From Lachnospiraceae bacterium (GTDB taxonomy: Bacteria; Bacillota; Clostridia; Lachnospirales; Lachnospiraceae), in contig CAJTEY010000019.1 of the NCBI GenBank assembly GCA_910575775.1, positions 1 to 64,000 of the forward strand: 64,000 bases of DNA, given 5' to 3'. The translations under genes were made by a program, and so were the position numbers. The notes under the pieces were generated by a model. The model did not search any database. It saw only the letters and a list, made by a program, of their open reading frames with translations, and was not told the DNA's origin. Positions 1 through 64,000 of this stretch are shown one piece after another (within the stretch, counting starts at the first letter, position 1; every line of letters begins with the position of its first letter).

Positions 1-130
1 TGGGCTATATCTCCATGCTTGACTATTATCTAAAAGTATCGTGAAAACTATTGAACCGCTGTATACCGAACGGTACGTACAGTGGTGTGGGAGGTCGGCT
101 ACTCAACTAATGGGTAGCCTCCTACCCGAT
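1..130 (+). mobile_element. 3' end of a group II intron (domains V and VI)
   Basis: Bases 53-88 fold as a domain V hairpin. ACCGCTGTA pairs with TACAGTGGT, followed by a CG bulge and a UACC/GGUA helix closed by a GAAC loop. Bases 89-130 fold as domain VI: GGCTACTC pairs with GGGTAGCC around AACTAAT, and the strand ends in TACCCGAT, a typical intron 3' terminus. The rest of the intron lies before the window. The flanking 3' exon is intergenic DNA about 70 bases upstream of the SpoIID-like gene. The class is not assigned. Confidence 0.85.
3..44 (+). CDS. C-terminal tail of a group II intron reverse transcriptase/maturase (partial)
   Basis: One frame reads GYISMLDYYLKVS and then a stop, nine bases before domain V. 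Intron-encoded reverse transcriptases of this kind end in a similar 'LDYYLK' tail, and the ORF normally lies in domain IV just upstream of domain V. Only 13 residues are visible, so the call rests mainly on position and this short tail. Whether the full protein is intact cannot be seen here. Confidence 0.55.
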   Translation, partial: GYISMLDYYLKVS

Positions 131-200
131 CTGGATTTATAGATACTATTTTGCTATTTGTGCGCATAGAAATAGAGGAGGAAATGGGAAAGGCTGTGCT

Positions 201-2573
201 ATGAAATTGGAAGGGAAGCAGCTTGCGAAGCTGGCTCTTATTTTTTTCGGTCTCTTATTTATTGTCTGTCTTTTTCTGGGAAGAAGACAGAAACAGGAGG
301 AAACGCCTGCGCCGCCTGAGGGGGAACGGATTACGGCTGAGGATGTGGAGATTTTGCTGGATGCCCTGGGAGTCTCCTTTTCTATGGCTGCATCCGGCAG
401 TGACAGGACGACACAGAGCGCACAGGAAACGGATGGGGAAGAGGATGCCGCATATTTTACATATGGACAGTATGGAGAGCTTTGCCGGCAGATCGGTGAG
501 GAGGAATGGGGGCTTCCTGATTACAGCGGGCAGTATGAGCCGGATCAGGCTCTTTTAAAAGAGGACTGGTATGACGCGTTCCGTATTCTTCTGGCGTACC
601 TGGACACGGAATCCGCTATTTGGGAGACTACGGTTTTTGTGCTCAAGGTTGACGAAGAGAAGCAGGAAGCCTACACGGAGAACGGCGCCATGCAGGGAGC
701 CAGCCGCTATTGCTCCACGGCCTTTGCGGAAAATGAACTGCAGGAGATGCGGGTCTATGTCAAAGGAGATACGCTGCTTACGATTGTGGAGGTCATGCCG
801 GAGGATCACTATCTGGGAAGTGTGTGGGTGATGGAGAACAAAGACGGTACGCTGGACTGTTTTTATCGTCAGACCGCATTCCGGGCGGCGCTTTCCGGGA
901 ATGCCCACAAGAATCCGCCCAAACGGGAACAGATTGCAGATCTGACTTTTCGCGGCGGGCGTGTTGTGGAGGCAAAGGAGCGCAGGGAGAAAATTCACGG
1001 AAAGCTTCTCCGTGCTACTGCGCAGGAACTGGAGATCGAGGACTACGGGATTTATCAGATTGCGGAGGAGATGGAGATCTATAAGCTGTACGGAAGTCTG
1101 AAAACGCTGGAGCAGGCGCAGCTGCGGGTGGGCTGTGCGGATACGGATTTTGTCGTCGACAAGGGAAAGGTATATGCCTGTCTGGTTTCGGAGGAAGCAG
1201 GGGCGGATCAGATCCGAGTATTGCTAAAGAATACAGCGACTGGCACCAATTATCACGAGCGCGTGGGAATTACTGTGGATGGGGCAGAGACAGGAATACG
1301 GGCGGATCAGATGACTGTCGGAGAGCGCAGAATTTATCGCAGTGAAAATCTCACGGACAAGGTTACGGTGGAGATGGAGGGGAGCACAAGAGCGGATCAC
1401 GCCTACCGGGGCGCTGTCGAGTGCCTGCGGACAGAGCAGGGGATTGTTTTGGTCAACGAGCTGCCGTTGGAGGAATATCTCTACGCGGTGGTGCCGAGCG
1501 AGATGCCGGCTTCATATCCGCAGGAGGCGCTTAAGGCGCAGGCGGTGTGCGCCAGAACCTATGCGTACCGCTACATTCTGCGGGCGGGCATCCCAGAGCT
1601 TGGCGCCCATGTGGACGATACCACGGCTTATCAGGTGTATCATAATATTGAGGAACATGCGGACTCTACCACAGCGGTCAAAGAGACGGACGGAGTACTT
1701 CTCGCCTATGATGGTGAGGCGGCGGGAAATTATTATTATTCGACCTCCTGCGGGACAGGAACAGATGTGGTGAGCTGGCAGGGAGGAAACAGCGAGGAGG
1801 TGCCTTATCTACGGGGCGTGCGCGTGAGTATGGCTGGCGGGGAGGACAGGGCGGAAGGAGCAGAACAGGAAACGGAAGATGCACAGCGGTCTGGAGCCGA
1901 AGCGGTATCGGTGGAGGAAGATGTGCTCGAAGGATTTGACGCGGAGTCTCTGCGCGATGAGAGGACATTCCGACAGTTTATAACCACGGTACATGAAGCG
2001 GACTTTGAGAAGGATGAACCTTGGTATCGGTGGAGTTACCATGTGGAAGCGTTGGATGAAAAAGGTCTGTTTTCCCGTTTGAAGGAACGGTATGCAAGTG
2101 CGCCGGCTTTTGTATTGACGAAGGCGGAAGGGGATTATTATGTGTCGGAGCCGATTGGGAAACCGGGGAAAATAAGGAAGATAGAGATCGCTAAAAGGGG
2201 CGCTGGCGGGATTGCGCAGGAGTTGAACATTGAGACGGAAAAAGCGACGTATAAAGTGCTTTCTGAATACAATATCCGCTATGTCCTGTGCGACGAAAAA
2301 AGCGCCGTAAGGAAACAGGACGGGAGTGAAATCGTGCCGAAAACACTTCTTCCTAGTGGCTTTTTTGTGCTGGATACCGTCAGCGGGGCTGGAAAAGACG
2401 GAGAAAATGTGGTAGGATATACGTTGACTGGCGGCGGTTACGGACACGGCGTCGGCATGTCCCAGAACGGGGCGAAGGCGATGGGAGCGCAGGGGGCTGA
2501 CTATAAGCAGATTCTTTCCCTTTTTTATCCCGGGTGTGCGGTGAGGGATGCGGAGGAGCTGAGAGAGCAGTAG
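201..2573 (+). CDS. Large SpoIID/LytB-domain protein, membrane-anchored
   Basis: The protein is 790 residues with an N-terminal membrane segment at about 9-27 that would place the rest outside the cell. The SpoIID/LytB domain begins near residue 416 (NELPLEEYLYAVVPSEMP, then QAVCARTYA). It continues through SCGTGTDVV and closes with GGGYGHGVGMSQ near residue 744. SpoIID family members are lytic transglycosylases acting on peptidoglycan, classically during engulfment. This protein is more than twice the usual SpoIID length. It has about 400 extra N-terminal residues of unknown fold and an acidic Glu/Ala-rich insertion at about 543-577 inside the domain. The ATG at 201 has a weak GGGAAAGG seven bases upstream; a stronger GGAGG lies about 19 bases away. 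The function could be general wall remodelling rather than sporulation. Confidence 0.85.
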   Translation: MKLEGKQLAKLALIFFGLLFIVCLFLGRRQKQEETPAPPEGERITAEDVEILLDALGVSFSMAASGSDRTTQSAQETDGEEDAAYFTYGQYGELCRQIGEEEWGLPDYSGQYEPDQALLKEDWYDAFRILLAYLDTESAIWETTVFVLKVDEEKQEAYTENGAMQGASRYCSTAFAENELQEMRVYVKGDTLLTIVEVMPEDHYLGSVWVMENKDGTLDCFYRQTAFRAALSGNAHKNPPKREQIADLTFRGGRVVEAKERREKIHGKLLRATAQELEIEDYGIYQIAEEMEIYKLYGSLKTLEQAQLRVGCADTDFVVDKGKVYACLVSEEAGADQIRVLLKNTATGTNYHERVGITVDGAETGIRADQMTVGERRIYRSENLTDKVTVEMEGSTRADHAYRGAVECLRTEQGIVLVNELPLEEYLYAVVPSEMPASYPQEALKAQAVCARTYAYRYILRAGIPELGAHVDDTTAYQVYHNIEEHADSTTAVKETDGVLLAYDGEAAGNYYYSTSCGTGTDVVSWQGGNSEEVPYLRGVRVSMAGGEDRAEGAEQETEDAQRSGAEAVSVEEDVLEGFDAESLRDERTFRQFITTVHEADFEKDEPWYRWSYHVEALDEKGLFSRLKERYASAPAFVLTKAEGDYYVSEPIGKPGKIRKIEIAKRGAGGIAQELNIETEKATYKVLSEYNIRYVLCDEKSAVRKQDGSEIVPKTLLPSGFFVLDTVSGAGKDGENVVGYTLTGGGYGHGVGMSQNGAKAMGAQGADYKQILSLFYPGCAVRDAEELREQ

Positions 2574-2628
2574 AACGGGGATAGTTTTATTTCAGCTTAG
2601 TTACAGCTTTAAGCGGAATACACAGAAC

Positions 2629-3510
2629 ATGACAGAAAGCACCGGGAGTATGATGAGAACGATTTACAGACTTTTTTTAATCCTGCGGGACTTTAACTGG
2701 CAGATGACGAAAAAGAATATCAGCGCCTTCGCGGCAAGCACGGCGTTTTTCCTCTTTCTGTCCATGATTCCGCTTCTGATGGCGCTGTGCGCGATTTTGC
2801 CGTACACGAGGCTGACGGAGGTAGATTTAATCAATGCCATCACACAGTTTACGCCGGATGCGGTGGACGGCATGGTGATACGTATCGTGTCGGATGTCTA
2901 TGCCAGATCGGCGGGGACGATTACGGTGTTTGCACTGGTAACGATCTGGTCGGCGGCAAAGGCAATGCTGGCGCTGATCCACGGGCTGAACGCGGTCAAC
3001 GATGTGGAGGAGAAGCGTAATTATTTTGTGCTGCGCGCCATCGCCTGCTTTTATACGGTGATCATTCTGGCGGCTACGCTGGTGGCGCTTTTCGTGATGG
3101 TGTTCGGCAATGTGATTGTGGATATTCTTCTCAGGGATATCCCACCGCTTCATCTGGTGGTGCATGTGATTATGCGTTTTCGCTTTCTCGTTTCGTGGGC
3201 GGTTCTGACTTTGATTTTTGCCATGATCTATGCCTTTGTACCGAGCTGCAAGCTTCGTTTTAAGGCGCAGATCCCGGGGGCGGCTTTTGCGGCGGTTTTG
3301 TGGAGTATCGCCTCCTTTGCCTTTTCCATATATGTGGATCACTACAATGATTTCGGCACTTACGGGAGTTTGACTACGGTGGTCATTTTGATGCTCTGGT
3401 TTTACATGCTGATGTATATCTTGATGATCGGGGCCCATATCAACAGGTATTTCGGACCGGTTTATAAATTTCTCTTCGGGTGGCTTGACAAGTCAAAGGA
3501 AAGCCACTAA
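2629..3510 (+). CDS. YihY/BrkB-family integral membrane protein
   Basis: The protein is 293 residues with about six hydrophobic segments. It has the family's N-terminal pattern of an amphipathic stretch and then a Ser/Ala-rich first helix (ISAFAASTAFFLFLSMIP). Near the C-terminus is the GSLTTVVILMLWFYM block, the best-conserved part of the YihY family. Family members were once annotated as ribonuclease BN, which is not supported; the true role is unknown. The start may instead be the ATG at 2650, which has GGGAG just before it. The 3' end of this gene carries the promoter for the downstream T-box operon. Confidence 0.85.
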   Translation: MTESTGSMMRTIYRLFLILRDFNWQMTKKNISAFAASTAFFLFLSMIPLLMALCAILPYTRLTEVDLINAITQFTPDAVDGMVIRIVSDVYARSAGTITVFALVTIWSAAKAMLALIHGLNAVNDVEEKRNYFVLRAIACFYTVIILAATLVALFVMVFGNVIVDILLRDIPPLHLVVHVIMRFRFLVSWAVLTLIFAMIYAFVPSCKLRFKAQIPGAAFAAVLWSIASFAFSIYVDHYNDFGTYGSLTTVVILMLWFYMLMYILMIGAHINRYFGPVYKFLFGWLDKSKESH

Positions 3511-3513
3511 AAT
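3485..3513 (+). promoter_or_regulatory. Sigma-A-type promoter of the pheST leader
   Basis: TTGACA at 3485-3490 and TAAAAT at 3508-3513 are separated by 17 bases. The promoter lies across the stop codon of the YihY-type gene. The predicted transcription start is near 3520, just upstream of the T-box leader. Confidence 0.75.
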
Positions 3514-3519
3514 AGCAGA

Positions 3520-3864
3520 TAGATTTGTTGCGGACATAATTGTCCGGGGCAGAAAGTAAGGAATGAAATAGTACGAAAGGCTAAGAAGGTGTCAGTAGGA
3601 GAGTTTTTTCCGCCAGAGAGAGGGAATCGTCGGCTGTGAGTTCCCTTCGGTTCAGAAATGATCTGAATTTCCCACCAGAGCTTTCCGGGTGAACCGATTG
3701 ACTGCTTTTGCGGGTTGGTTGTATTAGTTCGGAACGTACAGGCACGTTACGCCGAAGGAAGCGTCCGTTTACGGGACTGCTATGAAGCAGATTCCGGGAG
3801 CGGGAAACTGGGTGGTACCGCGGATTTTATTCGTCCCATGTGTGTTGCATGTGGGGCGTTTTTT
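3520..3864 (+). promoter_or_regulatory. T-box riboswitch, phenylalanine-specific
   Basis: The leader has the stem I elements AGAGAG (near 3615) and GGCTGTGA (3632-3639), then GAAT-TTC-CC at 3665-3673. This places a TTC (Phe) specifier codon at 3669-3671. The conserved T-box sequence TGGGTGGTACCGCGG is at 3809-3823, followed by a terminator. In this class, uncharged tRNA-Phe pairs with the specifier and T-box bulge and favours the antiterminator, so pheS and pheT are transcribed when charged tRNA-Phe is scarce. The specifier was assigned by spacing and by analogy to other T-boxes. Confidence 0.93.
3831..3864 (+). terminator. T-box regulated terminator
   Basis: CGTCCCATG (3832-3840) pairs with CATGTGGGGCG (3848-3858), allowing G-U pairs, and is followed by TTTTTT. 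The T-box sequence lies immediately upstream, as expected for the switchable terminator. Confidence 0.85.
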
Positions 3865-3985
3865 GCGCGCATAAGCAGAGACATGGAGATAAGAATGATT
3901 ACTCTAAATGATGTAACTTTTAGGTGAAAATATTGATTGATCGTACAACTAACGATTATGTCCATCAAAGGAGAGGAGAACAGGC

Positions 3986-5005
3986 ATGAAAGAAAAATTG
4001 GAACAGATTAAAGCCGAGGCGCTGCGTCAGATCGAGGCAAGTGACGCTCTGGAAAAGCTGAATGAAGTGAAGATTAACTTCCTTGGAAAAAAGGGCGAGC
4101 TGACGGCGGTGTTAAAGAGCATGAAGGACGTGGCTCCTGAAGACCGTCCGAAGGTGGGACAGCTTGTCAACGAGACGAGAGCGGAGATTGAGAAGGTGCT
4201 TGAGCTTTCAGTCAAAAAGATGGAGAGAGCCGTCAGGGAGGCGAAGTTAAAGACGGAGGTCATCGACGTGACCCTGCCCTCCAAAAAGAATAAGATGGGG
4301 CACCGCCATCCCAATACCATCGCATTGGAAGAGGTGGAGAGAATCTTCATCGGTATGGGCTATGAGGTAGTGGAAGGCCCCGATGTGGAAAAAGATTATT
4401 ATAACTTTGAGGCGCTCAATATTCCTGCGGATCATCCGGCAAAGGATGAGCAGGACACCTTTTATATTACCGGGGATATCCTGCTGCGGACGCAGACGTC
4501 CTCCACGCAGGTGCATGAGATGGAGAAAGGAAAGCTTCCCATCCGCATGATCGCGCCGGGAAGGGTATTCCGTGCGGACGAGGTGGACGCGACCCATTCC
4601 CCGTCCTTCCATCAGATCGAAGGGCTGGTGATCGATAAGCATATCACCTTTGCGGACTTGAAGGGGACGCTGGAAGAATTTGCGAGGGAGCTGTTCGGGG
4701 AGAACACAAGGGTGAAATTCAGACCGCATCATTTCCCCTTCACAGAACCCAGCGCGGAGATGGACGTATCCTGTTTTAAGTGCGGCGGCAAGGGCTGCCG
4801 GTTCTGCAAAGGCGAGGGCTGGATTGAAATTCTCGGCTGCGGCATGGTGCATCCCCATGTGCTGGAGATGAGCGGCATCGACCCGGAGGAATACACGGGA
4901 TTTGCTTTCGGCGTGGGACTGGAGCGTATCGCATTGCTGAAATATGAAATTGATGATATGAGACTGTTGTATGAAAACGATATCCGTTTCCTGAAGCAGT
5001 TTTAA
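3986..5005 (+). CDS. pheS: Phenylalanine-tRNA ligase alpha subunit
   Basis: The protein is 339 residues, the normal length for bacterial PheS. It charges tRNA-Phe as an alpha2-beta2 enzyme with PheT. An N-terminal helical region (about 1-90) is followed by the class II catalytic core with HRHPNTIALEEVERIF, DEQDTFY and the motif 3 block GFAFGVGLERIALL near the end. A Cys-rich CFKCGGKGCRFC stretch, seen in many PheS proteins, lies at about 257-268. The ATG at 3986 follows AGGAGAGGAG with good spacing. The gene is under the Phe T-box. Unusually, it is separated from pheT by a tautomerase-like gene and AT-rich DNA. Confidence 0.98.
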   Translation: MKEKLEQIKAEALRQIEASDALEKLNEVKINFLGKKGELTAVLKSMKDVAPEDRPKVGQLVNETRAEIEKVLELSVKKMERAVREAKLKTEVIDVTLPSKKNKMGHRHPNTIALEEVERIFIGMGYEVVEGPDVEKDYYNFEALNIPADHPAKDEQDTFYITGDILLRTQTSSTQVHEMEKGKLPIRMIAPGRVFRADEVDATHSPSFHQIEGLVIDKHITFADLKGTLEEFARELFGENTRVKFRPHHFPFTEPSAEMDVSCFKCGGKGCRFCKGEGWIEILGCGMVHPHVLEMSGIDPEEYTGFAFGVGLERIALLKYEIDDMRLLYENDIRFLKQF

Positions 5006-5094
5006 TGGATAAAGGCTGACATAATGGATATGTTTGATGTGCGACATTTCCTTAAACTGTTTTGACAGGGAAGTAATTGTGAAAGGAAATAAAT

Positions 5095-5325
5095 ATGCCA
5101 CATGTAAAAATCAAATGTTTTTCCGGCAGGACAGAGGAGCAGAAAAGAAGATGTGCAGAAAGAATTGCGGAAGACATTTCTGAAATACTTGGATGTGATA
5201 TTTCCAGTGTCTCTGTCGCGATTGAAGATGTTGCGCAGGAGGACTGGAAAGAGAAGGTCTGGGATAAAGATATGGCTGCCGATCAGGATTTGCTATATAA
5301 AAAACCGGGATACACATACGATTAA
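5095..5325 (+). CDS. Small tautomerase-family protein (4-oxalocrotonate tautomerase-like)
   Basis: The protein is 76 residues and starts MPHVKIKCFSGRT, so removal of Met would expose the catalytic N-terminal proline used by tautomerase enzymes. The segment TEEQKRRCAERIAEDISEILG and the following SVSVAIEDV strand match the beta-alpha-beta fold of the family. The substrate is unknown. GAAAGGAAAT lies upstream of the start. The gene lies between pheS and pheT. It and the 172-base spacer that follows are visibly more AT-rich than either neighbour, which suggests insertion. The spacer (5326-5497) shows no further gene I recognise. Confidence 0.8.
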   Translation: MPHVKIKCFSGRTEEQKRRCAERIAEDISEILGCDISSVSVAIEDVAQEDWKEKVWDKDMAADQDLLYKKPGYTYD

Positions 5326-5497
5326 ATATTATTCCGAGTGTTTATCATATTTTGAAATAAGTGGTTTTGTAAAATTACACGATTGTGAATTGCTTGCATG
5401 GTTATCAAAATTCTTCAAAATATACCCAGTTTATAACGCTGTGAAGAGTTTCGCAATCAGCATAGACTTTTAGAAAAGAAAGGGAAAGGTTTACAGC

Positions 5498-7918
5498 ATG
5501 AATACAGCATTGTCATGGATTAAAGCATATGTGCCGGAACTTACGTGCACGGATCAAGAGTATATGGACGCGATGACCCTCTCCGGGACGAAGGTGGAGG
5601 GCTACGCCAGACTGGACAAAAATCTGGAAAAGATCGTGGTGGGACAGATCAAGAAGATCGAGAAGCATCCCGACGCGGATAAGCTGATCGTCTGTCAGGT
5701 GGATATCGGCGGCGAGGAAATTCAGATCGTCACCGGCGCGCCTAACGTGAAGGAGGGTGACAAGGTTCCTGTGGTGTTGGACGGCGGCAAGGTTGCCGGA
5801 GGGCACGACGGCGGGCCGTTGCCGGAGGACGGTATCTCGATTAAGGCGGGAAAGCTGCGCGGCGTACCTTCAAACGGTATGATGTGCTCCATCGAGGAGC
5901 TTGGCTCCGACAGGAATTTTTACCCGGAGGCGCCGGAAATGGGCATCTATATTTTCGGGGATGATGTACAGGTTGGCGCGGACGCGGTGGAAGAACTGGG
6001 ACTTAGGGATACGGTGTTTGAGTATGAAGTGACCTCAAACCGTGTAGACTGTTATAGTGTGATCGGCATTGCCAGAGAGGCGGCGGCTACGTTCAGAAAG
6101 CCTTTTGTGCTGCCGGCAGTGACAGCAAAGGGAAACGACGAGAAGGTGGAGGACTATGTATCCGTGGAGGTGCAGGATCAGGAGCTCTGCCCGAGATACT
6201 GCGCGAGAGTGTGCAAAAACATTAAGATCGCGCCCTCGCCGAAGTGGATGCAGAGACGCCTTGCGGCAAGCGGTATCCGCCCCATCAACAATCTGGTGGA
6301 CATTACCAACTATGTGATGGAGGAGTACGGCCAGCCCATGCACGCCTTTGATCTAGACACCATCGCGGGGCATAAGATTATCGTCCGCAGGGCGAAGGAC
6401 GGCGACGTTTTCCGCACGCTGGACGGACAGGACAGGAATCTGGATTCGGACGTGCTGATGATCTGCGACGCGGAGAAAGAAGTAGGTATCGCCGGAATCA
6501 TGGGCGGCGAAAATTCCATGATTACGGACAGCGTGAAAACCGTGCTCTTTGAGGCGGCGACTTTCAACGGCGCGAACATCCGCAAGTCTGCAAAGCGCGT
6601 CGGACTGCGCACGGACGCGTCGGGCAAGTTCGAAAAGGGGCTTGATCCTTACAATGCGGAGGCGGCGATCAACCGTGCCTGCCAGCTCATTGAGGAGCTT
6701 GGCTGCGGCGAGGTGGTCGGCGGCATGGTGGATGTGCACGGCGAGATGAAGGAGAAGGTGGTTCTTCCCTTTGAGCCGGAGCGTTATAACAGCCTTCTCG
6801 GTACAGACGTCTCCGAACAGGAAATGCTTAATATTTTCAAGATGATTGAAGTGGAATATGATGCCGAGAAGCGGACGCTTACGGTGCCGACTTTCCGCCA
6901 GGATATCCTTCGCCAGTGCGATATCGCGGAGGAAGTGGCAAGGTTTTACGGCTACGATAAGATTCCGACCACGCTGCCAAACGGCGAGGCGACTACGGGA
7001 AAACTCCCTTTCAAACTGCGCATTGAGCAGAAGGCTAGAGATATTGCGGAATACTGTGGCTTTTCACAGGGAATGTGCTATTCCTTTGAAAGCCCGAAGG
7101 TATTTGATAAATTATTGCTGTCCGCGGACGATCCGGCAAGGCAGGCGATCACGATTGCAAATCCTTTGGGAGAAGATTTTTCGATTATGCGGACGGTTCC
7201 TTTGCACGGGATGCTGACCAGCCTTGCAACAAACTACAACAGGCGCAACAAGGATGTGCGGCTCTACGAGCTCGGCAATATTTATCTGCCCAAGGCTCTG
7301 CCGCTCACGGAACTGCCCGAGGAGCGGATGCAGTTTACCCTCGGCATGTATGGGGATTGTGATTTCTTCGACATGAAGGGCGTGGTGGAAGAGTTCTTTG
7401 AGAGTGTCGGCATGCATAAAAAGGCGGTCTATGACCCGCAGGCGGGCAGAAACTATCTGCATCCGGGCAGACAGGCGAATATCGAATACGAGGGGACGCT
7501 TGTGGGGTATCTCGGCGAAGTGCACCCGGAGGTTTGCGACAACTATGATTTGAAGACAAGGGCTTATGTGGCGGCGCTTGACATTCCGTCGATTCTGCCT
7601 TATGCTACCTTTGACCGCAAGTATGAGGGGATCGCGAAGTACCCGGCAGTTCTGCGCGATATCAGCATGGTGGTGCCGAAGACTGTGATGGCGGGTCAGA
7701 TTGAGGCTGTCATTGCCCAGCGCGGCGGAAAGATTCTGGAAGATTACCAGCTCTTTGATATTTATGAGGGCGATCAGATTAAAGAGGGCTTCAAGTCCAT
7801 GGCTTACTCCATTACCTTCCGTGCCAAAGACAGGACGCTTGAGGAGGCGGATGTGACCAGCGCCATGAAGAAAATTCTCAACGGTTTGAAAGGCATGGGG
7901 ATAGAATTGAGAAGTTAA
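5498..7918 (+). CDS. pheT: Phenylalanine-tRNA ligase beta subunit
   Basis: The protein is 806 residues, full length. It has an N-terminal tRNA-binding (EMAP-like) domain at about 40-150 (VVGQIKKIEKHPDADKL), a B3/B4 editing region at about 210-390 and a B5 domain at about 410-475. A catalytic-like core follows, then the C-terminal FDX-ACB anticodon-binding domain at about 710-805 (RDISMVVPKTVMAGQIE). It works with PheS to charge and proofread tRNA-Phe. The start follows AAAGGGAAAGG. Transcription probably depends on the T-box promoter, read through the intervening tautomerase gene. Confidence 0.98.
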   Translation: MNTALSWIKAYVPELTCTDQEYMDAMTLSGTKVEGYARLDKNLEKIVVGQIKKIEKHPDADKLIVCQVDIGGEEIQIVTGAPNVKEGDKVPVVLDGGKVAGGHDGGPLPEDGISIKAGKLRGVPSNGMMCSIEELGSDRNFYPEAPEMGIYIFGDDVQVGADAVEELGLRDTVFEYEVTSNRVDCYSVIGIAREAAATFRKPFVLPAVTAKGNDEKVEDYVSVEVQDQELCPRYCARVCKNIKIAPSPKWMQRRLAASGIRPINNLVDITNYVMEEYGQPMHAFDLDTIAGHKIIVRRAKDGDVFRTLDGQDRNLDSDVLMICDAEKEVGIAGIMGGENSMITDSVKTVLFEAATFNGANIRKSAKRVGLRTDASGKFEKGLDPYNAEAAINRACQLIEELGCGEVVGGMVDVHGEMKEKVVLPFEPERYNSLLGTDVSEQEMLNIFKMIEVEYDAEKRTLTVPTFRQDILRQCDIAEEVARFYGYDKIPTTLPNGEATTGKLPFKLRIEQKARDIAEYCGFSQGMCYSFESPKVFDKLLLSADDPARQAITIANPLGEDFSIMRTVPLHGMLTSLATNYNRRNKDVRLYELGNIYLPKALPLTELPEERMQFTLGMYGDCDFFDMKGVVEEFFESVGMHKKAVYDPQAGRNYLHPGRQANIEYEGTLVGYLGEVHPEVCDNYDLKTRAYVAALDIPSILPYATFDRKYEGIAKYPAVLRDISMVVPKTVMAGQIEAVIAQRGGKILEDYQLFDIYEGDQIKEGFKSMAYSITFRAKDRTLEEADVTSAMKKILNGLKGMGIELRS

Positions 7919-7947
7919 AATATGGCATATGGAGAAATGGCAAAAAA

Positions 7948-8553
7948 ATGACTGAAAAAGAAAAAATGCTTACAGGACAGCTTTATGACCCGTCTGATCC
8001 CGAACTGGATCAATTGCGCTTGAAAGCACGTAAACTGGCAAGACGTTATAATATGACTGACGAGGACGAAAGGGAAAAACGATATAAAATCCTTAAAGAG
8101 CTGCTCCCCAATACCCTGGAAATGCCTGACTTGCAAGCGCCTGTTTATTTTGACTATGGCTGTAATACGTACTTTGGAAAATACAGCGGAGTAAACTTTC
8201 ATTTTACCTGTCTGGATGTGTGCCCTGTCCATATTGGGGATAATGTAATGATTGGCCCCAATGTTACCATTGCAACGCCTATGCATCCAATGCTCCCAGA
8301 AGAGCGGAACTGCAGGTTACGTGAGGATGGCAGCATTTATAATCTTGAATACGCAAAACCTGTTACCATTGAAAATGATTGTTGGCTCGCCGCCAACATA
8401 GTTGTTTGCGGTGGTGTAACAATTGGCGAAGGAAGCGTTATCGGAGCGGGCAGTGTCGTAACAAAAAGCATTCCGCCGCACAGTCTTGCCGTTGGCAATC
8501 CGTGCAGGGTTGTTAGGGAGATTACGGAAGAGGACAGAATGGAGCAGCGGTAG
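7948..8553 (+). CDS. Maltose/galactoside O-acetyltransferase family enzyme
   Basis: The protein is 201 residues. The N-terminal mac domain (EKMLTGQLYDPSDPELDQLR) is followed by left-handed beta-helix hexapeptide repeats (VHIGDNVMIGPNVTIATP, VTIGEGSVIGAGSVVTKS). The usual catalytic His lies in the ATPMHPM segment. These trimeric enzymes transfer acetyl from acetyl-CoA to a sugar or similar hydroxyl; the true substrate is unknown. It starts 30 bases after pheT with a weak ribosome-binding site. The codon use looks more AT-rich than pheT, so it may be a later arrival. Confidence 0.9.
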   Translation: MTEKEKMLTGQLYDPSDPELDQLRLKARKLARRYNMTDEDEREKRYKILKELLPNTLEMPDLQAPVYFDYGCNTYFGKYSGVNFHFTCLDVCPVHIGDNVMIGPNVTIATPMHPMLPEERNCRLREDGSIYNLEYAKPVTIENDCWLAANIVVCGGVTIGEGSVIGAGSVVTKSIPPHSLAVGNPCRVVREITEEDRMEQR

Positions 8554-8635
8554 GGGAAGATGATAAGCATTGGATGAAGTATGATAAGAACACATGAAAA
8601 GTGCCAAAAGATTAGAAAAGAGAGGAGTGGTAAAT

Positions 8636-10060
8636 TTGGAACAGAAAAACACATGGGAAACTTATGATGAGAAACAGCTAGGGGAAGTGGACGCTTTTGC
8701 CAGAGAGTATATGGACTTTCTGGACAGAGGAAAGACCGAGCGGGAGTGCATCGACCAGATCGTAAATACGCTGGATGAGGCGGGATATCAGGAACTGGAG
8801 GCGCTGGTGAAGGACGGCAAAAAGCTGAAAGCCGGGGACAAGGTGTATTCCGTATGGATGAATAAATCCATTGTGATGTTTCAGATCGGCAAGGAGAAGA
8901 TGGAGGACGGCATCAATATTCTCGGGGCGCACATCGACTCTCCCCGTCTGGACGTGAAACAGAATCCTCTCTATGAGGACGGCGGTTTCGCCTATCTGGA
9001 CACCCATTATTACGGCGGCGTGAAAAAGTACCAGTGGGTGACGATTCCCCTTTCCATTCACGGCGTGGTTGTGAAGAAGGACGGCAGCACCGTGGAGGTC
9101 AACGTGGGCGAGAACGAGGACGATCCCGTTTTCTTCGTGTCCGACCTTTTGATCCATCTTGCGAGCGAGCAGCTTGAGAAAAAGGCAAACAAGGTGATTG
9201 AGGGCGAGGCGTTGGATATCATCATTGGCAATAAGCCTCTTGTGATCGATAAGAAGAAAAAGAAGGATGACGAGGAGGACAGCGCGCCGAAGGACGCTGT
9301 GAAGAAGGGAATCCTTGAAATTTTAAAGAGAGATTACGATTTTGAGGAGGAGGACTTTATCTCCGCCGAGCTTGAAGTGGTGCCCGCCGGGAAGGCGAGG
9401 GAGGCAGGTTTTGACCGCAGCATGATTCTTTCCTACGGACAGGATGACCGCGTGTGCGCGTTCTCTTCCCTGAAAGCGATGCTGGAGATCGGGCAGACCG
9501 AAAGAACGGCATGCTGTATTCTTGTGGATAAAGAGGAGATCGGCAGCGTAGGCGCGACCGGTATGCAGTCCAAATTCTTTGAGAACGCGGTGGCGGAGGT
9601 GATGAACCTTCTCGGTGAGTACAGTGAGCTTGGCCTGCGCAGATGCCTTGCACGCTCCTGTATGCTTTCCTCCGACGTGAGCAGCGCATATGATCCGGCA
9701 TATGCGTCCAGCTTTGACAAGAAGAACGTGGCTTACCTTGGCGGCGGCATGGTGTTTAACAAGTTTACGGGCAGGGGCGGCAAGTCCGGCTCCAACGATG
9801 CCAACGCGGAGTATCTCGGTCACATCCGTGCGATCTTTGAGAAGGAGAAGGTGAATTTCCAGACAGCGGAGCTTGGCAAGGTGGATCTTGGCGGCGGCGG
9901 CACGATCGCCTATATCCTTGCGCTCTACGGCATGAACGTGATCGACAGCGGCGTGGCGGTATTAAACATGCACGCGCCCTGGGAGGCAACAAGTAAGGCG
10001 GACGTGTACGAGACGAAGCGCGGGTATGTGGCTTTTCTGGAAAATGCATGCCTATATTAA
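8636..10060 (+). CDS. apeB: M18-family aminopeptidase
   Basis: The protein is 474 residues from a TTG start at 8636, chosen because AGAGGAG lies eight bases upstream; an upstream ATG at 8594 has no good site. M18 metal and active-site signatures are visible: GAHIDSPRLD near residue 100, the DKEEIGSVGATGMQS block with the catalytic Glu pair near 300, and NMHAPWEATSKADVYETKRGY near the end. These enzymes are cytosolic, form dodecamers, and release N-terminal, often acidic, residues from peptides. A Lys-rich stretch near 205-222 is a variable loop. A dispersed hairpin element begins directly after the stop codon. Confidence 0.93.
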   Translation: MEQKNTWETYDEKQLGEVDAFAREYMDFLDRGKTERECIDQIVNTLDEAGYQELEALVKDGKKLKAGDKVYSVWMNKSIVMFQIGKEKMEDGINILGAHIDSPRLDVKQNPLYEDGGFAYLDTHYYGGVKKYQWVTIPLSIHGVVVKKDGSTVEVNVGENEDDPVFFVSDLLIHLASEQLEKKANKVIEGEALDIIIGNKPLVIDKKKKKDDEEDSAPKDAVKKGILEILKRDYDFEEEDFISAELEVVPAGKAREAGFDRSMILSYGQDDRVCAFSSLKAMLEIGQTERTACCILVDKEEIGSVGATGMQSKFFENAVAEVMNLLGEYSELGLRRCLARSCMLSSDVSSAYDPAYASSFDKKNVAYLGGGMVFNKFTGRGGKSGSNDANAEYLGHIRAIFEKEKVNFQTAELGKVDLGGGGTIAYILALYGMNVIDSGVAVLNMHAPWEATSKADVYETKRGYVAFLENACLY

Positions 10061-10198
10061 CGTGAGAAGTACTTCTAACCACTCACAGCAGAGGCTGTTT
10101 CGTGGAGAAGCACTAAGTCTCACGCAGGAGAATGCCTGAAAAGCGGCATTCTCCGCACCGATTTGAGATTCCGTGAAGAGGAATCAAGGTGGTTAGAG
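10061..10198 (+). repeat. Dispersed hairpin element, copy A
   Basis: The element starts right after the apeB stop codon. Hairpin 1 (10061-10124) has outer CGTGAG/CTCACG, middle AGTACTTCT/AGAAGCACT, CCAC/GTGG and an ACAGC/GCTGT tip. Hairpin 2 (10127-10154) is a perfect 10-bp stem, GGAGAATGCC/GGCATTCTCC. Hairpin 3 (10167-10185) is GATTCC/GGAATC. The tail GGTGGTTAGAGTGG could also pair with TCTAACCAC in hairpin 1. Copy B at 63536 matches across hairpins 1 and 2 with compensatory changes. Copy C at 46551 shares hairpin 2 and the tail. The function is unknown. Confidence 0.85.
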
Positions 10199-10395
10199 TG
10201 GAAAGCTGACTTGGTCAGTCAAAGATGTGTATGTGTAATGAAGTATGTAAGGATGGGAGCGCATGGCAGAGTGAGAGCTTTTGCGCTCTTTTCTCAAGTA
10301 TAAATGATCGCAGAGGAGAATCAGAGTATTCCGTTGGAAAACTTATGGATTCTCTTCGCGTTCATCACTAGAAAATGCCTCGGAATGGAGACGAA
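10199..10395 (+). other. Intergenic stretch with weak hairpins, no gene seen
   Basis: No convincing ORF is present. AGAGC/GCTCT near 10274-10290 is followed by TTTTCT and may be a weak terminator. GAGAATC and GATTCTC (about 10316-10356) form a longer inverted repeat that resembles hairpin 2 of the upstream element and may be a decayed part of it. GGAG at 10387-10390 is the queA ribosome-binding site. Confidence 0.5.
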
Positions 10396-11430
10396 ATGTC
10401 AGAATTAAAAAAATCGGATTTTTACTTTGATTTACCGCAGGAACTGATTGCCCAGGATCCTTTGGAGGATCGCTCCGCGTCCAGACTCCTTGTGCTGAAC
10501 CGAAAGACGGGAGCGGTGGAACATCATACGTTTAGGGAAATCACGAATTATGTAAGATCGGGAGACTGTCTGGTTTTAAATAATACCAAGGTCATTCCGG
10601 CAAGGCTGATGGGCGTGAAGGAGGATACGGGTGCGGCAATCGAGGTGCTGCTGTTAAAGCGGCGGGACAACGACGTTTGGGAAACCCTCGTAAAGCCCGG
10701 GAAAAAGGCGAGACCCGGCGCAAAGATTGTCTTTGGGGACGGGTGTCTGCGGGCGGAAGTGCTGGACGTGGAGGAGGAGGGCAACCGCCTGATCCGCTTT
10801 GACTATGAGGGGATTTTTGAGGAGGTGCTTGACCGTCTTGGGGAAATGCCGCTGCCGCCTTATATTACCCATAAATTGCAGGACAAAAACCGCTACCAGA
10901 CCGTGTACGCGAAATATGAGGGCTCTGCAGCGGCGCCAACGGCGGGGCTTCACTTTACCGAAGAATTACTTGCGCAGATAGAGGAAATGGGCGTAAATAT
11001 TGCCTATGTGACCCTCCATGTGGGGCTGGGCACCTTCCGTCCCGTGAAAGCGGACAACATTTTGGAGCACCATATGCATTCCGAGCATTATGAGGTGACG
11101 CCCGAGACGGCGGAGCTGATCAACCGCACGAAGGAGAGCGGCGGGCGCGTGATCTGCGTGGGGACGACAAGCTGCCGCACGGTGGAGAGTGCGGCGGACG
11201 AAAACGGTCGGGTGCAGCCGGGGTGCGGAGATACGGAGATCTTTATTTACCCGGGGTATCGGTTTAAGGTGCTGGACTGCCTGATCACGAATTTTCATCT
11301 GCCGGAATCCACGCTGGTAATGCTTGTTTCTGCGCTTGCGGGCAGAGAGAACGTGCTGGCGGCGTACCGGGAGGCGGTGGAGGAGAGGTATCGGTTTTTC
11401 TCTTTTGGGGATGCGATGCTTGTGATTTAA
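10396..11430 (+). CDS. queA: tRNA preQ1(34) S-adenosylmethionine ribosyltransferase-isomerase
   Basis: The protein is 344 residues from ATG 10396, preferred over ATG 10375 because GGAG lies five bases before it and QueA proteins start near this Leu-Lys-Asp/Ser-Phe segment. It transfers and isomerises the ribosyl moiety of SAM onto preQ1-modified tRNA to make epoxyqueuosine. Characteristic blocks are [16 protein letters not shown] ([16 protein letters not shown]), [13 protein letters not shown], the APTAGLHFT block near residue 180, and [14 protein letters not shown]. The C-terminal [16 protein letters not shown] is also typical. It stands alone rather than next to tgt. The 3' region overlaps no other gene. 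Confidence 0.97.
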
Positions 11431-11534
11431 TATTATTTTGCTTTTCAAAGAGAACTGGAAGATATTTGGGTTAGAATTAACCGAAATATCTTCTGGTGCG
11501 TTTCGCTGGAATGATAAGAACGAAGGAGTAACCT

Positions 11535-13331
11535 GTGAGAATGAAATACAGAAGAGGGATTTTGCTCGGCTTTTTTCTGGTTCTGCTCTATACGGTCGGT
11601 CTCTATTCGGAGTCCGAGTTGGAAGACAGGATGGAAACGGCTGCAGATGCGGTATCGGAGACAAATACGGGAAAAAGTTATGTCAGCGTGGCGGGACATG
11701 AGATTGCACTGTGGCAGCAAGGCGGTCAGTTCTACGCCTTTCTTCCTTCCGCCTGCAGGGAGATGGACTTGCAGCCGGAAATACCGAAGGAGACCGCTCC
11801 CGATTCTATCGTGTGGATGTATTCGGAAAATATTCCAGCCGTTTTTATTGATACAAAGTCCGGGAGCGCGGAACAAATTCATGCGGATAAAAACGTAAAG
11901 GAAGCAGGGGAAATTTCCGTTTTGGAAGCGGACGGTAGCATCAGCCTCCGTATGCCGCTTGCCTATATCAAGAGTAGGGGCAACACTTCTTTTACTTCTT
12001 TTGAAAAAAAGCCTTATCAGATTAAATTGACGGATGCAGTATCGCTTTTGGGTATGGATGCCGCGAAAAAATGGATTTTCATTTCCAATGCGCCGGACAC
12101 GACGCTTCTTAGGAACGCGCTTTCCAGAAAGCTTGCAGGGCAGCTTGACTTGGCGCGGTCGAATGACGGTGTCTTTGTGGATCTGTATTTAAATGGGGAA
12201 TACGCAGGAAACTATTATGTCACGGAAAAGGTGGAAGTGCATAAAAACCGTCTTCCGATAACGGACATGGAGAAGATGACGGAACTTACGAACAACAACG
12301 AAGAGTTCAACGTCTATGAGACTGCGTGGACGGATACGACAAAGGCAAAAGATGTGCCGAAAGACCCTGTGGATATCACAGGCGGTTATTTAATTGAGCG
12401 GGATTTTGGGGAGCGGTTTCTTTCCGAAGTCGAGATTAACGGCAGCTATTTTATAACTGAGGCGGAAGAATCGTTCATTGTTCGTTCACCAGAATATGCT
12501 TCGGAGAATCAGATTGCCTATATTAACAGCTATATTCAAAGTGTGGAAAACGCTATTTTGTCACATGACGGCATCGATCATGAGAGCGGAAAGTCCTATC
12601 AGGATTTGATTGACGTGGATTCTTTTGCGCGAAAATATCTTTTGGAGGAAGTGACGGCTAATTATGACGGCGGCGTGGCAAGTTCCTATTTTTACAAGGA
12701 CAGGGATGCCGTCAGTGAAAAACTGTTTGCGGGACCGATATGGGATTATGACGTCACGTGGGGAAATACCCCGGCTTACATCGGATACCTTTCGAATTCG
12801 CCCAAGCGGCTGACAAGGCTGGATTTTCATCAGGACTCGTCCGTATGGTTTCCCGCCTTATATGAAAAACCGGAATTTTATCAAGCGGTTATTTCCTGCT
12901 ACCGGAGAGATATCAGTCCCTATTTGGAGACGATGGCTTTGCAGACGCTTCCGCAGCTTGTAGAGATGACCGCCGCGTCCGCGGCTATGGACAGGGTTCG
13001 GTGGTCGGCACAGTATGCGGAGAACAGTACATGGGAGAGCCGTGAAGAGGAGGTCGCTTTTTTGGCGGACTATATTTTAGAACGCAAAGCGTTTCTGGAC
13101 AAGGCATGGATAGAGCAGACTGCGATACATGAAATTGAGTTATTCATCGAAGATGCGCCTTATGATACGCTGTATGTTTTTTCGGGAGAGAAGATGCCGA
13201 AAATGCCGGATGCGGAAATATCTTATGCGGAGTTTCTGGGATGGACTTCAGAAAAGGATGGTCAGCCGCCCGATTTGCATATTCCTGTTTATGAAGATAT
13301 GGTTTTCCACGCAGTGTTACAATATCCCTGA
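11535..13331 (+). CDS. CotH-kinase family secreted protein
   Basis: The protein is 598 residues from GTG 11535, with GGAG six bases upstream. It starts with a signal peptide or anchor (residues 6-22). CotH motifs are present: SRGNTSFTSFEKKPYQIKL near 150, WIFISNAPDTTLLRNAL near 180, LNGEYAGNYYVTEKVEV near 220, GGYLIERDF near 290 and GPIWDYDVTWGN near 405. CotH proteins are atypical kinases that phosphorylate spore coat proteins in Bacillus. Related proteins in Clostridia are secreted and often tied to the cell surface or cellulosomes. The C-terminus (about 540-598) looks like a small Listeria-Bacteroides-type repeat (FLGWTSEKDG). The target is unknown. Confidence 0.88.
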   Translation: MRMKYRRGILLGFFLVLLYTVGLYSESELEDRMETAADAVSETNTGKSYVSVAGHEIALWQQGGQFYAFLPSACREMDLQPEIPKETAPDSIVWMYSENIPAVFIDTKSGSAEQIHADKNVKEAGEISVLEADGSISLRMPLAYIKSRGNTSFTSFEKKPYQIKLTDAVSLLGMDAAKKWIFISNAPDTTLLRNALSRKLAGQLDLARSNDGVFVDLYLNGEYAGNYYVTEKVEVHKNRLPITDMEKMTELTNNNEEFNVYETAWTDTTKAKDVPKDPVDITGGYLIERDFGERFLSEVEINGSYFITEAEESFIVRSPEYASENQIAYINSYIQSVENAILSHDGIDHESGKSYQDLIDVDSFARKYLLEEVTANYDGGVASSYFYKDRDAVSEKLFAGPIWDYDVTWGNTPAYIGYLSNSPKRLTRLDFHQDSSVWFPALYEKPEFYQAVISCYRRDISPYLETMALQTLPQLVEMTAASAAMDRVRWSAQYAENSTWESREEEVAFLADYILERKAFLDKAWIEQTAIHEIELFIEDAPYDTLYVFSGEKMPKMPDAEISYAEFLGWTSEKDGQPPDLHIPVYEDMVFHAVLQYP

Positions 13332-13344
13332 GCGGCTTCTTGTG

Positions 13345-13785
13345 TTATGATTCCTTCGCGGTGTCCAATACGGCAAATCCGTGGTCGAGAAGCATTTCGT
13401 TGGCATCCATGATGGTCATATGATTCATCAGGGCGAACAGAATCAGCGCGTCCCGCCCATCTCTGGCATACAATTCCCGATTGCCGGAAAGCTTCAGCAT
13501 TTTTTGTGTTTCCTCCTCGGACAGTCTCAGCCCGAAAGAAAGGGCGATCAGCTTGTCACGGGAGGGAATTTTATCGCCCGCAAAAATCCGATAGACATAG
13601 GCGCGCCCAAGCAGAGAACCCCGGATCACGTCCGCACGCCGGAGGTTCTTTTGCGCCAGCAGCATCTGCAGATGATCTGCCAGACTTTCTTTCAGCATAT
13701 GTGTTCTGTTTTTCTCCAGATAGTCTTCCATATCCGTTGCGGTTCTGATTTCATGCCGCAGTTCATCCGTTGACTTTTCATCCAT
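13345..13785 (-). CDS. Small helix-turn-helix (XRE-like) regulator
   Basis: The protein is 146 residues. The centre (about 36-95) reads as an XRE-type helix-turn-helix (LQMLLAQKNLRRADVIRGS, then AYVYRIFAGDKIPSRDKLIAL). A C-terminal helical segment follows (EETQKMLKLSGNRELYARDGRDALI). Proteins of this build occur beside Ser/Thr kinases in Clostridia, and here a kinase gene lies 1.3 kb away. It is divergent from the acyltransferase gene. It has its own strong promoter, and a perfect 17-bp palindrome sits in the shared promoter region. The inference is that it binds that palindrome. Convergent to the CotH gene with only 13 bases between them. Confidence 0.8.
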   Translation of the reverse strand: MDEKSTDELRHEIRTATDMEDYLEKNRTHMLKESLADHLQMLLAQKNLRRADVIRGSLLGRAYVYRIFAGDKIPSRDKLIALSFGLRLSEEETQKMLKLSGNRELYARDGRDALILFALMNHMTIMDANEMLLDHGFAVLDTAKES

Positions 13786-13825
13786 TCTGCATCGAAGTCC
13801 TTCCTGTGTATTTCCTGTAAATCTT

Positions 13826-13854
13826 ATTATATCTGTTTATGGTAAGCGTGACAA
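13826..13854 (-). promoter_or_regulatory. Sigma-A promoter of the HTH regulator
   Basis: On the minus strand TTGTCA (13854-13849) and TATAAT (13831-13826) are 17 bases apart, close to consensus. The predicted start lies about 35 bases upstream of the regulator's ATG. Confidence 0.85.
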
Positions 13855-13867
13855 CTGTGGAGGAAAT

Positions 13868-13884
13868 GTCTACCGTCGGTAGAC
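13868..13884. promoter_or_regulatory. Perfect palindrome, probable operator
   Basis: GTCTACCG-T-CGGTAGAC is a perfect 8+1+8 inverted repeat. It lies upstream of the divergent regulator promoter and overlaps the -35 region of the acyltransferase promoter (TATAAT at 13906-13911). It is the right size for a dimeric HTH protein. The neighbouring XRE-like protein is the obvious candidate, by inference. Confidence 0.7.
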
Positions 13885-13905
13885 CAAAATCGACAAAATT
13901 TTCCC

Positions 13906-13911
13906 TATAAT
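13906..13911 (+). promoter_or_regulatory. -10 element of the acyltransferase gene
   Basis: A consensus TATAAT lies 24 bases before the start codon. The -35 is poor (a TAGACC-like hexamer at the edge of the palindrome). This suggests that expression depends on, or is blocked by, a protein at the palindrome. Confidence 0.6.
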
Positions 13912-13934
13912 ACCATCATGGGAGAGGGAAAAGC

Positions 13935-15038
13935 ATGAAATACACAGAGATATCTTTATCCGGGAAGGGAAAAGAGAAGCGCGTATATTACGAATGGATA
14001 CGTCTGACTGCCTGTTTTTTTGTTATATTTAATCACCTGAAAGGCTATGTGCTGTTTCAGAACGCGTCCGGCGCAAAGCAGTTGTTTTACATGGTTCTTT
14101 CTGTGATTACCAAAATCAATGTGCCGCTGTTTTTCATGGTTTCCGGCGCGCTGCTCTTGGGAAAGCGAGAGGATATTTTCACGGTTTTAAAAAAGCGGGT
14201 CAGCAGGATTTGTCTGGTTATCCTGCTTTTTTCTCTGGGCATTTACACGGAGTGCCGGTTGTACGCGCTCGCGCAGGGCAGGGACTACGAATTTACGGTG
14301 AAGCGTTTCCTTTACGGGGTATTTGAAAGGAGTCTGGATGAGACGGGCGCCTACTGGTATCTCTATGCCTATCTTGGTTTCCTTTTATTATTGCCTCTGA
14401 TGCAGAAAATAGCGGGACAGATGAGCCGGAGCGATTTTTACACGCTGTTTGCACTGCATTTTATAATCTGGTCGATGTTTCCCATCTGCAATCTTTTCCT
14501 ACGTCTGGCAGGGTGCGAAAGTCTTTCTCTGGCGGGGGAATTTTCTGTGCCGCTCGCCACGACGGCGGCGTTTTTCTATCCCCTTACAGGCTATTATATC
14601 GACCGTAAAATAGAGATACGGGCGGTCTCCAAAAGAAAATGGGCTGGGCTTTGTGCGGCGGCTGCTGTGGCAATCTGCCTGTCCTGTCTTTGTGTGTATT
14701 TGGATGGGGCGGCGGATGAGACCTTTATTTCCCTGTTCGACTATGTGCTCGCCATCGCGGTATTTCTGGCTGTCAAATATACGACGGCTGTCAAAATACC
14801 GGCATTGTCATCCGGAAAAACGGCGGAGGCGGTCTGTTTTATGGGTTCGCTCACCTTCGGCATTTATCTGTTGGACCACTATTTTAAATTGGTTTTGTAT
14901 GAGAATTACGAAGCCTTTGCAGAGCGGTTTATGCCGTCCCTTTTCGCCTCCTTCGGCTGGTGCGCGGTCAGTATGTTTTTGGGAGGAACTGTGACGTGGC
15001 TGTTAAAAAAGTTGCCGTTGTTTAAAAATATATTATGA
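13935..15038 (+). CDS. Acyltransferase-3 family membrane protein
   Basis: The protein is 367 residues with about ten hydrophobic helices. The N-terminus has the family pattern YYEWIRLTACFFVIFNHL, with the Arg and His thought to be catalytic in acyltransferase-3 proteins, then PLFFMVSGALLLGK. The fold matches OafA/WecH-type enzymes that O-acetylate surface polysaccharides or lipids. The substrate cannot be inferred. The start follows GAGAGGGAAAAGC. It is divergent from the HTH regulator and is followed by the kinase gene, which has its own promoter. Confidence 0.85.
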   Translation: MKYTEISLSGKGKEKRVYYEWIRLTACFFVIFNHLKGYVLFQNASGAKQLFYMVLSVITKINVPLFFMVSGALLLGKREDIFTVLKKRVSRICLVILLFSLGIYTECRLYALAQGRDYEFTVKRFLYGVFERSLDETGAYWYLYAYLGFLLLLPLMQKIAGQMSRSDFYTLFALHFIIWSMFPICNLFLRLAGCESLSLAGEFSVPLATTAAFFYPLTGYYIDRKIEIRAVSKRKWAGLCAAAAVAICLSCLCVYLDGAADETFISLFDYVLAIAVFLAVKYTTAVKIPALSSGKTAEAVCFMGSLTFGIYLLDHYFKLVLYENYEAFAERFMPSLFASFGWCAVSMFLGGTVTWLLKKLPLFKNIL

Positions 15039-15081
15039 GTTTAAAAAAGAGATCCTGTTTTATTGTTGGATAGGGATATGG

Positions 15082-15087
15082 TATAAT
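15082..15087 (+). promoter_or_regulatory. Extended -10 promoter of the kinase gene
   Basis: TATAAT is preceded by TGG, giving an extended -10 element 37 bases before the chosen ATG. The -35 (TTTATT-like, 17 bases upstream) is weak. Confidence 0.6.
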
Positions 15088-15123
15088 AGAGAAGAATTTT
15101 ACCTTTTGAGAGGGAAATCAGAT

Positions 15124-16257
15124 ATGGTTTACGATGAGATAAAGCTGCTGAGACAGAGTGAGAAAAGTACGGTGCAGCTTGTGAAAGAGCAGGGCAGTGA
15201 ACGTCTTTTCGTGCGGAAAATTTTGCAGGGCAGACATCAGGTATACGCGGTTTTGCGGGAATTGACTCACCCATATCTGCCGATGGTATATGAGGTTACT
15301 TTTGAGGGCGGCAGCACGATTGTTGTGGAGGAGTATATTGAGGGACGAACGGCGGGCAGCGCAGCGCTTACGGAAAAACAGTGTCTTGTGATTGTGAGGG
15401 AGCTTTGCGACGCGCTGATTTTCCTGCATGGACAGGGGATCATCCACCGGGATATCAAGCCCTCCAACATAATGATTGCACAGGACGGGCATATCCGTCT
15501 GATCGATTTTGACGCGGCGCGGATGCCGAAGGAAAATTCGGAACAGGACACCGTACAGCTTGGCACGAGAGGGTATGCGCCGCCCGAGCAGTATGGGTTT
15601 TCTCAGACGGACGAGCGGGCGGATATCTATGCGCTCGGTGTAACAGTAAAACAGCTTCTGGGCGGAAATGCGGGGAAACGGCGCTATCAAAGAGTCCTTT
15701 CCAAGTGCACGAATTTGGATCTGGATAAAAGCTACCGATCCGTTCGTCAGGTAAAGAAAGCGTTTTCTGTTGTTTGGGATTGGCGGGCGGGGATTGCGTG
15801 CGCTGCGGCGGTTGTTTTGGCGGCAGTTATTTTGTGGAATCTCCTGCCGGACAGTATGCTGTCACAGGATAAGCCGCTTTCCGGGAGCACGGAACTGACC
15901 GTACTGCCGGCGCCGGAGGGGCTTTATTGGACTATGAAGCAGATTGGTGAGGAAAAATACTATTTTGCCGCCATTTCCAACTGGGATGACTATGAGGAGG
16001 AAGACAATTTTGACGCCTATGTTTACAATGAGGATGGAGAGTATGTCATGAACAACACGATAGAGATGGAGTTCATGATTGAGAATGGCTGGCCGGGGGT
16101 TCGGATCAGACCGGAGTTTGTGAATGAGTTCGGAAAGTCTTATCGTTTTGCCATTCAGGTGCTTTCCTCAAGACCGAACGAATACCGATCCAGTCTGCCC
16201 GTGGAACCGTGCCCCGGGGAGGATTACTTAAGCCCGCCGCTCAGGATTCCTGAATGA
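15124..16257 (+). CDS. Membrane-anchored Ser/Thr protein kinase with extracellular tail
   Basis: The protein is 377 residues from ATG 15124, with GAGAGGGA upstream. The kinase domain covers about 1-215. It has a Lys in VRKIL, the catalytic loop HRDIKPSNIMI near 108, an LIDFDAAR metal-binding block (DFD in place of DFG) near 128, and GTRGYAPPEQYG near 150. A clear GxGxxG glycine loop is not visible. A single membrane helix lies at about 222-240 (AAAVVLAAVILWNLL), then about 135 external residues without PASTA repeats. Two-sided topology suggests it senses something outside. Neighbours are an HTH regulator, an acyltransferase, a PilZ protein and a VanZ-like protein. The substrate is unknown. 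Confidence 0.88.
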   Translation: MVYDEIKLLRQSEKSTVQLVKEQGSERLFVRKILQGRHQVYAVLRELTHPYLPMVYEVTFEGGSTIVVEEYIEGRTAGSAALTEKQCLVIVRELCDALIFLHGQGIIHRDIKPSNIMIAQDGHIRLIDFDAARMPKENSEQDTVQLGTRGYAPPEQYGFSQTDERADIYALGVTVKQLLGGNAGKRRYQRVLSKCTNLDLDKSYRSVRQVKKAFSVVWDWRAGIACAAAVVLAAVILWNLLPDSMLSQDKPLSGSTELTVLPAPEGLYWTMKQIGEEKYYFAAISNWDDYEEEDNFDAYVYNEDGEYVMNNTIEMEFMIENGWPGVRIRPEFVNEFGKSYRFAIQVLSSRPNEYRSSLPVEPCPGEDYLSPPLRIPE

Positions 16258-16283
16258 TTTTCTGATTGATTGATACAAAGTAT

Positions 16284-16312
16284 TTGTAATTTACGCAAAA
16301 GCGTATTATAAT
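16284..16312 (+). promoter_or_regulatory. Promoter of the PilZ gene, with a palindrome in the spacer
   Basis: TTGTAA (16284-16289) and TATAAT (16307-16312) have a 17-base spacer. The spacer contains TACGC-AAAA-GCGTA (16292-16305), a short inverted repeat that could be an operator. Confidence 0.75.
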
Positions 16313-16385
16313 CGTAGAAAGATATTAGAACAGAAGACATTTTTCGGGTATTATGATTACAGGATAAAACAGAAAGGCGGAAAAC

Positions 16386-16727
16386 ATGGAGGAACGCAGG
16401 AGAAACAAGAGGATAGGGCTGTCATCCAAGCTGTTGATCAAGAGACTGGATGCGGAGGGCGCAGCGAAAGAGGTAGACATAGACGTGGTGGATGTGTCTA
16501 AGACGGGCGTGGGTTTTTTGTGCAGTGAAGCTCTGGAGATCGGCGCGGTTTATGAGGCATCTTTGACGATCTGGACGAAGGAAGTGATTCACGCATTTCT
16601 TGAGATCGTACGCATTGAGAAGAAAGATGACAATATCTTTTCCTACGGTTCGATTTTTATAGGCATGTCGGAGATCGAGGCAAGCCGGATCGAGACGTAC
16701 AGCACGATTGAGACGATGGAAGTTTAG
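16386..16727 (+). CDS. PilZ-domain protein
   Basis: The protein is 113 residues and essentially a single PilZ domain. The N-terminal RRRNKR matches the RxxxR c-di-GMP binding motif, and DVSKTGVGF matches the D/NxSxxG motif near residue 36. By family knowledge it should bind cyclic di-GMP and pass the signal to a partner. GAAAGGCGG lies upstream. It is followed after 14 bases by the VanZ-like membrane gene and is likely co-transcribed with it. A degenerate HD-GYP protein occurs elsewhere in the window (49516), but no diguanylate cyclase gene is visible here. Confidence 0.88.
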   Translation: MEERRRNKRIGLSSKLLIKRLDAEGAAKEVDIDVVDVSKTGVGFLCSEALEIGAVYEASLTIWTKEVIHAFLEIVRIEKKDDNIFSYGSIFIGMSEIEASRIETYSTIETMEV

Positions 16728-16741
16728 AAAGAAAAATCGGC

Positions 16742-17236
16742 ATGAACAAAAAAAGAAAAAGTCACATCCTTCTGGAACTCGGCGTGATTGCCATATCGTT
16801 TGCGGCACTCTTACTGCTCTTATATTTTGTGGTTGCGGTATCTTTCCAGAACGGGACAGTATCTTCTGACATAACGATGAAAATGGCAGGACAGATCGCA
16901 AGACGGATTTTTGAGAATCCCACGCAGGACCAGATTTCGACTACGGCGCTGATGATTCGTTATGGGGCGCATCTGGGTCTGTTCTTTGTGGTCGGTTTCG
17001 TAACCACCTTTGTGAGCATGGTTGTGTTCAGAAGATATTACAGAATACTCGGTGTGATGGGGGCGGGAGCGGTCTGCTATGTGCTTGCCTATTACACGGA
17101 ATATTACAAGCAGTTTGTGGAGGGCAGGCATTTTCAACAGTCCGATGCGGCGCTTAATTGGTATGGGAGCCTGGCGGGGATTTTTTGTATGGTTGGGTCG
17201 TATTTTTTGAACCGGCTGTTGGTGAAACTGTCATGA
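16742..17236 (+). CDS. VanZ-like membrane protein
   Basis: The protein is 164 residues with four predicted membrane segments. The region IRYGAHLGLFFVVG and the later YYKQFVEGRHFQQSD followed by LNWYGSLAG fit the VanZ pattern (R..AH...Y, then Q.F..GR...D...N..G). VanZ-like proteins have been linked to low-level teicoplanin resistance, but most members have no proven role. The gene immediately follows the PilZ gene, so the pair may be a c-di-GMP-responsive membrane unit; this is inference. Confidence 0.75.
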   Translation: MNKKRKSHILLELGVIAISFAALLLLLYFVVAVSFQNGTVSSDITMKMAGQIARRIFENPTQDQISTTALMIRYGAHLGLFFVVGFVTTFVSMVVFRRYYRILGVMGAGAVCYVLAYYTEYYKQFVEGRHFQQSDAALNWYGSLAGIFCMVGSYFLNRLLVKLS

Positions 17237-17297
17237 GGTCGGGAAATGGGTTATGAATGGCAGGACAGAAAACAGATTATAACGGCTATATAGAACA

Positions 17298-17323
17298 GGG
17301 AAATGCTTTAGCAGGCATTTCCC
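17298..17323. terminator. Hairpin between convergent genes
   Basis: GGGAAATGC and GCATTTCCC form a perfect 9-bp stem between the VanZ-like gene (+) and aroA (-). There is no long T-run on either side, so termination may be weak. Confidence 0.55.
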
Positions 17324-17331
17324 CGAAAAAC

Positions 17332-18609
17332 TTACATAACACAAAGCGCGATAAGATCCTTATAAAAATCGGGGTAGCTGATGGTGACCACATCGCTGCC
17401 CTTTATTTGTGTCTCGCCTTCTGCCACAAGCGAAGCCACGGCAAAACTCATGGCAATGCGGTGATCCAGATGGGAGTCCACCTCCGTTCCGTGCAGGGGC
17501 TGTCCGCCACGGATAATCATACCGTCGTCGGTACCTGTGATATCGCAGCCCATGGCGCTTAAATACTGTACCATTACGTCAATGCGGTTTGATTCCTTGA
17601 CCTTTAATTCGGCGGCGTCCCGGATTACGGTAGTGCCGTTTGCGCAGGCGGCCATAATATTGATGATGGGAAGTTCATCGATCAGCGTGGGAATGATATC
17701 CCCTTCAATGGTGACGCCGTGGAGCTGGCTGTGTTTTACAAGCAGGTCGGCGGTCGGTTCTCCGCTGTAATTTTCATTTAATAGCGTAATATTTCCACCC
17801 ATTTCCCGGGCAACTCTTAAAATGCCGTCTCTGGTAGGATTGATTCCCACATTTTTTATGAGGATTTCAGAGCCGGGGACGATCAGTCCTGCGGCGATAA
17901 AGTAAGCGGCGGAAGAAATGTCGCCAGGCACATCTATTTTCCGGCCTTCCAGACGCGGCTCGGGAACAATGCGGGCAGTTTTTCCTTCCGCATGCAGATC
18001 TGCGCCAAAATAGCGCAGCATGATTTCCGTGTGGTTGCGGCTTAAAATCGGCTCAGTCACAAGGGTTTCGCCGTCGGCGTAAAGTCCTGCCAGCAAAACG
18101 GCGGATTTCACCTGTGCAGAAGCTACCTTGGAGTGGTAGTGGATGCCGTGCAGGGGAGAGCCTGTGATGTGGAGCGGCGCGCAGTCGTTGCCTTTTACGC
18201 TTTCGATTTTGCCGCCCATCATGGAAAGCGGTTCCATAATGCGCCGCATGGGGCGTTTCTGGATGGAAGCGTCGCCGGTGAGGGTGCTCTCAAAAGCCTG
18301 TCCGGCAAGAATGCCGCTGATCAGTCTCGTGGTGGTGCCGCTGTTTCCCATATCCAGAACGGAGGAGGGCGCGTTGAGTCCGTGAAGTCCTTTTCCGTGA
18401 ATCACGATTTTCGCCGGAGTATTCTCAACCTCTATCCCCATTTTCCGAAAAGCGTCTATGGTGGAGAGACAGTCCGCCCCCTGCAGAAAGTTGGTAATTT
18501 CCGTGGTGCCTTCGGCAAGGGAGCCGAACATGACTGCGCGGTGGGAGATGGATTTGTCGCCGGGGATGGTTACTTCCCCTCTTAAAGTAGTTGCCTTCTG
18601 AAATTTCAT
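17332..18609 (-). CDS. aroA: 3-phosphoshikimate 1-carboxyvinyltransferase (EPSP synthase)
   Basis: The protein is 425 residues from ATG 18609; an in-frame ATG at 18639 would add ten residues that do not resemble the family. It joins shikimate 3-phosphate and phosphoenolpyruvate on the way to chorismate. Family motifs are GDKSISHRAVMFGSLAEG near the N-terminus, LDMGNSGTTTRLISGIL (substrate-binding NSGT) near 90, and the C-terminal DHRIAMSFAVASL. The Ser/Gly pattern resembles the class II (glyphosate-tolerant) type, which I cannot confirm. It follows tyrA by about 190 bases on the same strand and is probably in the same operon. Confidence 0.97.
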   Translation of the reverse strand: MKFQKATTLRGEVTIPGDKSISHRAVMFGSLAEGTTEITNFLQGADCLSTIDAFRKMGIEVENTPAKIVIHGKGLHGLNAPSSVLDMGNSGTTTRLISGILAGQAFESTLTGDASIQKRPMRRIMEPLSMMGGKIESVKGNDCAPLHITGSPLHGIHYHSKVASAQVKSAVLLAGLYADGETLVTEPILSRNHTEIMLRYFGADLHAEGKTARIVPEPRLEGRKIDVPGDISSAAYFIAAGLIVPGSEILIKNVGINPTRDGILRVAREMGGNITLLNENYSGEPTADLLVKHSQLHGVTIEGDIIPTLIDELPIINIMAACANGTTVIRDAAELKVKESNRIDVMVQYLSAMGCDITGTDDGMIIRGGQPLHGTEVDSHLDHRIAMSFAVASLVAEGETQIKGSDVVTISYPDFYKDLIALCVM

Positions 18610-18798
18610 AATTGTCTGTCCTATGCCTTTCATTTCCAATCCAAATTTATCTTTATGAGGCTTCCGTCATATTTTGATTGCGGAAGGAAAAATATTGTTG
18701 TAAATTTCTACATATATCGCCGTAGCGGACGGTTCTTACATGGAGGCAGTAATCATATGGGTGTTTGCCTGCATAGGAGTTGATGGCTTCGCCGGAGT

Positions 18799-19899
18799 TT
18801 ACCGTGTATGGATTTTATAGCCGTGCTCCGTCATAACCTCCATGGCCCGGGAAAGCGTGTCCTGACTGTAAAACTCGATGCGCAGCGCCCCTTCTGCCAG
18901 TTCCCTGTTGTGGTTGATGCCGATGTTTTTGATGCTCACGTCGTGCATGGCAAGGAGAGAGGCGATGGCGGCAATGGCGCCTGGCTTATCCGCAATGTCC
19001 ACAGTTAACACATATTCCGCTTTGATGGGGCCGCTGGGCGTGCTGATAAAGGATTCCCTGTAATTTCTCGCCGTGTCAAAGAAGTTGTAGAGGCTGTCCT
19101 GCTCATGGTCGTCTATGTAATCCGCAATTACCTCAAGATACTGTATATATGTACGGAGCAGCTTTGCGATATGATCCGCGTTGGTCAGACAGATTTGCTG
19201 CCACATTTCCGGAGAGGAGGAGGCGATTCTTGTGATATCCTTGAAACCGCCTGCGGCGATCATTTTCATCACGCCGTCCTCGGAGTCGCTGCTTTTTACC
19301 AGATTGACTAAAGAGGCGGCGATCACATGGGGCAGATGGGAGATCGCTGCAGTCACGTAATCGTGTTCCTCGTAAGACAAGGTGAGCGGAATCGCGCCCA
19401 TGCTCTCAACCAACGCCCGGTATGTCTCCACCTTTTCGGAAGGAACCTCCTCGGAGGGGGTCAGGATATAGTAGGCGTTCTCTAAAAGGGAGGCCTTGGC
19501 ATTCTGGTAGCCGAAACGCTCGGAGCCCGCCATGGGGTGACCGCCGATAAACTGCTTTTGTAATTGCAGCTCTTCAATCTGCCTGTGGATGCCGGTCTTG
19601 ACGCTCCCCACGTCCGTCAGAATGGTTTCGGGTGAGAGAAACGGTTTCAGGGCAAGCAGGTTTTCCATATTGCGGGAGACCGGCGCGCATAAAAAGATAT
19701 AATCACAGCTTCCGAAAGAGTCGTCAATGGCAGGACAGATCTGATCAATAACCTGTTCATTAACAGCGAGGTTAAGGGATTTTGTATGAATGTCATAGGC
19801 GATCAGGCGGGTGTCGGGCAGATGATGCCGGATCGCTTTGGCAATGGAGCCGCCGATCAGGCCAAGCCCGATAAAACCGCAGGTGAGAGTGTTTATCAT
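18799..19899 (-). CDS. tyrA: Prephenate dehydrogenase with C-terminal ACT domain
   Basis: The protein is 366 residues. The N-terminal NAD(P)-binding motif is GFIGLGLIGGSIAKAI. Then come the DVGSVK block and the GGHPMAGSE motif carrying a catalytic-type His near residue 120. The C-terminal roughly 70 residues (YVLTVDIADKPGAIAAIASL) form an ACT domain, which usually binds tyrosine for feedback inhibition. It converts prephenate to 4-hydroxyphenylpyruvate. It leads the tyrA-aroA pair. The 159-base gap after it holds a CTTCCG/CGGAAG hairpin at about 18661-18686. Confidence 0.96.
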   Translation of the reverse strand: MINTLTCGFIGLGLIGGSIAKAIRHHLPDTRLIAYDIHTKSLNLAVNEQVIDQICPAIDDSFGSCDYIFLCAPVSRNMENLLALKPFLSPETILTDVGSVKTGIHRQIEELQLQKQFIGGHPMAGSERFGYQNAKASLLENAYYILTPSEEVPSEKVETYRALVESMGAIPLTLSYEEHDYVTAAISHLPHVIAASLVNLVKSSDSEDGVMKMIAAGGFKDITRIASSSPEMWQQICLTNADHIAKLLRTYIQYLEVIADYIDDHEQDSLYNFFDTARNYRESFISTPSGPIKAEYVLTVDIADKPGAIAAIASLLAMHDVSIKNIGINHNRELAEGALRIEFYSQDTLSRAMEVMTEHGYKIHTR

Positions 19900-19931
19900 G
19901 TCAGTACCTCGTAAGTTTATTTTTCGTTTTT

Positions 19932-19960
19932 AAGATATCACAAAACGGGAGGGAAATCAA
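19932..19960 (-). promoter_or_regulatory. Probable tyrA promoter
   Basis: On the minus strand TTGATT (19960-19955) and TATCTT (19937-19932) are 17 bases apart. The -35 overlaps the last codon of the AraC-family gene. The predicted start is near 19925. Confidence 0.6.
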
Positions 19961-20691
19961 ACGGCATAATTTCTTTCACGGTATTTTCCTGGAGTGATGC
20001 CTGTAAATTTTCTAAAAGCATAGGTAAAAGCGCTTTGTGAAGAATATCCAAGCGACGCAGAGATTTCAAAATAACTCAGATTACTGTATTTTAACAGATT
20101 TTGCGCCGTATCCATTTTGGCGGCAGTGACATAAGCTTTGATGGTTTGCCCGGTTTCCTGCTTAAATAATTTGGACAGATAGGATACATTTAGATTTGTA
20201 AAATCAGCTAATCCTTTCGCAGATAAGTCTGCGTTTAGATCTTCATAAATATGATCGATACATTTTCTGACATGAATGGATATGATGTCGTCCTTTTTTA
20301 TTTCGCCTATCCGTTTCGCAAAATCCAGACACATATCCTCAAGCAAAAGCTGCAGATCATCACATGTGGAAGCAGCATCAGATTTTTGACTGTAGATATC
20401 TGCAATCATATAAGCTTCATCATGTCCCAGGCCGCTTCCCAAACCCGATTCTGCAAGGAGTGTTGCGATAATCATAAAATGATACTTCATATTGTGTAAT
20501 TGATTTTCAGATAAAATTCTTCCTACGGCAGAAAGCTTTACCTCTCCAGAAGAAATAAAAGTGTTCAACTTTTCTGTATCGCCGCTCGTTATGGCTTCCA
20601 ATATACCATCTTCCAAATAGTATGGTTTCTTTTGATATCCATGTACCTTTTGCAGATATAGCTGCCTGTTGAGTTCTATTCTTATTTTCAT
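19957..20691 (-). CDS. AraC-family transcriptional regulator
   Basis: The protein is 244 residues. The C-terminal 100 residues contain the two AraC helix-turn-helix motifs (SAKGLADFTNLNVSYLSKLF, then SYFEISASLGYSSQSAF), ending in the typical GITPGKYRE. The N-terminal half is a helical sensor region without a cupin motif I recognise. The gene is clearly more AT-rich than its neighbours, which suggests horizontal transfer. It is divergent from a truncated MATE transporter, the likely original target; the regulator may now be an orphan. Confidence 0.9.
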   Translation of the reverse strand: MKIRIELNRQLYLQKVHGYQKKPYYLEDGILEAITSGDTEKLNTFISSGEVKLSAVGRILSENQLHNMKYHFMIIATLLAESGLGSGLGHDEAYMIADIYSQKSDAASTCDDLQLLLEDMCLDFAKRIGEIKKDDIISIHVRKCIDHIYEDLNADLSAKGLADFTNLNVSYLSKLFKQETGQTIKAYVTAAKMDTAQNLLKYSNLSYFEISASLGYSSQSAFTYAFRKFTGITPGKYRERNYAV

Positions 20692-20761
20692 AAGAGACTC
20701 CTTTATTTCATAATCAATGCTGCATTCCTAAAGCAGCATCATCTTAAGTATTTGTGATAAT

Positions 20762-21220
20762 ACCATATCTTCGTTTACAGGTCAGAATTTTGGCGGCAAG
20801 GAGTTTGAAAGAATTCGCGGCGGTACAAAAATGGCGTGCATAATGGCGGTTCTCTCAGCGCTGTTACTTGGAATGGTACTGTTTTTCTTCTCCGATTTAT
20901 TGGCAAAAATTATGCTTACCGGGCAGGAAGCGGCTGCCTGTGCTTCCATATATCTGAGATTTTTAGCATTATTTATGGTTCTTCTGAATGCATTGTTTGT
21001 TTTTCGAAGCTGTGTTCAGGGACTAGGGAAACCGGCTGTACCTACGTGTTCCGGCATCGTTGAAATGTTGATTCGCATACCGGCTGTTTACTTCGGATTA
21101 CCTGTATTTGGATTTGCGGCGGCCATATATGCTGAAGGCATAGCCTGGATAGGAGCATTGGCGCTCAATGGTATTTCATATATATGTTTTCTGAAAAAAT
21201 ACGAAAGGCATGGCTGCTGA
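20762..21220 (+). pseudogene. Truncated MATE-family efflux transporter (C-terminal part)
   Basis: The open frame begins abruptly with ISSFTGQNFGGKEFERIRGG, the internal MATE block that usually starts with an 'Ala-Gln-Asn-x-Gly' type motif. It runs through about four membrane helices to the stop. The first in-frame ATG is at 20831, but homology extends upstream of it to about 20765 with no start codon. The N-terminal two thirds of the transporter are missing. A deletion joining the region next to the AraC gene to the middle of the MATE gene would explain this. Confidence 0.8.
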
Positions 21221-21264
21221 TAGAATCTTGTTTTCACAATCTGTGCAGAATGTATAAATAGTTG

Positions 21265-21293
21265 TTGAAATTGTTCTGAAAATTTAGTAAAAT
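21265..21293 (+). promoter_or_regulatory. Promoter of the EF-G-like gene
   Basis: TTGAAA (21265-21270) and TAAAAT (21288-21293) have a 17-base spacer. About 75 bases of leader precede the ATG. Confidence 0.7.
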
Positions 21294-21372
21294 GTATTTA
21301 CAACTTAGTGCCATGATTTTGTTTGGCTTTGGGTGGTGAATAAAGAACAACAGAATTGGAGGGTTACAAGGC

Positions 21373-23466
21373 ATGAATGTTTACACAACGGATAAGATTC
21401 GTAATGTGGTTTTGCTGGGGCATGGGGGCTGCGGCAAGACCAGTCTGGTAGAGGCGATGGCTTACCTTTCCGGCATCACATCCAGAATGGGTAAGATAGA
21501 CGACGGAAACACGGTGAGTGATTTCGGTAAGGAGGAACAGAAGCGCCATATTTCCATCGCCACGTCTGTTGTTCCGATTGAGTGGGAGGGTACGAAGATC
21601 AATGTACTGGACTCCCCCGGCTTTTTTGATTTCGTAGGTGAAGTGGAAGAGGCGGTGAGCGCAGCGGATGCGGCGATTATCGTGGTATCCGGCAAAGCCG
21701 GTGTTGAGGTGGGCACAGAGAAAGCGTGGGAGATCTGCGAGAAATATAAGCTGCCCCGTTTCGTGTTTGTGACGGACATGGATATCGACAATGCTTCTTT
21801 CCGACAGGTTGTGGAAGATATGACCGAAAAGTATGGGAAGAAAATTGCGCCTTTCCATCTGCCGATCCGTGAAAATGAGAAATTTGTGGGTTATATCAAT
21901 GTCATCACTGAGCAGGCGTACCGCTGGGAAGGCAAGGAAGTCGTGGAGTGCGAGATGCCTGAGTACAGCAAGGCGAATCTGCAGCTTTGCCGCGATACGC
22001 TGATGGAGGCGGTGGCTGAGACAAGCGAAGATTTCATGGAACGCTATTTTAACGGCGATACCTTCTCAGAGGCGGAAATCCGCGCGGCGCTTCGCACTAA
22101 CGTGATGGACGGAAGCATTGTACCCATGTCCATGGGCTCAAACGTGCTTTGTCAGGGTGTGTTCACATTGCTTGACGACATCGTGAAATATATGCCCAGC
22201 CCGGAGAACCGGGAGATGGCGGGCGTTGATTTAAAGACGAACGAAATATTCCAGGCGAATTTTGATTTCTCCAAGGCGAAGTCGGCTTATATCTTTAAGA
22301 CCATCGTGGATCCCTTTATCGGCAAGTATTCGCTGATTAAGGTATGCTCCGGCGTATTTAAGAGTGATGACATGATTTACAATGACGAGAAGGAAGTGGA
22401 GGAGAAGATCAGCAAGCTCTACGTCATGCAGGGAAGTAAGCCCATTGAGATCAAGGAGCTTCATGCAGGCGATATCGGCGCCATCGCGAAGCTGACGGCT
22501 GCCAGAACGGGCAATACGCTCTCCACCAAGGCAAGAATCATCCGCTACGGCAAGGCAGAGATTTCCACACCTTATACATACAAGCGGTATCGGGCGAAAA
22601 ATAAGGGAGATGTGGATAAGGTTTCCCAGGCGTTGCAGAAGATGCGCCACGAGGATCAGACGCTCCAGGTAGTTAACGATGCGGAGAATAAACAGTCACT
22701 GCTCTATGGAATGGGCGATCTGCATCTGGATGTGGTTGTCAGCCGTCTTCTCAACGAATACAAGGTTGAGATCGAGCTCACGGAGCCTAAGATTGCGTAC
22801 AAGGAGACGATCCGCAAGAAATCCGATGTGGAGCATAAGTATAAAAAGCAGTCCGGCGGTCACGGTCAGTATGGGCATGTGAAGATGCGCTTCGAAGCAT
22901 CCGGCGATCTGGAGACACCTTTCGTGTTCGAACAGGAAGTGGTGGGCGGCGCTGTGCCGAAGAACTATTTCCCTGCAGTGGAGAAGGGATTGCAGGATTC
23001 CGTTACGGCGGGGCCGCTGGCGGCTTACCCTGTGGTCGGTGTGAAAGCAGTTCTCTACGACGGTTCCTACCACCCGGTAGACTCCTCCGAGATGGCGTTT
23101 AAGATGGCGACCATTCAGGCATTCAAGAAAGGTTTTATGGAGGCGGGGCCGGTGCTTCTTGAGCCGATTGCAAACTTACAGGTGACGGTACCCGATTCTT
23201 ACACGGGTGATGTGATGGGCGACCTGAATAAGAGAAGGGGCAGAGTGCTCGGGATGAATCCCTCAGGGGATGGCAAGACCGTGGTTGAGGCGGATATCCC
23301 GGTGGCATGCTTAAGCGGTTACTGTACCGATCTTCGGTCCATGACCGGCGGACGCGGCACTTACAAGTATGAGTTTGCGAGATACGAGCAGGCGCCCAGC
23401 GACGTGCAGGAGAAGGAAGTGGCAGCGAGAGCGAAAGCTGTTGCGGAGGCGAACGTTGACGCATAA
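21373..23466 (+). CDS. Elongation factor G-like translational GTPase
   Basis: The protein is 697 residues with the five-domain EF-G layout. G1 is GHGGCGKTS (residues 16-24) and G3 is DSPGFFDF (about 80-87). The G4 position, normally NKMD, reads TDMD at about 134-137, which departs from the guanine-specificity consensus. The domain IV segment GHGQYGHVKMRF and C-terminal MTGGRGTYKYEFARYEQAP are typical. It is a paralogue rather than the main EF-G, because no rpsL/rpsG/tufA neighbours are present. It may act in ribosome rescue, recycling or protection; the role is unproven. The ATG follows TTGGAGGGTTAC. The truncated MATE gene lies directly upstream, and an IS200 remnant follows. Confidence 0.9.
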   Translation: MNVYTTDKIRNVVLLGHGGCGKTSLVEAMAYLSGITSRMGKIDDGNTVSDFGKEEQKRHISIATSVVPIEWEGTKINVLDSPGFFDFVGEVEEAVSAADAAIIVVSGKAGVEVGTEKAWEICEKYKLPRFVFVTDMDIDNASFRQVVEDMTEKYGKKIAPFHLPIRENEKFVGYINVITEQAYRWEGKEVVECEMPEYSKANLQLCRDTLMEAVAETSEDFMERYFNGDTFSEAEIRAALRTNVMDGSIVPMSMGSNVLCQGVFTLLDDIVKYMPSPENREMAGVDLKTNEIFQANFDFSKAKSAYIFKTIVDPFIGKYSLIKVCSGVFKSDDMIYNDEKEVEEKISKLYVMQGSKPIEIKELHAGDIGAIAKLTAARTGNTLSTKARIIRYGKAEISTPYTYKRYRAKNKGDVDKVSQALQKMRHEDQTLQVVNDAENKQSLLYGMGDLHLDVVVSRLLNEYKVEIELTEPKIAYKETIRKKSDVEHKYKKQSGGHGQYGHVKMRFEASGDLETPFVFEQEVVGGAVPKNYFPAVEKGLQDSVTAGPLAAYPVVGVKAVLYDGSYHPVDSSEMAFKMATIQAFKKGFMEAGPVLLEPIANLQVTVPDSYTGDVMGDLNKRRGRVLGMNPSGDGKTVVEADIPVACLSGYCTDLRSMTGGRGTYKYEFARYEQAPSDVQEKEVAARAKAVAEANVDA

Positions 23467-23486
23467 CAGTTAGTTGAGATATGATG

Positions 23487-23528
23487 GCGGATATCCTTTT
23501 GGTTTTAGGAAAGGATATCCGCTTTTTT
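23487..23528 (+). terminator. Strong terminator, possibly derived from an IS200 left end
   Basis: GCGGATATCCTTT and AAAGGATATCCGC form a perfect 13-bp stem followed by TTTTTT. It terminates the EF-G-like gene. IS200-type elements carry a hairpin terminator just upstream of tnpA, and a tnpA start follows 39 bases later, so this hairpin may have come with the element. Confidence 0.9.
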
Positions 23529-23551
23529 GTGTCACAGACAAAAATACAACA

Positions 23552-23611
23552 CAGGAGGTGCCAAAGATGGACTCAACAAATAGTTTAGCCCATATAAAAT
23601 GGGAATGCAAG
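23552..23611 (+). mobile_element. Remnant of an IS200/IS605-family transposase (tnpA) start
   Basis: AGGAGG at 23553-23558 is followed by ATG 23567 and the peptide MDSTNSLAHIKWECK (to 23611). This matches the first residues of IS200 TnpA (SLAHTKWNCKYHIVF-like). The similarity stops there, and the next bases are the antisense end of the giant secreted protein gene (stop at 23616). The open frame runs on to 23680 only by chance. The element is a decayed 5' end with no catalytic residues. Confidence 0.75.
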
Positions 23612-23615
23612 TTGG

Positions 23616-26600
23616 TTATCCCCACTTGTTGCCCTTCTGTGTCACACCGCTTACACTGCCGCCGTATCCCTGCCATATGAGAGGTTCTTTGTCGCCGGTG
23701 CAGTTTTCTATCGTGACGCCTTTCACATGGGCGTTCAACTGTCCGAGAATCTGAATGGTTCCCTTGGCATTTCCCTTGAATCTGGAATTGGATATGGTTA
23801 CATTGCTGCAGGTTCTGTTTTTGTTTGGCTCAATGTCGATGCCGTACTGTGGGTCTGCGCCGCTTGCATAGTTAAATTCGCAGTTGTTGACCGTCACATT
23901 GCTCACATCCGTGATGGACAGATTGTTTCGGCGGTTGTGATGGAGGTTACAGTTGGTAATGGTTACACCGTTGCTGCTTTTGTTTGGACCGTCATAGAAG
24001 CCCAGATATATGCCGTCGCCCCAGCATTGGGAAATATCCACATTGTCGATGGTGATATTCGTAGAACCGGCTACATAAATCCCATGTCCCCACTCGCCGC
24101 CGCTTCCATTATGCTCCTTCCGCTCGCCGATGATCTGCCCGCCGGAGACGCTGACACCGTCGCGTCCGGTGATATTGATTACCTGATAATTTTTCTTGTT
24201 GTTAGGAAGAGCAACTAACAATGCGCTGGGCGACATGACAAGCTTTTGGTTGGTAGTCAGGACGATGCCTCCGAACTTATATTTGCCAAACAAATCATTG
24301 CCGCCGGCTGTGGCGTCAATATGGTACACACCCGCAGGGAGATACAGTGTCACTTCACGCACGTGAGTTTCGTCACCCCACTCAAAATCCCGCAGCATTT
24401 TGTTAATATATGGTGTGTCGTCGGTGACGCCAGTCTGCTGTTTATAAGTGAGAATTGCACCTGTTTCCGGTTTCGGAGGCATCTCATTTTCATCGATAGC
24501 GACCGCATAGCACTGCTGGGTAAATTTGCCGCTGTCGGAAGTGTACACAGCCTCGATAAGAGCAGCGCCTGCTTTTTTCATAGTGAGCAGACCGGTTTGA
24601 TCAACGGATATGATCTCAGGATTGTTGCTTTCCCATTTGAGCCTGCTTTGATCCTGTGTGGGTGCAAACTCCATGTGAAGCTGGTATGTGTTTCCAATGT
24701 TTTCCTGGATCGTCTGACCTGCTTCCAGGAAAACAGGGGCGTCAATCACCGTAACGTTACACTGTGCCTTTTTGTTGCCGTCCTGTGAGGTTGCCGTGAT
24801 GGTTACGCTTCCTTCCTTTTTCAGTGTGAGTACGACGGAAATGGAGACAGTCTTTTTACTGCCGGCAGAGCTGGTGACAATGCTATCCGGCTTTTCTTCT
24901 ATAGCAACGATGCCGTTGTCAGAGCTGGCCCAGATTACGGTCGGATTTGTAACGATACCGTTGCTCTCCGATGTGAGCGTAGCGGTAAGCGTTCTTTTTT
25001 TCTCATCCTGTTCCGCCAGTGGGAAAGAAAGACTGGTTTTGTTCAGTGTAATCCCTTTCACATGATTGATCTGGTATTTTTTCTTTTCAATTTTAAAGGA
25101 ATAGGTCTTTGTTCCGCCGTATTCTCCCATGCCGCGCAAAGTTACTTTTGCGGTGCCTGCTTTCGTATTGTTTTTATATTCCTCTTCAAGGATTTCAAAA
25201 CAGGAATCCTTCTGGGGCAGTTCTTTCTTATTTTTCTGATCGGCAGTGGTGGCATAAATATGAATATCGCTCTTTGCTAATTTGATTTCCTTCCCGGTAT
25301 ATTCCTGTGGATCGATAACAACTTTTAAGGTACTGATATTTTTGGCAAAAATCCGATATGTTCCGGTAATGGTTTTCTCATAGCAGCCCACGCCTGTTAC
25401 GGTAACAGTAACGACAGTGTTTGCCTGTGGTGATGAGTTCTGCGTATGGCTGAAGGTGAAGTCCGCGTCATAATCGGTCTTAGCTGACAGTTTTTTGCCG
25501 TTCGCATCTTTGATCGTGACGGTTGATTTCCATTTGTCTGGCTTATCACTGTACGGCTTATCGGGTATGGTGATAATGCAGTTGCCAATGTCCGCCTTCG
25601 TTACCATAAGCGTCACTGTCTTTTCATATCCAGCATAGCTGCCTTTACCCTTAATCTCGCAGGTCATGGGTGTTCCCGGCGTCTTGTTGTCTTTATACTT
25701 AATGGTGTAATCGGTTTTGTTTTTCAGCACTGTATAGTCCTGATCTTTTAAAATGAGCTCGGGCACAGCGCCGCCTTTTTGATAGGGAACTTCATAAATC
25801 CCGTTTTTCACTGCCACATTTTTGCCCATGACAATTTTGATATCGTTATTTGATGTGACGGTGTAAGTCAGCCGGAGAGTGCCCGTATATCTGCCTTTTC
25901 CAGTGAAGGTAACTGTGACATTTCCCGCTTTTTTCGCATTGCCATATTTTATGGTATAATCGGTTCCGTCTTTGAGGGTTTCTTTTTTGTCTCCGTTATG
26001 AAAAGAGAGTAAAGCGGAACCGGTCTGGAACATACCCCCGTCTTTATCGACTGTCTTCTGGGAGAAGGAGATGGTTTCCTTCCAGTCTTCACCGGGGACG
26101 GCGTCCTTGATCTTCCTGTCGCCTACAAGCTTCAGTGCTATTTTTTTGCAGCCGCTGTAACCGCTTGTTCTTCCGGCTTCACTGGGAGAGACCATAACAT
26201 AGGCACCCTCTGTTCCGGATGCGAAAACAGCGTAGTCATACTGTGTTTCGGCGAGAACATTTCCGCCTATTTTTACTTCTGAAATATGAACATCCGATTT
26301 TGCAAGAGGTGTACCGTGATATTCGTACTGTTTTTGATCGAACTTCACCGACGCGGAACCGAAGTTCAGTGTTTTATCTTTCAGAACGACAAGCTGCATG
26401 GGAAAAGAGCCTGTAAAATTTCCTGTTCCGTTCACAGTATACGAGTAGATTTTGTTTGCGGTATAGAGATCACCGTTTGTATAATCTGCAGGCAAAGCCG
26501 TCATGTTCTCACCCGGTTTCGTGTAGTCACAGATAAAATCTTTCTTTGCGGCCAGTTTTTTCTTGCCGTAGGTCAGATTAGGAGCGGGAATCTTTAGCGT

Positions 26601-28409
26601 TTTGCTGTAATTGATGGTCTGTTCGTAACCAGGTGAAACCTTGGGCGTATTGTAAATATCAATGTCGTTGATATCCAGCGGTTTGATCGTATAGTATAAG
26701 GTCACGCTGCCTTGATACTGTCCTTTTAAGTTGACGGTCACACTGGGTGCTTTGGAGGCATTCCAGGTAGCGGCGTTGACGTTATTTTTGTAGCTTAGTG
26801 TATAGTCCGTTTTTTCTTTCAGCAGCGTGTTTTCATGGTATACACGAAAGTTTTGTGTGATTTTCTGGCCGTTATATACGAGATTATCGCTTTCCTTTAC
26901 AAAACCGGCAATCCGGATATCGCCGGAAAGATCAAGGAGTTTTTCGCTGTCGGGATTATTCTTATCGGGAACAACATCAACCACGAAAGAGGATGTTATA
27001 TTGCGGCAGGATACCGTGATCCGGGCATACCCTTCCGCAACAGCCGTGACCGTGGCAGATCCGTTTCCGTCCGCTTTTACAGTGGCGACGGTCTCATCGC
27101 TGCTGTCCCAGATCATATCCGCCTGCAATGTTTCGGGTGAAGCCTTCGCAGTGATCTGCTGAGTGTCTCCGAATGACATCGGTATTCGCTGGCCTTTGGT
27201 GAGGATAGTTTCCTCATCTGTGCCGGCGCCGCTATACAGAACTAACGTGCCTTCCGTTTCTGCCTCAAGTGGCGGTTCATTATCCTCGGCGAGCGTGGAA
27301 TCATCAGATGCATGGCTGTTTTCGGAAACTGTGGAAAGCGTTTCTGCCGTCTGGCCTGTCCCGGCATTTTCCGAATCTGTATCGTCCGCCACCTCTTCGC
27401 TGCCGTTTTTATCCACAGCCGGAGCGTTGTCTCCAGTCAGATCGTCCCCGGAAAGTGCATCGTCAGCGGTATTGGAGCTGTTTTCCGAGACAGAAGTATT
27501 TTCTGAGACAGAAGAATTTTCCGAAACGGATGAACTACTTTGTACGGCATCTGTTATGGATTCTTCCGCAACGGCAAAGTCCTCTGCAGTCTGGTCAGTG
27601 TCTGTGATAGTGTCATTTTGCGGCAGAAAAGGTATGGTAGCGGCAGAATAAAAGGTTTCCGCTTTTACGCCTTCCGTTTCCGGGTAATATGCCGCCCGGA
27701 TGTAGTAGTCGTAATCCTCAGCCGCCTCTTCGGATGTACCGCTATGGTTATCTGTCACGGCAGAGAAGAGTGCTTCGGGGACAAGCGTCATCATTTGATA
27801 ATATTCGCTCTCTGTGTCGGTTATTTCTTCCATGGTAAAGTAAGGCGAAGAGAGTACTGTCTCAAAGTCTTTCCAGTTGTCCTCTGCGCCAAGAAGGTTT
27901 GGGCTTCCTGGCTCTGCTCCGCTTTCACTGCGGAGAATGCTCCATTCCAGTGTGCCAGCCTCTTTGTATGTGTGCGTTTTTTCTATATCATAATTGACAA
28001 ACAGAATCAGAGCTTCCGCTGACGCGAAAGAGACGGGGAGATCATAGGAGAAGGTATCGTCATCTGCGGCGGGAAGCGTGCCATCTTCGGGAATCTGTCC
28101 GATATGTATGGCAGGTAATTCCGTTTTCGGAGCTGCTTTTTCTGTCTCGGATATGGCATCCGCATCTGGTTGGGTATCCTGATCTTCCGAATCGGTATGT
28201 CCGGCAGAAGTTTCTGAAAAATCACCACTGTTCTCAGTTTCTTCGACGTCATCTTCTGGTGCTTCATCGGAAATTATGGTGTTTTCTGAAAGAGAATTTT
28301 CCGAGTCAACGATATTTTCCGTTGCCAGCGCCGTTATGCCGCCACAGTTGCCAAGTGCAAGCGACAGGGTTAGCACTGCCGCAAGCCATCTGTTTCTGTT
28401 TCGCATCAT
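23616..28409 (-). CDS. Giant secreted Ig-like/beta-helix surface protein
   Basis: The protein is 1,597 residues with a signal peptide (about 1-30). The next 350 residues are acidic and Ser-rich and include short SVSEN-type repeats near 290-305. Domains after that, in order: a Big_2-like Ig domain (about 405-480); several divergent copies of a clostridial module with 'KTDYTIKY...GKGxYxG' signatures (about 500-1110); two more Big_2 modules (about 1115-1300); and a C-terminal right-handed parallel beta-helix (about 1320-1597: DDTPYINKML, YLPAGVYHID, then Asn-rich turns). Beta-helix ends like this occur in pectate lyases and polysaccharide-binding proteins. No sortase motif is present at the C-terminus. 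AGGAGGAATAG precedes the start. It is probably an extracellular adhesin or polysaccharide-active protein; which one is unknown. Confidence 0.88.
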   Translation of the reverse strand: MMRNRNRWLAAVLTLSLALGNCGGITALATENIVDSENSLSENTIISDEAPEDDVEETENSGDFSETSAGHTDSEDQDTQPDADAISETEKAAPKTELPAIHIGQIPEDGTLPAADDDTFSYDLPVSFASAEALILFVNYDIEKTHTYKEAGTLEWSILRSESGAEPGSPNLLGAEDNWKDFETVLSSPYFTMEEITDTESEYYQMMTLVPEALFSAVTDNHSGTSEEAAEDYDYYIRAAYYPETEGVKAETFYSAATIPFLPQNDTITDTDQTAEDFAVAEESITDAVQSSSSVSENSSVSENTSVSENSSNTADDALSGDDLTGDNAPAVDKNGSEEVADDTDSENAGTGQTAETLSTVSENSHASDDSTLAEDNEPPLEAETEGTLVLYSGAGTDEETILTKGQRIPMSFGDTQQITAKASPETLQADMIWDSSDETVATVKADGNGSATVTAVAEGYARITVSCRNITSSFVVDVVPDKNNPDSEKLLDLSGDIRIAGFVKESDNLVYNGQKITQNFRVYHENTLLKEKTDYTLSYKNNVNAATWNASKAPSVTVNLKGQYQGSVTLYYTIKPLDINDIDIYNTPKVSPGYEQTINYSKTLKIPAPNLTYGKKKLAAKKDFICDYTKPGENMTALPADYTNGDLYTANKIYSYTVNGTGNFTGSFPMQLVVLKDKTLNFGSASVKFDQKQYEYHGTPLAKSDVHISEVKIGGNVLAETQYDYAVFASGTEGAYVMVSPSEAGRTSGYSGCKKIALKLVGDRKIKDAVPGEDWKETISFSQKTVDKDGGMFQTGSALLSFHNGDKKETLKDGTDYTIKYGNAKKAGNVTVTFTGKGRYTGTLRLTYTVTSNNDIKIVMGKNVAVKNGIYEVPYQKGGAVPELILKDQDYTVLKNKTDYTIKYKDNKTPGTPMTCEIKGKGSYAGYEKTVTLMVTKADIGNCIITIPDKPYSDKPDKWKSTVTIKDANGKKLSAKTDYDADFTFSHTQNSSPQANTVVTVTVTGVGCYEKTITGTYRIFAKNISTLKVVIDPQEYTGKEIKLAKSDIHIYATTADQKNKKELPQKDSCFEILEEEYKNNTKAGTAKVTLRGMGEYGGTKTYSFKIEKKKYQINHVKGITLNKTSLSFPLAEQDEKKRTLTATLTSESNGIVTNPTVIWASSDNGIVAIEEKPDSIVTSSAGSKKTVSISVVLTLKKEGSVTITATSQDGNKKAQCNVTVIDAPVFLEAGQTIQENIGNTYQLHMEFAPTQDQSRLKWESNNPEIISVDQTGLLTMKKAGAALIEAVYTSDSGKFTQQCYAVAIDENEMPPKPETGAILTYKQQTGVTDDTPYINKMLRDFEWGDETHVREVTLYLPAGVYHIDATAGGNDLFGKYKFGGIVLTTNQKLVMSPSALLVALPNNKKNYQVINITGRDGVSVSGGQIIGERKEHNGSGGEWGHGIYVAGSTNITIDNVDISQCWGDGIYLGFYDGPNKSSNGVTITNCNLHHNRRNNLSITDVSNVTVNNCEFNYASGADPQYGIDIEPNKNRTCSNVTISNSRFKGNAKGTIQILGQLNAHVKGVTIENCTGDKEPLIWQGYGGSVSGVTQKGNKWG

Positions 28410-28498
28410 CTATTCCTCCTGTATCCTTTTTTGCACGTCTGAAATGACGGTTGCATATTTTTGTGTATTTATTTTAATAAATGGACATAACTCATGTC

Positions 28499-28504
28499 AT
28501 TATA
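28499..28504 (-). promoter_or_regulatory. Extended -10 promoter of the giant surface protein gene
   Basis: The minus strand reads ATGGTATAAT, a TGn-TATAAT extended -10, about 90 bases upstream of the start codon. No good -35 is seen. Confidence 0.5.
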
Positions 28505-28580
28505 CCATAAATGCGACGAAAAAGTGACATGGAATATCTTCCTGTCAGATATTTTGCTGCATTGAAAGCATTTCTGTATT

Positions 28581-28614
28581 TGTGTTATATTAGGTATATT
28601 CAAAATATAACACA
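28581..28614. repeat. AT-rich perfect inverted repeat
   Basis: TGTGTTATATT and AATATAACACA form perfect 11-bp arms around a 12-base spacer. No T-run follows. It could be an operator, a cruciform, or an end of a lost element. It marks the border between the surface-protein promoter region and degenerate DNA. Confidence 0.6.
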
Positions 28615-29050
28615 GCATATGGTCTGAAAGGCGGCTTTAGCGTGGGAGTTTTTATTCAGTGTGCACGCACCCGTTATCAGGGGCAGTAAAAAGCGGGGAA
28701 ATGGATTTGCCGACAGGCGAATCGCGGTGTACAGGATAAAAAGGGTTCCGGGGATTTTATGAAATACTGTCTGCCGGAAAACGGGGATTACAAGGTATTC
28801 GCCAACATCCCGTCTTTTTGACGACACAGATTGTTGAGAAACTGACGAGTGGGCTTAAATCCGCCGTCTGACATGTGGCTTGTGCCGGAGAAGGGGGCGG
28901 GACTGTATCATGCTTACGAGGATGGCGTCACGCTTTACATTCAGTGGCTCTGTCTCTTTCGATGCTATCAGGGGTTGAAGGGAAGAAAACAGTAAACGGA
29001 AAAAGCCTCTGCTTCAGCGCATGATATCGGGTGATATCGCAAGAAAACAG
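28615..29050 (+). other. Gene-poor stretch with traces of eroded coding sequence
   Basis: No intact gene is seen over more than 400 bases. Short open pieces look coding in composition: a 22-residue piece starting MKYCLPENGDYKVF near 28759, and a piece near 28855-28995 that includes LVPEKGAGLYHAYEDG. They are in different frames and separated by stops. I do not recognise the family. The likeliest explanation is a decayed gene. Confidence 0.45.
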
Positions 29051-29078
29051 TTGACAAATCCCGTCAGTATAATAAAAT
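29051..29078 (+). promoter_or_regulatory. leuS promoter and leader
   Basis: TTGACA (29051-29056) and TAAAAT (29073-29078) have a 16-base spacer. The leader to about 29172 has a 9-bp hairpin (CTGTGGCGG pairing with CTGCCGCAG, two G-U pairs) but no T-box motifs, unlike pheS. A 19-codon ORF at 29088-29147 could be a leader peptide, but only two of its codons are Leu. Confidence 0.65.
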
Positions 29079-29172
29079 AGGTAGAGTATGAGTAAACTTG
29101 GAAAAACTGTGGCGGACAGGGCATTTCCTGCCGCAGATTTGCGATAAAAAAGCCGTATGCGGCGGGAAAGGT

Positions 29173-31713
29173 ATGGGCAGTAACATGGCAGAAGTGTACA
29201 ATCACAGAGAAGTGGAGACAAAGTGGCAGAAGATCTGGGACGACGAGAAGGCTTTCCAGACATCGGAGGATTACTCCAAACCGAAATATTATGCGCTGGT
29301 GGAGTTCCCTTACCCCTCGGGGCAGGGGCTTCATGTGGGACATCCGCGTCCTTACACGGCGCTTGACATTGTGGCGAGAAAGAGAAGAATGCAGGGCTAC
29401 AACGTGCTCTATCCCATGGGGTGGGACGCGTTCGGACTTCCCACGGAGAATTATGCGATCAAAAACCATATTCATCCGAAGATTGTGACACAGAACAATG
29501 TGGCGCGCTTTAAGAGCCAGCTTCATTCTCTCGGCTATTCCTTTGACTGGGAGAGAGAGGTCAATACCACCGATCCCGGCTATTATAAATGGACACAGTG
29601 GATTTTCCTGAAACTGTTCAAAGCGGGACTTGCCTACAAGTCCGAGATGCCGATCAACTGGTGTACTTCCTGCAAGGTCGGACTTGCCAACGAGGAAGTG
29701 GTGAACGGCGTGTGCGAGCGCTGCGGCGCAGAGGTAGTCCGCAAGGTAAAGAGCCAGTGGATGTTAAAGATTACGGAGTACGCCGACAAGCTGATCGAAG
29801 GGCTTGAAACGGTGGACTATGTGGAGCGCGTCAAGGTGTCCCAGAAAAACTGGATCGGCAAATCGATGGGTGCGGAAGTGGACTTTTCCATCAAGGATAA
29901 GGAAGATAAGCTGCGCGTTTATACGACCCGCTGTGACACTTTGTTCGGAGCAACTTACATGGTGGTGTCGCCGGAGCATCCGATCATTGACAAGTATAAA
30001 GAAGAGCTGAAAAACTGGGACGATATCTGCGCGTACAGAGAGCAGGCGGCCAGAAAGTCCGATTTCGAACGGGCGGAGCTTGCGAAGGAGAAAACCGGCG
30101 TGCGCATCGACGGTATGTCTGCGGTGAACCCGGTGAACGGCAAGGAGATTCCGATTTATATTTCCGACTATGTGCTGATGAGTTACGGCACGGGCGCGAT
30201 CATGGCAGTGCCGGCACACGATGAGAGAGACTGGGAGTTTGCGAAGAAGTTCGGTCTGCCTATCGTCGAGGTGGTTGCGGGAGGAAAGGATGTGCAGGAG
30301 GAAGTGTACACGGATGTGGCTGAGGGCATGCTTGTGAACTCCGACTTCCTGAACGGTTTAAGCGTGTCGGACGCCAAGGAGAAAATGATCGCTTTTCTGG
30401 AGGAGAAGGGCGTAGGCTGTGCCAAGACCAACTTTAAGCTGCGCGACTGGGTATTCTCCAGACAGCGTTACTGGGGCGAGCCGATTCCGATTGTAGAATG
30501 TGAGAAATGCGGTTTTGTGCCGCTTGACGAGAGTGAGCTTCCTTTAGAGTTGCCCGATGTGGAGAGCTATATGCCGACAGATAACGGAGAATCACCGCTG
30601 GCAGCTATGACTGATTGGGTCAATACCACCTGCCCCTGCTGCGGCGGCCCCGCGAAGCGTGAGACGGACACGATGCCTCAGTGGGCGGGATCGTCATGGT
30701 ATTTCCTGCGCTATACCGATCCGAAAAATGAGAACGCGCTGGCAAGTAAGGAAGCGCTGGATTATTGGATGCCTGTGGACTGGTACAACGGCGGTATGGA
30801 GCATACCACACTGCATCTGTTATATTCCCGGTTCTGGCATAAGTTCCTCTATGACCAGAAGACGGTGCCATGTCCGGAGCCTTATGCGAAGAGAACATCC
30901 CACGGCATGATTCTGGGACTGAATCCCCACTGTTTCTCCAATCTGCCGACGGCGGAGCAGGAGGCGCTTCTGGCTGAACATGGCAGCGAGAAGGCGGTGA
31001 AGGCAGCTCTGAAGGAAAAATACGGAGAGATGGCGGATCACCCGGTTGTCAAGATGTCCAAATCCCTTGGCAATGTGGTGAATCCCGATGATATTGTGAT
31101 AGAGTACGGTGCGGATACCCTGCGGACATACGAGATGTTTATCGGCGCTTTTGAGCTGAGCGCAGGCTGGAGTGAGGATGGCGTGAAGGGATGCCGCAGA
31201 TTCCTTGAGAGAGTGTGGAAGCTGCAGGATATTCTGACAGACAGCATGGATTACTCCAAAGATATGGAGATTAAGATGCACCAGACCATCAAGAAAGTGA
31301 GCAGCGATTTCGAAAATCTGAAATATAATACGGCGATCGCGGCGATGATGACTCTCGTGAATGAATTTTATAAGAAAAATGCGGTGACAAAGGGCGAGTT
31401 CCGAACGCTGCTTGCGCTGTTGAACCCGGTGGCACCTCATATAACTGAGGAACTGTGGCAGGCGGTCGGATTTGAGGGCAGGGTTTACCAGACTTCCTGG
31501 CCGGAGTATGAGGAAGCCAAAACTGTGGAGTCAACCGTGGAAATCATGGTACAGATCAACGGTAAGAACCGGGCAACGCTGAATATCGGCAAGGATGACC
31601 TGAAGGATGAGGTCATTGCGAAGGCAAAGGAGACAATTGCCGAGAAGCTGACGGGTACCATTGTGAAGGAGATTTATGTGCCGGGAAGACTTGTAAATAT
31701 CGTGCAGAAATAA
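29173..31713 (+). CDS. leuS: Leucine-tRNA ligase
   Basis: The protein is about 846 residues. It charges tRNA-Leu. The class I signatures are present: the HIGH-type motif is HVGHPRPYT (within [18 protein letters not shown]) near residue 50, and [13 protein letters not shown] is the KMSKS motif near 630. The CP1 editing region (about 220-400) includes [16 protein letters not shown] Cys4-like zinc segment [21 protein letters not shown] is at about 160-180 and a second Cys cluster is near 485 (CPCC). The start is ATG 29173 or ATG 29185; GGGAAAGG lies directly before the first, so spacing is poor for it and long for the second. The open frame extends upstream to 29098, but that part is leader. Confidence 0.96.
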
Positions 31714-31717
31714 AAAG

Positions 31718-31754
31718 CAGGGGCATTTTCGTGACGCGGGAATGTCCCTGTTTT
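31718..31754 (+). terminator. leuS terminator
   Basis: CAGGGGCATT pairs with AATGTCCCTG (one G-U) and TTTT follows. An upstream start for the next ORF would lie in the loop, supporting the later start of hisJ. Confidence 0.85.
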
Positions 31755-31769
31755 CTAAAGGAGAAGAAC

Positions 31770-32600
31770 ATGTTTGTGGATTATCATGTACATACAGATT
31801 ATAGCGATGATTCTGACTATTCCATGGAAGATGTGGTGAAAGATGCCATCCGTATGGGAATGGATGAAATCTGCTTTACGGATCATGTGGATTATGGGGC
31901 GAAAGTGGATTGGGACAGCGGAGAGGAGATTCCGTACTGTGCGGGACTTGCGATGGTAAATGTGGACTATCCGGCTTATGTGGAGGAGATTCGGGAACTG
32001 AAAAACCGCTATGCAGATCAGATCGCCATCAAAATGGGGCTGGAGTTTGGTATGCAGGTTCACACGATACCGAAATTTGAGGCGTTATATCAACGTTATC
32101 CCTTTGATTTTATTATTTTGTCCGTGCATCAGGTGGAGGACAAGGGCTTTTGGTCGCAGGAATTTCAGCAGGGACGGACGCAGAAAGAATATAACGAGCG
32201 ATATTATGAGGAACTTTTGTATCTCGTAAAGCATTATCAGAATTATAGTGTGCTGGGACATCTGGATATGGTTTTGAGATACGATAAAATGGGTGTTTAT
32301 CCGTTTCGCTTCGTGAGACATTATGTGGAGGAAATTCTTGCGGAGGTTATCAGAAACGGAAAGGGAATCGAGATCAATACTTCTTCCCATCGCTACGGAC
32401 TTTCGGATTCGACTCCCTCACGGGAAATTCTGACGATGTATTTTGATATGGGCGGAACCATTTTGACGCTCGGCAGCGACAGTCACGCGCCTGCGCATCT
32501 TGGGACATATATGGAGGAATCAAAGAGATTGTTGAAGGAGATCGGTTTTCAGCATTTTTGCACCTATGAAAAAATGCAGCCTGTTTTTCATCCGTTATGA
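31770..32600 (+). CDS. hisJ: Histidinol-phosphatase of the PHP family
   Basis: The protein is 276 residues from ATG 31770, with AAAGGAGAAG before it. PHP metal-binding motifs are visible: DYHVHTDYSDDS at the start, CFTDHVDYG near 40, and the C-terminal TLGSDSHAPAHLG. The enzyme removes phosphate from L-histidinol phosphate in histidine synthesis. Some PHP proteins of this size have other phosphatase targets, and no other his genes lie nearby, so the substrate is inferred. It follows leuS after a terminator. Confidence 0.85.
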   Translation: MFVDYHVHTDYSDDSDYSMEDVVKDAIRMGMDEICFTDHVDYGAKVDWDSGEEIPYCAGLAMVNVDYPAYVEEIRELKNRYADQIAIKMGLEFGMQVHTIPKFEALYQRYPFDFIILSVHQVEDKGFWSQEFQQGRTQKEYNERYYEELLYLVKHYQNYSVLGHLDMVLRYDKMGVYPFRFVRHYVEEILAEVIRNGKGIEINTSSHRYGLSDSTPSREILTMYFDMGGTILTLGSDSHAPAHLGTYMEESKRLLKEIGFQHFCTYEKMQPVFHPL

Positions 32601-32611
32601 TGCAGGGAAAG

Positions 32612-32645
32612 AAAAAGCCGGAGTCATGTTTGGGATGGCTCCGGC
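32612..32645 (-). terminator. Bidirectional terminator between hisJ and the minus-strand gene
   Basis: GCCGGAGTCAT and ATGGCTCCGGC form an 11-bp stem with one G-U pair. The minus strand has a TTTTTC run after it, so it mainly serves the gene ending at 32660. Confidence 0.85.
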
Positions 32646-32659
32646 GTCTCTGATTTCTG

Positions 32660-32929
32660 TCATTTATTTTTTCGCATCCGCATCATTTTATCTATTGCGG
32701 CTGCATCCTCCGGGGAGGATTCTCTTTTGATGATGGCGACAATGGTTTCGATTTCCTCATTGGAGAAAGTAATGTGATCCGCCTGTCCTCTCTTGGCGAC
32801 GGCCATCAGAAAGGGCAGCATCTGATCTTTGCTCAGTGTACGGCTCTCGAAGACGAGAGCCTGTAAAAATTCCAGCTTTGCCTTGTCGATTCCGGACAGG
32901 GCCGGGTCGTTCATCCAGTCATTGTTCAT
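32660..32929 (-). CDS. Conserved small protein, function unknown
   Basis: The protein is 89 residues from ATG 32929, which has GGAGG five bases upstream; the longer frame to 32956 lacks a site. It is helical, begins MNNDWMNDPALSGIDKAKLE, and ends in a Lys/Arg-Met-rich tail. No membrane segment, Cys motif or known domain is seen. It follows the next gene on the minus strand by 66 bases and is likely co-transcribed with it. Both proteins contain Met-rich helical stretches, so they may work together; this is a guess. Confidence 0.7.
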   Translation of the reverse strand: MNNDWMNDPALSGIDKAKLEFLQALVFESRTLSKDQMLPFLMAVAKRGQADHITFSNEEIETIVAIIKRESSPEDAAAIDKMMRMRKNK

Positions 32930-32995
32930 AGCAACCTCCAATGTGAACCAGATCAAGCTATATCATTTTGCTTTTCTGGTAGAATACGGTGTAGT

Positions 32996-33568
32996 CTACG
33001 TTTCGCTGTCGGATGATGGATGCGGCTGAAACATTTCATACATTTCCCGCTGTTCCGGGGTCAGCATGTTCATCAGCATATCCATCATGGGGGAGCCGGC
33101 GGAGGACGGGGGGTCAGAACCGTCTGCATCTCCGGCGTCCCCGGGATGCCCCATCCCGGACAGTGGATTTTCAAACAGGGAATCCATATTCATGTCGGGG
33201 AAAATTTCCTGCATGGCGCTCATGGTCTGCGACATTTCCTGCACGGTTTCCATGGTCTGCAGGATATTTTGTATCTGTTCCAACTGTCTGATTTCTTCCG
33301 GGGTGGAGTAGAGGCAAAGCTCTCTGCAGAGCTTTTTTAAATCGGGCTTTTCCGGCTGGGAAAGTCCGCATCCGCAAAGTGTGACAGCGTGCTTTTTTGT
33401 ATGGTTTATGGTATACTGCAGTTCCATATATTTGATGTAGACGGCCAGATGCTTCTGCATAGAAGGCTCTATGTAGGGGAGAAGAACCTTGAGCTTCTGG
33501 ATCTGGTTGTTGGTGTACAAGGCATCGAATGCCATAACATTTGACGCGTCTTCCTTTTTATCTGCCAT
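32996..33568 (-). CDS. Conserved hypothetical protein with Met-rich C-terminus
   Basis: The protein is 190 residues from ATG 33568 (AGAAAGG about eight bases upstream); an ORF to 33616 has a less likely start. It is soluble and helical (AFDALYTNNQIQKLKVLLPYIEPSMQ), with a Gln/Met-rich segment (TMETVQEMSQTMSAMQ) and a Gly/Asp/Pro linker. The end is MMDMLMNMLTPEQREMYEMF. I do not recognise a domain. It shares a transcription unit with the small gene at 32660-32929. The N-terminal half resembles a helical bundle seen in small clostridial proteins of unknown role. Confidence 0.7.
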   Translation of the reverse strand: MADKKEDASNVMAFDALYTNNQIQKLKVLLPYIEPSMQKHLAVYIKYMELQYTINHTKKHAVTLCGCGLSQPEKPDLKKLCRELCLYSTPEEIRQLEQIQNILQTMETVQEMSQTMSAMQEIFPDMNMDSLFENPLSGMGHPGDAGDADGSDPPSSAGSPMMDMLMNMLTPEQREMYEMFQPHPSSDSET

Positions 33569-33621
33569 AAGATATGCCTTTCTGATGCCTTCTTTCTCTA
33601 TAAGTATATGACACATGAGAG

Positions 33622-33654
33622 AAAAATAGGCTCCGGCTCTGGCAGGAGCCTATT
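33622..33654 (-). terminator. Terminator of the Cys-rich small protein gene
   Basis: AATAGGCTCC and GGAGCCTATT form a perfect 10-bp stem. On the minus strand it is followed by TTTTTC. A second hairpin lies just upstream on that strand (33682-33711: TAACAGTCCGGCC with GGCCGGGCTGTTA around TTAA), so there are two in tandem. Confidence 0.85.
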
Positions 33655-33742
33655 TTCCGGATGTGCTTGAAAGATGTGCCATAACAGTCCGGCCTTAAGG
33701 CCGGGCTGTTACGCGTGAGGATGGTTCATTGCGCTGCTTTTT

Positions 33743-33973
33743 CTAGTTGTTGCAGCAGCAGGATAAGAGGATCAGAATCCAGATCCAGGAACAGCAGTTG
33801 TTGTCGCCGCCAAAGAGGCTGTTGCCGCCGAAAAAGCCGCCGCCACAACCGCAGCTGTCGCCATTGTTACCACAGCAGGATAAGAGGATCAGAATCCAGA
33901 TCCAGGAACCACATCCGTTGTTAGTAGCGCAGGTATTGTTGCATCCACAGTGAGTTGCTGTAAGATCACTCAT
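33743..33973 (-). CDS. Cys-rich small protein with duplicated WIWILILL hydrophobic motif
   Basis: The protein is 76 residues. It has two copies of SWIWILILLSCC (about 23-34 and 62-73), each preceded by an Asn/Cys-rich turn, and a Gly/Cys linker (CGCGGGFFGG) between them. At the DNA level the copies share a perfect 37-bp repeat 117 bases apart, so the duplication is recent. TTTGGAGGGCAC precedes the start. The upstream minus strand has CATAAGATA at 34013-34005, fitting a sigma-K -10 (CATAnnnTA), with a CACC-like -35 at near spacing. Small Cys/Gly-rich proteins of this style are often spore coat or membrane-associated proteins. The function is unknown. Confidence 0.75.
   Translation of the reverse strand: MSDLTATHCGCNNTCATNNGCGSWIWILILLSCCGNNGDSCGCGGGFFGGNSLFGGDNNCCSWIWILILLSCCCNN
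33756..33909. repeat. 37-bp perfect direct repeat inside the Cys-rich gene
   Basis: The same 37 bases occur at 33756-33792 and 33873-33909, starting CAGCAGGATAAGAGGATCAG. The offset is 117 bases, or 39 codons, so the reading frame is preserved. Both copies encode the SWIWILILLSCC segment. Confidence 0.95.
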
Positions 33974-34076
33974 TTTTAGTGCCCTCCAAATGTTAGTTAT
34001 GGTTTATCTTATGTGGGTGGAGTGAATTGGTGCCTATGGAAAAAAGATTCCTGATTTTTTCATGTGTAGGAAGGAC

Positions 34077-34105
34077 TTGAAACATATGTTCGCCTGTGAT
34101 AAGAT
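34077..34105 (+). promoter_or_regulatory. Promoter directly abutting a start codon
   Basis: TTGAAA (34077-34082) and TAAGAT (34100-34105) have a 17-base spacer. The predicted transcription start is at about 34112, the A of the ATG, which would give a leaderless mRNA. Confidence 0.7.
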
Positions 34106-34111
34106 ATCAAT

Positions 34112-34726
34112 ATGTTTGAGAATAGGAAGGAAACCAACAGAAAAGACAGCAGAAGGATCAGCAGGGCGGACATATGTCTGATGGCATTTTTTCTGCTTCT
34201 GGCATTGGGATGCTTTGGCTGGTCTGTTTTGAGCCGGAAAGAAGGGCAGAGGCTGCAGATCTCCTATGACGGCCAGACGGTTATGAATGTGCCATTGTCA
34301 CAGATCCGGCCGCAGAAAATTGCCGGAGAGGGTGACGGGGCCGTCCGTTACTGTCTGATTCGCTGCCTGGACGAGAGCGTCTCCTGTGAGTGGTATGATG
34401 CAAGACCCGATCTGGCGTCGACAGTTCCTGATGGAGGCAGCTACAATCTGCTGGCTGTTTCAGTAACCGGCGTTTTCATGGAGGCAGCCGACTGCAGGGA
34501 TCAGATCTGCGTACATCATATCCCCCTTACGGGCATCGGGGAGAGCATGATCTGCCTGCCGCATAAGCTTGTGGTGGAAATGGCCGGTGAAGCGGATGAG
34601 GGGACGCTGGATGGCATCGCAAAGGCGGAGAAAGCGGGAAAACGCCCAGATGTCATGTCGAAAGCGGAGAAAACAGGAAAAACCGTATACAATGGGGGGA
34701 GGCGCAGCTATGAGACGGACGGCTGA
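34112..34726 (+). CDS. NusG domain II-containing membrane-anchored protein
   Basis: The protein is 204 residues with a basic N-terminus, one membrane helix at about 22-41 (CLMAFFLLLALGCFGWSVL), then an external domain. The segment ADCRDQICVHHIPLTGIGES followed by MICLPHKLVVEM is the hallmark of the NusG domain II family, with paired Cys residues at the ends. The C-terminal roughly 40 residues are Lys/Ala-rich. The family commonly precedes a Gx-transporter gene, as here, and the two overlap by 17 bases. The role is unknown; it may be an assembly partner of the membrane protein. There is no ribosome-binding site before the ATG. Confidence 0.85.
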   Translation: MFENRKETNRKDSRRISRADICLMAFFLLLALGCFGWSVLSRKEGQRLQISYDGQTVMNVPLSQIRPQKIAGEGDGAVRYCLIRCLDESVSCEWYDARPDLASTVPDGGSYNLLAVSVTGVFMEAADCRDQICVHHIPLTGIGESMICLPHKLVVEMAGEADEGTLDGIAKAEKAGKRPDVMSKAEKTGKTVYNGGRRSYETDG

Positions 34727-35282
34727 ACTTGGTTTTTTGCTGGCGCTGGCTCTTATTTTATCTTATGTGGAATCTCTGATTCCTTTTTCTTTCGGGGTAC
34801 CAGGGATTAAGCTGGGACTGCCCAATCTGATCGTGCTTCTGCTTCTGTATGGAAGGAACGAAGAACAGACTGCAGATGGCGAGAGCGCATCGCGGACAGG
34901 GTTTGTGAATTTTTTAACAAAGGGGGAGCAGGAGTCGCTTCTGGTGAACGCTCTGCGGATCGTCCTGTCCGGCTTCCTGTTCAGCAATCTCTATGCGATT
35001 TTATATGCGCTGGCGGGGGCAGCGTTCAGTTTCCTTGCCATGATCATCGGCAGACGGTCGAAGCGTTTTTCTGTGGTGGGAGTGAGTGTGCTTGGAGGCG
35101 TGTTCCACAATGTGGGGCAGCTTCTTGTGGCGATGGCGGTAGTGGAAACCCTGGCGGTTGCTTACTATGTGCCGTTTTTAATTGTGGCGGGCACGGTAAC
35201 GGGAGCGTTGCTCGGAGTCGCGGGGATGGAGATTTTGCCTTATCTGCGGCGGCTGATGCAGGAAGAAGAGTGGAATCAATGA
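34710..35282 (+). CDS. Gx transporter family protein (heptaprenyl diphosphate synthase component I-like)
   Basis: The protein is 190 residues from ATG 34710, preceded by GGGGGGAGG; it overlaps the previous gene by 17 bases. Multiple hydrophobic helices are present. The N-terminus LALALILSYVESLIPFSFG and PGIKLGLPNLIVLLLLYG are the family's best-conserved part, resembling ECF transporter S components. Annotation as a prenyl synthase subunit is traditional but poorly supported; a substrate-binding membrane component is more plausible. An extra hydrophilic loop at about 50-70 (NEEQTADGESASRTGF) is unusual. It is probably translationally coupled to the NusG-domain II gene. Confidence 0.85.
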   Translation: MRRTAELGFLLALALILSYVESLIPFSFGVPGIKLGLPNLIVLLLLYGRNEEQTADGESASRTGFVNFLTKGEQESLLVNALRIVLSGFLFSNLYAILYALAGAAFSFLAMIIGRRSKRFSVVGVSVLGGVFHNVGQLLVAMAVVETLAVAYYVPFLIVAGTVTGALLGVAGMEILPYLRRLMQEEEWNQ

Positions 35283-35316
35283 GCATATTTGAATCAATTA
35301 CGGAGGGACAGAAACT

Positions 35317-35937
35317 ATGTACGCATACATAAAGGGAACGCTTGAGGAGACCACAGAGGATTCGGTGGTGGTGGAAGCCGGGGGGATCGGTTATAACATC
35401 AAGGTTTCCACTGCCACGGCAGAGCTTCTGCCGGGCGTGGGTAACGAGGTGAAAATATACACCTATACGCTAGTGCGTGAGGATGCTTTTGCGCTTTTCG
35501 GCTTTCTGACAAGGGATGATCTGGAAATTTTTAAGAAGCTGATCGCAGTAAACGGGATCGGCCCAAAGGGCGGGCTTGCGATCCTCTCGGTGATGAGCGC
35601 GGATGCCCTGCGGTTCGCCGTTATGGCGGGGGACGCGAAGGCTATCGCGAAGGCGCCTGGGATCGGTGCGAAGACGGCGGAGCGGGTGATTCTGGAACTG
35701 CGTGATAAGATTTCTCTGGAAGATACGTTAAAGGGACTCGGCGAGCCGACAGGCGCGGCGGGTAATGCTGCCGGATCACAGGGGGGCGACAATCTGATGA
35801 AGCGGGAGGCTATAGAGGCGCTGGTAGCGCTTGGGTATGCGGCCTCCGATGCAACGGCTGCGGTGAAGAAAGTGGAGGTTACGGAGGACACCACATCGGA
35901 GACGATCCTGAAACTTGCGCTGAAACATATTTTTTAA
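35317..35937 (+). CDS. ruvA: Holliday junction branch migration protein RuvA
   Basis: The protein is 206 residues, the usual length. It has an OB-fold N-terminus (MYAYIKGTLEETTEDSVVVE), two helix-hairpin-helix motifs (VNGIGPKGGLAILS at about 78 and APGIGAKTAERVILEL at about 112), and a C-terminal UBA-like domain (AIEALVALGYAASDA) that contacts RuvB. It binds Holliday junctions and recruits RuvB. In most bacteria ruvB follows directly. Here ruvB lies 6.5 kb downstream, after an ABC exporter and a PII-like/DUF1538 pair. A structured element begins right after the stop codon. Confidence 0.98.
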   Translation: MYAYIKGTLEETTEDSVVVEAGGIGYNIKVSTATAELLPGVGNEVKIYTYTLVREDAFALFGFLTRDDLEIFKKLIAVNGIGPKGGLAILSVMSADALRFAVMAGDAKAIAKAPGIGAKTAERVILELRDKISLEDTLKGLGEPTGAAGNAAGSQGGDNLMKREAIEALVALGYAASDATAAVKKVEVTEDTTSETILKLALKHIF

Positions 35938-35939
35938 CA

Positions 35940-36093
35940 GTTCAGCCAGACTGAGTTTGTCGGACAAATCATGCTTGCATCAATTTGGCAGACAAATGAT
36001 GGTCTGAGGGAACGCCCGTATATGAGCAAAAAAGAGTTGCGAAGCAACGGAGAGTGCCGAAGGCACGGTTTTGCGAATGGGCGTGGGCTGAAC
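35940..36093 (+). ncRNA. Candidate structured RNA element after ruvA
   Basis: An outer stem GTTCAGCC (35940-35947) pairs with GGCTGAAC (36086-36093). An inner stem ACGCCC (36012-36017) pairs with GGGCGT (36079-36084) and encloses two GAA-capped hairpins: GTTGC-GAA-GCAAC (36036-36048) and GTGCC-GAA-GGCAC (36054-36066). The left half has CAGAC/GTCTG and the small palindrome TTTGTC-G-GACAAA. It resembles a multi-branched RNA rather than a simple terminator. It runs up to the ABC gene's ribosome-binding site (GGAGGA at 36099), so it may act as a cis-regulator or be a mobile repeat. No match within this window was seen. Confidence 0.55.
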
Positions 36094-36111
36094 ACATTGG
36101 AGGAATACACA

Positions 36112-37896
36112 GTGATTTTCGGAAAACACATAAATAAATATTATCTCAAACACGCACCGATTCTGATTGTGGGTATCCTTGCGCTTATTTTTGTGGACTA
36201 CTTCCAGCTGATCCTGCCGGAGCTTTACCGTATCGTGGTGAACGGTATGAACGGCGGTCTCGTGGAAGTGGGCGGGGAACTTGTGCCCTTTACCATGGAC
36301 GTGCTGTTAAACGAGGTGTGCCGGCGCGCCATTGTGGTTATTCTTGTCATGGTGGTGGGGCGTTTTCTCTGGCGCGTCAGTTTTTACGGGGCGGCGATCA
36401 GGGTGGAGACCGATTTGCGCAACCGCATGTTTGACCATTGCAAAAATCTCTCGCAGGATTACTTTCAGGTGAACAAGGTCGGAAATCTGATGAGTCTGTT
36501 TACCAACGATCTGGACACCATACAGGAGTGCTTCGGAGATGGGATACTGATGTTCTGCGACGCGCTGTTTCTGGGGCTGCTCGCCTTCTTTAAAATGTGG
36601 AACATGGACAGGAGGCTGACGGGGTTTTCCATAATTCCCATGGTGATTCTGTTTTTGTTTGGTACGGTGATGTTTAAGGCGATGAAAGCGAAATGGGAGG
36701 TCAGGCAGGAGGCGTTTTCCAGACTTTCCGATTTTTCTCAGGAAAATTTTTCGGGCATTGCAGTAATCAAGGCTTTTGTGAAGGAGTATCTGGAACTTAG
36801 GGAGTTTGAGAAACTGAACCGGGAAAACGAGGATATCAATGTGGCGTATACCCGGATTGCCACGCTGCTCGATTGTCTGACGTTCCTGCTTGTGGAGTCG
36901 GTGATCTGTGTGATTCTGGGTTACGGCGGCTATCTGGTTTACTGCGGCAGGTTTGACGCAGGGCAGCTTGTGGAATATATTGTTTATTTTGATTCGATCA
37001 TCTGGCCGGTTATGGCGGTGTCCATGCTGATTGAGAAGACTTCACGCGGAAAGGCGTCCTTAAACCGTGTCAGTGAGCTCCTGGACGCAGAGGTTACAGT
37101 AAACGACAGGGAGAATGTGACGCAGCTGCATGACATGAAGGGGGAGATCGAGTTCAGGCGCCTTACCTTCCGTTATCCCGACGGGGAGACAGATGCGCTT
37201 AAGGACGTATCCTTTACCATTCACGCGGGAGAGAGCGTGGGTGTGGTGGGAAGGACCGGCTCCGGGAAGACCATTCTCGTGGATCTGATCCTGCGCGCCT
37301 ACAATGTGCCGGACGGCATGCTCTTTATCGACGGGCACGACGTGAACACGGTTTCCATCCGCTCCGTGCGGGAGGGGTGTTCCTATGTGCCGCAGGACAA
37401 TTTTCTCTTTTCCGATACTATTGAAAACAATATTTCCTTCGCGGTGGACGAAGTTTGCGATGCGCTGGTGGAGCGGGCCGCGAGGCTGTCTGACGTGCAT
37501 GATGATATCATGGATTTTACTGCCGGATACCGAACGGTGCTGGGCGAGCGGGGCGTGACGGTTTCCGGCGGGCAGAAACAGCGGATTTCCATTGCCCGCG
37601 CGCTGATCAAGGAGTCGGCGGTTCTGATTCTGGACGATTCGGTTTCGGCGGTGGACATGAAGACCGAGAAAATCATTTTAAAAAACCTTCTGGAGAACAG
37701 AAGGGGCAGGACAACGATACTGATTGCCCACAGAATCTCCACGGTGGAGCACATGGATAAAATTATATTCATAGACGAAGGGTGTGTCCGCGCGGTGGGC
37801 AGCCATGAAACCCTCTATGAGACATGTGCGGATTACAGGCGCATGGTTGATCTGCAGCGAATGGAGGAGGAAGAAGGGGGTGAGGCAGATGTATGA
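36112..37896 (+). CDS. ABC exporter half with degenerate catalytic site (BmrC/YheI/TM287-like)
   Basis: The protein is 594 residues from GTG 36112, with GGAGGA seven bases upstream; a longer frame from 35971 would pass through the structured element. Six membrane helices (about 1-320) precede an ATPase domain with Walker A GRTGSGKT, signature VSGGQKQR and Walker B VLILDD. The second residue after the Walker B Asp is the normal position of the catalytic Glu, but here it is Asp (LDDSVSAVD). This is typical of the degenerate half of heterodimeric exporters such as TM287 or BmrC. It overlaps the next gene by eight bases. The substrate is unknown; family members export drugs, lipids or peptides. 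Confidence 0.9.
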   Translation: MIFGKHINKYYLKHAPILIVGILALIFVDYFQLILPELYRIVVNGMNGGLVEVGGELVPFTMDVLLNEVCRRAIVVILVMVVGRFLWRVSFYGAAIRVETDLRNRMFDHCKNLSQDYFQVNKVGNLMSLFTNDLDTIQECFGDGILMFCDALFLGLLAFFKMWNMDRRLTGFSIIPMVILFLFGTVMFKAMKAKWEVRQEAFSRLSDFSQENFSGIAVIKAFVKEYLELREFEKLNRENEDINVAYTRIATLLDCLTFLLVESVICVILGYGGYLVYCGRFDAGQLVEYIVYFDSIIWPVMAVSMLIEKTSRGKASLNRVSELLDAEVTVNDRENVTQLHDMKGEIEFRRLTFRYPDGETDALKDVSFTIHAGESVGVVGRTGSGKTILVDLILRAYNVPDGMLFIDGHDVNTVSIRSVREGCSYVPQDNFLFSDTIENNISFAVDEVCDALVERAARLSDVHDDIMDFTAGYRTVLGERGVTVSGGQKQRISIARALIKESAVLILDDSVSAVDMKTEKIILKNLLENRRGRTTILIAHRISTVEHMDKIIFIDEGCVRAVGSHETLYETCADYRRMVDLQRMEEEEGGEADV

Positions 37897-39790
37897 GTAT
37901 TATCCGCTGATCGTGGTGGGAGCGATAGTCGGGCTGTTTTCCCTCGTCCTTCTGATCGCCTATCTGACGGTGAAAGATAAGAAGCAGACGATGGGGTTTG
38001 AACGTCAGATCGGAGACCGGGAGATTATGGGGCGTCTCCTGCATTATGCGAAGCCGTATCTGACGCGGTTTCTTCTGGTGGGCGCCGTGATGCTTTTTAC
38101 CATCGCCTATGATGTGGTTTCCCCTTTCATTATCGGGCGGATTGAGGAGACGGTCGCGGGAGATTTTGAGATGCCGCATATTTACAGGGCACTAGTGGTC
38201 TATGTGAGTATTCTGATCGTCTCCATGGTGTGCGCATACATACAGGCGGTGGTGCTGCAAAAGACGGGGCAGCGGATTATTTCCGTTATGAGGGAAGACC
38301 TGTTTGTGAAGATAGAGAGCCTTTCTCATGAGCAGTTAAACGCGATACCCGTCGGCAAGCTTGTGACCCGCGTGACCAACGACACCAACGCGATTTCCAT
38401 GATGTTTACCAATCTGCTGGTCAATTTCGTGAAAAATATATTCGTGATTATCGGCGTGTTTGCGGCGATGCTCGTGCTGAGCTATGAGCTGACGCTGATG
38501 ATCCTCTGCTTTGTGCCTTTTATTGTGCTGTTTACGGTGATTTTCCGCAAGTTTTCCAGACGCGCTTACCGAAAAGTGAAGGACTGTACCACGGATATCA
38601 ACACCTATCTGTCCGAGAATCTTTCCGGCATCAAGATCACCCAGATTTTTAACAGGGAGGAGGTGAAGATGCAGGAATTCCGGGAAAAGAGCAACGCGCT
38701 GGGGAGGGCGAAGCAGGAGCAGATACTGGTGTTCGGTATTTTCCGTCCGCTGGTATACATGCTTTATGTCAGCTCCATTCTCTGCCTTTTGTATCTGGGC
38801 GGCAGAGAGTATCTGGAACATCAGGTGTTTATGGGGCAGGTGATCACAAGCGGCATGCTGGTGTCCTTTTATATGTACATTTCCAAGTTTTACAATCCGA
38901 TCCAGAATCTGGCGGAGCAGTTTAACTGGCTGCAGTCGGCGTTTGCTTCAGCCGAGAAGGTTTTTGCGGTTCTGGATATGGAACCTGCCATACAGGATGC
39001 GCCGGACGCGGTGGAGCTGGGGACGGTGAGGGGTGAGATCGAGTTTCGGGATGTCTGGTTCTCCTATGTGGAGGGAGAGTGGGTGTTAAAGGGCGTTTCC
39101 TTCCATGTGATGCCGAAGGAGACCGTTGCCTTCGTCGGTTCCACAGGATCGGGCAAGACGACGATTCTGTCACTTCTTTGCAGGAATTACGAGTTCCAGA
39201 AAGGGGAAATCCTGATCGACGGGATTGATATCCGCAAGATTAAAATTTCCTCCCTGCGAAGGCATTTCGGGCAGATGCTGCAGGATGTGTTCCTGTTTTC
39301 GGGGACGATCCGCAGTAATATCGCGCTGCGGGCGGAACATATTTCCGACGAGGAGATCCGGGAGGCATGCCGCTATGTGAACGCGGACCATTTCATTGAT
39401 AAGCTGGAAAAGGGGCTGGATGAGGAAGTGCGGGAGAGGGGAAACAATTTTTCCGCGGGACAGCGGCAGCTTCTGTCCTTTGCCAGGACCATTGTGCATA
39501 AACCGGCGGTGATGATTCTGGACGAGGCGACGGCGAATATTGATACCGAAACAGAGCTTTTGATCCAAGATTCACTGGAAAAGATGCAGAATATCGGAAC
39601 GATGCTGATGGTGGCCCACCGATTGTCCACGATTCAGAATGCGGACAGGATCATTGTGCTTTCCCACGGAAAGATTGTGGAACAGGGGACGCACCAGGAA
39701 CTTCTTAAGCTGCATGGGAAATATGACAGGCTTTACCGTCTGCAGTACAGGCGGGAGGAAATGGCGCGGGAGAAAAACGGTATGGACTGA
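37889..39790 (+). CDS. ABC exporter half with canonical catalytic Glu (BmrD/YheH/TM288-like)
   Basis: The protein is 633 residues from ATG 37889, which overlaps the end of the first half-transporter by eight bases and follows GGGGGTGAGG. An extra N-terminal membrane helix (YPLIVVGAIVGLFSLVLLIA) precedes the six-helix exporter domain. The ATPase domain has Walker A GSTGSGKT, a signature FSAGQRQL, and Walker B MILDEAT with the catalytic Glu intact. Together with the first half it forms a heterodimer with one consensus and one degenerate nucleotide-binding site. The signature LSGGQ is replaced by FSAGQ. The substrate is unknown. Confidence 0.9.
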   Translation: MYEYYPLIVVGAIVGLFSLVLLIAYLTVKDKKQTMGFERQIGDREIMGRLLHYAKPYLTRFLLVGAVMLFTIAYDVVSPFIIGRIEETVAGDFEMPHIYRALVVYVSILIVSMVCAYIQAVVLQKTGQRIISVMREDLFVKIESLSHEQLNAIPVGKLVTRVTNDTNAISMMFTNLLVNFVKNIFVIIGVFAAMLVLSYELTLMILCFVPFIVLFTVIFRKFSRRAYRKVKDCTTDINTYLSENLSGIKITQIFNREEVKMQEFREKSNALGRAKQEQILVFGIFRPLVYMLYVSSILCLLYLGGREYLEHQVFMGQVITSGMLVSFYMYISKFYNPIQNLAEQFNWLQSAFASAEKVFAVLDMEPAIQDAPDAVELGTVRGEIEFRDVWFSYVEGEWVLKGVSFHVMPKETVAFVGSTGSGKTTILSLLCRNYEFQKGEILIDGIDIRKIKISSLRRHFGQMLQDVFLFSGTIRSNIALRAEHISDEEIREACRYVNADHFIDKLEKGLDEEVRERGNNFSAGQRQLLSFARTIVHKPAVMILDEATANIDTETELLIQDSLEKMQNIGTMLMVAHRLSTIQNADRIIVLSHGKIVEQGTHQELLKLHGKYDRLYRLQYRREEMAREKNGMD

Positions 39791-39795
39791 CAAAT

Positions 39796-39825
39796 AAAAA
39801 CGCCTGTTCATGGAGAGAACAGACG
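39796..39825. terminator. Bidirectional terminator between exporter and PII-like genes
   Basis: CGCCTGTTC pairs with GAACAGACG (one G-U). On the minus strand TTTTTATTT follows, serving the PII-like gene. It is also placed to end the ABC operon. Confidence 0.8.
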
Positions 39826-39854
39826 CTGTATGCTGCGAGCAGACGAGCTTTTCA

Positions 39855-40580
39855 TCAATTCGGCCCGGGATCGGCTGTTTCCTCCTCGGTATCCTCCTGC
39901 GCATATTGCTCCAACAGGCGCATGCCTGCGGTTTCCGTTACAGGGAGAGAGAAGACCACGGATTTTGCCTTGGTGGTAAGTCCGGCCTCCTCCATAACAG
40001 CACGCATGATGGCGTTTTTCTGCTCCTTTTTTACAACGATGAAGATGAGTTCCTTCTCGGAGGCGAGCGTGACGCCTAAGAATTTGTCGGCACTTTCCAT
40101 GCCGGTGCCCTTGGCGTGGATGACTGTGCCGCCGCCGGCCTGCATTTTTCTGGCGGCGTCCATAATCATTTCGGTGTAACCCTGATTGGCGATGATGATT
40201 AAGAGTTCGTATTTTGTATCCTTCAAAACTGTTTCCTCCCCATGTTCAAAGGTTTCTTCCCCCGTCAGAAAGCGGAGCTGTCTGAGGCCGCCGATGCTGG
40301 CTAACGGAATGATGAATGCAACGCCGGTGCCGGGAATGTCGATGCGCATTTCCCGCTCTAAGCCGGTCTTTAATTTTTTCCAGGTCTTGCGGGTGACAAT
40401 GGAAAAGATTACGGCCTTTTCCGTGCCGTCCAGACCGAAATAGTCCATCAGCTCATTGGTGGCGGTGCCGTTTCCAAGCGTGATGAAATTGACCGGGACA
40501 TGGTATCTGTCGTAAAATGCCGCAAATTCTTTCGTGCGGTCCCTGGTGATGATGGCTGTCATCATATATAGTTCACTCAT
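39855..40580 (-). CDS. Tandem PII-like protein
   Basis: The protein is 241 residues from ATG 40580, with CGGAGG seven bases upstream; the longer frame would cross a repeat-like region. It contains two PII-like halves, about 1-105 and 120-230. They align by eye: LYMMTAIITRD with YELLIIIANQG, FITLGNGTA with VIHAKGTG, and EKAVIFSIV with ELIFIVVKK. A Pro/Asp/Glu tail ends the protein. Single PII proteins are trimers that bind ATP/ADP and 2-oxoglutarate and control transporters such as AmtB. The gene follows a two-domain DUF1538 membrane protein on the same strand. By inference this protein controls that membrane protein. The ligand is unknown. Confidence 0.8.
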   Translation of the reverse strand: MSELYMMTAIITRDRTKEFAAFYDRYHVPVNFITLGNGTATNELMDYFGLDGTEKAVIFSIVTRKTWKKLKTGLEREMRIDIPGTGVAFIIPLASIGGLRQLRFLTGEETFEHGEETVLKDTKYELLIIIANQGYTEMIMDAARKMQAGGGTVIHAKGTGMESADKFLGVTLASEKELIFIVVKKEQKNAIMRAVMEEAGLTTKAKSVVFSLPVTETAGMRLLEQYAQEDTEEETADPGPN

Positions 40581-40599
40581 GGATATCCTCCGTTTATTT

Positions 40600-40724
40600 T
40601 TGCGAGCAATGAGCCAGACGCCGTACCTGCACCCAATCAAAGGCTGGGCTGAGCATCCTGGCGAATGCCGCGAGGGCAAATACTCCGCAGCAAGCAGGGA
40701 AGTCCCTGCCCGATCAGAGCTTGA
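40600..40724 (-). ncRNA. Candidate structured spacer between DUF1538 and PII-like genes
   Basis: On the minus strand GCAGGG-ACTT-CCCTGC forms a hairpin. GAGTATTT can pair with GGATGCTC (three G-U pairs), flanked by GCT/AGC and enclosing GGC-ATTC-GCC. I recognise the style of a common intergenic repeat in Lachnospiraceae, but no second copy lies in this window. It separates the stop codon of the DUF1538 gene from the PII-like gene's ribosome-binding site. Confidence 0.4.
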
Positions 40725-42284
40725 CTAGAGTTCGATAATAACATCTTCCGTATCGGCGGCGGCTGTCGGAACCAGACCTGCCAGCTGCCCGGCAAGACGG
40801 CGTTTCTTCCTTCCTGTGGCTTTCTGACGCTGGGAGAGAAGACCGAGAAGCTGTATGGTGATAAGCGGCGTCATGGCAACCATCGCCACAATGCCGAAAG
40901 CGTCCATCACGATACTGCCGCCGACAGCACCGCAGGCGCCCTGCGCCAGAGGAAGCAGAAAGGCCGCAGTCATGGGGCCGGAGGCCACGCCGCCGGAGTC
41001 GAAGGCGATGGCCGTGTAAATTTTCGGCACGAAGAAGGAAATGCCGAGAGCGAAAGCGTAACCGGGAATCAGAAACCACATGATGGAGATGCCTGTCAGT
41101 ACGCGCAGCATGGCGATGCCGAGAGATATGGCGACACCTACGGAGAGACAGGTTCCCATAGAGCCTGCGGAAATAGCGCCATCGGTAATTTCCTCCACCT
41201 GTTTGTTCAATACATAGACAGCAGGTTCCGCTTTTACGATAAAGAAGCCCATAATCATGGCGATGGGAATGAGAAACCACGGATTGGAGGAGGAGCCTAA
41301 TATCTGTCCGAGATAGTTTCCGGCGGGCATAAAGCCAACGTTTACGCCGGTCATAAACAGAACCAGGCCAATATAGGTGTAGGCCAGGCCGATCACCATT
41401 TTGGAGAGGGTACGTCTGGAGAGTTTCAGTACTGCGAGCTGAAACAGTCCGAAAAAGAGTACAATCGGAAAAAGGGAGACTGCGATCTCCGCTATGTAAG
41501 TGGGAAACCCTCGATGGAACAGCGTCCACAGTTCTACAGAAGTTTCCACGGAGGGAATAACCGGCGGCACATAACTGCTCTCGCCGGGATGATAGATCAT
41601 GCCGAGGATCAGCACCGATACGATGGGACCGATGGAACACAGGGCCACAAGACCGAAGCTGTCGTCTGCGGCATGGCGGTCATTACGGATGGCGGCAACG
41701 CCCACACCAAGCGCCATGATAAAGGGAACTGTCATTGGGCCTGTGGTCACACCGCCGGAATCGAAGGCTACGCTTAAAAAATCATCCGGCACAAAAAGCG
41801 CCAGCACAAAGACCAGCATATAAAAGAAGATGAGCAGGGGCGGCAGGGGAATGCGAAACAGCATACGAAGCAGGGCAATCACGAGAAAGAGCGCAACGCC
41901 TCCGGCCACCGCACCGATCAGGATGCCGTTCGGGATGGAGGGTACCTGTCCGGCAAGCACCTGAAGGTCAGGCTCGGATACGGTAATGATAAAGCCGAGA
42001 AGAAATGAGAGGGAAACAATGACGCTGAGTTTTTTACTTTTGGTCATGCAGGTGCCGACCTTTTCCCCCATAGGAGACATGGAGAGCTCCGCCCCCAGCG
42101 TAAAGAACATCATGCCCAGAATCAGCAGCACGGCGCCGATCAGAAAGCACAGGAGAATGCTTGGAGAGATGGGAGCCACAGAAAAGCACAAAAGAAGCAC
42201 AATGACAATGATCGGAAGAACTGCAACCAATGCCTCGCGCAGTTTCTCCATGAGTTTACCGCGTAAAATAATTTTTGCCTGCAA
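40725..42284 (-). CDS. DUF1538 membrane protein, two tandem domains
   Basis: The protein is about 519 residues from a TTG at 42284, chosen because GAGGTG sits about six bases upstream; ATG 42251 is also possible. It has about 12 or more hydrophobic helices in two homologous halves. Each half has a PxxxVLxL-type helix and the signature DSGGVTTGPMTVPF (near 180) or DSGGVASGPMTAAF (near 435). DUF1538 proteins are predicted transporters, often found beside PII-like proteins, which suggests gating by a small-molecule signal. The substrate is unknown. Here both the membrane protein and its PII-like partner are duplicated. Confidence 0.85.
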   Translation of the reverse strand: MQAKIILRGKLMEKLREALVAVLPIIVIVLLLCFSVAPISPSILLCFLIGAVLLILGMMFFTLGAELSMSPMGEKVGTCMTKSKKLSVIVSLSFLLGFIITVSEPDLQVLAGQVPSIPNGILIGAVAGGVALFLVIALLRMLFRIPLPPLLIFFYMLVFVLALFVPDDFLSVAFDSGGVTTGPMTVPFIMALGVGVAAIRNDRHAADDSFGLVALCSIGPIVSVLILGMIYHPGESSYVPPVIPSVETSVELWTLFHRGFPTYIAEIAVSLFPIVLFFGLFQLAVLKLSRRTLSKMVIGLAYTYIGLVLFMTGVNVGFMPAGNYLGQILGSSSNPWFLIPIAMIMGFFIVKAEPAVYVLNKQVEEITDGAISAGSMGTCLSVGVAISLGIAMLRVLTGISIMWFLIPGYAFALGISFFVPKIYTAIAFDSGGVASGPMTAAFLLPLAQGACGAVGGSIVMDAFGIVAMVAMTPLITIQLLGLLSQRQKATGRKKRRLAGQLAGLVPTAAADTEDVIIEL

Positions 42285-42498
42285 AAAATTCACCTCATTT
42301 ATGACACGTTATTTTTAAATTGGCGGACGGCTCTTATAGGAATCTGTCCACGGTATTATCTTATAATGAATCGGGACACTTGGCAAGGGTGAAAAAATGG
42401 AGTATCTTGCGAAGCGGGAGGGAAAATGCTATGATTGGGAACATAGAAAGAAGATGGAAAAACAGGCCGGAAGCCCTTGCTTTGACATGGAGGTAATT

Positions 42499-43497
42499 AT
42501 GCCAAACAGAACGATTGAGACAAATCTGATAGAGGAAGATATAAAAATAGAAGGTTCCCTGCGCCCGCAGAGTCTAATTGACTATATTGGTCAAGAAAAA
42601 GTAAAGGACAACCTCAAGGTTTACATTGAGGCGGCGAAGCAGAGGGGGGACGCTCTGGATCATGTACTGTTTTATGGGCCGCCCGGGCTTGGAAAAACTA
42701 CCCTTGCAGGCATTATTGCCAATGAGATGGGCGTGCACATGAAGGTGACCAGCGGTCCGGCCATTGAGAAGCCGGGGGAAATGGCGGCGATCCTCAACAA
42801 TTTACAGGAGGGGGATCTGCTCTTTGTGGATGAGATCCACAGGCTGAACCGTCAGGTGGAGGAAGTGCTGTATCCCGCAATGGAAGATTATGCCATTGAC
42901 ATTATGATCGGGAAAGGCCCGACAGCCCGTTCGATCCGTCTGGATCTGCCTCAATTTACGCTGGTGGGAGCTACCACAAGGGCGGGGCTTTTGACCGCGC
43001 CGCTCAGAGACAGATTCGGCATGATTCACAGACTGGAATTTTACACCGTAAAGGAACTTACGGTTATCATCAGACAGTCGGCGAAAAAGCTGGGGGTGGA
43101 GATTGACGAGAAGGGCGCGGTGGAACTGGCCAGAAGAAGCAGGGGAACGCCGCGTCTTGCCAACCGCATCTTGAAACGGGTGCGGGATTTCGCCCAGGTA
43201 AAGTATGACGGTACAATCACGGAAGAGGTTGCGAAGGTGGCGCTTGACCTGATGGATGTGGACAAAATGGGACTGGATCATGTGGACAGGAACATACTGA
43301 TGACTATGATGGAAAAGTTCAAGGGCGGCCCCGTGGGGCTTGATACGCTGGCGGCGGCCATCGGGGAGGATGCCGGGACGATCGAGGATGTGTACGAGCC
43401 TTATCTGATTCAGAACGGGTTTCTGAACCGCACGCCAAGGGGAAGAGTGGTCACGGACCTTGCCTACCGGCATTTTGGATTGGAGATTCCCATATGA
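42499..43497 (+). CDS. ruvB: Holliday junction branch migration ATPase RuvB
   Basis: The protein is 332 residues from ATG 42499, with GGAGG five bases upstream; a longer frame starts at 42397 but lacks a site. RuvB motifs are present: Walker A PPGLGKTT, Walker [12 protein letters not shown], sensor-like [18 protein letters not shown], and the C-terminal winged-helix segment [17 protein letters not shown]. It drives branch migration with RuvA. It is separated from ruvA by 6.5 kb and has its own TATAAT near 42362. It may be translationally coupled to a 36-codon ORF that overlaps its stop codon. Confidence 0.98.
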
Positions 43498-43604
43498 AAA
43501 GGCGATTTTCTGGGATTCTGAAGCTTTACAATCCGTTTGCCCCTGCGCTTGCCTATGATAGGGACGCAGAGTGCAGACCTTATATGCTGTTTATGGGGAA
43601 ATAG
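43494..43604 (+). CDS. Possible 36-residue protein overlapping the ruvB stop
   Basis: ATGA overlaps the ruvB stop codon. The frame encodes [20 protein letters not shown] and then 16 more residues ([16 protein letters not shown]). The start has no dedicated ribosome-binding site but could be reached by coupling. No family is recognised. It could be chance or a small regulator. Confidence 0.35.
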
Positions 43605-43673
43605 CAGACTTGCCATACAGGACGCGTTCTGACAAAATGTTACAGAAATGTTACGAGTTTGAGAAAGTAGGGC

Positions 43674-43702
43674 TTGAAATTCCGCCTTAAGACAGCTATA
43701 AT
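43674..43702 (+). promoter_or_regulatory. zapA promoter
   Basis: TTGAAA (43674-43679) and TATAAT (43697-43702) have an ideal 17-base spacer. Two AATGTTAC copies lie about 30 bases upstream and could be a binding site. Confidence 0.8.
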
Positions 43703-43742
43703 GGGAATGATATTGTAGGTAAAGCGATGGAGGGGCGCTCCT

Positions 43743-44153
43743 ATGTCAACAAAAACAGATACAGAAGTGATCATTGCCGGCAAGGTTTTCACGCTGAGCG
43801 GTTATGAGAGTGAGGAGTACCTACAGAAGGTGGCGTCCTACATAAATAATAAAATAGCGGAGTATAACAAGATTGACAGTTTCAGACGGCAGCCGATGGA
43901 TACCCAGAATGTGCTGCTGCAGCTCAACATAGCGGATGATTATTTTAAGGCGAAGAAACAGATCAATATTCTGGAGGAAGATCTGAAGAGTAAGAATGAT
44001 GAGGTTTATGCACTGAAGCATGATCTGATTGCGGCGCAGATGAAATTGGAAAATACGGAGAAAAGCGTTAAGAGTCTCCAGCGTGAGGCGAACGAGAATG
44101 CGAAACAGATCGTCCGCATGGAGACGGAACTCAAGGAACGCAAAGGGAAATAA
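43743..44153 (+). CDS. zapA: Cell division protein ZapA
   Basis: The protein is 136 residues. The N-terminal ZapA domain (EVIIAGKVFTLSGYESEEYLQKVASYINNKI) is followed by a coiled coil to the C-terminus (KKQINILEEDLKSKNDEVYALK). ZapA promotes FtsZ bundling at the division site. GATGGAGGGGCG precedes the start. A terminator separates it from the next gene, but transcription may continue. Firmicute ZapA often sits near a U32 peptidase gene, as here. Confidence 0.93.
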   Translation: MSTKTDTEVIIAGKVFTLSGYESEEYLQKVASYINNKIAEYNKIDSFRRQPMDTQNVLLQLNIADDYFKAKKQINILEEDLKSKNDEVYALKHDLIAAQMKLENTEKSVKSLQREANENAKQIVRMETELKERKGK

Positions 44154-44175
44154 CAGAACAGGCACAGAAAAGTAT

Positions 44176-44203
44176 GGAGCAGATCCCAGGGTCTGCTCCT
44201 TTT
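44176..44203 (+). terminator. Terminator or attenuator between zapA and the U32 peptidase gene
   Basis: GGAGCAGA pairs with TCTGCTCC (8 bp) followed by TTTT. It ends only 21 bases before the next start codon, so it may limit, rather than stop, expression of the U32 gene. Confidence 0.8.
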
Positions 44204-44223
44204 GTAAGAAGCGGGGCGATGAT

Positions 44224-46551
44224 ATGGAAGAACGTGTGGAGCTTCTTGCTCCTGCGGGAAACTATGAGGCATTTATGGGCGCGGTAAACGCCGGGGCTGA
44301 TGCGGTATATTTGGGCGGACCACAGTTTGGCGCCCGGGCTTACGCGGATAATTTCACGACAGAGGAGATTGTCCGTGCGCTTCACGTCGCCCATTTTTAT
44401 GGGAAAAAGATATATCTGACGGTAAACACGCTTTTGAAGGAGCGTGAGATGGCATCCCTGGGTGCGTATCTGTCGCCCTTCTACGAGGCGGGGCTGGACG
44501 GTGTGATCGTGCAGGATTTCGGTGTTTTCTATTATATCAGGGAATATTTTCCGGGACTGCCCCTGCATGTGAGCACCCAGATGACCGTGACGGGGGTGGG
44601 AGGCGCATCGCTTTTAAGGAACCAGGGGGCGGCCCGCATCGTTCCGGCCAGAGAGCTTTCCCTGGAAGAAGTGAGAAAAATCCGGGAGGAAGCGGACGTG
44701 GAAGTGGAATGTTTTATCCACGGCGCCATGTGCTATTCCTATTCGGGACAGTGCCTGTTCAGCAGCATTTTGGGCGGCAGGAGCGGAAACCGGGGACGGT
44801 GCGCCCAGCCATGCCGGCTGCCCTATGAGATTTACGACGGAAAAAGGAGGCTTTCCGGGAGCGGCTATCCTTTAAGCCTGAAAGATATGTGCACGTTGGA
44901 ATATCTGCCTGCGCTCTTGGAGGCGGGAATCGATTCCTTTAAGATCGAAGGGCGGATGAAGCGGCCTGAGTACGCAGCGGGCGTGACGGCGGTATACCGC
45001 AAGTATATCGATCTCTATTACAGGGAGGGTGCGGCCGGTTACCGGGTGGAGCGGGAAGACATGGACAGGCTCCGCCGGCTCTATATCCGCAGCGAAATTC
45101 AGACAGGCTACTATGAGCGGCATAACGGAAAAGAGATGATTACGCTGGAAAAGCCCGGTTATGAGGGGGGCGACGAGACACTGCTTTCGGAAATACGGGA
45201 AACGTATATCAGAGAGCCGGAGAAAATGCCGGTGCGTCTGCAGGCATCGGTGAAAGTGGGGGAACCCCTGCGCCTGCACGTTGGAGCGGTGGCAGGCCTA
45301 CATGATGATGCAGGAAAAAGTCCGGCAAAGGCAGCGCGTCTTGCGGTTGAGGTGACAGGCGAGACTGTCCAGCACGCGAAAAATGCGCCTCTTTCCGAGG
45401 AGGAAATCAGAAAGCGTCTCTGTAAGACCGGGGACAGTTTGCTGACGGTGGAACACTGTGAGATTTCCCTGGAGGGAGCGTGCTTTGTTCCCGTCCGGGC
45501 ATTAAATGAACTGCGGCGGTCGGCAGTGGCAGCCTTTGAAGCGTTGACGGCAGAGAGCTGCGGGACAGCCTTTGAGAAAGAGTCTGATGGGGAGAAAGAA
45601 AACGACCGACCAAGTCAGTCTATCAAGGGTGGCGTACATCTGTGGGCTGCGGCAGAACGGGAAGGGGAAAAAAGGCCGGCTTTGAAAAAGGCAGAGCAGG
45701 CGCAGGCGATCCATGTGACAGTGAGCACTTTCGATCAGCTTCAGGCAATTCTCAAATGGGGCGGCTGCAGGCGGATTTACATAGAGAGCGATCTGTTTTC
45801 GGATGCCTGTGAGGAGATCACACGGCTTTTGGGAGAATCCGGGCAGCGGCCGGATGAGGGGGAAATGCCGGATATATATGTGGCGCTTCCCTATATTCTG
45901 CGGGAGAGGGACAAGGCTTATCTGCGTCGGCTTTTGGAGGCGCTGGAACGGGCGGGCGCTTTTGTGAAAGGGTTTTTGATCCGCAGTCTGGAAGGACTGT
46001 CCTGGGCAGAGAAGTTTTCAGAAGATCGGGAGAATGGCACGACGGCTTACAGGATGGTGCCGGATGCGGGACTCTACTGCCTGAATGCGGAGGCGCTGCG
46101 GTTTTTTGCGGATTTTTCGACGGAGATTACATTGCCTTATGAGGGGAATGCGGGGGAGGCGGCCCATCTTGTGCGGGCAGCCAGAGAGCGGGGCATGCGC
46201 ACAAGTCTGATCGCTTACAGCCGGATTCCCATGATGATTACGGCCAACTGTCTGTATAAGACGGCGGAGGGGTGCCGCGCGGAAGCGGGAGGAAAGGGAC
46301 GGCTTTTGCTGAAAGACCGTATGGGCCGGTCATTTCCTGTGGAGATAAATTGCGATCACTGCTATAATATCATATATAACTGCGTGCCCTATTCCCTGCA
46401 CGGAGCGAAAAAGGAGCGGGAGAGAATCGCTGCGGATGCTCTGCGCTATGATTTTACGACAGAGGAAGGGGCGCAGTGCGTCAAGATTTTGGAGGGAGAG
46501 TTACCCTTTTCCGAGCACACCACAGGACATTGTAAGAGAGGCGTTGAATAA
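44224..46551 (+). CDS. U32-family peptidase/RlhA-like protein
   Basis: The protein is 775 residues from ATG 44224. An open frame from 44083 lies within zapA and the terminator. It begins ERVELLAPAGNYEAFMGAV, typical of U32 proteins, and has the core block HGAMCYSYSGQCLFSS near 165-180, then RGRCAQPCR. The Cys residues are thought to hold an Fe-S cluster in the RlhA relatives that modify 23S rRNA. The family was named for collagenase-like activity, but many members act in RNA modification. The C-terminal 400 residues include a DUF3656-like region. The choice between peptidase and RNA-modifying enzyme is open. A short hairpin element starts at the stop codon. Confidence 0.85.
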   Translation: MEERVELLAPAGNYEAFMGAVNAGADAVYLGGPQFGARAYADNFTTEEIVRALHVAHFYGKKIYLTVNTLLKEREMASLGAYLSPFYEAGLDGVIVQDFGVFYYIREYFPGLPLHVSTQMTVTGVGGASLLRNQGAARIVPARELSLEEVRKIREEADVEVECFIHGAMCYSYSGQCLFSSILGGRSGNRGRCAQPCRLPYEIYDGKRRLSGSGYPLSLKDMCTLEYLPALLEAGIDSFKIEGRMKRPEYAAGVTAVYRKYIDLYYREGAAGYRVEREDMDRLRRLYIRSEIQTGYYERHNGKEMITLEKPGYEGGDETLLSEIRETYIREPEKMPVRLQASVKVGEPLRLHVGAVAGLHDDAGKSPAKAARLAVEVTGETVQHAKNAPLSEEEIRKRLCKTGDSLLTVEHCEISLEGACFVPVRALNELRRSAVAAFEALTAESCGTAFEKESDGEKENDRPSQSIKGGVHLWAAAEREGEKRPALKKAEQAQAIHVTVSTFDQLQAILKWGGCRRIYIESDLFSDACEEITRLLGESGQRPDEGEMPDIYVALPYILRERDKAYLRRLLEALERAGAFVKGFLIRSLEGLSWAEKFSEDRENGTTAYRMVPDAGLYCLNAEALRFFADFSTEITLPYEGNAGEAAHLVRAARERGMRTSLIAYSRIPMMITANCLYKTAEGCRAEAGGKGRLLLKDRMGRSFPVEINCDHCYNIIYNCVPYSLHGAKKERERIAADALRYDFTTEEGAQCVKILEGELPFSEHTTGHCKRGVE

Positions 46552-46633
46552 TGTAGGAAGCGCGAAATATCTTACATGGGAGAATGCGTGAAAAGCAGGA
46601 TTCTCTGTGCTGCATGGAATCGGGATGGTTAGT
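46551..46633 (+). repeat. Dispersed hairpin element, reduced copy C
   Basis: The copy starts at the U32 stop codon. ATGTAGGA (46551-46558) pairs with TCTTACAT (46570-46577), a shortened hairpin 1. GAGAAT (46580-46585) and ATTCTC (46600-46605) around GTGAAAAGCA equal hairpin 2. Then GGAATCGGGATGGTTAGTATGG matches the H3/tail part of copy A. Its last base immediately precedes the chosen ATG of the FtsW-like gene. Confidence 0.65.
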
Positions 46634-48034
46634 ATGGAACTGTATATCACAGAACTTTCGAAATATTTTATAACACTGTTTATTGCCTGTTATACGCTGG
46701 AATGTTTTCTGGTGTTTCGGTTTCAGGAGGAGGAGCGGCGAAAAGCCGGGTATTTCCGCCAGAACATCTGGATGTTTCTGGTGCATTTTTCGTGCTTTCT
46801 TGTGATCTGTTTTGAGACGGGAAAGATTGAGTACCTTCTTTTTTATGTATTACAGCAGATCCTGCTGTTTTCTACGGTCATGCTGTTCCGCATGATTTAT
46901 CCGAAGGGTAATCTTCTGATTATCAACAATATGTGTATGCTTTTAAGCATCGGGTTTGTCATTCTTACACGACTTTCCTATGAGCGGGCAATCAAGCAGT
47001 TTTTTATCGTGACGGCGTCCATTATCATCGGTATGGCGGTTCCCTTCTTCATAAGAAACCTGAAGTTTTTAAAGAGTCTGACATGGGTGTATGCCGGCGT
47101 TGGCATCGCGGCCCTGGGAGTGGTGCTGATTCTTGGATCGGTCACTTACGGTTCCAAAATATCCTATTCTGTGGCAGGAATCACGTTCCAGCCGTCGGAG
47201 TTTGTAAAGATCCTCTTTGTCTTTTTCGTGGCAAGTGCGTTCAGTGAGTCATGGGATTTCCTGCGGGTCGCGGTGACGGCCGTGCTGGCGGGTGCCCATG
47301 TGCTGATTCTTGTGGCTTCCAAGGATCTGGGGAGCGCGCTGATTTTCTTTGTTGTCTATGTACTGATGGCGTTTATCGCCACGGGCAGATGGATCTATCT
47401 GTTTCTGGGCATTTCCGGAGGCGCAGGCGCGGCTGTCATCGCCTATCGGCTGTTTTCCCATGTGCAGGTGCGGGTGCAGGCATGGAGGGATCCCTTTAGC
47501 TGCATAGACGATGCAGGGTTCCAGATAACCCAGTCCCTGTTTGGCATCAGCAGCGGCGGATGGTTCGGCCTGGGGCTTTTCAGGGGAAATCCCACATCGA
47601 TCCCGCTTGTTGAGGCAGACTTTGTATTTTCGGCGGTGGCGGAAGAACTAGGCATTCTCTTTTCCATGTGCCTGATTCTGATCTGCATCAGCAGCTTTAT
47701 CATGTGCATGAATATTGCCTTAAAACTGCAGGATCGGTTTTACAGGCTGATTGCGTTCGGCCTGGGTGTGACTTATATTTTTCAGGTATTTCTGACGGTT
47801 GGAGGGGGAACCAAGTTTATTCCCATGACAGGCGTGACGCTGCCCTTTATCAGTTACGGCGGCAGTTCGGTGTTGACTACACTGGTCATGTTCTTTATCA
47901 TAGAAGGACTCTATATTATCAGACGGGACGAAGGAGACAGACGTGCCAAAAACAGAAAACGGAAAAACAGAAAAAAGAGAGATCGCAGAGCGGGAGCAGA
48001 ATCGCAGGACGGGGAAGACGAGGAAGAAGCGTAA
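46634..48034 (+). CDS. FtsW/RodA/SpoVE-family glycosyltransferase
   Basis: The protein is 466 residues from ATG 46634, with GGGATGG six bases upstream; earlier in-frame ATGs (46607, 46625) lie in the repeat element. It has about ten membrane helices. SEDS-family motifs are present: GITFQPSEFVKILFVFF, ASKDLGSALIFF (with the catalytic Asp), and SYGGSSVLTTLVMF. It polymerises lipid II glycan strands together with a class B PBP. The C-terminal tail is strongly basic (RAKNRKRKNRKKRDRRAG), then acidic. It overlaps the next gene, a PBP, by 92 bases. It is not in the dcw cluster, so its role (elongation, division or sporulation) is uncertain. Confidence 0.9.
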   Translation: MELYITELSKYFITLFIACYTLECFLVFRFQEEERRKAGYFRQNIWMFLVHFSCFLVICFETGKIEYLLFYVLQQILLFSTVMLFRMIYPKGNLLIINNMCMLLSIGFVILTRLSYERAIKQFFIVTASIIIGMAVPFFIRNLKFLKSLTWVYAGVGIAALGVVLILGSVTYGSKISYSVAGITFQPSEFVKILFVFFVASAFSESWDFLRVAVTAVLAGAHVLILVASKDLGSALIFFVVYVLMAFIATGRWIYLFLGISGGAGAAVIAYRLFSHVQVRVQAWRDPFSCIDDAGFQITQSLFGISSGGWFGLGLFRGNPTSIPLVEADFVFSAVAEELGILFSMCLILICISSFIMCMNIALKLQDRFYRLIAFGLGVTYIFQVFLTVGGGTKFIPMTGVTLPFISYGGSSVLTTLVMFFIIEGLYIIRRDEGDRRAKNRKRKNRKKRDRRAGAESQDGEDEEEA

Positions 48035-49430
48035 CCGGCAGATTATGACGGTTACCTGGTTCTTTGTGGGCCTGTTTTTTGCGATGATGGGTTATACCTG
48101 CCACTATGCGGTTACCCACAGACAGACGCTGATGAATAACAGCTACAACACAAGACAGGAGATCCTGGTTGCCCAGAACAGCAGGGGGACGATCTATGCA
48201 GCGGGTGGCCAGATTCTGGCGGAGACGGCGGTTGACGCCGAAGGAGAGGAAGTCCGGGTGTACCCTTACGCCAACATGTTCTCCCATGCGGTGGGCTATG
48301 CCTCCAACGGCAAGTACGGCATAGAGGCGCAGGCAAATTATTATCTGATCAATTCCAACACCAGGCTCTCGGAGAAGGTGGCTAACGACGTGGCAGGGAA
48401 AAAGTATCCGGGAGACAGCGTGATTACCACACTGGACGTGGATTTACAGCAGATCGCATACGATTCCCTCGGCATTTACAGCGGAGCGGTGATTGTGTCA
48501 GAGCCTTCCACGGGGCGGATTCTGGCTATGGTGTCGAAGCCGGATTTTGATCCGAACGAAATTGATGCTATCTGGGACGGGCTGATTGCCGACAAGGAGA
48601 GCAGTGTCCTGTTAAACCGGGTGACGCAGGGACTTTATCCGCCAGGATCTACTTTTAAGATTGTGACTGCGTTGGAATATATCCGAGAAAATATGGATAC
48701 TTACAGTCAGTTCAGATACCAGTGCAATGGCAGATTTACCCACGGGGAGGAGCGCATCAACTGCTACCACGGTACATCCCACGGGAGCGAAGACTTCAAC
48801 AAGGCATTTGCAAAATCCTGTAATAGTGCCTTTGCAAACATCGGGCTTTCTCTGGATCGGGAAAAGTTCGGCGATACGCTCAATGACCTGCTGTTTAACA
48901 GAGAGCTGAAGGTGGATTTTTCCTATAATCAGAGTAAACTTCTCATAGACACGGACACTTCGGATGCAGATGTGATGCAGGCGGCTATCGGACAGGGAAC
49001 CACCCAGATGACGCCTCTGCAGTTAAACATGATCACTTGTGCCATCGCCAACGGCGGTATGCTGATGAAACCTTATCTGCTGGAACAGGTGGAAACCAGC
49101 GAAAAAGCGGTGGTCAGGCAGTTTTCCCCGAGCTCATACAGGCGGCTTATGAGTGAGGAGGAAGCGCAGATTATGACAGGACTGATGGAGGAAGTGGTCA
49201 AGAGCGGCACGGGCACAAAATTATCGGGACTCTCCTATACTGCGGCCGGAAAAACCGGGTCTGCGGAATACAATAAAGTGAAGACCGATTCCCATGCGTG
49301 GTTTACGGGTTTTGCCCCGGCGGAAGAGCCGCAGGTGTGCGTGACGATTATCATAGAGGGGGCCGGCAGCGGCGGAGATTATGCCGTGCCCATCGCGAAG
49401 CGCATTCTGGACGCTTATTTTGCACAGTGA
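47943..49430 (+). CDS. Class B penicillin-binding protein (PbpA/FtsI-like)
   Basis: The protein is 495 residues from GTG 47943, with GAAGGAG seven bases upstream and inside the FtsW-type gene. A basic cytoplasmic N-terminus (about 1-33) precedes a membrane anchor (about 35-53). The PBP dimer region follows, then the transpeptidase domain with GSTFK (SxxK), SCNSAF (SxN) and GKTGSAE (KTG) motifs. It makes peptidoglycan cross-links as the partner of the upstream SEDS protein. The 92-base overlap keeps both products in a fixed ratio. The short length matches PbpA-type proteins that pair with RodA/FtsW in actinobacteria and Clostridia. Confidence 0.92.
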   Translation: MPKTENGKTEKREIAEREQNRRTGKTRKKRNRQIMTVTWFFVGLFFAMMGYTCHYAVTHRQTLMNNSYNTRQEILVAQNSRGTIYAAGGQILAETAVDAEGEEVRVYPYANMFSHAVGYASNGKYGIEAQANYYLINSNTRLSEKVANDVAGKKYPGDSVITTLDVDLQQIAYDSLGIYSGAVIVSEPSTGRILAMVSKPDFDPNEIDAIWDGLIADKESSVLLNRVTQGLYPPGSTFKIVTALEYIRENMDTYSQFRYQCNGRFTHGEERINCYHGTSHGSEDFNKAFAKSCNSAFANIGLSLDREKFGDTLNDLLFNRELKVDFSYNQSKLLIDTDTSDADVMQAAIGQGTTQMTPLQLNMITCAIANGGMLMKPYLLEQVETSEKAVVRQFSPSSYRRLMSEEEAQIMTGLMEEVVKSGTGTKLSGLSYTAAGKTGSAEYNKVKTDSHAWFTGFAPAEEPQVCVTIIIEGAGSGGDYAVPIAKRILDAYFAQ

Positions 49431-49480
49431 GGGGAACGTGTGCGGTGTGGAGAGGAAATCTGATCGGTATGCATAGATAA

Positions 49481-49502
49481 ACCGGGCGCCGAAACGCCCG
49501 GT
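49481..49502. terminator. Hairpin between convergent PBP and HD-GYP genes
   Basis: ACCGGGCG and CGCCCGGT form an 8-bp stem with a CCGAAA loop. T-runs are short (TTTAT on the minus strand), so it is a moderate bidirectional terminator. Confidence 0.65.
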
Positions 49503-49515
49503 CATGGACTTGTTT

Positions 49516-50577
49516 TTAAAATATGGCTGTTATTTTCAGCTCCGGGTTGGAGGACAGGTCGATGAAACTTCCGTTCTTGCGCTTTAGGAGCGGCCTTGCC
49601 AGATTGTCCTTATTGATGGTCGTAACCACCGCTTCCTCGTCGTTGTTTAGGCGCACCATAAAGCCGAGCTGTGTGGCAGCTATGTGGTAGAGAATGGGCT
49701 GCAAAATGGCTTTTTCGTATTTCTCATAGCCTTCCCGCTCGAAGTTTTCAATGACCTGGAAAGGATTGAGCGGCTGTCTGTAGGTGCGGGCGGAGGTCAT
49801 GGCCTCATAGGCGTCTATGACAGCTATGTATTTGGCGAAGACATTGATTTTGCCTCCCCGCAGCTTTGAGGGATAGCCGGAACCGTCGCACCGTTCATGG
49901 TGCTGGAGCGTGGCTTTGATGATGGGTTCGCCGATTTCCGGCTGGTCTTTCAGGAGATCGAAACCGAGCATGGTGTGGGTTTTCAGTTTGGTGTACTCCA
50001 GATCCGTCAGTTTTTCTGACTTCCAGAGAAGATCCTGCGGGAGCTTCAGTTTTCCGATATCGTAGAAGAAGCCGCACTGGACTAAGAGCATCATGTCCTC
50101 CTGCGACAATTTCCACCATGTGCCGAACACGCCGGCAAGCAGCGCGGAGTTGAGACAGTGGGCATGGGTCATGGCATCTTCCCGCGGCAGCATATTGTAA
50201 AGAAAATCGAGAAGCGCTTCCCCCGTTTTTGCGCAGGCAGCGATCTTCAGATAGATCTCCTTAAGCTGGCTGGTGCTTTTCCAGACGCCGGTTTCAGAAA
50301 AACGGTTCATCAGTTTGGAATAGATGGGCATGCAGTTATTGTAGGTGAGTTGGAAAGTCTGGAATTCTTTGCTCAGGCGTACCTTTTCAAAGTGCGTGGT
50401 GGCAAAGTCGATTTCTTCCTTTACGGTGACGCAGATGATGGAGTGGTGTTCCAGCTTTTTGAGCACCTTTCTGTCCACCACGGTGTCTTTCGGAACAATC
50501 AGCTCGTTCTGGTAGCTGTAGATATCCTCACCGATTATCATGCCGTCTTCCAGTGTCATGCGGGCAATATCTTTCAT
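49516..50577 (-). CDS. HD-GYP-domain protein with altered HD motif
   Basis: The protein is 353 residues from ATG 50577, with GGAGG eight bases upstream. The N-terminal region (about 1-110) lacks a recognised domain. The HD-GYP-like domain covers about 115-330. Its metal-binding His in THAHCLNS is present, but the core HDxGK is replaced by YDIGK (Phe-Phe-Tyr-Asp-Ile-Gly-Lys). The later HHERCDGSGYP is intact. HD-GYP proteins usually hydrolyse cyclic di-GMP; loss of a metal ligand suggests weak activity or a binding-only role. It may work with the PilZ protein in this window. The start and strand isolate it from its neighbours. Confidence 0.88.
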   Translation of the reverse strand: MKDIARMTLEDGMIIGEDIYSYQNELIVPKDTVVDRKVLKKLEHHSIICVTVKEEIDFATTHFEKVRLSKEFQTFQLTYNNCMPIYSKLMNRFSETGVWKSTSQLKEIYLKIAACAKTGEALLDFLYNMLPREDAMTHAHCLNSALLAGVFGTWWKLSQEDMMLLVQCGFFYDIGKLKLPQDLLWKSEKLTDLEYTKLKTHTMLGFDLLKDQPEIGEPIIKATLQHHERCDGSGYPSKLRGGKINVFAKYIAVIDAYEAMTSARTYRQPLNPFQVIENFEREGYEKYEKAILQPILYHIAATQLGFMVRLNNDEEAVVTTINKDNLARPLLKRKNGSFIDLSSNPELKITAIF

Positions 50578-50815
50578 AGAAAATACCTCCGTTTCTGCGG
50601 GGCTGTGCGCAAAAGCGGGACGCACGTCCCTATATGTAGTGGTGAAACTGTTTGCTTTTTGGAATAATGTACATATTTAGTATAAAACTTCTGCTTGAGA
50701 AGTCAATCACTTCTTGCCGCTTTATGGGCCGGACGGCGCAGATCGCATAAATTAAGGTACAAAATTGCGCAAAAAAGACATACGCGGTACGAAACATTTA
50801 AGAAAGGCGGATGAT

Positions 50816-50989
50816 ATGAGCATTTGCGATACTTGCAGCAACTATCAGTATGATGAAGATTACGAATATTATGTGTGTATGGTGGATCTGGACGAGGACG
50901 ATATGAGTCATTTTCTGCAGGGCGGGAGTTTTGAATGCTCATTCTATCAGCCGGATGACGAGTACAGGATCGTCAGGAAGCAGATGTGA
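50816..50989 (+). CDS. Small Cys-containing protein (DUF6472-like)
   Basis: The protein is 57 residues from ATG 50816, with AAAGGCGG upstream. It is acidic and Tyr-rich: MSICDTCSNYQYDEDYEYYV, then a Cys, then FLQGGSFECSFYQPDDEY. Four Cys residues (C4, C7, one near 21 and one near 41) could form a zinc or Fe-S site. I recognise it as a common small Lachnospiraceae protein family with no known role. Confidence 0.75.
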   Translation: MSICDTCSNYQYDEDYEYYVCMVDLDEDDMSHFLQGGSFECSFYQPDDEYRIVRKQM

Positions 50990-51115
50990 GGCAGCGCGGG
51001 AAATTTCCCTGTTTTATTTAGGGGAAATGTGATAAACTATTTCCGATAGCGATGAAACAGGAAGTTTTTTGAACGCCCCATGCGATAAAAGAGAACGACT
51101 GAATAGGGAATCCAC

Positions 51116-51499
51116 ATGAAATTTTATAAAAACCTCTATGTTGGGGATACTGTAAAAAAGCCCGGGAAGGCCATAAAGAAATTGAAGCGCCATAAATTAC
51201 AGCCGGGGCTTTATGTGATTGCCTGTGACGGGGATACGGGACAGCTTGCGATCTATCACAGTCAGCTGCTTTCCCAGCGGTACTATAAGGAAAATCCGCC
51301 CGCCTGTATTGTGGGACTGGCAAACGGCAGGGAGGAAGCTTTTGACTTGATTGAACGGATTGCAAAGGAGGCGGTTGCCGCCACCGGGCAGGCGCAGCTT
51401 GTGACGTACCTTTCCGGCATGGATCCGGAAAATTTTCAGAACGTCCATGCAGCCAATACGCAGCCCCGGCTGGAATCGCAGCCTTTCACCGTAAAATAG
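51116..51499 (+). CDS. Conserved hypothetical protein
   Basis: The protein is 127 residues, soluble, with a basic start (MKFYKNLYVGDTVKKPGKAI) followed by an alternating alpha/beta pattern (GLYVIACDGDTGQLAIYHSQ, then ACIVGLANGREEAFDLIERI). This looks like a small alpha/beta fold, but I do not recognise the family. The gene stands between a small Cys protein and the DUF2953-YtfJ pair and is followed by 46 bases before the next start. No membrane segment or signal peptide is present. Confidence 0.7.
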   Translation: MKFYKNLYVGDTVKKPGKAIKKLKRHKLQPGLYVIACDGDTGQLAIYHSQLLSQRYYKENPPACIVGLANGREEAFDLIERIAKEAVAATGQAQLVTYLSGMDPENFQNVHAANTQPRLESQPFTVK

Positions 51500-51545
51500 G
51501 AGTCCGTGGATGCGGACGGTCTGAAACAGGATACTTGGAGACGAA

Positions 51546-52607
51546 ATGCTACATATACTGCTGTTAGTTTTAAAAATTATAGGGATTGTGCTTCTGGGCA
51601 TTCTGGGTATGCTGATTCTTGGAACTGCCTGCGCTCTCTTTGTGCCCGTCCGCTACCAGATTGAGGCGGTGAGGAAAGAGGGGAAGGGAGAGCCGCCGGT
51701 CGCCATTACAGTGAAGATTACCTGGCTTTTGCATTTCATGAATGTGCTGGTACGTTTTTCGGGGAGCCTGTCCGTGCGTGCACGTCTTATGGTGTTTACG
51801 GTTTTCCGGCTGCCAAAGAGAGAGAAGCGGTGCGGTGCGGGCCAAGACGATGCGGAAAACAGGAAGACAAGGAAGAGACAGAAGAAAGAGAAACAGCCAA
51901 AGAGTCGTGAACCGGGGGAGCAGGGCAGAGAAAACCGAAAGACAGAAGGGACAAAAACAGAAGAAACAAGGGCAGAAAGAAGAAAGACAGAAGAAACAGG
52001 AGCAGAAGAAGCAAAGGCAGATAAAGAAACCATACCCGGTGACGCGGTGCGCGGTGAAACAGAGGATGCGCAGGCGGCGGATGGCGAAAAATCAGCAGAT
52101 TTAGATAAAAAGCCCACATGGATGGATAAGCTGCGTGCGATTCCCGAGATTATCCGCAGTATTTTCGCTAAAATTAAGGGTTTCTTTGAAAATATACAGT
52201 ACACAATACAAAATATCTGTGATAAAATAAGGTCTGTATCGGATACTATAGAGTATTACAGGGAAGTGATAGCGGGGGAGACCTTTCAGCGTTCCTTTGC
52301 CCTGTGTAAGGGAGAACTTCTGACGATTGCCAGGAGCCTGAAACCAAAGAGATTTGAGGCAGCCCTCGTTGTCGGTACGGATGATCCCGCATTGACAGGG
52401 GAAATTCTGGCAGTATGTGGCATGTTGTATCCGATTCTCGGCCCGAAAGTGAATGTGGCGGGTGATTTTGAGAAGAAGCGTCTCGAGGGGCGGGTGTTTG
52501 TTAAGGGAAAGCTTCGGCTTTTCACTTTTATCCGGGCAGCGGTTCGGATTTATTTTAACAAGGAAATCAGAAAACTGTACGGGCTATTGAAAAAGGAGGC
52601 AGTATAA
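51546..52607 (+). CDS. DUF2953-domain protein (YtfI-like)
   Basis: The protein is 353 residues with an N-terminal membrane helix (about 4-32: LKIIGIVLLGILGMLILGTA), a PVRYQIEAVRKEG start of the DUF2953 domain, and its conserved ITWLLHFMNVLV. A low-complexity Lys/Glu/Arg-rich insert covers about 95-175, with repeated 'KTEETRAE' type units, and a DUF2953 C-terminal part follows. Next comes ytfJ, the same order as Bacillus ytfI-ytfJ, with no gap. The function is unknown; a sporulation link is inferred from the partner. Confidence 0.85.
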   Translation: MLHILLLVLKIIGIVLLGILGMLILGTACALFVPVRYQIEAVRKEGKGEPPVAITVKITWLLHFMNVLVRFSGSLSVRARLMVFTVFRLPKREKRCGAGQDDAENRKTRKRQKKEKQPKSREPGEQGRENRKTEGTKTEETRAERRKTEETGAEEAKADKETIPGDAVRGETEDAQAADGEKSADLDKKPTWMDKLRAIPEIIRSIFAKIKGFFENIQYTIQNICDKIRSVSDTIEYYREVIAGETFQRSFALCKGELLTIARSLKPKRFEAALVVGTDDPALTGEILAVCGMLYPILGPKVNVAGDFEKKRLEGRVFVKGKLRLFTFIRAAVRIYFNKEIRKLYGLLKKEAV

Positions 52608-53006
52608 ATGGTTGAGAATAATTTTGGCGGTGTGATTGAGTCTCTGATGAAAGGCATGAATGCCGTGATCGGAACGAAGACGGTGGTGGGCGATGCCACA
52701 CAGGTCGGAGATACCATCATCCTGCCTTTGGTGGATGTGAGCTTCGGCGTGGGCGCGGGCGCCGGCACTGGCACCGACGGTAAGAAGAGCAGCGGGGCCG
52801 GCGGCTTTTCGGCAAAGATGACGCCCAGCGCAGTGCTTGTGATTAAGAACGGTACCACCAAGCTTGTCAATATCAAGAATCAGGATACGGTCACCAAGGT
52901 GCTCGACATGATTCCCGATATCGTGGAGAAATTTACATCTCCCAAGGAAGAGATGCTGGCCGATGACACGGCTGTCGATATTGCATTCCCGGAGGAAAAC
53001 AAATAG
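52608..53006 (+). CDS. ytfJ: GerW-family sporulation protein YtfJ
   Basis: The protein is 132 residues. The family signature VVGDATQVGDTIILPLVDVSFG is followed by a Gly/Ala-rich loop (GVGAGAGTGTDGKKSSGAGG) and a C-terminal segment with TPSAVLVIKNG. YtfJ is a sporulation-associated protein; relatives (GerW) are needed for spore germination. AAAAAGGAGGCAGT precedes the start. It follows ytfI directly and precedes a tiny membrane protein. Confidence 0.93.
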   Translation: MVENNFGGVIESLMKGMNAVIGTKTVVGDATQVGDTIILPLVDVSFGVGAGAGTGTDGKKSSGAGGFSAKMTPSAVLVIKNGTTKLVNIKNQDTVTKVLDMIPDIVEKFTSPKEEMLADDTAVDIAFPEENK

Positions 53007-53061
53007 CACCTTTCGGGAACAAATGCATATAGTATCATAAGAGCATAAACAGGGGTAGCCC

Positions 53062-53199
53062 ATGAAAAAAATGATTGGATTTGTGGCGCTTTGTGTCGCG
53101 GCAGGCATGATTATCATGCTTTTTCTGGTGAATCGTTTTCTGGGGCTTTTACTGATTGTGCTGCTTTTGCTGATCGGGTACAGCTTTTTTTGTTGTTAG
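53062..53199 (+). CDS. Small single-pass membrane protein
   Basis: The protein is 45 residues starting MKKMIGFVALCVAAGMIIML, almost entirely hydrophobic and ending in SFFCC. It may have two short helices or one long helix. CAGGGG lies upstream. It is placed between ytfJ and the J-domain gene, where many clostridial genomes keep a small hydrophobic gene. The role is unknown; it may interact with YtfI/YtfJ at the membrane, by position only. Confidence 0.6.
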   Translation: MKKMIGFVALCVAAGMIIMLFLVNRFLGLLLIVLLLLIGYSFFCC

Positions 53200-53220
53200 T
53201 CAAAGGATATGAGGATTACG

Positions 53221-53766
53221 ATGGAGAATTTGGAAGAAATACTTCGGGATGAAGGAACGACCGAGGACGCCCTGCAGGAGTTGAAGTTCTGGCTTTTTAA
53301 GGAGAATATCAGAATTATGACCGCCTCTGCCGAGCTGGAGGAGCAGCGGGAGAAATTTGCGCAGGAGAAGGAGCGTTTTAAAGAAGAAATGAAGAATCTG
53401 AACCGCAGGATGACAGCAAAGCAGGAGCGGATCCGAAAGGACAACCAGCTTGTGGACGAGCGGCTGGAGATCATAAAGGACGGGTTTCAGAAGCTGGATC
53501 TGGACCGCAGGAGGCTTGACAAAGAGTGGGCAAGGCTTGCGGCGGAGAAGGAACTGCTGGAGGAGCGCGGACTTTATGACGTGTACCCGGAGATCAGCGT
53601 CTTTTTCAGCGGCGTGAAAAATTCGTTGACGCTCAAGAAGCGGTATAAGGATCTGACGAAGATTTACCATCCCGACAATCTGGCCGGTGACACGGAGATC
53701 ATTCAGAGAATTAACAGGGAATACGAGAGGCTGAAAAGAGAGTATGAGACATTTAAGCAGGCGTAA
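53221..53766 (+). CDS. Coiled-coil protein with C-terminal J domain
   Basis: The protein is 181 residues from ATG 53221 (GAGGA five bases upstream; ATG 53209 is also in frame). About 30-110 is a coiled coil (ELEEQREKFAQEKERFKEEM, then NRRMTAKQERIRK). The C-terminus (about 128-181) reads LKKRYKDLTKIYHPDN, a J-domain core with an intact HPD motif that would stimulate a DnaK chaperone. A terminator overlaps the stop codon. The target is unknown. Confidence 0.8.
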   Translation: MENLEEILRDEGTTEDALQELKFWLFKENIRIMTASAELEEQREKFAQEKERFKEEMKNLNRRMTAKQERIRKDNQLVDERLEIIKDGFQKLDLDRRRLDKEWARLAAEKELLEERGLYDVYPEISVFFSGVKNSLTLKKRYKDLTKIYHPDNLAGDTEIIQRINREYERLKREYETFKQA

Positions 53767-53782
53767 GATTCCGCCTGCTTTT
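53757..53782 (+). terminator. Terminator overlapping a stop codon
   Basis: GCAGGCG pairs with CGCCTGC (7 bp) and is followed by TTTT. The stop codon of the J-domain gene lies in the loop. Confidence 0.85.
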
Positions 53783-53822
53783 GCTTAGTGATAATTTGGG
53801 AAACGTGTATTTTGCGGCATAC

Positions 53823-53849
53823 AAAAAAGGGCCGGATATCTGCCGGCTC
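53823..53849 (-). terminator. rpmB terminator
   Basis: GGGCCGG pairs with CCGGCTC (one G-U). On the minus strand it is followed by TTTTTT. Confidence 0.85.
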
Positions 53850-53883
53850 TTTCTTAAATACCCTATGTTTTACAAAAATGGAA

Positions 53884-54069
53884 TTATGCGCGTTCCACAG
53901 CGCCGGATCTCAGGCAGCGTGTGCAGACATGAAGCTTCTTGCTCGCGCCATTCACCTTGCATTTCACATTCTGAATGTTGGAATTCCAGATTCTGTTTGA
54001 TCTTCTATGAGAATGGCTGACGTTCTTTCCGAAATGAGCGCCTTTACCACAAATATCACATTTAGCCAT
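53884..54069 (-). CDS. rpmB: Ribosomal protein bL28
   Basis: The protein is 61 residues from ATG 54069, with GGAGGTGCGAAG upstream; an ORF to 54087 would add six residues. It starts MAKCDICGKGAHFGKNVSHS and continues HRRSNRIW. Four Cys residues (two CxxC, in CDIC and CTRC) suggest the zinc-binding form of L28. It is part of the large ribosomal subunit. Divergent rpmB next to yloU-fakA-recG is the standard Firmicute arrangement. Its leader (54070-54160) holds hairpins. Confidence 0.96.
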   Translation of the reverse strand: MAKCDICGKGAHFGKNVSHSHRRSNRIWNSNIQNVKCKVNGASKKLHVCTRCLRSGAVERA

Positions 54070-54135
54070 CTTCGCACCTCCTAACAAATGTAGTGTTATT
54101 TTTTATCATAGCGAGACCGCAAAGCGGATCCCGCA

Positions 54136-54155
54136 ATCGAGCTTACTCGATTTTT
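54136..54155. terminator. Hairpin in the rpmB leader
   Basis: ATCGAG-CTTA-CTCGAT is followed by TTTTT on the plus strand. On the minus strand it forms an ATCGAG/CTCGAT hairpin in the rpmB leader next to CCGC-TTTG-CGG. Its role on either strand is uncertain. Confidence 0.5.
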
Positions 54156-54166
54156 GCAACATTTGT

Positions 54167-54195
54167 ATAATAGCAGAAAGTGGAAGAGAATGCAA
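54167..54195 (-). promoter_or_regulatory. rpmB promoter
   Basis: On the minus strand TTGCAT (54195-54190) and TATTAT (54172-54167) have a 17-base spacer, giving a leader of about 90 bases. Confidence 0.75.
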
Positions 54196-54299
54196 GTATA
54201 ATTTGCAGAATTTTTTTCAGTTTCTTTTTTTCAGATATCGGGTTATAATATAACTACTGCAAAAGAAATGAGAGTATATATAATTTCAGGAGGTAGTCT

Positions 54300-54659
54300 A
54301 TGAAAGTCTCTTCAATGGATACCCATATGGGAAATATCTCTATCGATCAGGAAGTGATCGCGCAGTTTGCGGGAAACGCAGCGATGGAGTGTTTCGGTGT
54401 GGTCGGTATGGCGAGCATGAGCGTCAGGGACGGGCTGGTCAGGCTTTTGAAAAAAGACAGCATGACGCGCGGCATACAGGTTTTTTTAAACAATAATAAA
54501 CTCACCATCAATTTTCATATCATTGTGTCTTACGGCGTAAGCATTCTGGCGGTGTCGGATAACCTGATCGACAGTGTAAAATATAAAGTAGAAGAGTTTG
54601 CCGGAATTGAAGTGGAAAAGATCAATATTTTTGTAGAAGGTGTGAGAGTGATTGACTAG
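54300..54659 (+). CDS. Asp23/Gls24-family envelope stress protein (YloU)
   Basis: The protein is 119 residues. It has the family N-terminus HMGNISIDQEVIAQFAGNAA and a central VVGMASMS segment, followed by ISVKYKVEEFAGIEVEKINI-like C-terminal features (here VKYKVEEFAGIEVEKINIFV). Asp23 proteins associate with the membrane and respond to envelope stress. AGGAGGTAGTC precedes the start. It leads the fakA-recG cluster as in Bacillus yloU-yloV-recG. A TATAAT at 54244-54249 may be its -10; no good -35 is seen. Confidence 0.92.
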   Translation: MKVSSMDTHMGNISIDQEVIAQFAGNAAMECFGVVGMASMSVRDGLVRLLKKDSMTRGIQVFLNNNKLTINFHIIVSYGVSILAVSDNLIDSVKYKVEEFAGIEVEKINIFVEGVRVID

Positions 54660-54675
54660 AGGGAGGATCAAATAG

Positions 54676-56367
54676 GTGGATTCATATACGATAGATGCCG
54701 GCCTGATGGCCAGAATGTTCCTGGCCGGAGCGAAAAATCTTGAGAGCAAGAAGGACTGGATCAATGAGTTAAATGTATTTCCCGTGCCGGACGGCGATAC
54801 GGGTACCAACATGACGATGACGATCATGGCGGCAGCCAGAGAGGTGTCGGCTCTCTATGATGTGGGAGATATCGACATGGCTTCCCTGTGTAAGGCGATT
54901 TCCTCCGGGTCGCTTCGAGGGGCCAGGGGAAATTCCGGCGTCATTTTATCCCAGCTTTTCAGAGGATTCACGAAGGGCGTGAAGGAATGCCGGGAAATTA
55001 CGGTTCCCGTGCTTGCCACAGCCTTCGAGAAAGCGGTGGAGACAGCATACAAGGCGGTTATGAAGCCAAAGGAGGGCACCATTCTCACTGTGGCCAAGGG
55101 AGGCGCGGTCAAGGCGAGAGAACTTGCGGATGCAGGGGTTACGGATCTGTCCGAGTTTTTTAGACAGGTGATCGCCCATGCGGACGAGGTACTATTGCAG
55201 ACTCCGGAGATGCTGCCCGTATTGAAGCAGGCGGGTGTGGTTGACTCTGGCGGTCAAGGATTGATGCAGGTGCTGAAAGGCGCCTATGACGCTTATCTCG
55301 GTAAAGAGATTGATCTGACTGTGGATAAGGGAGATGCAGCGGTTTCCGGCAAAGCAACGGGGGCGGCAGGTTACGGGGCGCAGGCAAGTGCGGAAATCAA
55401 ATTCGGTTACTGCACCGAGTTTATCATCATGTTAAACAAGGTGTTTAATATCAAGACGGAGATGGATTTTAAGGCTTATCTGGAGTCTATCGGAGATTCC
55501 ATCGTGGTGGTTGCGGACGAGGACGTGGTAAAGGTGCACGTACATACCAACGATCCCGGACTGGCGATCCAGAAGGCGTTAAAGTACGGTGCACTCTCCA
55601 ACATGAAAATTGACAATATGCGTCTGGAACATCAGGAAAAGCTCTTCCGGATGTCCAAGCAGGAGGAAAAACCTGTGGAGGAGGAAGACGATCTGCCGGG
55701 GCCGAAGAAGGATGTGGGCTTTATCGCCGTCTCAGTAGGAAGTGGTATTGCGGAGATTTTTAAAGGACTGGGTGTTGATTATATCATTGAGGGCGGACAG
55801 ACCATGAATCCGAGCACGGAAGATATGTTAAACGCAATCGACAAGGTGAATGCGGACACCATTTTTATCCTGCCGAACAACAAAAATATCATTCTGGCGG
55901 CCAACCAGGCGCAGTCCCTTGTGAAGGACAAGAAAATTGTGGTGATTCCCACAAAAACCGTTCCCCAGGGCATCACGGCGGTGATCAACTATGTGCCGGG
56001 CTTATCGGCTGAGGAGAACGAGGAGACGATGGTCTCGGAGATGAAGGCGGTGGCCACGGGACAGGTTACCTACGCGGTGCGTGATACGAACATTGACGGG
56101 CAGGAGATCAGACAGGGCGACTTCATGGGGCTTGGTGATCATGGCATTCTCTCTGTGGGAACGGCGATTTCCTCCGTGGCGATCCGTATGGTGGAAGCCA
56201 TGATGACGGAGGAGAAGGAGCTGATCAGCATTTACTACGGCGAGGAAATAGTGGAGGAGGACGCTGAGAAACTGCGAAGCCAGATCGGGGAGAAATACCC
56301 GGACTGTGATATTGAACTGCAGTACGGCGGACAGCCGATCTACTATTACATTATTTCGGCGGAATAA
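54676..56367 (+). CDS. fakA: Fatty acid kinase FakA (YloV/DAK2-domain protein)
   Basis: The protein is 563 residues from GTG 54676, with GGGAGGATC upstream. The N-terminal DAK2 (DhaL-like) ATP-binding domain (about 1-200) has NVFPVPDGDTGTNMTMT and SLRGARGNSGVILSQLFRG. A middle Gly/Ala linker is followed by the FakA C-terminal region (VLPNNKNI-like ILPNNKNIILAANQA). FakA phosphorylates exogenous fatty acids held by a DegV-type FakB partner. A DegV gene lies downstream in this cluster. Confidence 0.93.
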   Translation: MDSYTIDAGLMARMFLAGAKNLESKKDWINELNVFPVPDGDTGTNMTMTIMAAAREVSALYDVGDIDMASLCKAISSGSLRGARGNSGVILSQLFRGFTKGVKECREITVPVLATAFEKAVETAYKAVMKPKEGTILTVAKGGAVKARELADAGVTDLSEFFRQVIAHADEVLLQTPEMLPVLKQAGVVDSGGQGLMQVLKGAYDAYLGKEIDLTVDKGDAAVSGKATGAAGYGAQASAEIKFGYCTEFIIMLNKVFNIKTEMDFKAYLESIGDSIVVVADEDVVKVHVHTNDPGLAIQKALKYGALSNMKIDNMRLEHQEKLFRMSKQEEKPVEEEDDLPGPKKDVGFIAVSVGSGIAEIFKGLGVDYIIEGGQTMNPSTEDMLNAIDKVNADTIFILPNNKNIILAANQAQSLVKDKKIVVIPTKTVPQGITAVINYVPGLSAEENEETMVSEMKAVATGQVTYAVRDTNIDGQEIRQGDFMGLGDHGILSVGTAISSVAIRMVEAMMTEEKELISIYYGEEIVEEDAEKLRSQIGEKYPDCDIELQYGGQPIYYYIISAE

Positions 56368-56377
56368 GCAGAGTATT

Positions 56378-58486
56378 ATGGATATAAGAACCTTGAAGGG
56401 CGTCGGTGAAAAAACCGCCGCCCTCTTTGAAAAATTGCATGTATATACGGCGGAAGAGCTGGTATCCTATTATCCAAGGGATTACGAGCAGTTTTCCGTC
56501 CCGGTTCCGCTGGATCAGGCGCCTGCTGAGGAAATTCTGGCGGTGGAGGGGCATCTTGCGGGCAATGTGGCGACCAGACATGTGCGGGGACTTTCCATCA
56601 CGACCTTTGAGGTATTCTGCGAAGGCGGCTCCCTGCATATGACTTATTTTAATATGCCGTATCTGAAAAACAGTCTGAAACGGGGACAGTCCTATATATT
56701 CAGGGGATGCCTGCACCGCAGGAAAGATCGGTATGTAATGGAGCAGGCCCGGATTTATAAGCCGGAGGAGTACGGAAAGCTGACGGACTGCATGCAGCCC
56801 CGCTATGCCACCACGAAAGGGCTCACCAACAACGCGGTCACAAAGGCGGTAAGACAGGCCATCGGGCTGGTGGATCTGTCGGAGGATCCGCTCCCTGCAA
56901 AAATCCGTGAGACAGAAGGCTTTCCGGCCTTTCGGGATGCCGTGGAGCAGATGCATTTCCCTACGGGGCGGGAGGCGCTTCTTTCGGCCAGAAGACGGCT
57001 GGTCTTTGACGAGTTTTTCCGTTTTATACTGGTGCTGCGCAGGATGAGGGAGGACAATGAGAGGAAGAAGAGTCTTCATCCCATGATTGAGGTGGCGCAG
57101 ACAAGACGGCTGATTGAAGCGCTGCCGTACCGGCTGACGAAGGCCCAGCAGAAGGTTTGGGCGGAAATCCAGACAGACTTAACCTCCGAATACGCCATGA
57201 ACAGGCTGGTGCAGGGGGATGTTGGCTCCGGCAAGACGATTCTGGCGTTTCTGGCCCTTATCATGTGCGCGGCCAACGGTTTTCAGAGTGCGCTGATGGC
57301 ACCCACGGAGGTTTTGGCCAGACAGCACTATGAGAGCCTGGTGAAATTGAACGAAGAGCACGGCCTGCAGGTCCGTCCTGTGCTATTGACTGGATCAGTC
57401 ACAGCAAAGGACAGGCGGGAGATCTATGCGAAGATCGAGAGCGGGGAGGCGGATATCGTGATCGGCACCCACGCCTTGATACAGGAGAAAGTTGTTTATA
57501 AAAGTCTCTCCCTCGTCATCACGGACGAACAGCACCGTTTCGGGGTCAGACAGCGGGAGAATCTGGCGGAAAAGGGCTTCGCGTTTTCCGAGGCAGGCGG
57601 CACGGCTTCTGCTTCAGAAGGCGGTTCCTGCTCAGAGGGACAGGCCGTGCATGTGCTTGTGATGAGCGCAACGCCCATTCCCCGGACGTTAGCCATTATC
57701 CTGTACGGGGATCTGCACATTTCTGTTCTGGACGAGCTGCCGGCGGACAGACTGCCTATCAAAAACTGCGTGGTGAACACATCCTATCGGAATACTGCCT
57801 ATAAATTCATAGAAAAGGAAGTGGAGCAGGGCCGGCAGGTCTATGTGATCTGTCCTATGGTGGAAGAGGGGGAAGAGCAGGAGCTGGAAGATGTGGCCTC
57901 CTATGCGAAGAAGCTTAGGAGCGCGCTTTCTGCCTCTGTCCGTGTGGAGACGCTTCACGGCAGAATGCGTCCGGCGGAGAAAACCCGGATTATGGAGGCT
58001 TTTGAGGCGCATCATATTGATGTGCTGGTGTCCACCACAGTGATAGAGGTAGGAATTAACGTGCCGAACGCCACGGTGATGCTGGTGGAGAATGCGGAGC
58101 GGTTCGGTCTGGCGCAGCTTCACCAGCTCAGAGGCCGTGTGGGCCGAGGAGACAAACAGTCCTACTGTATTTTTATCAGCAAATCGGAACGGCCGGAAAC
58201 GATGGAACGGCTCAGGATTCTGAATGAATCCAACGACGGCTTCTATATTGCCGGGAAGGATCTGGCTCTTCGGGGGCCGGGAGATCTGTTCGGAATCAGG
58301 CAGAGCGGGGATTTACAGTTTGCGCTCGGCGATATTTACCGGGACGCGGCGGTTCTTAAAAGTGCAAGCAACTGGGCAGACAGAGTGCTTGCCGAGGATG
58401 CTGCACTTGCCGGGGAAGAGTTTGCGTCACTGAATAAGGCTCTGAGCCGGCATGGGATAAATGAGGTTGACTTTAGGAGTATCTGA
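56378..58486 (+). CDS. recG: ATP-dependent DNA helicase RecG
   Basis: The protein is 702 residues from ATG 56378. An N-terminal wedge/OB-fold domain (about 1-210) includes LVSYYPRDYEQFSVP. The helicase core has Walker A GDVGSGKTI near 285, the DEQH box (ITDEQHRFGV) near 385, VMSATPIPRTLA near 430, and VSTTVIEVGINVPNATVM with LHQLRGRVGRG near 560. It reverses stalled forks and acts on Holliday junctions. A Gly/Ser-rich insertion (about 407-425) lies before the SAT motif, longer than usual. It follows fakA by ten bases. Confidence 0.97.
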   Translation: MDIRTLKGVGEKTAALFEKLHVYTAEELVSYYPRDYEQFSVPVPLDQAPAEEILAVEGHLAGNVATRHVRGLSITTFEVFCEGGSLHMTYFNMPYLKNSLKRGQSYIFRGCLHRRKDRYVMEQARIYKPEEYGKLTDCMQPRYATTKGLTNNAVTKAVRQAIGLVDLSEDPLPAKIRETEGFPAFRDAVEQMHFPTGREALLSARRRLVFDEFFRFILVLRRMREDNERKKSLHPMIEVAQTRRLIEALPYRLTKAQQKVWAEIQTDLTSEYAMNRLVQGDVGSGKTILAFLALIMCAANGFQSALMAPTEVLARQHYESLVKLNEEHGLQVRPVLLTGSVTAKDRREIYAKIESGEADIVIGTHALIQEKVVYKSLSLVITDEQHRFGVRQRENLAEKGFAFSEAGGTASASEGGSCSEGQAVHVLVMSATPIPRTLAIILYGDLHISVLDELPADRLPIKNCVVNTSYRNTAYKFIEKEVEQGRQVYVICPMVEEGEEQELEDVASYAKKLRSALSASVRVETLHGRMRPAEKTRIMEAFEAHHIDVLVSTTVIEVGINVPNATVMLVENAERFGLAQLHQLRGRVGRGDKQSYCIFISKSERPETMERLRILNESNDGFYIAGKDLALRGPGDLFGIRQSGDLQFALGDIYRDAAVLKSASNWADRVLAEDAALAGEEFASLNKALSRHGINEVDFRSI

Positions 58487-58535
58487 CGGTAAACTCATAT
58501 TTGATAGCTTATGAAAACGGAAAATGAGGATAACT

Positions 58536-59399
58536 ATGAGCAAAAGAATCGCAGTCGTGACAGACAGTAACAGCGGCATTACCCAGTCTCAGGCGAAAGA
58601 GATGGGGCTTTATGTGCTGCCCATGCCTTTTATGATTAATGAGGAGACTTTTTTTGAAGATATCACGTTGACGCAGGAGCAGTTTTACAAACGGCTTTCC
58701 GAGAATGCGGATGTGATTACGAGCCAGCCAAGTCCCGAAGAGGTGATGAAGCTCTGGGATGAACTGCTTGAAACATATGATGAGATCGTGCATATCCCGA
58801 TGTCCAGCGGTCTTAGCGGCTCTTGTCAGAGCGCGCGGATGCTTTCGGAAAATTATGACGGCAGGGTGCAGGTGGTCAACAACCAGCGGATCTCCGTGAC
58901 CCAGAGGCAGTCGGCGCTGGATGCGCTTACCCTGATCGGGCGGGGCATGGACGCGGCGGCTGTCAGAGAATTTCTGGAGGAGGATAAGTTCAACTCCAGC
59001 ATCTACATTATGCTGGATACGCTGTACTATCTGAAAAAAGGCGGCAGGATTACGCCTGCTGCGGCAGCGCTCGGTACCATTTTACGCCTGAAGCCGGTTC
59101 TGCAGATCCAGGGCGAAAAGCTGGATGCCTTTGCCAAGGCGAGAACGGTCTCGCAGGGAAAAACGATCATGGTGAACGCGATCAAGGCGGACATGGAGAA
59201 ACGTTTCGGCGGCGTGTCGGCGGATCGGATCTGGCTGCAGATCGCTTATACTTATGACAGGGAGGCGGCTGAACAGTTTAAGGAGCAGGTGCTGGAGGTA
59301 TTCCCGGGCTTTGACGTGCATATGGATCCGTTGTCTTTGAGCATTGCCTGCCATATCGGTCCCGGTTCTCTGGCGTTGGCCTGTTCCCGGAAGATTTAA
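58536..59399 (+). CDS. DegV-family fatty-acid-binding protein
   Basis: The protein is 287 residues from ATG 58536, with GAGG seven bases upstream. It starts KRIAVVTDSNSGITQSQAKE, contains ITSQPSPEEV and IPMSSGLSGSCQSA (a DegV Ser/Thr motif), and ends with an HIGPGSLALAC motif. DegV/FakB proteins hold a fatty acid for phosphorylation by FakA, whose gene is 2.2 kb upstream. It is probably part of the same gene set, separated by recG. The acyl preference is unknown. Confidence 0.92.
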   Translation: MSKRIAVVTDSNSGITQSQAKEMGLYVLPMPFMINEETFFEDITLTQEQFYKRLSENADVITSQPSPEEVMKLWDELLETYDEIVHIPMSSGLSGSCQSARMLSENYDGRVQVVNNQRISVTQRQSALDALTLIGRGMDAAAVREFLEEDKFNSSIYIMLDTLYYLKKGGRITPAAAALGTILRLKPVLQIQGEKLDAFAKARTVSQGKTIMVNAIKADMEKRFGGVSADRIWLQIAYTYDREAAEQFKEQVLEVFPGFDVHMDPLSLSIACHIGPGSLALACSRKI

Positions 59400-59422
59400 A
59401 CCGCAGAAATGGAGAAATGGAT

Positions 59423-60898
59423 TTGTCTAACGATAATATGATGGAATCAAAACGGCAGGAAGAATATATAAAAAGGTGTCAGATTTATGTTTCGGCCTTT
59501 GAGGCGGAACACGGACGGCTTCCGAAGGCATGCGTGGTGACCTTCGGCTGTCAGATGAATGCCAGGGATTCCGAGAAATTGTGTGGTATTCTGGAAAAGG
59601 CGGGGTACGCGCTCACAGACTCTGAGGAGGAGGCGGACTTCGTCCTTTATAATACCTGTACGGTGCGGGATAATGCCAACCAGCGGGTTTATGGGAGGCT
59701 TGGCTGCCTAAACAGCCTGAAAAAAAAGAAACCGCATTTAAAAATCGCGCTTTGCGGCTGTATGATGCAGGAGCAGTCCGTGATTGAAAAGATACAGAAG
59801 AGTTATCGGTTTGTGGATTTGATCTTCGGTACCCACAACATTTTTCAGTTTGCAGGTCTTCTTGCAGAGATGCTCTCGTCCGGGGACATGATCGTGGACA
59901 TCTGGGATGAGACCGATAAAATCGTGGAAAATCTGCCGGTAAAACGAAAATACAGCTATAAATCCGGCGTCAACATTATGTTTGGCTGCAATAATTTTTG
60001 CAGCTATTGTATCGTGCCCTATGTGCGGGGGCGGGAGAGAAGCAGAGAACCGAAGGAGATTCTGCGGGAGATTGAGGCGCTGGTGGAGGACGGCGTTTCG
60101 GAAGTCATGCTGCTTGGGCAGAATGTCAATTCCTATGGGAAAAATCTGGAAAATCCCATGTCTTTTGCCGCGCTTTTAAAAGAGGTGGAAAAGGTCGAGG
60201 GGCTGCGGCGCATCCGCTTTATGACATCCCATCCCAAAGATCTGTCTGACGAGCTGATTGAGGTGATGCAGCGTTCCACAAAGATCTGCCGTCATCTGCA
60301 TCTGCCGCTGCAGGCAGGCTCTGACCGCATTTTGCAGGCCATGAACAGACGTTACACGAAGGCGCAGTACCTGGCTTTGGTGGACAGGCTGAAACATGCC
60401 ATTCCCGACATTGCAATCACGACGGATCTGATCGTCGGATTTCCGGGGGAGACGCCTGCGGATGTGGAGGAGACGATTGACGTGGTGAGGAAGGTACAGT
60501 TTGACAATGCCTTCACGTTTATCTACTCTCCAAGAACAGGCACGCCGGCGGCGGCTATGGAGAACCAGGTGCCGGAGAAGACCGTGCACGAGGGTTTTGA
60601 CAAGCTTCTGGCTGTGGTGCAGGAGACGGCGAAGGAGCGTGCCGCACTTTTGCAGGGAAAGGTTATGGAGGTTCTTGTGGAGGAAGTGAACGAGCAGGAT
60701 CCGGCCTTTGTCACGGGGCGGCTTGGCAACAACATGCTGGTGCATTTTAAGGCGGACAGACGTCTGGTTGGCAAATTCGTCATGGTGTCACTGGACACCT
60801 GTCATGGCTTTTACTATACGGGACGGATGGTTGACTGGTTAGGTCAAACCAAACATACGAGATTAGGAAAGATGGTCGATAACCAATGGCTGAACTGA
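59423..60898 (+). CDS. miaB: tRNA-2-methylthio-N6-isopentenyladenosine synthase MiaB
   Basis: The protein is about 491 residues. Starting at TTG 59423 leaves eight bases to GGAG; ATG 59417 is only two bases from it. An N-terminal UPF0004 domain with three Cys (CVVTFGCQMNARDSE, YNTCTVRDNA, ALCGCMMQE) is followed by the radical SAM motif FGCNNFCSYCIVPYVRG. A C-terminal TRAM domain ends the protein. It adds the 2-methylthio group to A37 of tRNAs reading UNN codons. It overlaps mutS by 13 bases. Confidence 0.96.
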   Translation: MSNDNMMESKRQEEYIKRCQIYVSAFEAEHGRLPKACVVTFGCQMNARDSEKLCGILEKAGYALTDSEEEADFVLYNTCTVRDNANQRVYGRLGCLNSLKKKKPHLKIALCGCMMQEQSVIEKIQKSYRFVDLIFGTHNIFQFAGLLAEMLSSGDMIVDIWDETDKIVENLPVKRKYSYKSGVNIMFGCNNFCSYCIVPYVRGRERSREPKEILREIEALVEDGVSEVMLLGQNVNSYGKNLENPMSFAALLKEVEKVEGLRRIRFMTSHPKDLSDELIEVMQRSTKICRHLHLPLQAGSDRILQAMNRRYTKAQYLALVDRLKHAIPDIAITTDLIVGFPGETPADVEETIDVVRKVQFDNAFTFIYSPRTGTPAAAMENQVPEKTVHEGFDKLLAVVQETAKERAALLQGKVMEVLVEEVNEQDPAFVTGRLGNNMLVHFKADRRLVGKFVMVSLDTCHGFYYTGRMVDWLGQTKHTRLGKMVDNQWLN

Positions 60899-63540
60899 CA
60901 CCTATGATGCAGCAGTACCTGGATACGAAGAAGGAGTATCAGGACTGCATCTTATTTTACAGACTAGGGGATTTTTACGAGATGTTCTTTGAGGACGCTC
61001 TGACGGCGTCCAAGGAACTGGAGATTACACTGACGGGGAAAAGCTGCGGGCAGGAGGAGCGCGCTCCCATGTGCGGCGTTCCTTACCACGCGGTGGAGAG
61101 CTACTTGAATAAGCTTGTTTCCAAGGGTTATAAAGTGGCGATCTGTGAACAGGTGGAAGATCCGAAAAGTGCAAGGGGGATTGTAAAGAGGGAGGTCATC
61201 CGGGTGGTCACGCCGGGGACGAATCTGAATATCCAGGCTCTCGATGACAGCAAGAACAACTATCTGCTCTGTGTCACTTATTTTCCAGGCAAGATCGGAC
61301 TGTCGGTGGCGGATGTGACCACCGGGGATTACTATCTGACAGAAGTGGAGGATATACGCAAACTTCAGGACGAGATCAACAAATACGCGCCTTCGGAGGT
61401 AATCTGCAACGAGCAGTTTTTTGTGAGCGGATTCGATATTGAGGAATTAAAAAGCCGGCTGAACGTGCCTGTCTATTCGCTGTCTCCCCACTATTTTGAT
61501 GAGGAGGGCTGCAAAAAGATATTGACGCGTCATTTCCGGGTAAATACGCTGAAAGGACTCGGAATTGATGACTTTCCTGTGGGAATGATTGCGGCCGGGG
61601 CGTTGCTTTTGTACCTCTATGAGACGCAGAAAACGTCTCTTTCCCATTTTACTCATCTTTATCCTTATCTGAGCAGCAAATACATGCTTTTGGACAGCTC
61701 TACGAGGAGAAATCTGGAATTGATCGAGACGCTGCGGGAGAAACAGAAAAAGGGGTCTCTTCTTGGCGTGCTTGACCGCACGAAAACGGCGCTCGGCGGA
61801 CGGCTTTTGCGCAAATACATAGAGCAGCCCCTGATTGACAGGGGGAGGATCGAAAAACGGCTGGACGCAGTGGAGGAACTATGCCGGCGGAGCGTAGACA
61901 GAGAGGAACTTCGGGAATATCTGCATGCGATCTACGATCTGGAGCGGCTTCTTGGCAAGGTGAGCTATAAGACCGCCAATCCCAGGGATCTGATTGCGCT
62001 ACGCAATTCTCTGGCGATGCTGCCTTCCCTGCGGACGGTGCTTGCCGATTTCGAGGCGCCCCTTCTCCGGGAAATTCTGGAGAACATGGATCCGATGCAG
62101 GATATTCACAAACTGATCGACGATGCAGTCACCGAGGAGCCGCCCATTGCCATCAAGGAGGGCGGCATTATCAAGGAGGGATTCAACGAGACGATAGATT
62201 CCCTGAAAAAGGCAAAGACGGACGGGAAAAAGTGGCTGGCGGCGCTGGAGGAGGAAGACCGGGAGCGCACAGGCATCAGAAATCTGCGGATCAAGTACAA
62301 CAAGGTCTTCGGTTACTACTTTGAGGTGACCAACTCCTACCGGGATCAGGTGCCGGAGGATTATGTGCGCAAACAGACGCTGGCCAATGCGGAGCGGTAT
62401 ACCACGCCCAGGTTAAAGGAGCTGGAGGACTCCATCCTGAATGCGGAGGATAAGCTTTTTACATTGGAATATGACCTGTTCTGTGAGATCCGGGAGGCCA
62501 TTGCCGGGGAGGTGGAGCGGATCCAGAAAACGGCCCGGGCGGTGGCAAAGCTGGATGTGTTTACTTCTCTGTCTTTTGTGGCGGAACAGAATCATTATGT
62601 GCGGCCTTCCCTGAACGAGAAAGGGATGATTGATATTAAGGAGGGGCGGCACCCGGTGGTTGAGCAGATGATCCAGAACGACATGTTCATTGCAAACGAT
62701 ACCCGTCTGGATGACAAAAAGCACTGCATCGCGGTGATTACAGGCCCCAATATGGCGGGAAAATCTACCTATATGCGGCAGGTGGCGCTGATTGTGCTGA
62801 TGACCCAGATCGGCTCCTTTGTGCCTGCTAAAAGAGCGGATATCGGTATTGTAGATCGGATATTCACGAGAGTGGGCGCCTCCGATGATCTGGCCAGCGG
62901 CCAGTCCACTTTCATGGTGGAGATGAACGAGGTGGCTAATATTTTGAGAAACGCCACGCCGAACAGCCTGCTGGTGCTTGACGAGATCGGGCGGGGCACA
63001 TCCACTTTTGATGGTTTGAGCATTGCCTGGGCGGTCATCGAACATATCAGCAACCGTAGGATTCTCGGGGCTAAAACGCTGTTTGCCACCCATTACCACG
63101 AGCTGACCGAGCTGGAAGGCAAGATGGACAATGTAAACAATTACTGCATCGCGGTCAAGGAGAAAGGGGACGACATCGTATTCCTCAGAAAGATCGTGAA
63201 AGGCGGGGCGGACAAAAGCTATGGCATCCAGGTGGCGAAGCTGGCCGGGGTGCCGGATATGGTGATTGACCGGGCCAAGGAGATTGTGGAGCAGTTAAGC
63301 GACAATGACATCACCGAGAAGGTGCAGAACATAGAGATTGACAGAGGCAGGAGCGAGAAGAAAAAAAGCGTCAGGTACGACGAGGTGGATCTGGAGCAGA
63401 TTTCCCTGTTTGACACGGTAACGGATGAGGATGTGATACAGGAGCTGAAAGAGATTGATGTGAGCAACCTGACTCCGGTGGATGCGCTGAATACATTATA
63501 CAGATTACAAAACCGATTGAAAAATCGGTGGGGAACGTGA
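60886..63540 (+). CDS. mutS: DNA mismatch repair protein MutS
   Basis: The protein is 884 residues. The N-terminal mismatch-binding domain has GDFYEMFFED (the Phe-X-Glu motif). The connector, lever and clamp domains follow, then the ATPase with Walker A GPNMAGKSTYMRQ near 625 and LVLDEIGRGTSTFDG near 700. The C-terminus carries a HTH-like helical tail. It recognises mismatches with MutL. It starts inside the last codons of miaB. The stop codon overlaps the first bases of hairpin element copy B, and mutL follows. Confidence 0.98.
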   Translation: MAELTPMMQQYLDTKKEYQDCILFYRLGDFYEMFFEDALTASKELEITLTGKSCGQEERAPMCGVPYHAVESYLNKLVSKGYKVAICEQVEDPKSARGIVKREVIRVVTPGTNLNIQALDDSKNNYLLCVTYFPGKIGLSVADVTTGDYYLTEVEDIRKLQDEINKYAPSEVICNEQFFVSGFDIEELKSRLNVPVYSLSPHYFDEEGCKKILTRHFRVNTLKGLGIDDFPVGMIAAGALLLYLYETQKTSLSHFTHLYPYLSSKYMLLDSSTRRNLELIETLREKQKKGSLLGVLDRTKTALGGRLLRKYIEQPLIDRGRIEKRLDAVEELCRRSVDREELREYLHAIYDLERLLGKVSYKTANPRDLIALRNSLAMLPSLRTVLADFEAPLLREILENMDPMQDIHKLIDDAVTEEPPIAIKEGGIIKEGFNETIDSLKKAKTDGKKWLAALEEEDRERTGIRNLRIKYNKVFGYYFEVTNSYRDQVPEDYVRKQTLANAERYTTPRLKELEDSILNAEDKLFTLEYDLFCEIREAIAGEVERIQKTARAVAKLDVFTSLSFVAEQNHYVRPSLNEKGMIDIKEGRHPVVEQMIQNDMFIANDTRLDDKKHCIAVITGPNMAGKSTYMRQVALIVLMTQIGSFVPAKRADIGIVDRIFTRVGASDDLASGQSTFMVEMNEVANILRNATPNSLLVLDEIGRGTSTFDGLSIAWAVIEHISNRRILGAKTLFATHYHELTELEGKMDNVNNYCIAVKEKGDDIVFLRKIVKGGADKSYGIQVAKLAGVPDMVIDRAKEIVEQLSDNDITEKVQNIEIDRGRSEKKKSVRYDEVDLEQISLFDTVTDEDVIQELKEIDVSNLTPVDALNTLYRLQNRLKNRWGT

Positions 63541-63627
63541 GAAGAACTTCTAACGCTCACAGCATAGGCTGTTTCGCGAAGAAGTTCTAAGTCTCACGTC
63601 AGAGAATGCTTGAAAAACAGCATTCTC
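63536..63627 (+). repeat. Dispersed hairpin element, copy B
   Basis: The copy begins in the mutS stop codon. Hairpin 1 (63536-63598): CGTGAGA/TCTCACG, AGAACTTCT/AGAAGTTCT (perfect), CGC/GCG and ACAGC/GCTGT. Hairpin 2 (63602-63627): GAGAATGCT/AGCATTCTC. Compared with copy A, paired changes keep the helices: T-A to A-T in the middle stem, CCAC/GTGG to CGC/GCG, and GCC/GGC to GCT/AGC. The H3/tail part of copy A is missing. Confidence 0.9.
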
Positions 63628-63649
63628 CGAGCGGCCTAGAGGAGGAAAA

Positions 63650-64000
63650 GTGGCGAAGATAAACATACTCGACAACCAGACGATAGACAAGATCGCCGCC
63701 GGGGAGGTGGTGGAGCGGCCTGCCAGCGTGGTGAAGGAGTTGGTGGAGAATGCCATAGATGCGGGCGCCGACGCTGTTACGGTGGAGATTAAGGAGGGCG
63801 GCACGACCCTGATCCGGGTGACGGACAACGGCGGCGGCATCGAGAAATCCCAGGTGGAAAATGCCTTTCTGCGTCATGCCACAAGTAAGATTTCTTCCGC
63901 TGATGATTTGACCAAGCTGGTCAGTCTGGGATTCCGGGGTGAGGCTCTTGCCAGCATTGCGGCGGTGGCGCAGGTGGAGCTCATTACCAAGACGCCGGAG
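63650..64000 (+). CDS. mutL: DNA mismatch repair protein MutL (5' part)
   Basis: The first 117 residues are visible from GTG 63650, with GAGGAGG upstream. The frame continues past the window end. GHKL ATPase motifs are clear: [32 protein letters not shown] and [14 protein letters not shown]. It couples MutS recognition to strand removal and, in Firmicutes, carries a nicking endonuclease in the unseen C-terminus. It is translated after the copy B hairpins, so its expression relative to mutS may be reduced. Confidence 0.97.

Follow-up and report, generated by a model that had tools for sequence, protein, structure and literature searches.

A probable new family of BOX/REP-like interspersed palindromic repeats at gene ends in Lachnospiraceae

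Here we describe a dispersed structured repeat found in a 64,000-nucleotide stretch of Lachnospiraceae bacterium contig CAJTEY010000019.1, hereafter the window. Copy A lies between two genes, and copy B between two others, which we take to be apeB and queA, and mutS and mutL, respectively, names that come from a sequence-only reading of the window or follow from the translations. A reduced copy is also present, and its matching region in genome G034 holds a full copy (Table 1). The sequence-only reading had placed the element at 10061-10198, and the start, flush with the apeB stop codon, is exact. The end is a near match, as the full unit closes at 10196 with GGTTAG when judged by a head-to-tail array in genome G003, which makes copy A a full unit (10061-10196). 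Copy B consists of the core only, without hairpin 3 and the right end, and mutS is closed by the copy's own TGA (63538-63540). The two copies have a common fold shape, with shuffle z-scores of -4.75 (10058-10210) and -4.32 (63530-63690). Their 85% identity is borne out over 74 ungapped bases rather than the approximately 95 proposed, and the paired differences that had been listed can be read in the letters of both copies: T-A becomes A-T in P2, CCAC/GTGG becomes CGC/GCG in P3 and GCC/GGC becomes GCT/AGC in hairpin 2. An A-C mismatch in P2 of copy A had been missed. Elsewhere in the window, a hairpin-like stretch, GAGAGCTTTTGCGCTCTTTTC, occurs at 10273-10293 between copy A and queA; it is kept in G034 and nearly so in G003, which has no element there. 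Positions 33747-33921 hold two 58-nt direct repeats of 86% identity with a spacing of 117 bases.

Table 1. Positions of the repeat copies and their parts in the window
Feature	Position	Strand	Remarks
apeB stop codon TAA	10058..10060	+	flush with element; TAG in relative G034
Copy A, conserved core (domain 1 and hairpin 2)	10061..10158	+	covariance model match, 112.6 bits
P1 5' arm, copy A	10061..10067	+	partner 10118-10124
P2 5' arm, copy A	10068..10076	+	partner 10106-10114; one A-C mismatch
P3 5' arm CCAC, copy A	10079..10082	+	partner GTGG, 10102-10105
P4 5' arm, copy A	10085..10089	+	partner 10094-10098
Hairpin 2, copy A	10127..10154	+	arms GGAGAATGCC / GGCATTCTCC
Hairpin 3 (GATTCC / GGAATC)	10167..10185	+	longer copies only
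Right end, copy A, GGTGGTTAG	10188..10196	+	
AGTGGAAAG	10197..10205	+	like left end YGTGARAAG, which follows the right end in the G003 array
Copy B, core only, mutS-mutL interval	63536..63632	+	covariance model match
Reduced copy	46531..46610	+	covariance model search; weak score, 27 bits

The dispersed structured element is real, and the initial description understated it. A blastn search of the genome that carries the window (4.88 Mb in 176 contigs) gave 40 scored matches, and a covariance model built from 28 aligned copies of this genome gave 115 matches at E≤1 and 99 at E≤1e-3. Later counts of own copies use the best 99 of these 115 (E≤6.8e-4), of which a few are fragments of one locus and 28 had built the model. 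Genome G034 holds 98 copies at E≤1e-6. At E≤1e-3 with stricter filters, the model detected the element in 31 of 37 genomes of the genus, our own included, and in none of 24 genomes from other families of the order; in a wider sample of the family it was present in 29 of 397 genomes and 25 of 334 genera. An exact-pattern scan of GTDB genomes returned at least 115 stretches, and the titles among the 80 matches listed were Lachnospiraceae, Roseburia, Lachnoclostridium, Parablautia muri, Acetatifactor or unspecific (Bacillota, “bacterium”). Copy A had no blastn match in phage and plasmid records, and the exact element pattern had none in IMG/VR. No Rfam family reached its gathering score anywhere in the window; at five loci searched at E≤5 there were seven chance-level matches, all far under gathering, and an sR39 match overlapping one copy scored 19.4 bits against the 50 required. 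The sequence-only reading had suggested such a model search of this genome and other Lachnospiraceae, and had named as damaging a result of only these copies without covariation, or one placing them in a known RNA or IS family. Instead, the search yielded 99 matches with covarying stems, and no Rfam family was reached. We found no description of this repeat in the open-access literature, and the repeat, an abundant class in a common gut family, is apparently undescribed in print.

The unit opens with domain 1, in which P1 and P2 form a single long stem and P3 and P4 an apical arm, followed by hairpin 2; some copies carry an extra hairpin within the 3' arm, before hairpin 2. The left flank is rich in TAR/CAR, often TAACAR or AATAG (consensus KAAYAR in 89 of the 99 own copies, selected for G then T/C at positions 2-3), after which YGYGARAAG begins the long stem. 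Longer copies continue beyond hairpin 2 with a linker, GATTTGAG, hairpin 3 and a right end near GNGGTTAG, the full unit measuring ∼135-160 bp (145 bp in the G003 array). The right end is often followed by a second YGTGARAAG, although part of the longer copies surveyed were drawn by a pattern that contains the right-end motif; own copies show right-end variants such as GCGATTAG, GCGGCTGG and GCGGTTAA. An extra left-end-like stretch lies just upstream in 9 of the 99 own copies. Loops of hairpin 2 are, in one orientation, rich in A (T outnumbers A in none of 183), which could reflect a strand-specific role as RNA or single-stranded DNA. Long-range pairing between the P3 arm and the right end showed no covariation in 41 copies, whose right ends were picked by a pattern containing the motif (4.85 of 8 matched; shuffled, 5.01). 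Typing of the apical arm was set aside, with 32 of 99 copies unclassified. Related units at L375 and L385 of G034 keep the linkers GATTTGAG and/or CATGGNGG(TTAG) with quite different hairpins, suggesting a larger modular superfamily.

Tested on the 28 aligned copies, the structure surpasses every one of 500 shuffles in four of the five measures used; in the remaining one, further pair types, 179 of 500 shuffles reach it. The initial reading ascribed the paired differences to selection for secondary structure rather than drift; the pairing stands, while the appeal to selection needs qualification, since either selection on function or a templated double mutation in a hairpin could keep the arms paired. 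G-U pairs are tolerated in an RNA stem and A-C pairs are not, so constraint at the RNA level should favour G-U, as should an alignment fitted to a model. In 77 distinct own copies, P1 and P2 together contain 1179 Watson-Crick cells, 19 G-U, 12 A-C and 12 other, and the G-U and A-C counts are 26 vs 31 in P3, 3 vs 24 in P4 and 15 vs 31 in hairpin 2. No helix in these copies has a significant excess of G-U over A-C (the cells are not independent), and A-C is in excess in P4 and hairpin 2. A further alignment, A4, gives 5 vs 2, 14 vs 24, 10 vs 12 and 10 vs 12 for P1+P2, P3, P4 and hairpin 2, its P1 and P2 letters being partly forced because many rows came from the exact-pattern scan; our conclusions on pairing rest on alignment A3 and not on A4.

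In P1, the two columns of a pair have 0.87-1.0 of their information in common although they lie more than 100 columns apart, against 0.07-0.09 for columns of the same arm 2 to 5 apart (shuffled, 0.05). Averaged over the 14 variable pairs, the value is 0.69 for partners against 0.12 within 5' arms, with three weak partner pairs at 0.17-0.36, the value of 0.17 belonging to a pair in P3 and to another in hairpin 2. Pairs 1, 3, 6 and 10 show every combination of their main states, although pairs 10 and 12 are not mutually free, and near-independence holds for P1 and largely P2 only, as neighbours in the apical arm share up to 0.96. The near-exclusive Watson-Crick pairing without a G-U excess, together with the near-independence of neighbouring pairs, points to maintenance of a palindrome at the DNA level, and the G-U tolerance expected of a structured RNA under transcript selection was not seen. 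Covariation alone is thus no proof of RNA. With ∼100 natural copies per genome and near-independent pairs in the long stem, the family also offers a test bed for distinguishing selection from a single templated event.

Such templated events could in principle be the whole explanation, with the copies being old, immobile selfish repeats without present function whose paired changes arise only from hairpin-templated (quasipalindrome) mutation. On the nature of the element this account overlaps with our best explanation, given below; the two part over whether it is active today and over the reason that pairs are preserved. Quasipalindrome template-switch correction is described for RNA genes, at least in the accessible text of the source, and predicts simultaneous changes in two arms without G-U intermediates (PMC8794818). 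The element shares the simultaneous arm changes, and its near-independent two-state pairs with few intermediates, its truncated remnants and a few side hairpins in which a loop and its reverse complement occur on the same stem (TTC/GAA, TTT/AAA) all favour such an origin. So do orthologous copies (37 pairs), which differ by 74 paired Watson-Crick changes and 21 paired others, beside single changes of which 22 lead to G-U, 28 to A-C and 67 to other states; paired columns were taken here from the fold of the copy in our genome (G000), and some pairs may be replacements rather than descent. However, the loop inversion associated with template switching (PMC8794818, as far as its accessible text goes) is essentially absent, with 0 of 183 hairpin 2 loops inverted and a single inverted-looking central arm in 355 occurrences (not deduplicated). 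Furthermore, some pairs are nearly invariant and others mainly two-state, which looks like sequence recognition. We regard this account as unlikely, if deserving of serious weight.

The copies occupy a characteristic position. By crude ORF calls, both neighbours run in the direction of the element in 73 of the 99 own copies. Convergent frames flank 9 copies and divergent frames 8; 5 have both neighbours opposite (2 of which also have an antisense frame over the element) and 4 belong to other classes. In 85 of the 99, a sense frame of 100 codons or more terminates within -75 to +60 of the element start, and 66 of these 85 do so at exactly four offsets, -3, 0, +5 and +18; in G034, where 75 of the 98 copies were examined, the corresponding figure is 44 of 58. 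Most copies are sense-oriented and the stop codon is often supplied by the element itself; repeats of this kind help to set where proteins end. In copies whose flank lies inside the reading frame (stop at +5 or +18), YAR is still found at -3 to -1 in 14 of 24 copies against a background of 4.6%, and in the +5 class TAA/TAG stands there in 8 of 16 against 1.2%; the figures for read-through flanks in G034 are 8 of 16 and 5 of 13. The flank motif is therefore more than a stop codon and forms part of the element or of its target. An antisense frame lies near the right end of 41 of 99 own and 35 of 75 G034 copies, numbers that shadow frames in coding DNA have probably inflated and that we set aside.

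A position behind stop codons is also what would be expected of a cis-acting intercistronic RNA family, in which post-stop hairpins would shield the mRNA upstream, direct its processing or adjust coupling to the next gene, and would be kept by transcript selection. The predominance of co-directional neighbours fits this idea, as only three own copies have both neighbours opposite and no antisense frame over the element, and so do the strong folds, the covariation and the conserved A-rich loop of hairpin 2. Against it stand the lack of a significant G-U excess and the A-C excess in P4 and hairpin 2, antisense copies such as C13:49052 in our genome and another in G003, and addresses that vary by species, where one address may carry different alleles. 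We therefore doubt it, while a role of the element in mRNA is possible. Hairpins after stop codons also recall an intrinsic terminator or attenuator, but most copies lie between co-directional genes, and around copy A (9900-10500) there is no terminator-like site on the + strand and one on the - strand, where 0.6 are expected; this explanation is hardly tenable. Among the options offered by the sequence-only reading, a mobile palindromic element fits best, and the RNA options lack support for want of a significant G-U excess over A-C.

Comparison between species shows that addresses turn over. Among the corresponding loci of 30 genomes, the element follows apeB only in G000 and G034 and precedes mutL only in G000 and G003. 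Within the 64-kb syntenic region, the site at window position 58495 is empty in G000 and G025 and filled in G034 and G063. A further address holds an antisense copy in G003 and a sense copy in G025. From species to species, addresses are filled, empty, truncated or occupied by different alleles, and the end of one gene, presumably atpA, reads FK* in G025 and FTV* in G000, where the element's TGA ends the frame. Since 37 of the 99 own copies share an address with one of the 75 examined G034 copies (one further row is a fragment), many copies must be old. Of these 37 addresses, 19 have an element that is less similar than either flank, with a gap exceeding 8 points at 10 of the 19, and 12 have one that is more similar than either; one of the 37, outside the 19, was judged on one flank. 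At C5:109495, for example, the element is 67% identical and its flanks 82 and 86%, and the two copies, which occupy the same point, differ in the paired letters of P1 and P2; at C17:3922 the values are 60% and 97-98%, the loss stemming partly from a missing hairpin 2. Such low identity would follow if another copy had replaced the original or if the element had inserted anew at that point. For 15 addresses in three relatives (30 rows, those of 44 matches given as loci), the covariance model recognises the element in 5 rows, at full length in 4. Inspected by eye, the remaining 25 include several with left-end remnants or footprints (e.g. C15:10820 in G034 and G025), the others showing nothing recognisable.

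Small, non-coding, dispersed and palindromic, the element might be taken for a DDE-transposon MITE, for which terminal inverted repeats and a target duplication would be expected. However, by eye the ends of the full unit are not inverted repeats of one another, and what comes after the right end, in several copies as well as in the G003 array, matches the left end directly rather than in inverted form. Inspection of the compared sites by eye also revealed no clean target-site duplication; empty sites there are diverged or resemble deletion footprints. We consider a DDE origin very improbable.

Other differences between genomes were also noted. Upstream of mutL, G034, G063 and G002 (L167, L166 and L171) carry a different insert, with CGCAGACGCGCTTTCGCTC or close to it plus GGGTCTGCTTATG, which looks like a second repeat family of the genus. 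Window positions 8602-14275 are 98.7% identical to L224 of G034 over 5.7 kb, with neighbouring blocks at 86-96%, suggesting that this block may have been exchanged recently between species by recombination.

Two known classes of repeat offer the closest parallels. BOX repeats of Streptococcus pneumoniae and S. suis are, in the accessible text of PMC3049150, small dispersed composite modular repeats with predicted stem-loops; 58 CDSs overlap a BOX, and 36 of these obtain their 3'-end stop codon from the repeat. Our element is likewise dispersed, modular and hairpin-forming and often supplies a stop codon, with an optional side hairpin and a variable right end, and the low present mobility of BOX (PMC3049150, same portion) is a further likeness. 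In contrast, a table heading in that paper has BOX repeats overrepresented between convergent genes, whereas our element lies mostly between co-directional ones, and BOX ends are there likened to ISSpn2, whereas no IS was found here. The comparison is with the description of the boxA/boxB(n)/boxC repeats, and we do not file the element as a BOX member.

GTAG REPs, palindromes associated with RAYT transposases (PMC3733652; PMC2817692, both in their accessible parts), resemble the element in lying mostly downstream of genes, in often providing the stop (a TAG, through their tag) and in forming subfamilies with alternative complementary stem bases (accessible text of PMC3733652). Their unpaired TAG-type tag at one end may have a counterpart in the KAAYAR left flank or the right end near GNGGTTAG of our element, which are not GTAG as such. 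On the other hand, GTAG REPs measure 20-40 bp, and GT stem pairs, frequent in them according to the same text, are rare in our element. The word Firmicutes does not occur in the text of PMC3733652. A Y1 gene flanked by the repeat, as in REP/RAYT systems, was not found among 20 Y1 loci, and many copy-rich draft genomes are without Y1. The element is accordingly not filed as a REP member and is treated as a new family of the BOX/REP kind.

On balance, these copies are probably BOX/REP-like non-autonomous interspersed palindromic repeats that form a new family in Lachnospiraceae. Their spread, past or present, would take place at the DNA level, the likeliest route being a trans-acting enzyme that recognises single-strand hairpins. 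The element would settle at gene ends because its left end carries TAA/TAG, with a TGA five bases in, so that an insertion there would close the frame harmlessly, as the positions of the copies suggest. A settled copy may then persist, shrink by deletions or be swapped for another allele. The stems stay Watson-Crick paired because both arms change together, which might come about through recognition of the palindrome or through hairpin-templated repair. A more speculative extension, which we rate as improbable, treats base pairs as units of inheritance: self-templated copying, in the course of replication or movement, would rewrite both letters at once, and a dedicated single-strand DNA machinery of Lachnospiraceae would exchange alleles at fixed gene-end addresses.

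No mover was found. The candidate considered, the Y1 transposase (PF01797), fits poorly: it is missing from 8 of 15 genomes of the genus having at least 10 copies, G034 included, and from 7 of 13 copy-bearing genomes in another set (11 of the 13 from other genera), an absence that is not absolute because the genomes are drafts. Flanks of up to ∼1.5 kb at 20 Y1 loci gave no element match (E≤0.1), Y1 and element copies correlate with a Spearman coefficient of 0.27 (p 0.10; 37 genomes, copy counts of 68 meaning at least 68), and G023, with 16 Y1 transposase matches and 20 element copies, gives no sign of linkage. Right ends lying far from a core were also examined as a sign of an autonomous element, over 190 bases upstream in 20 loci, and proved to be right ends, variants of the right module and some chance matches. 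By eye, the genes around two tandem arrays form housekeeping operons, and an ORF at the edge of L298 is presumably serine-recombinase-like.
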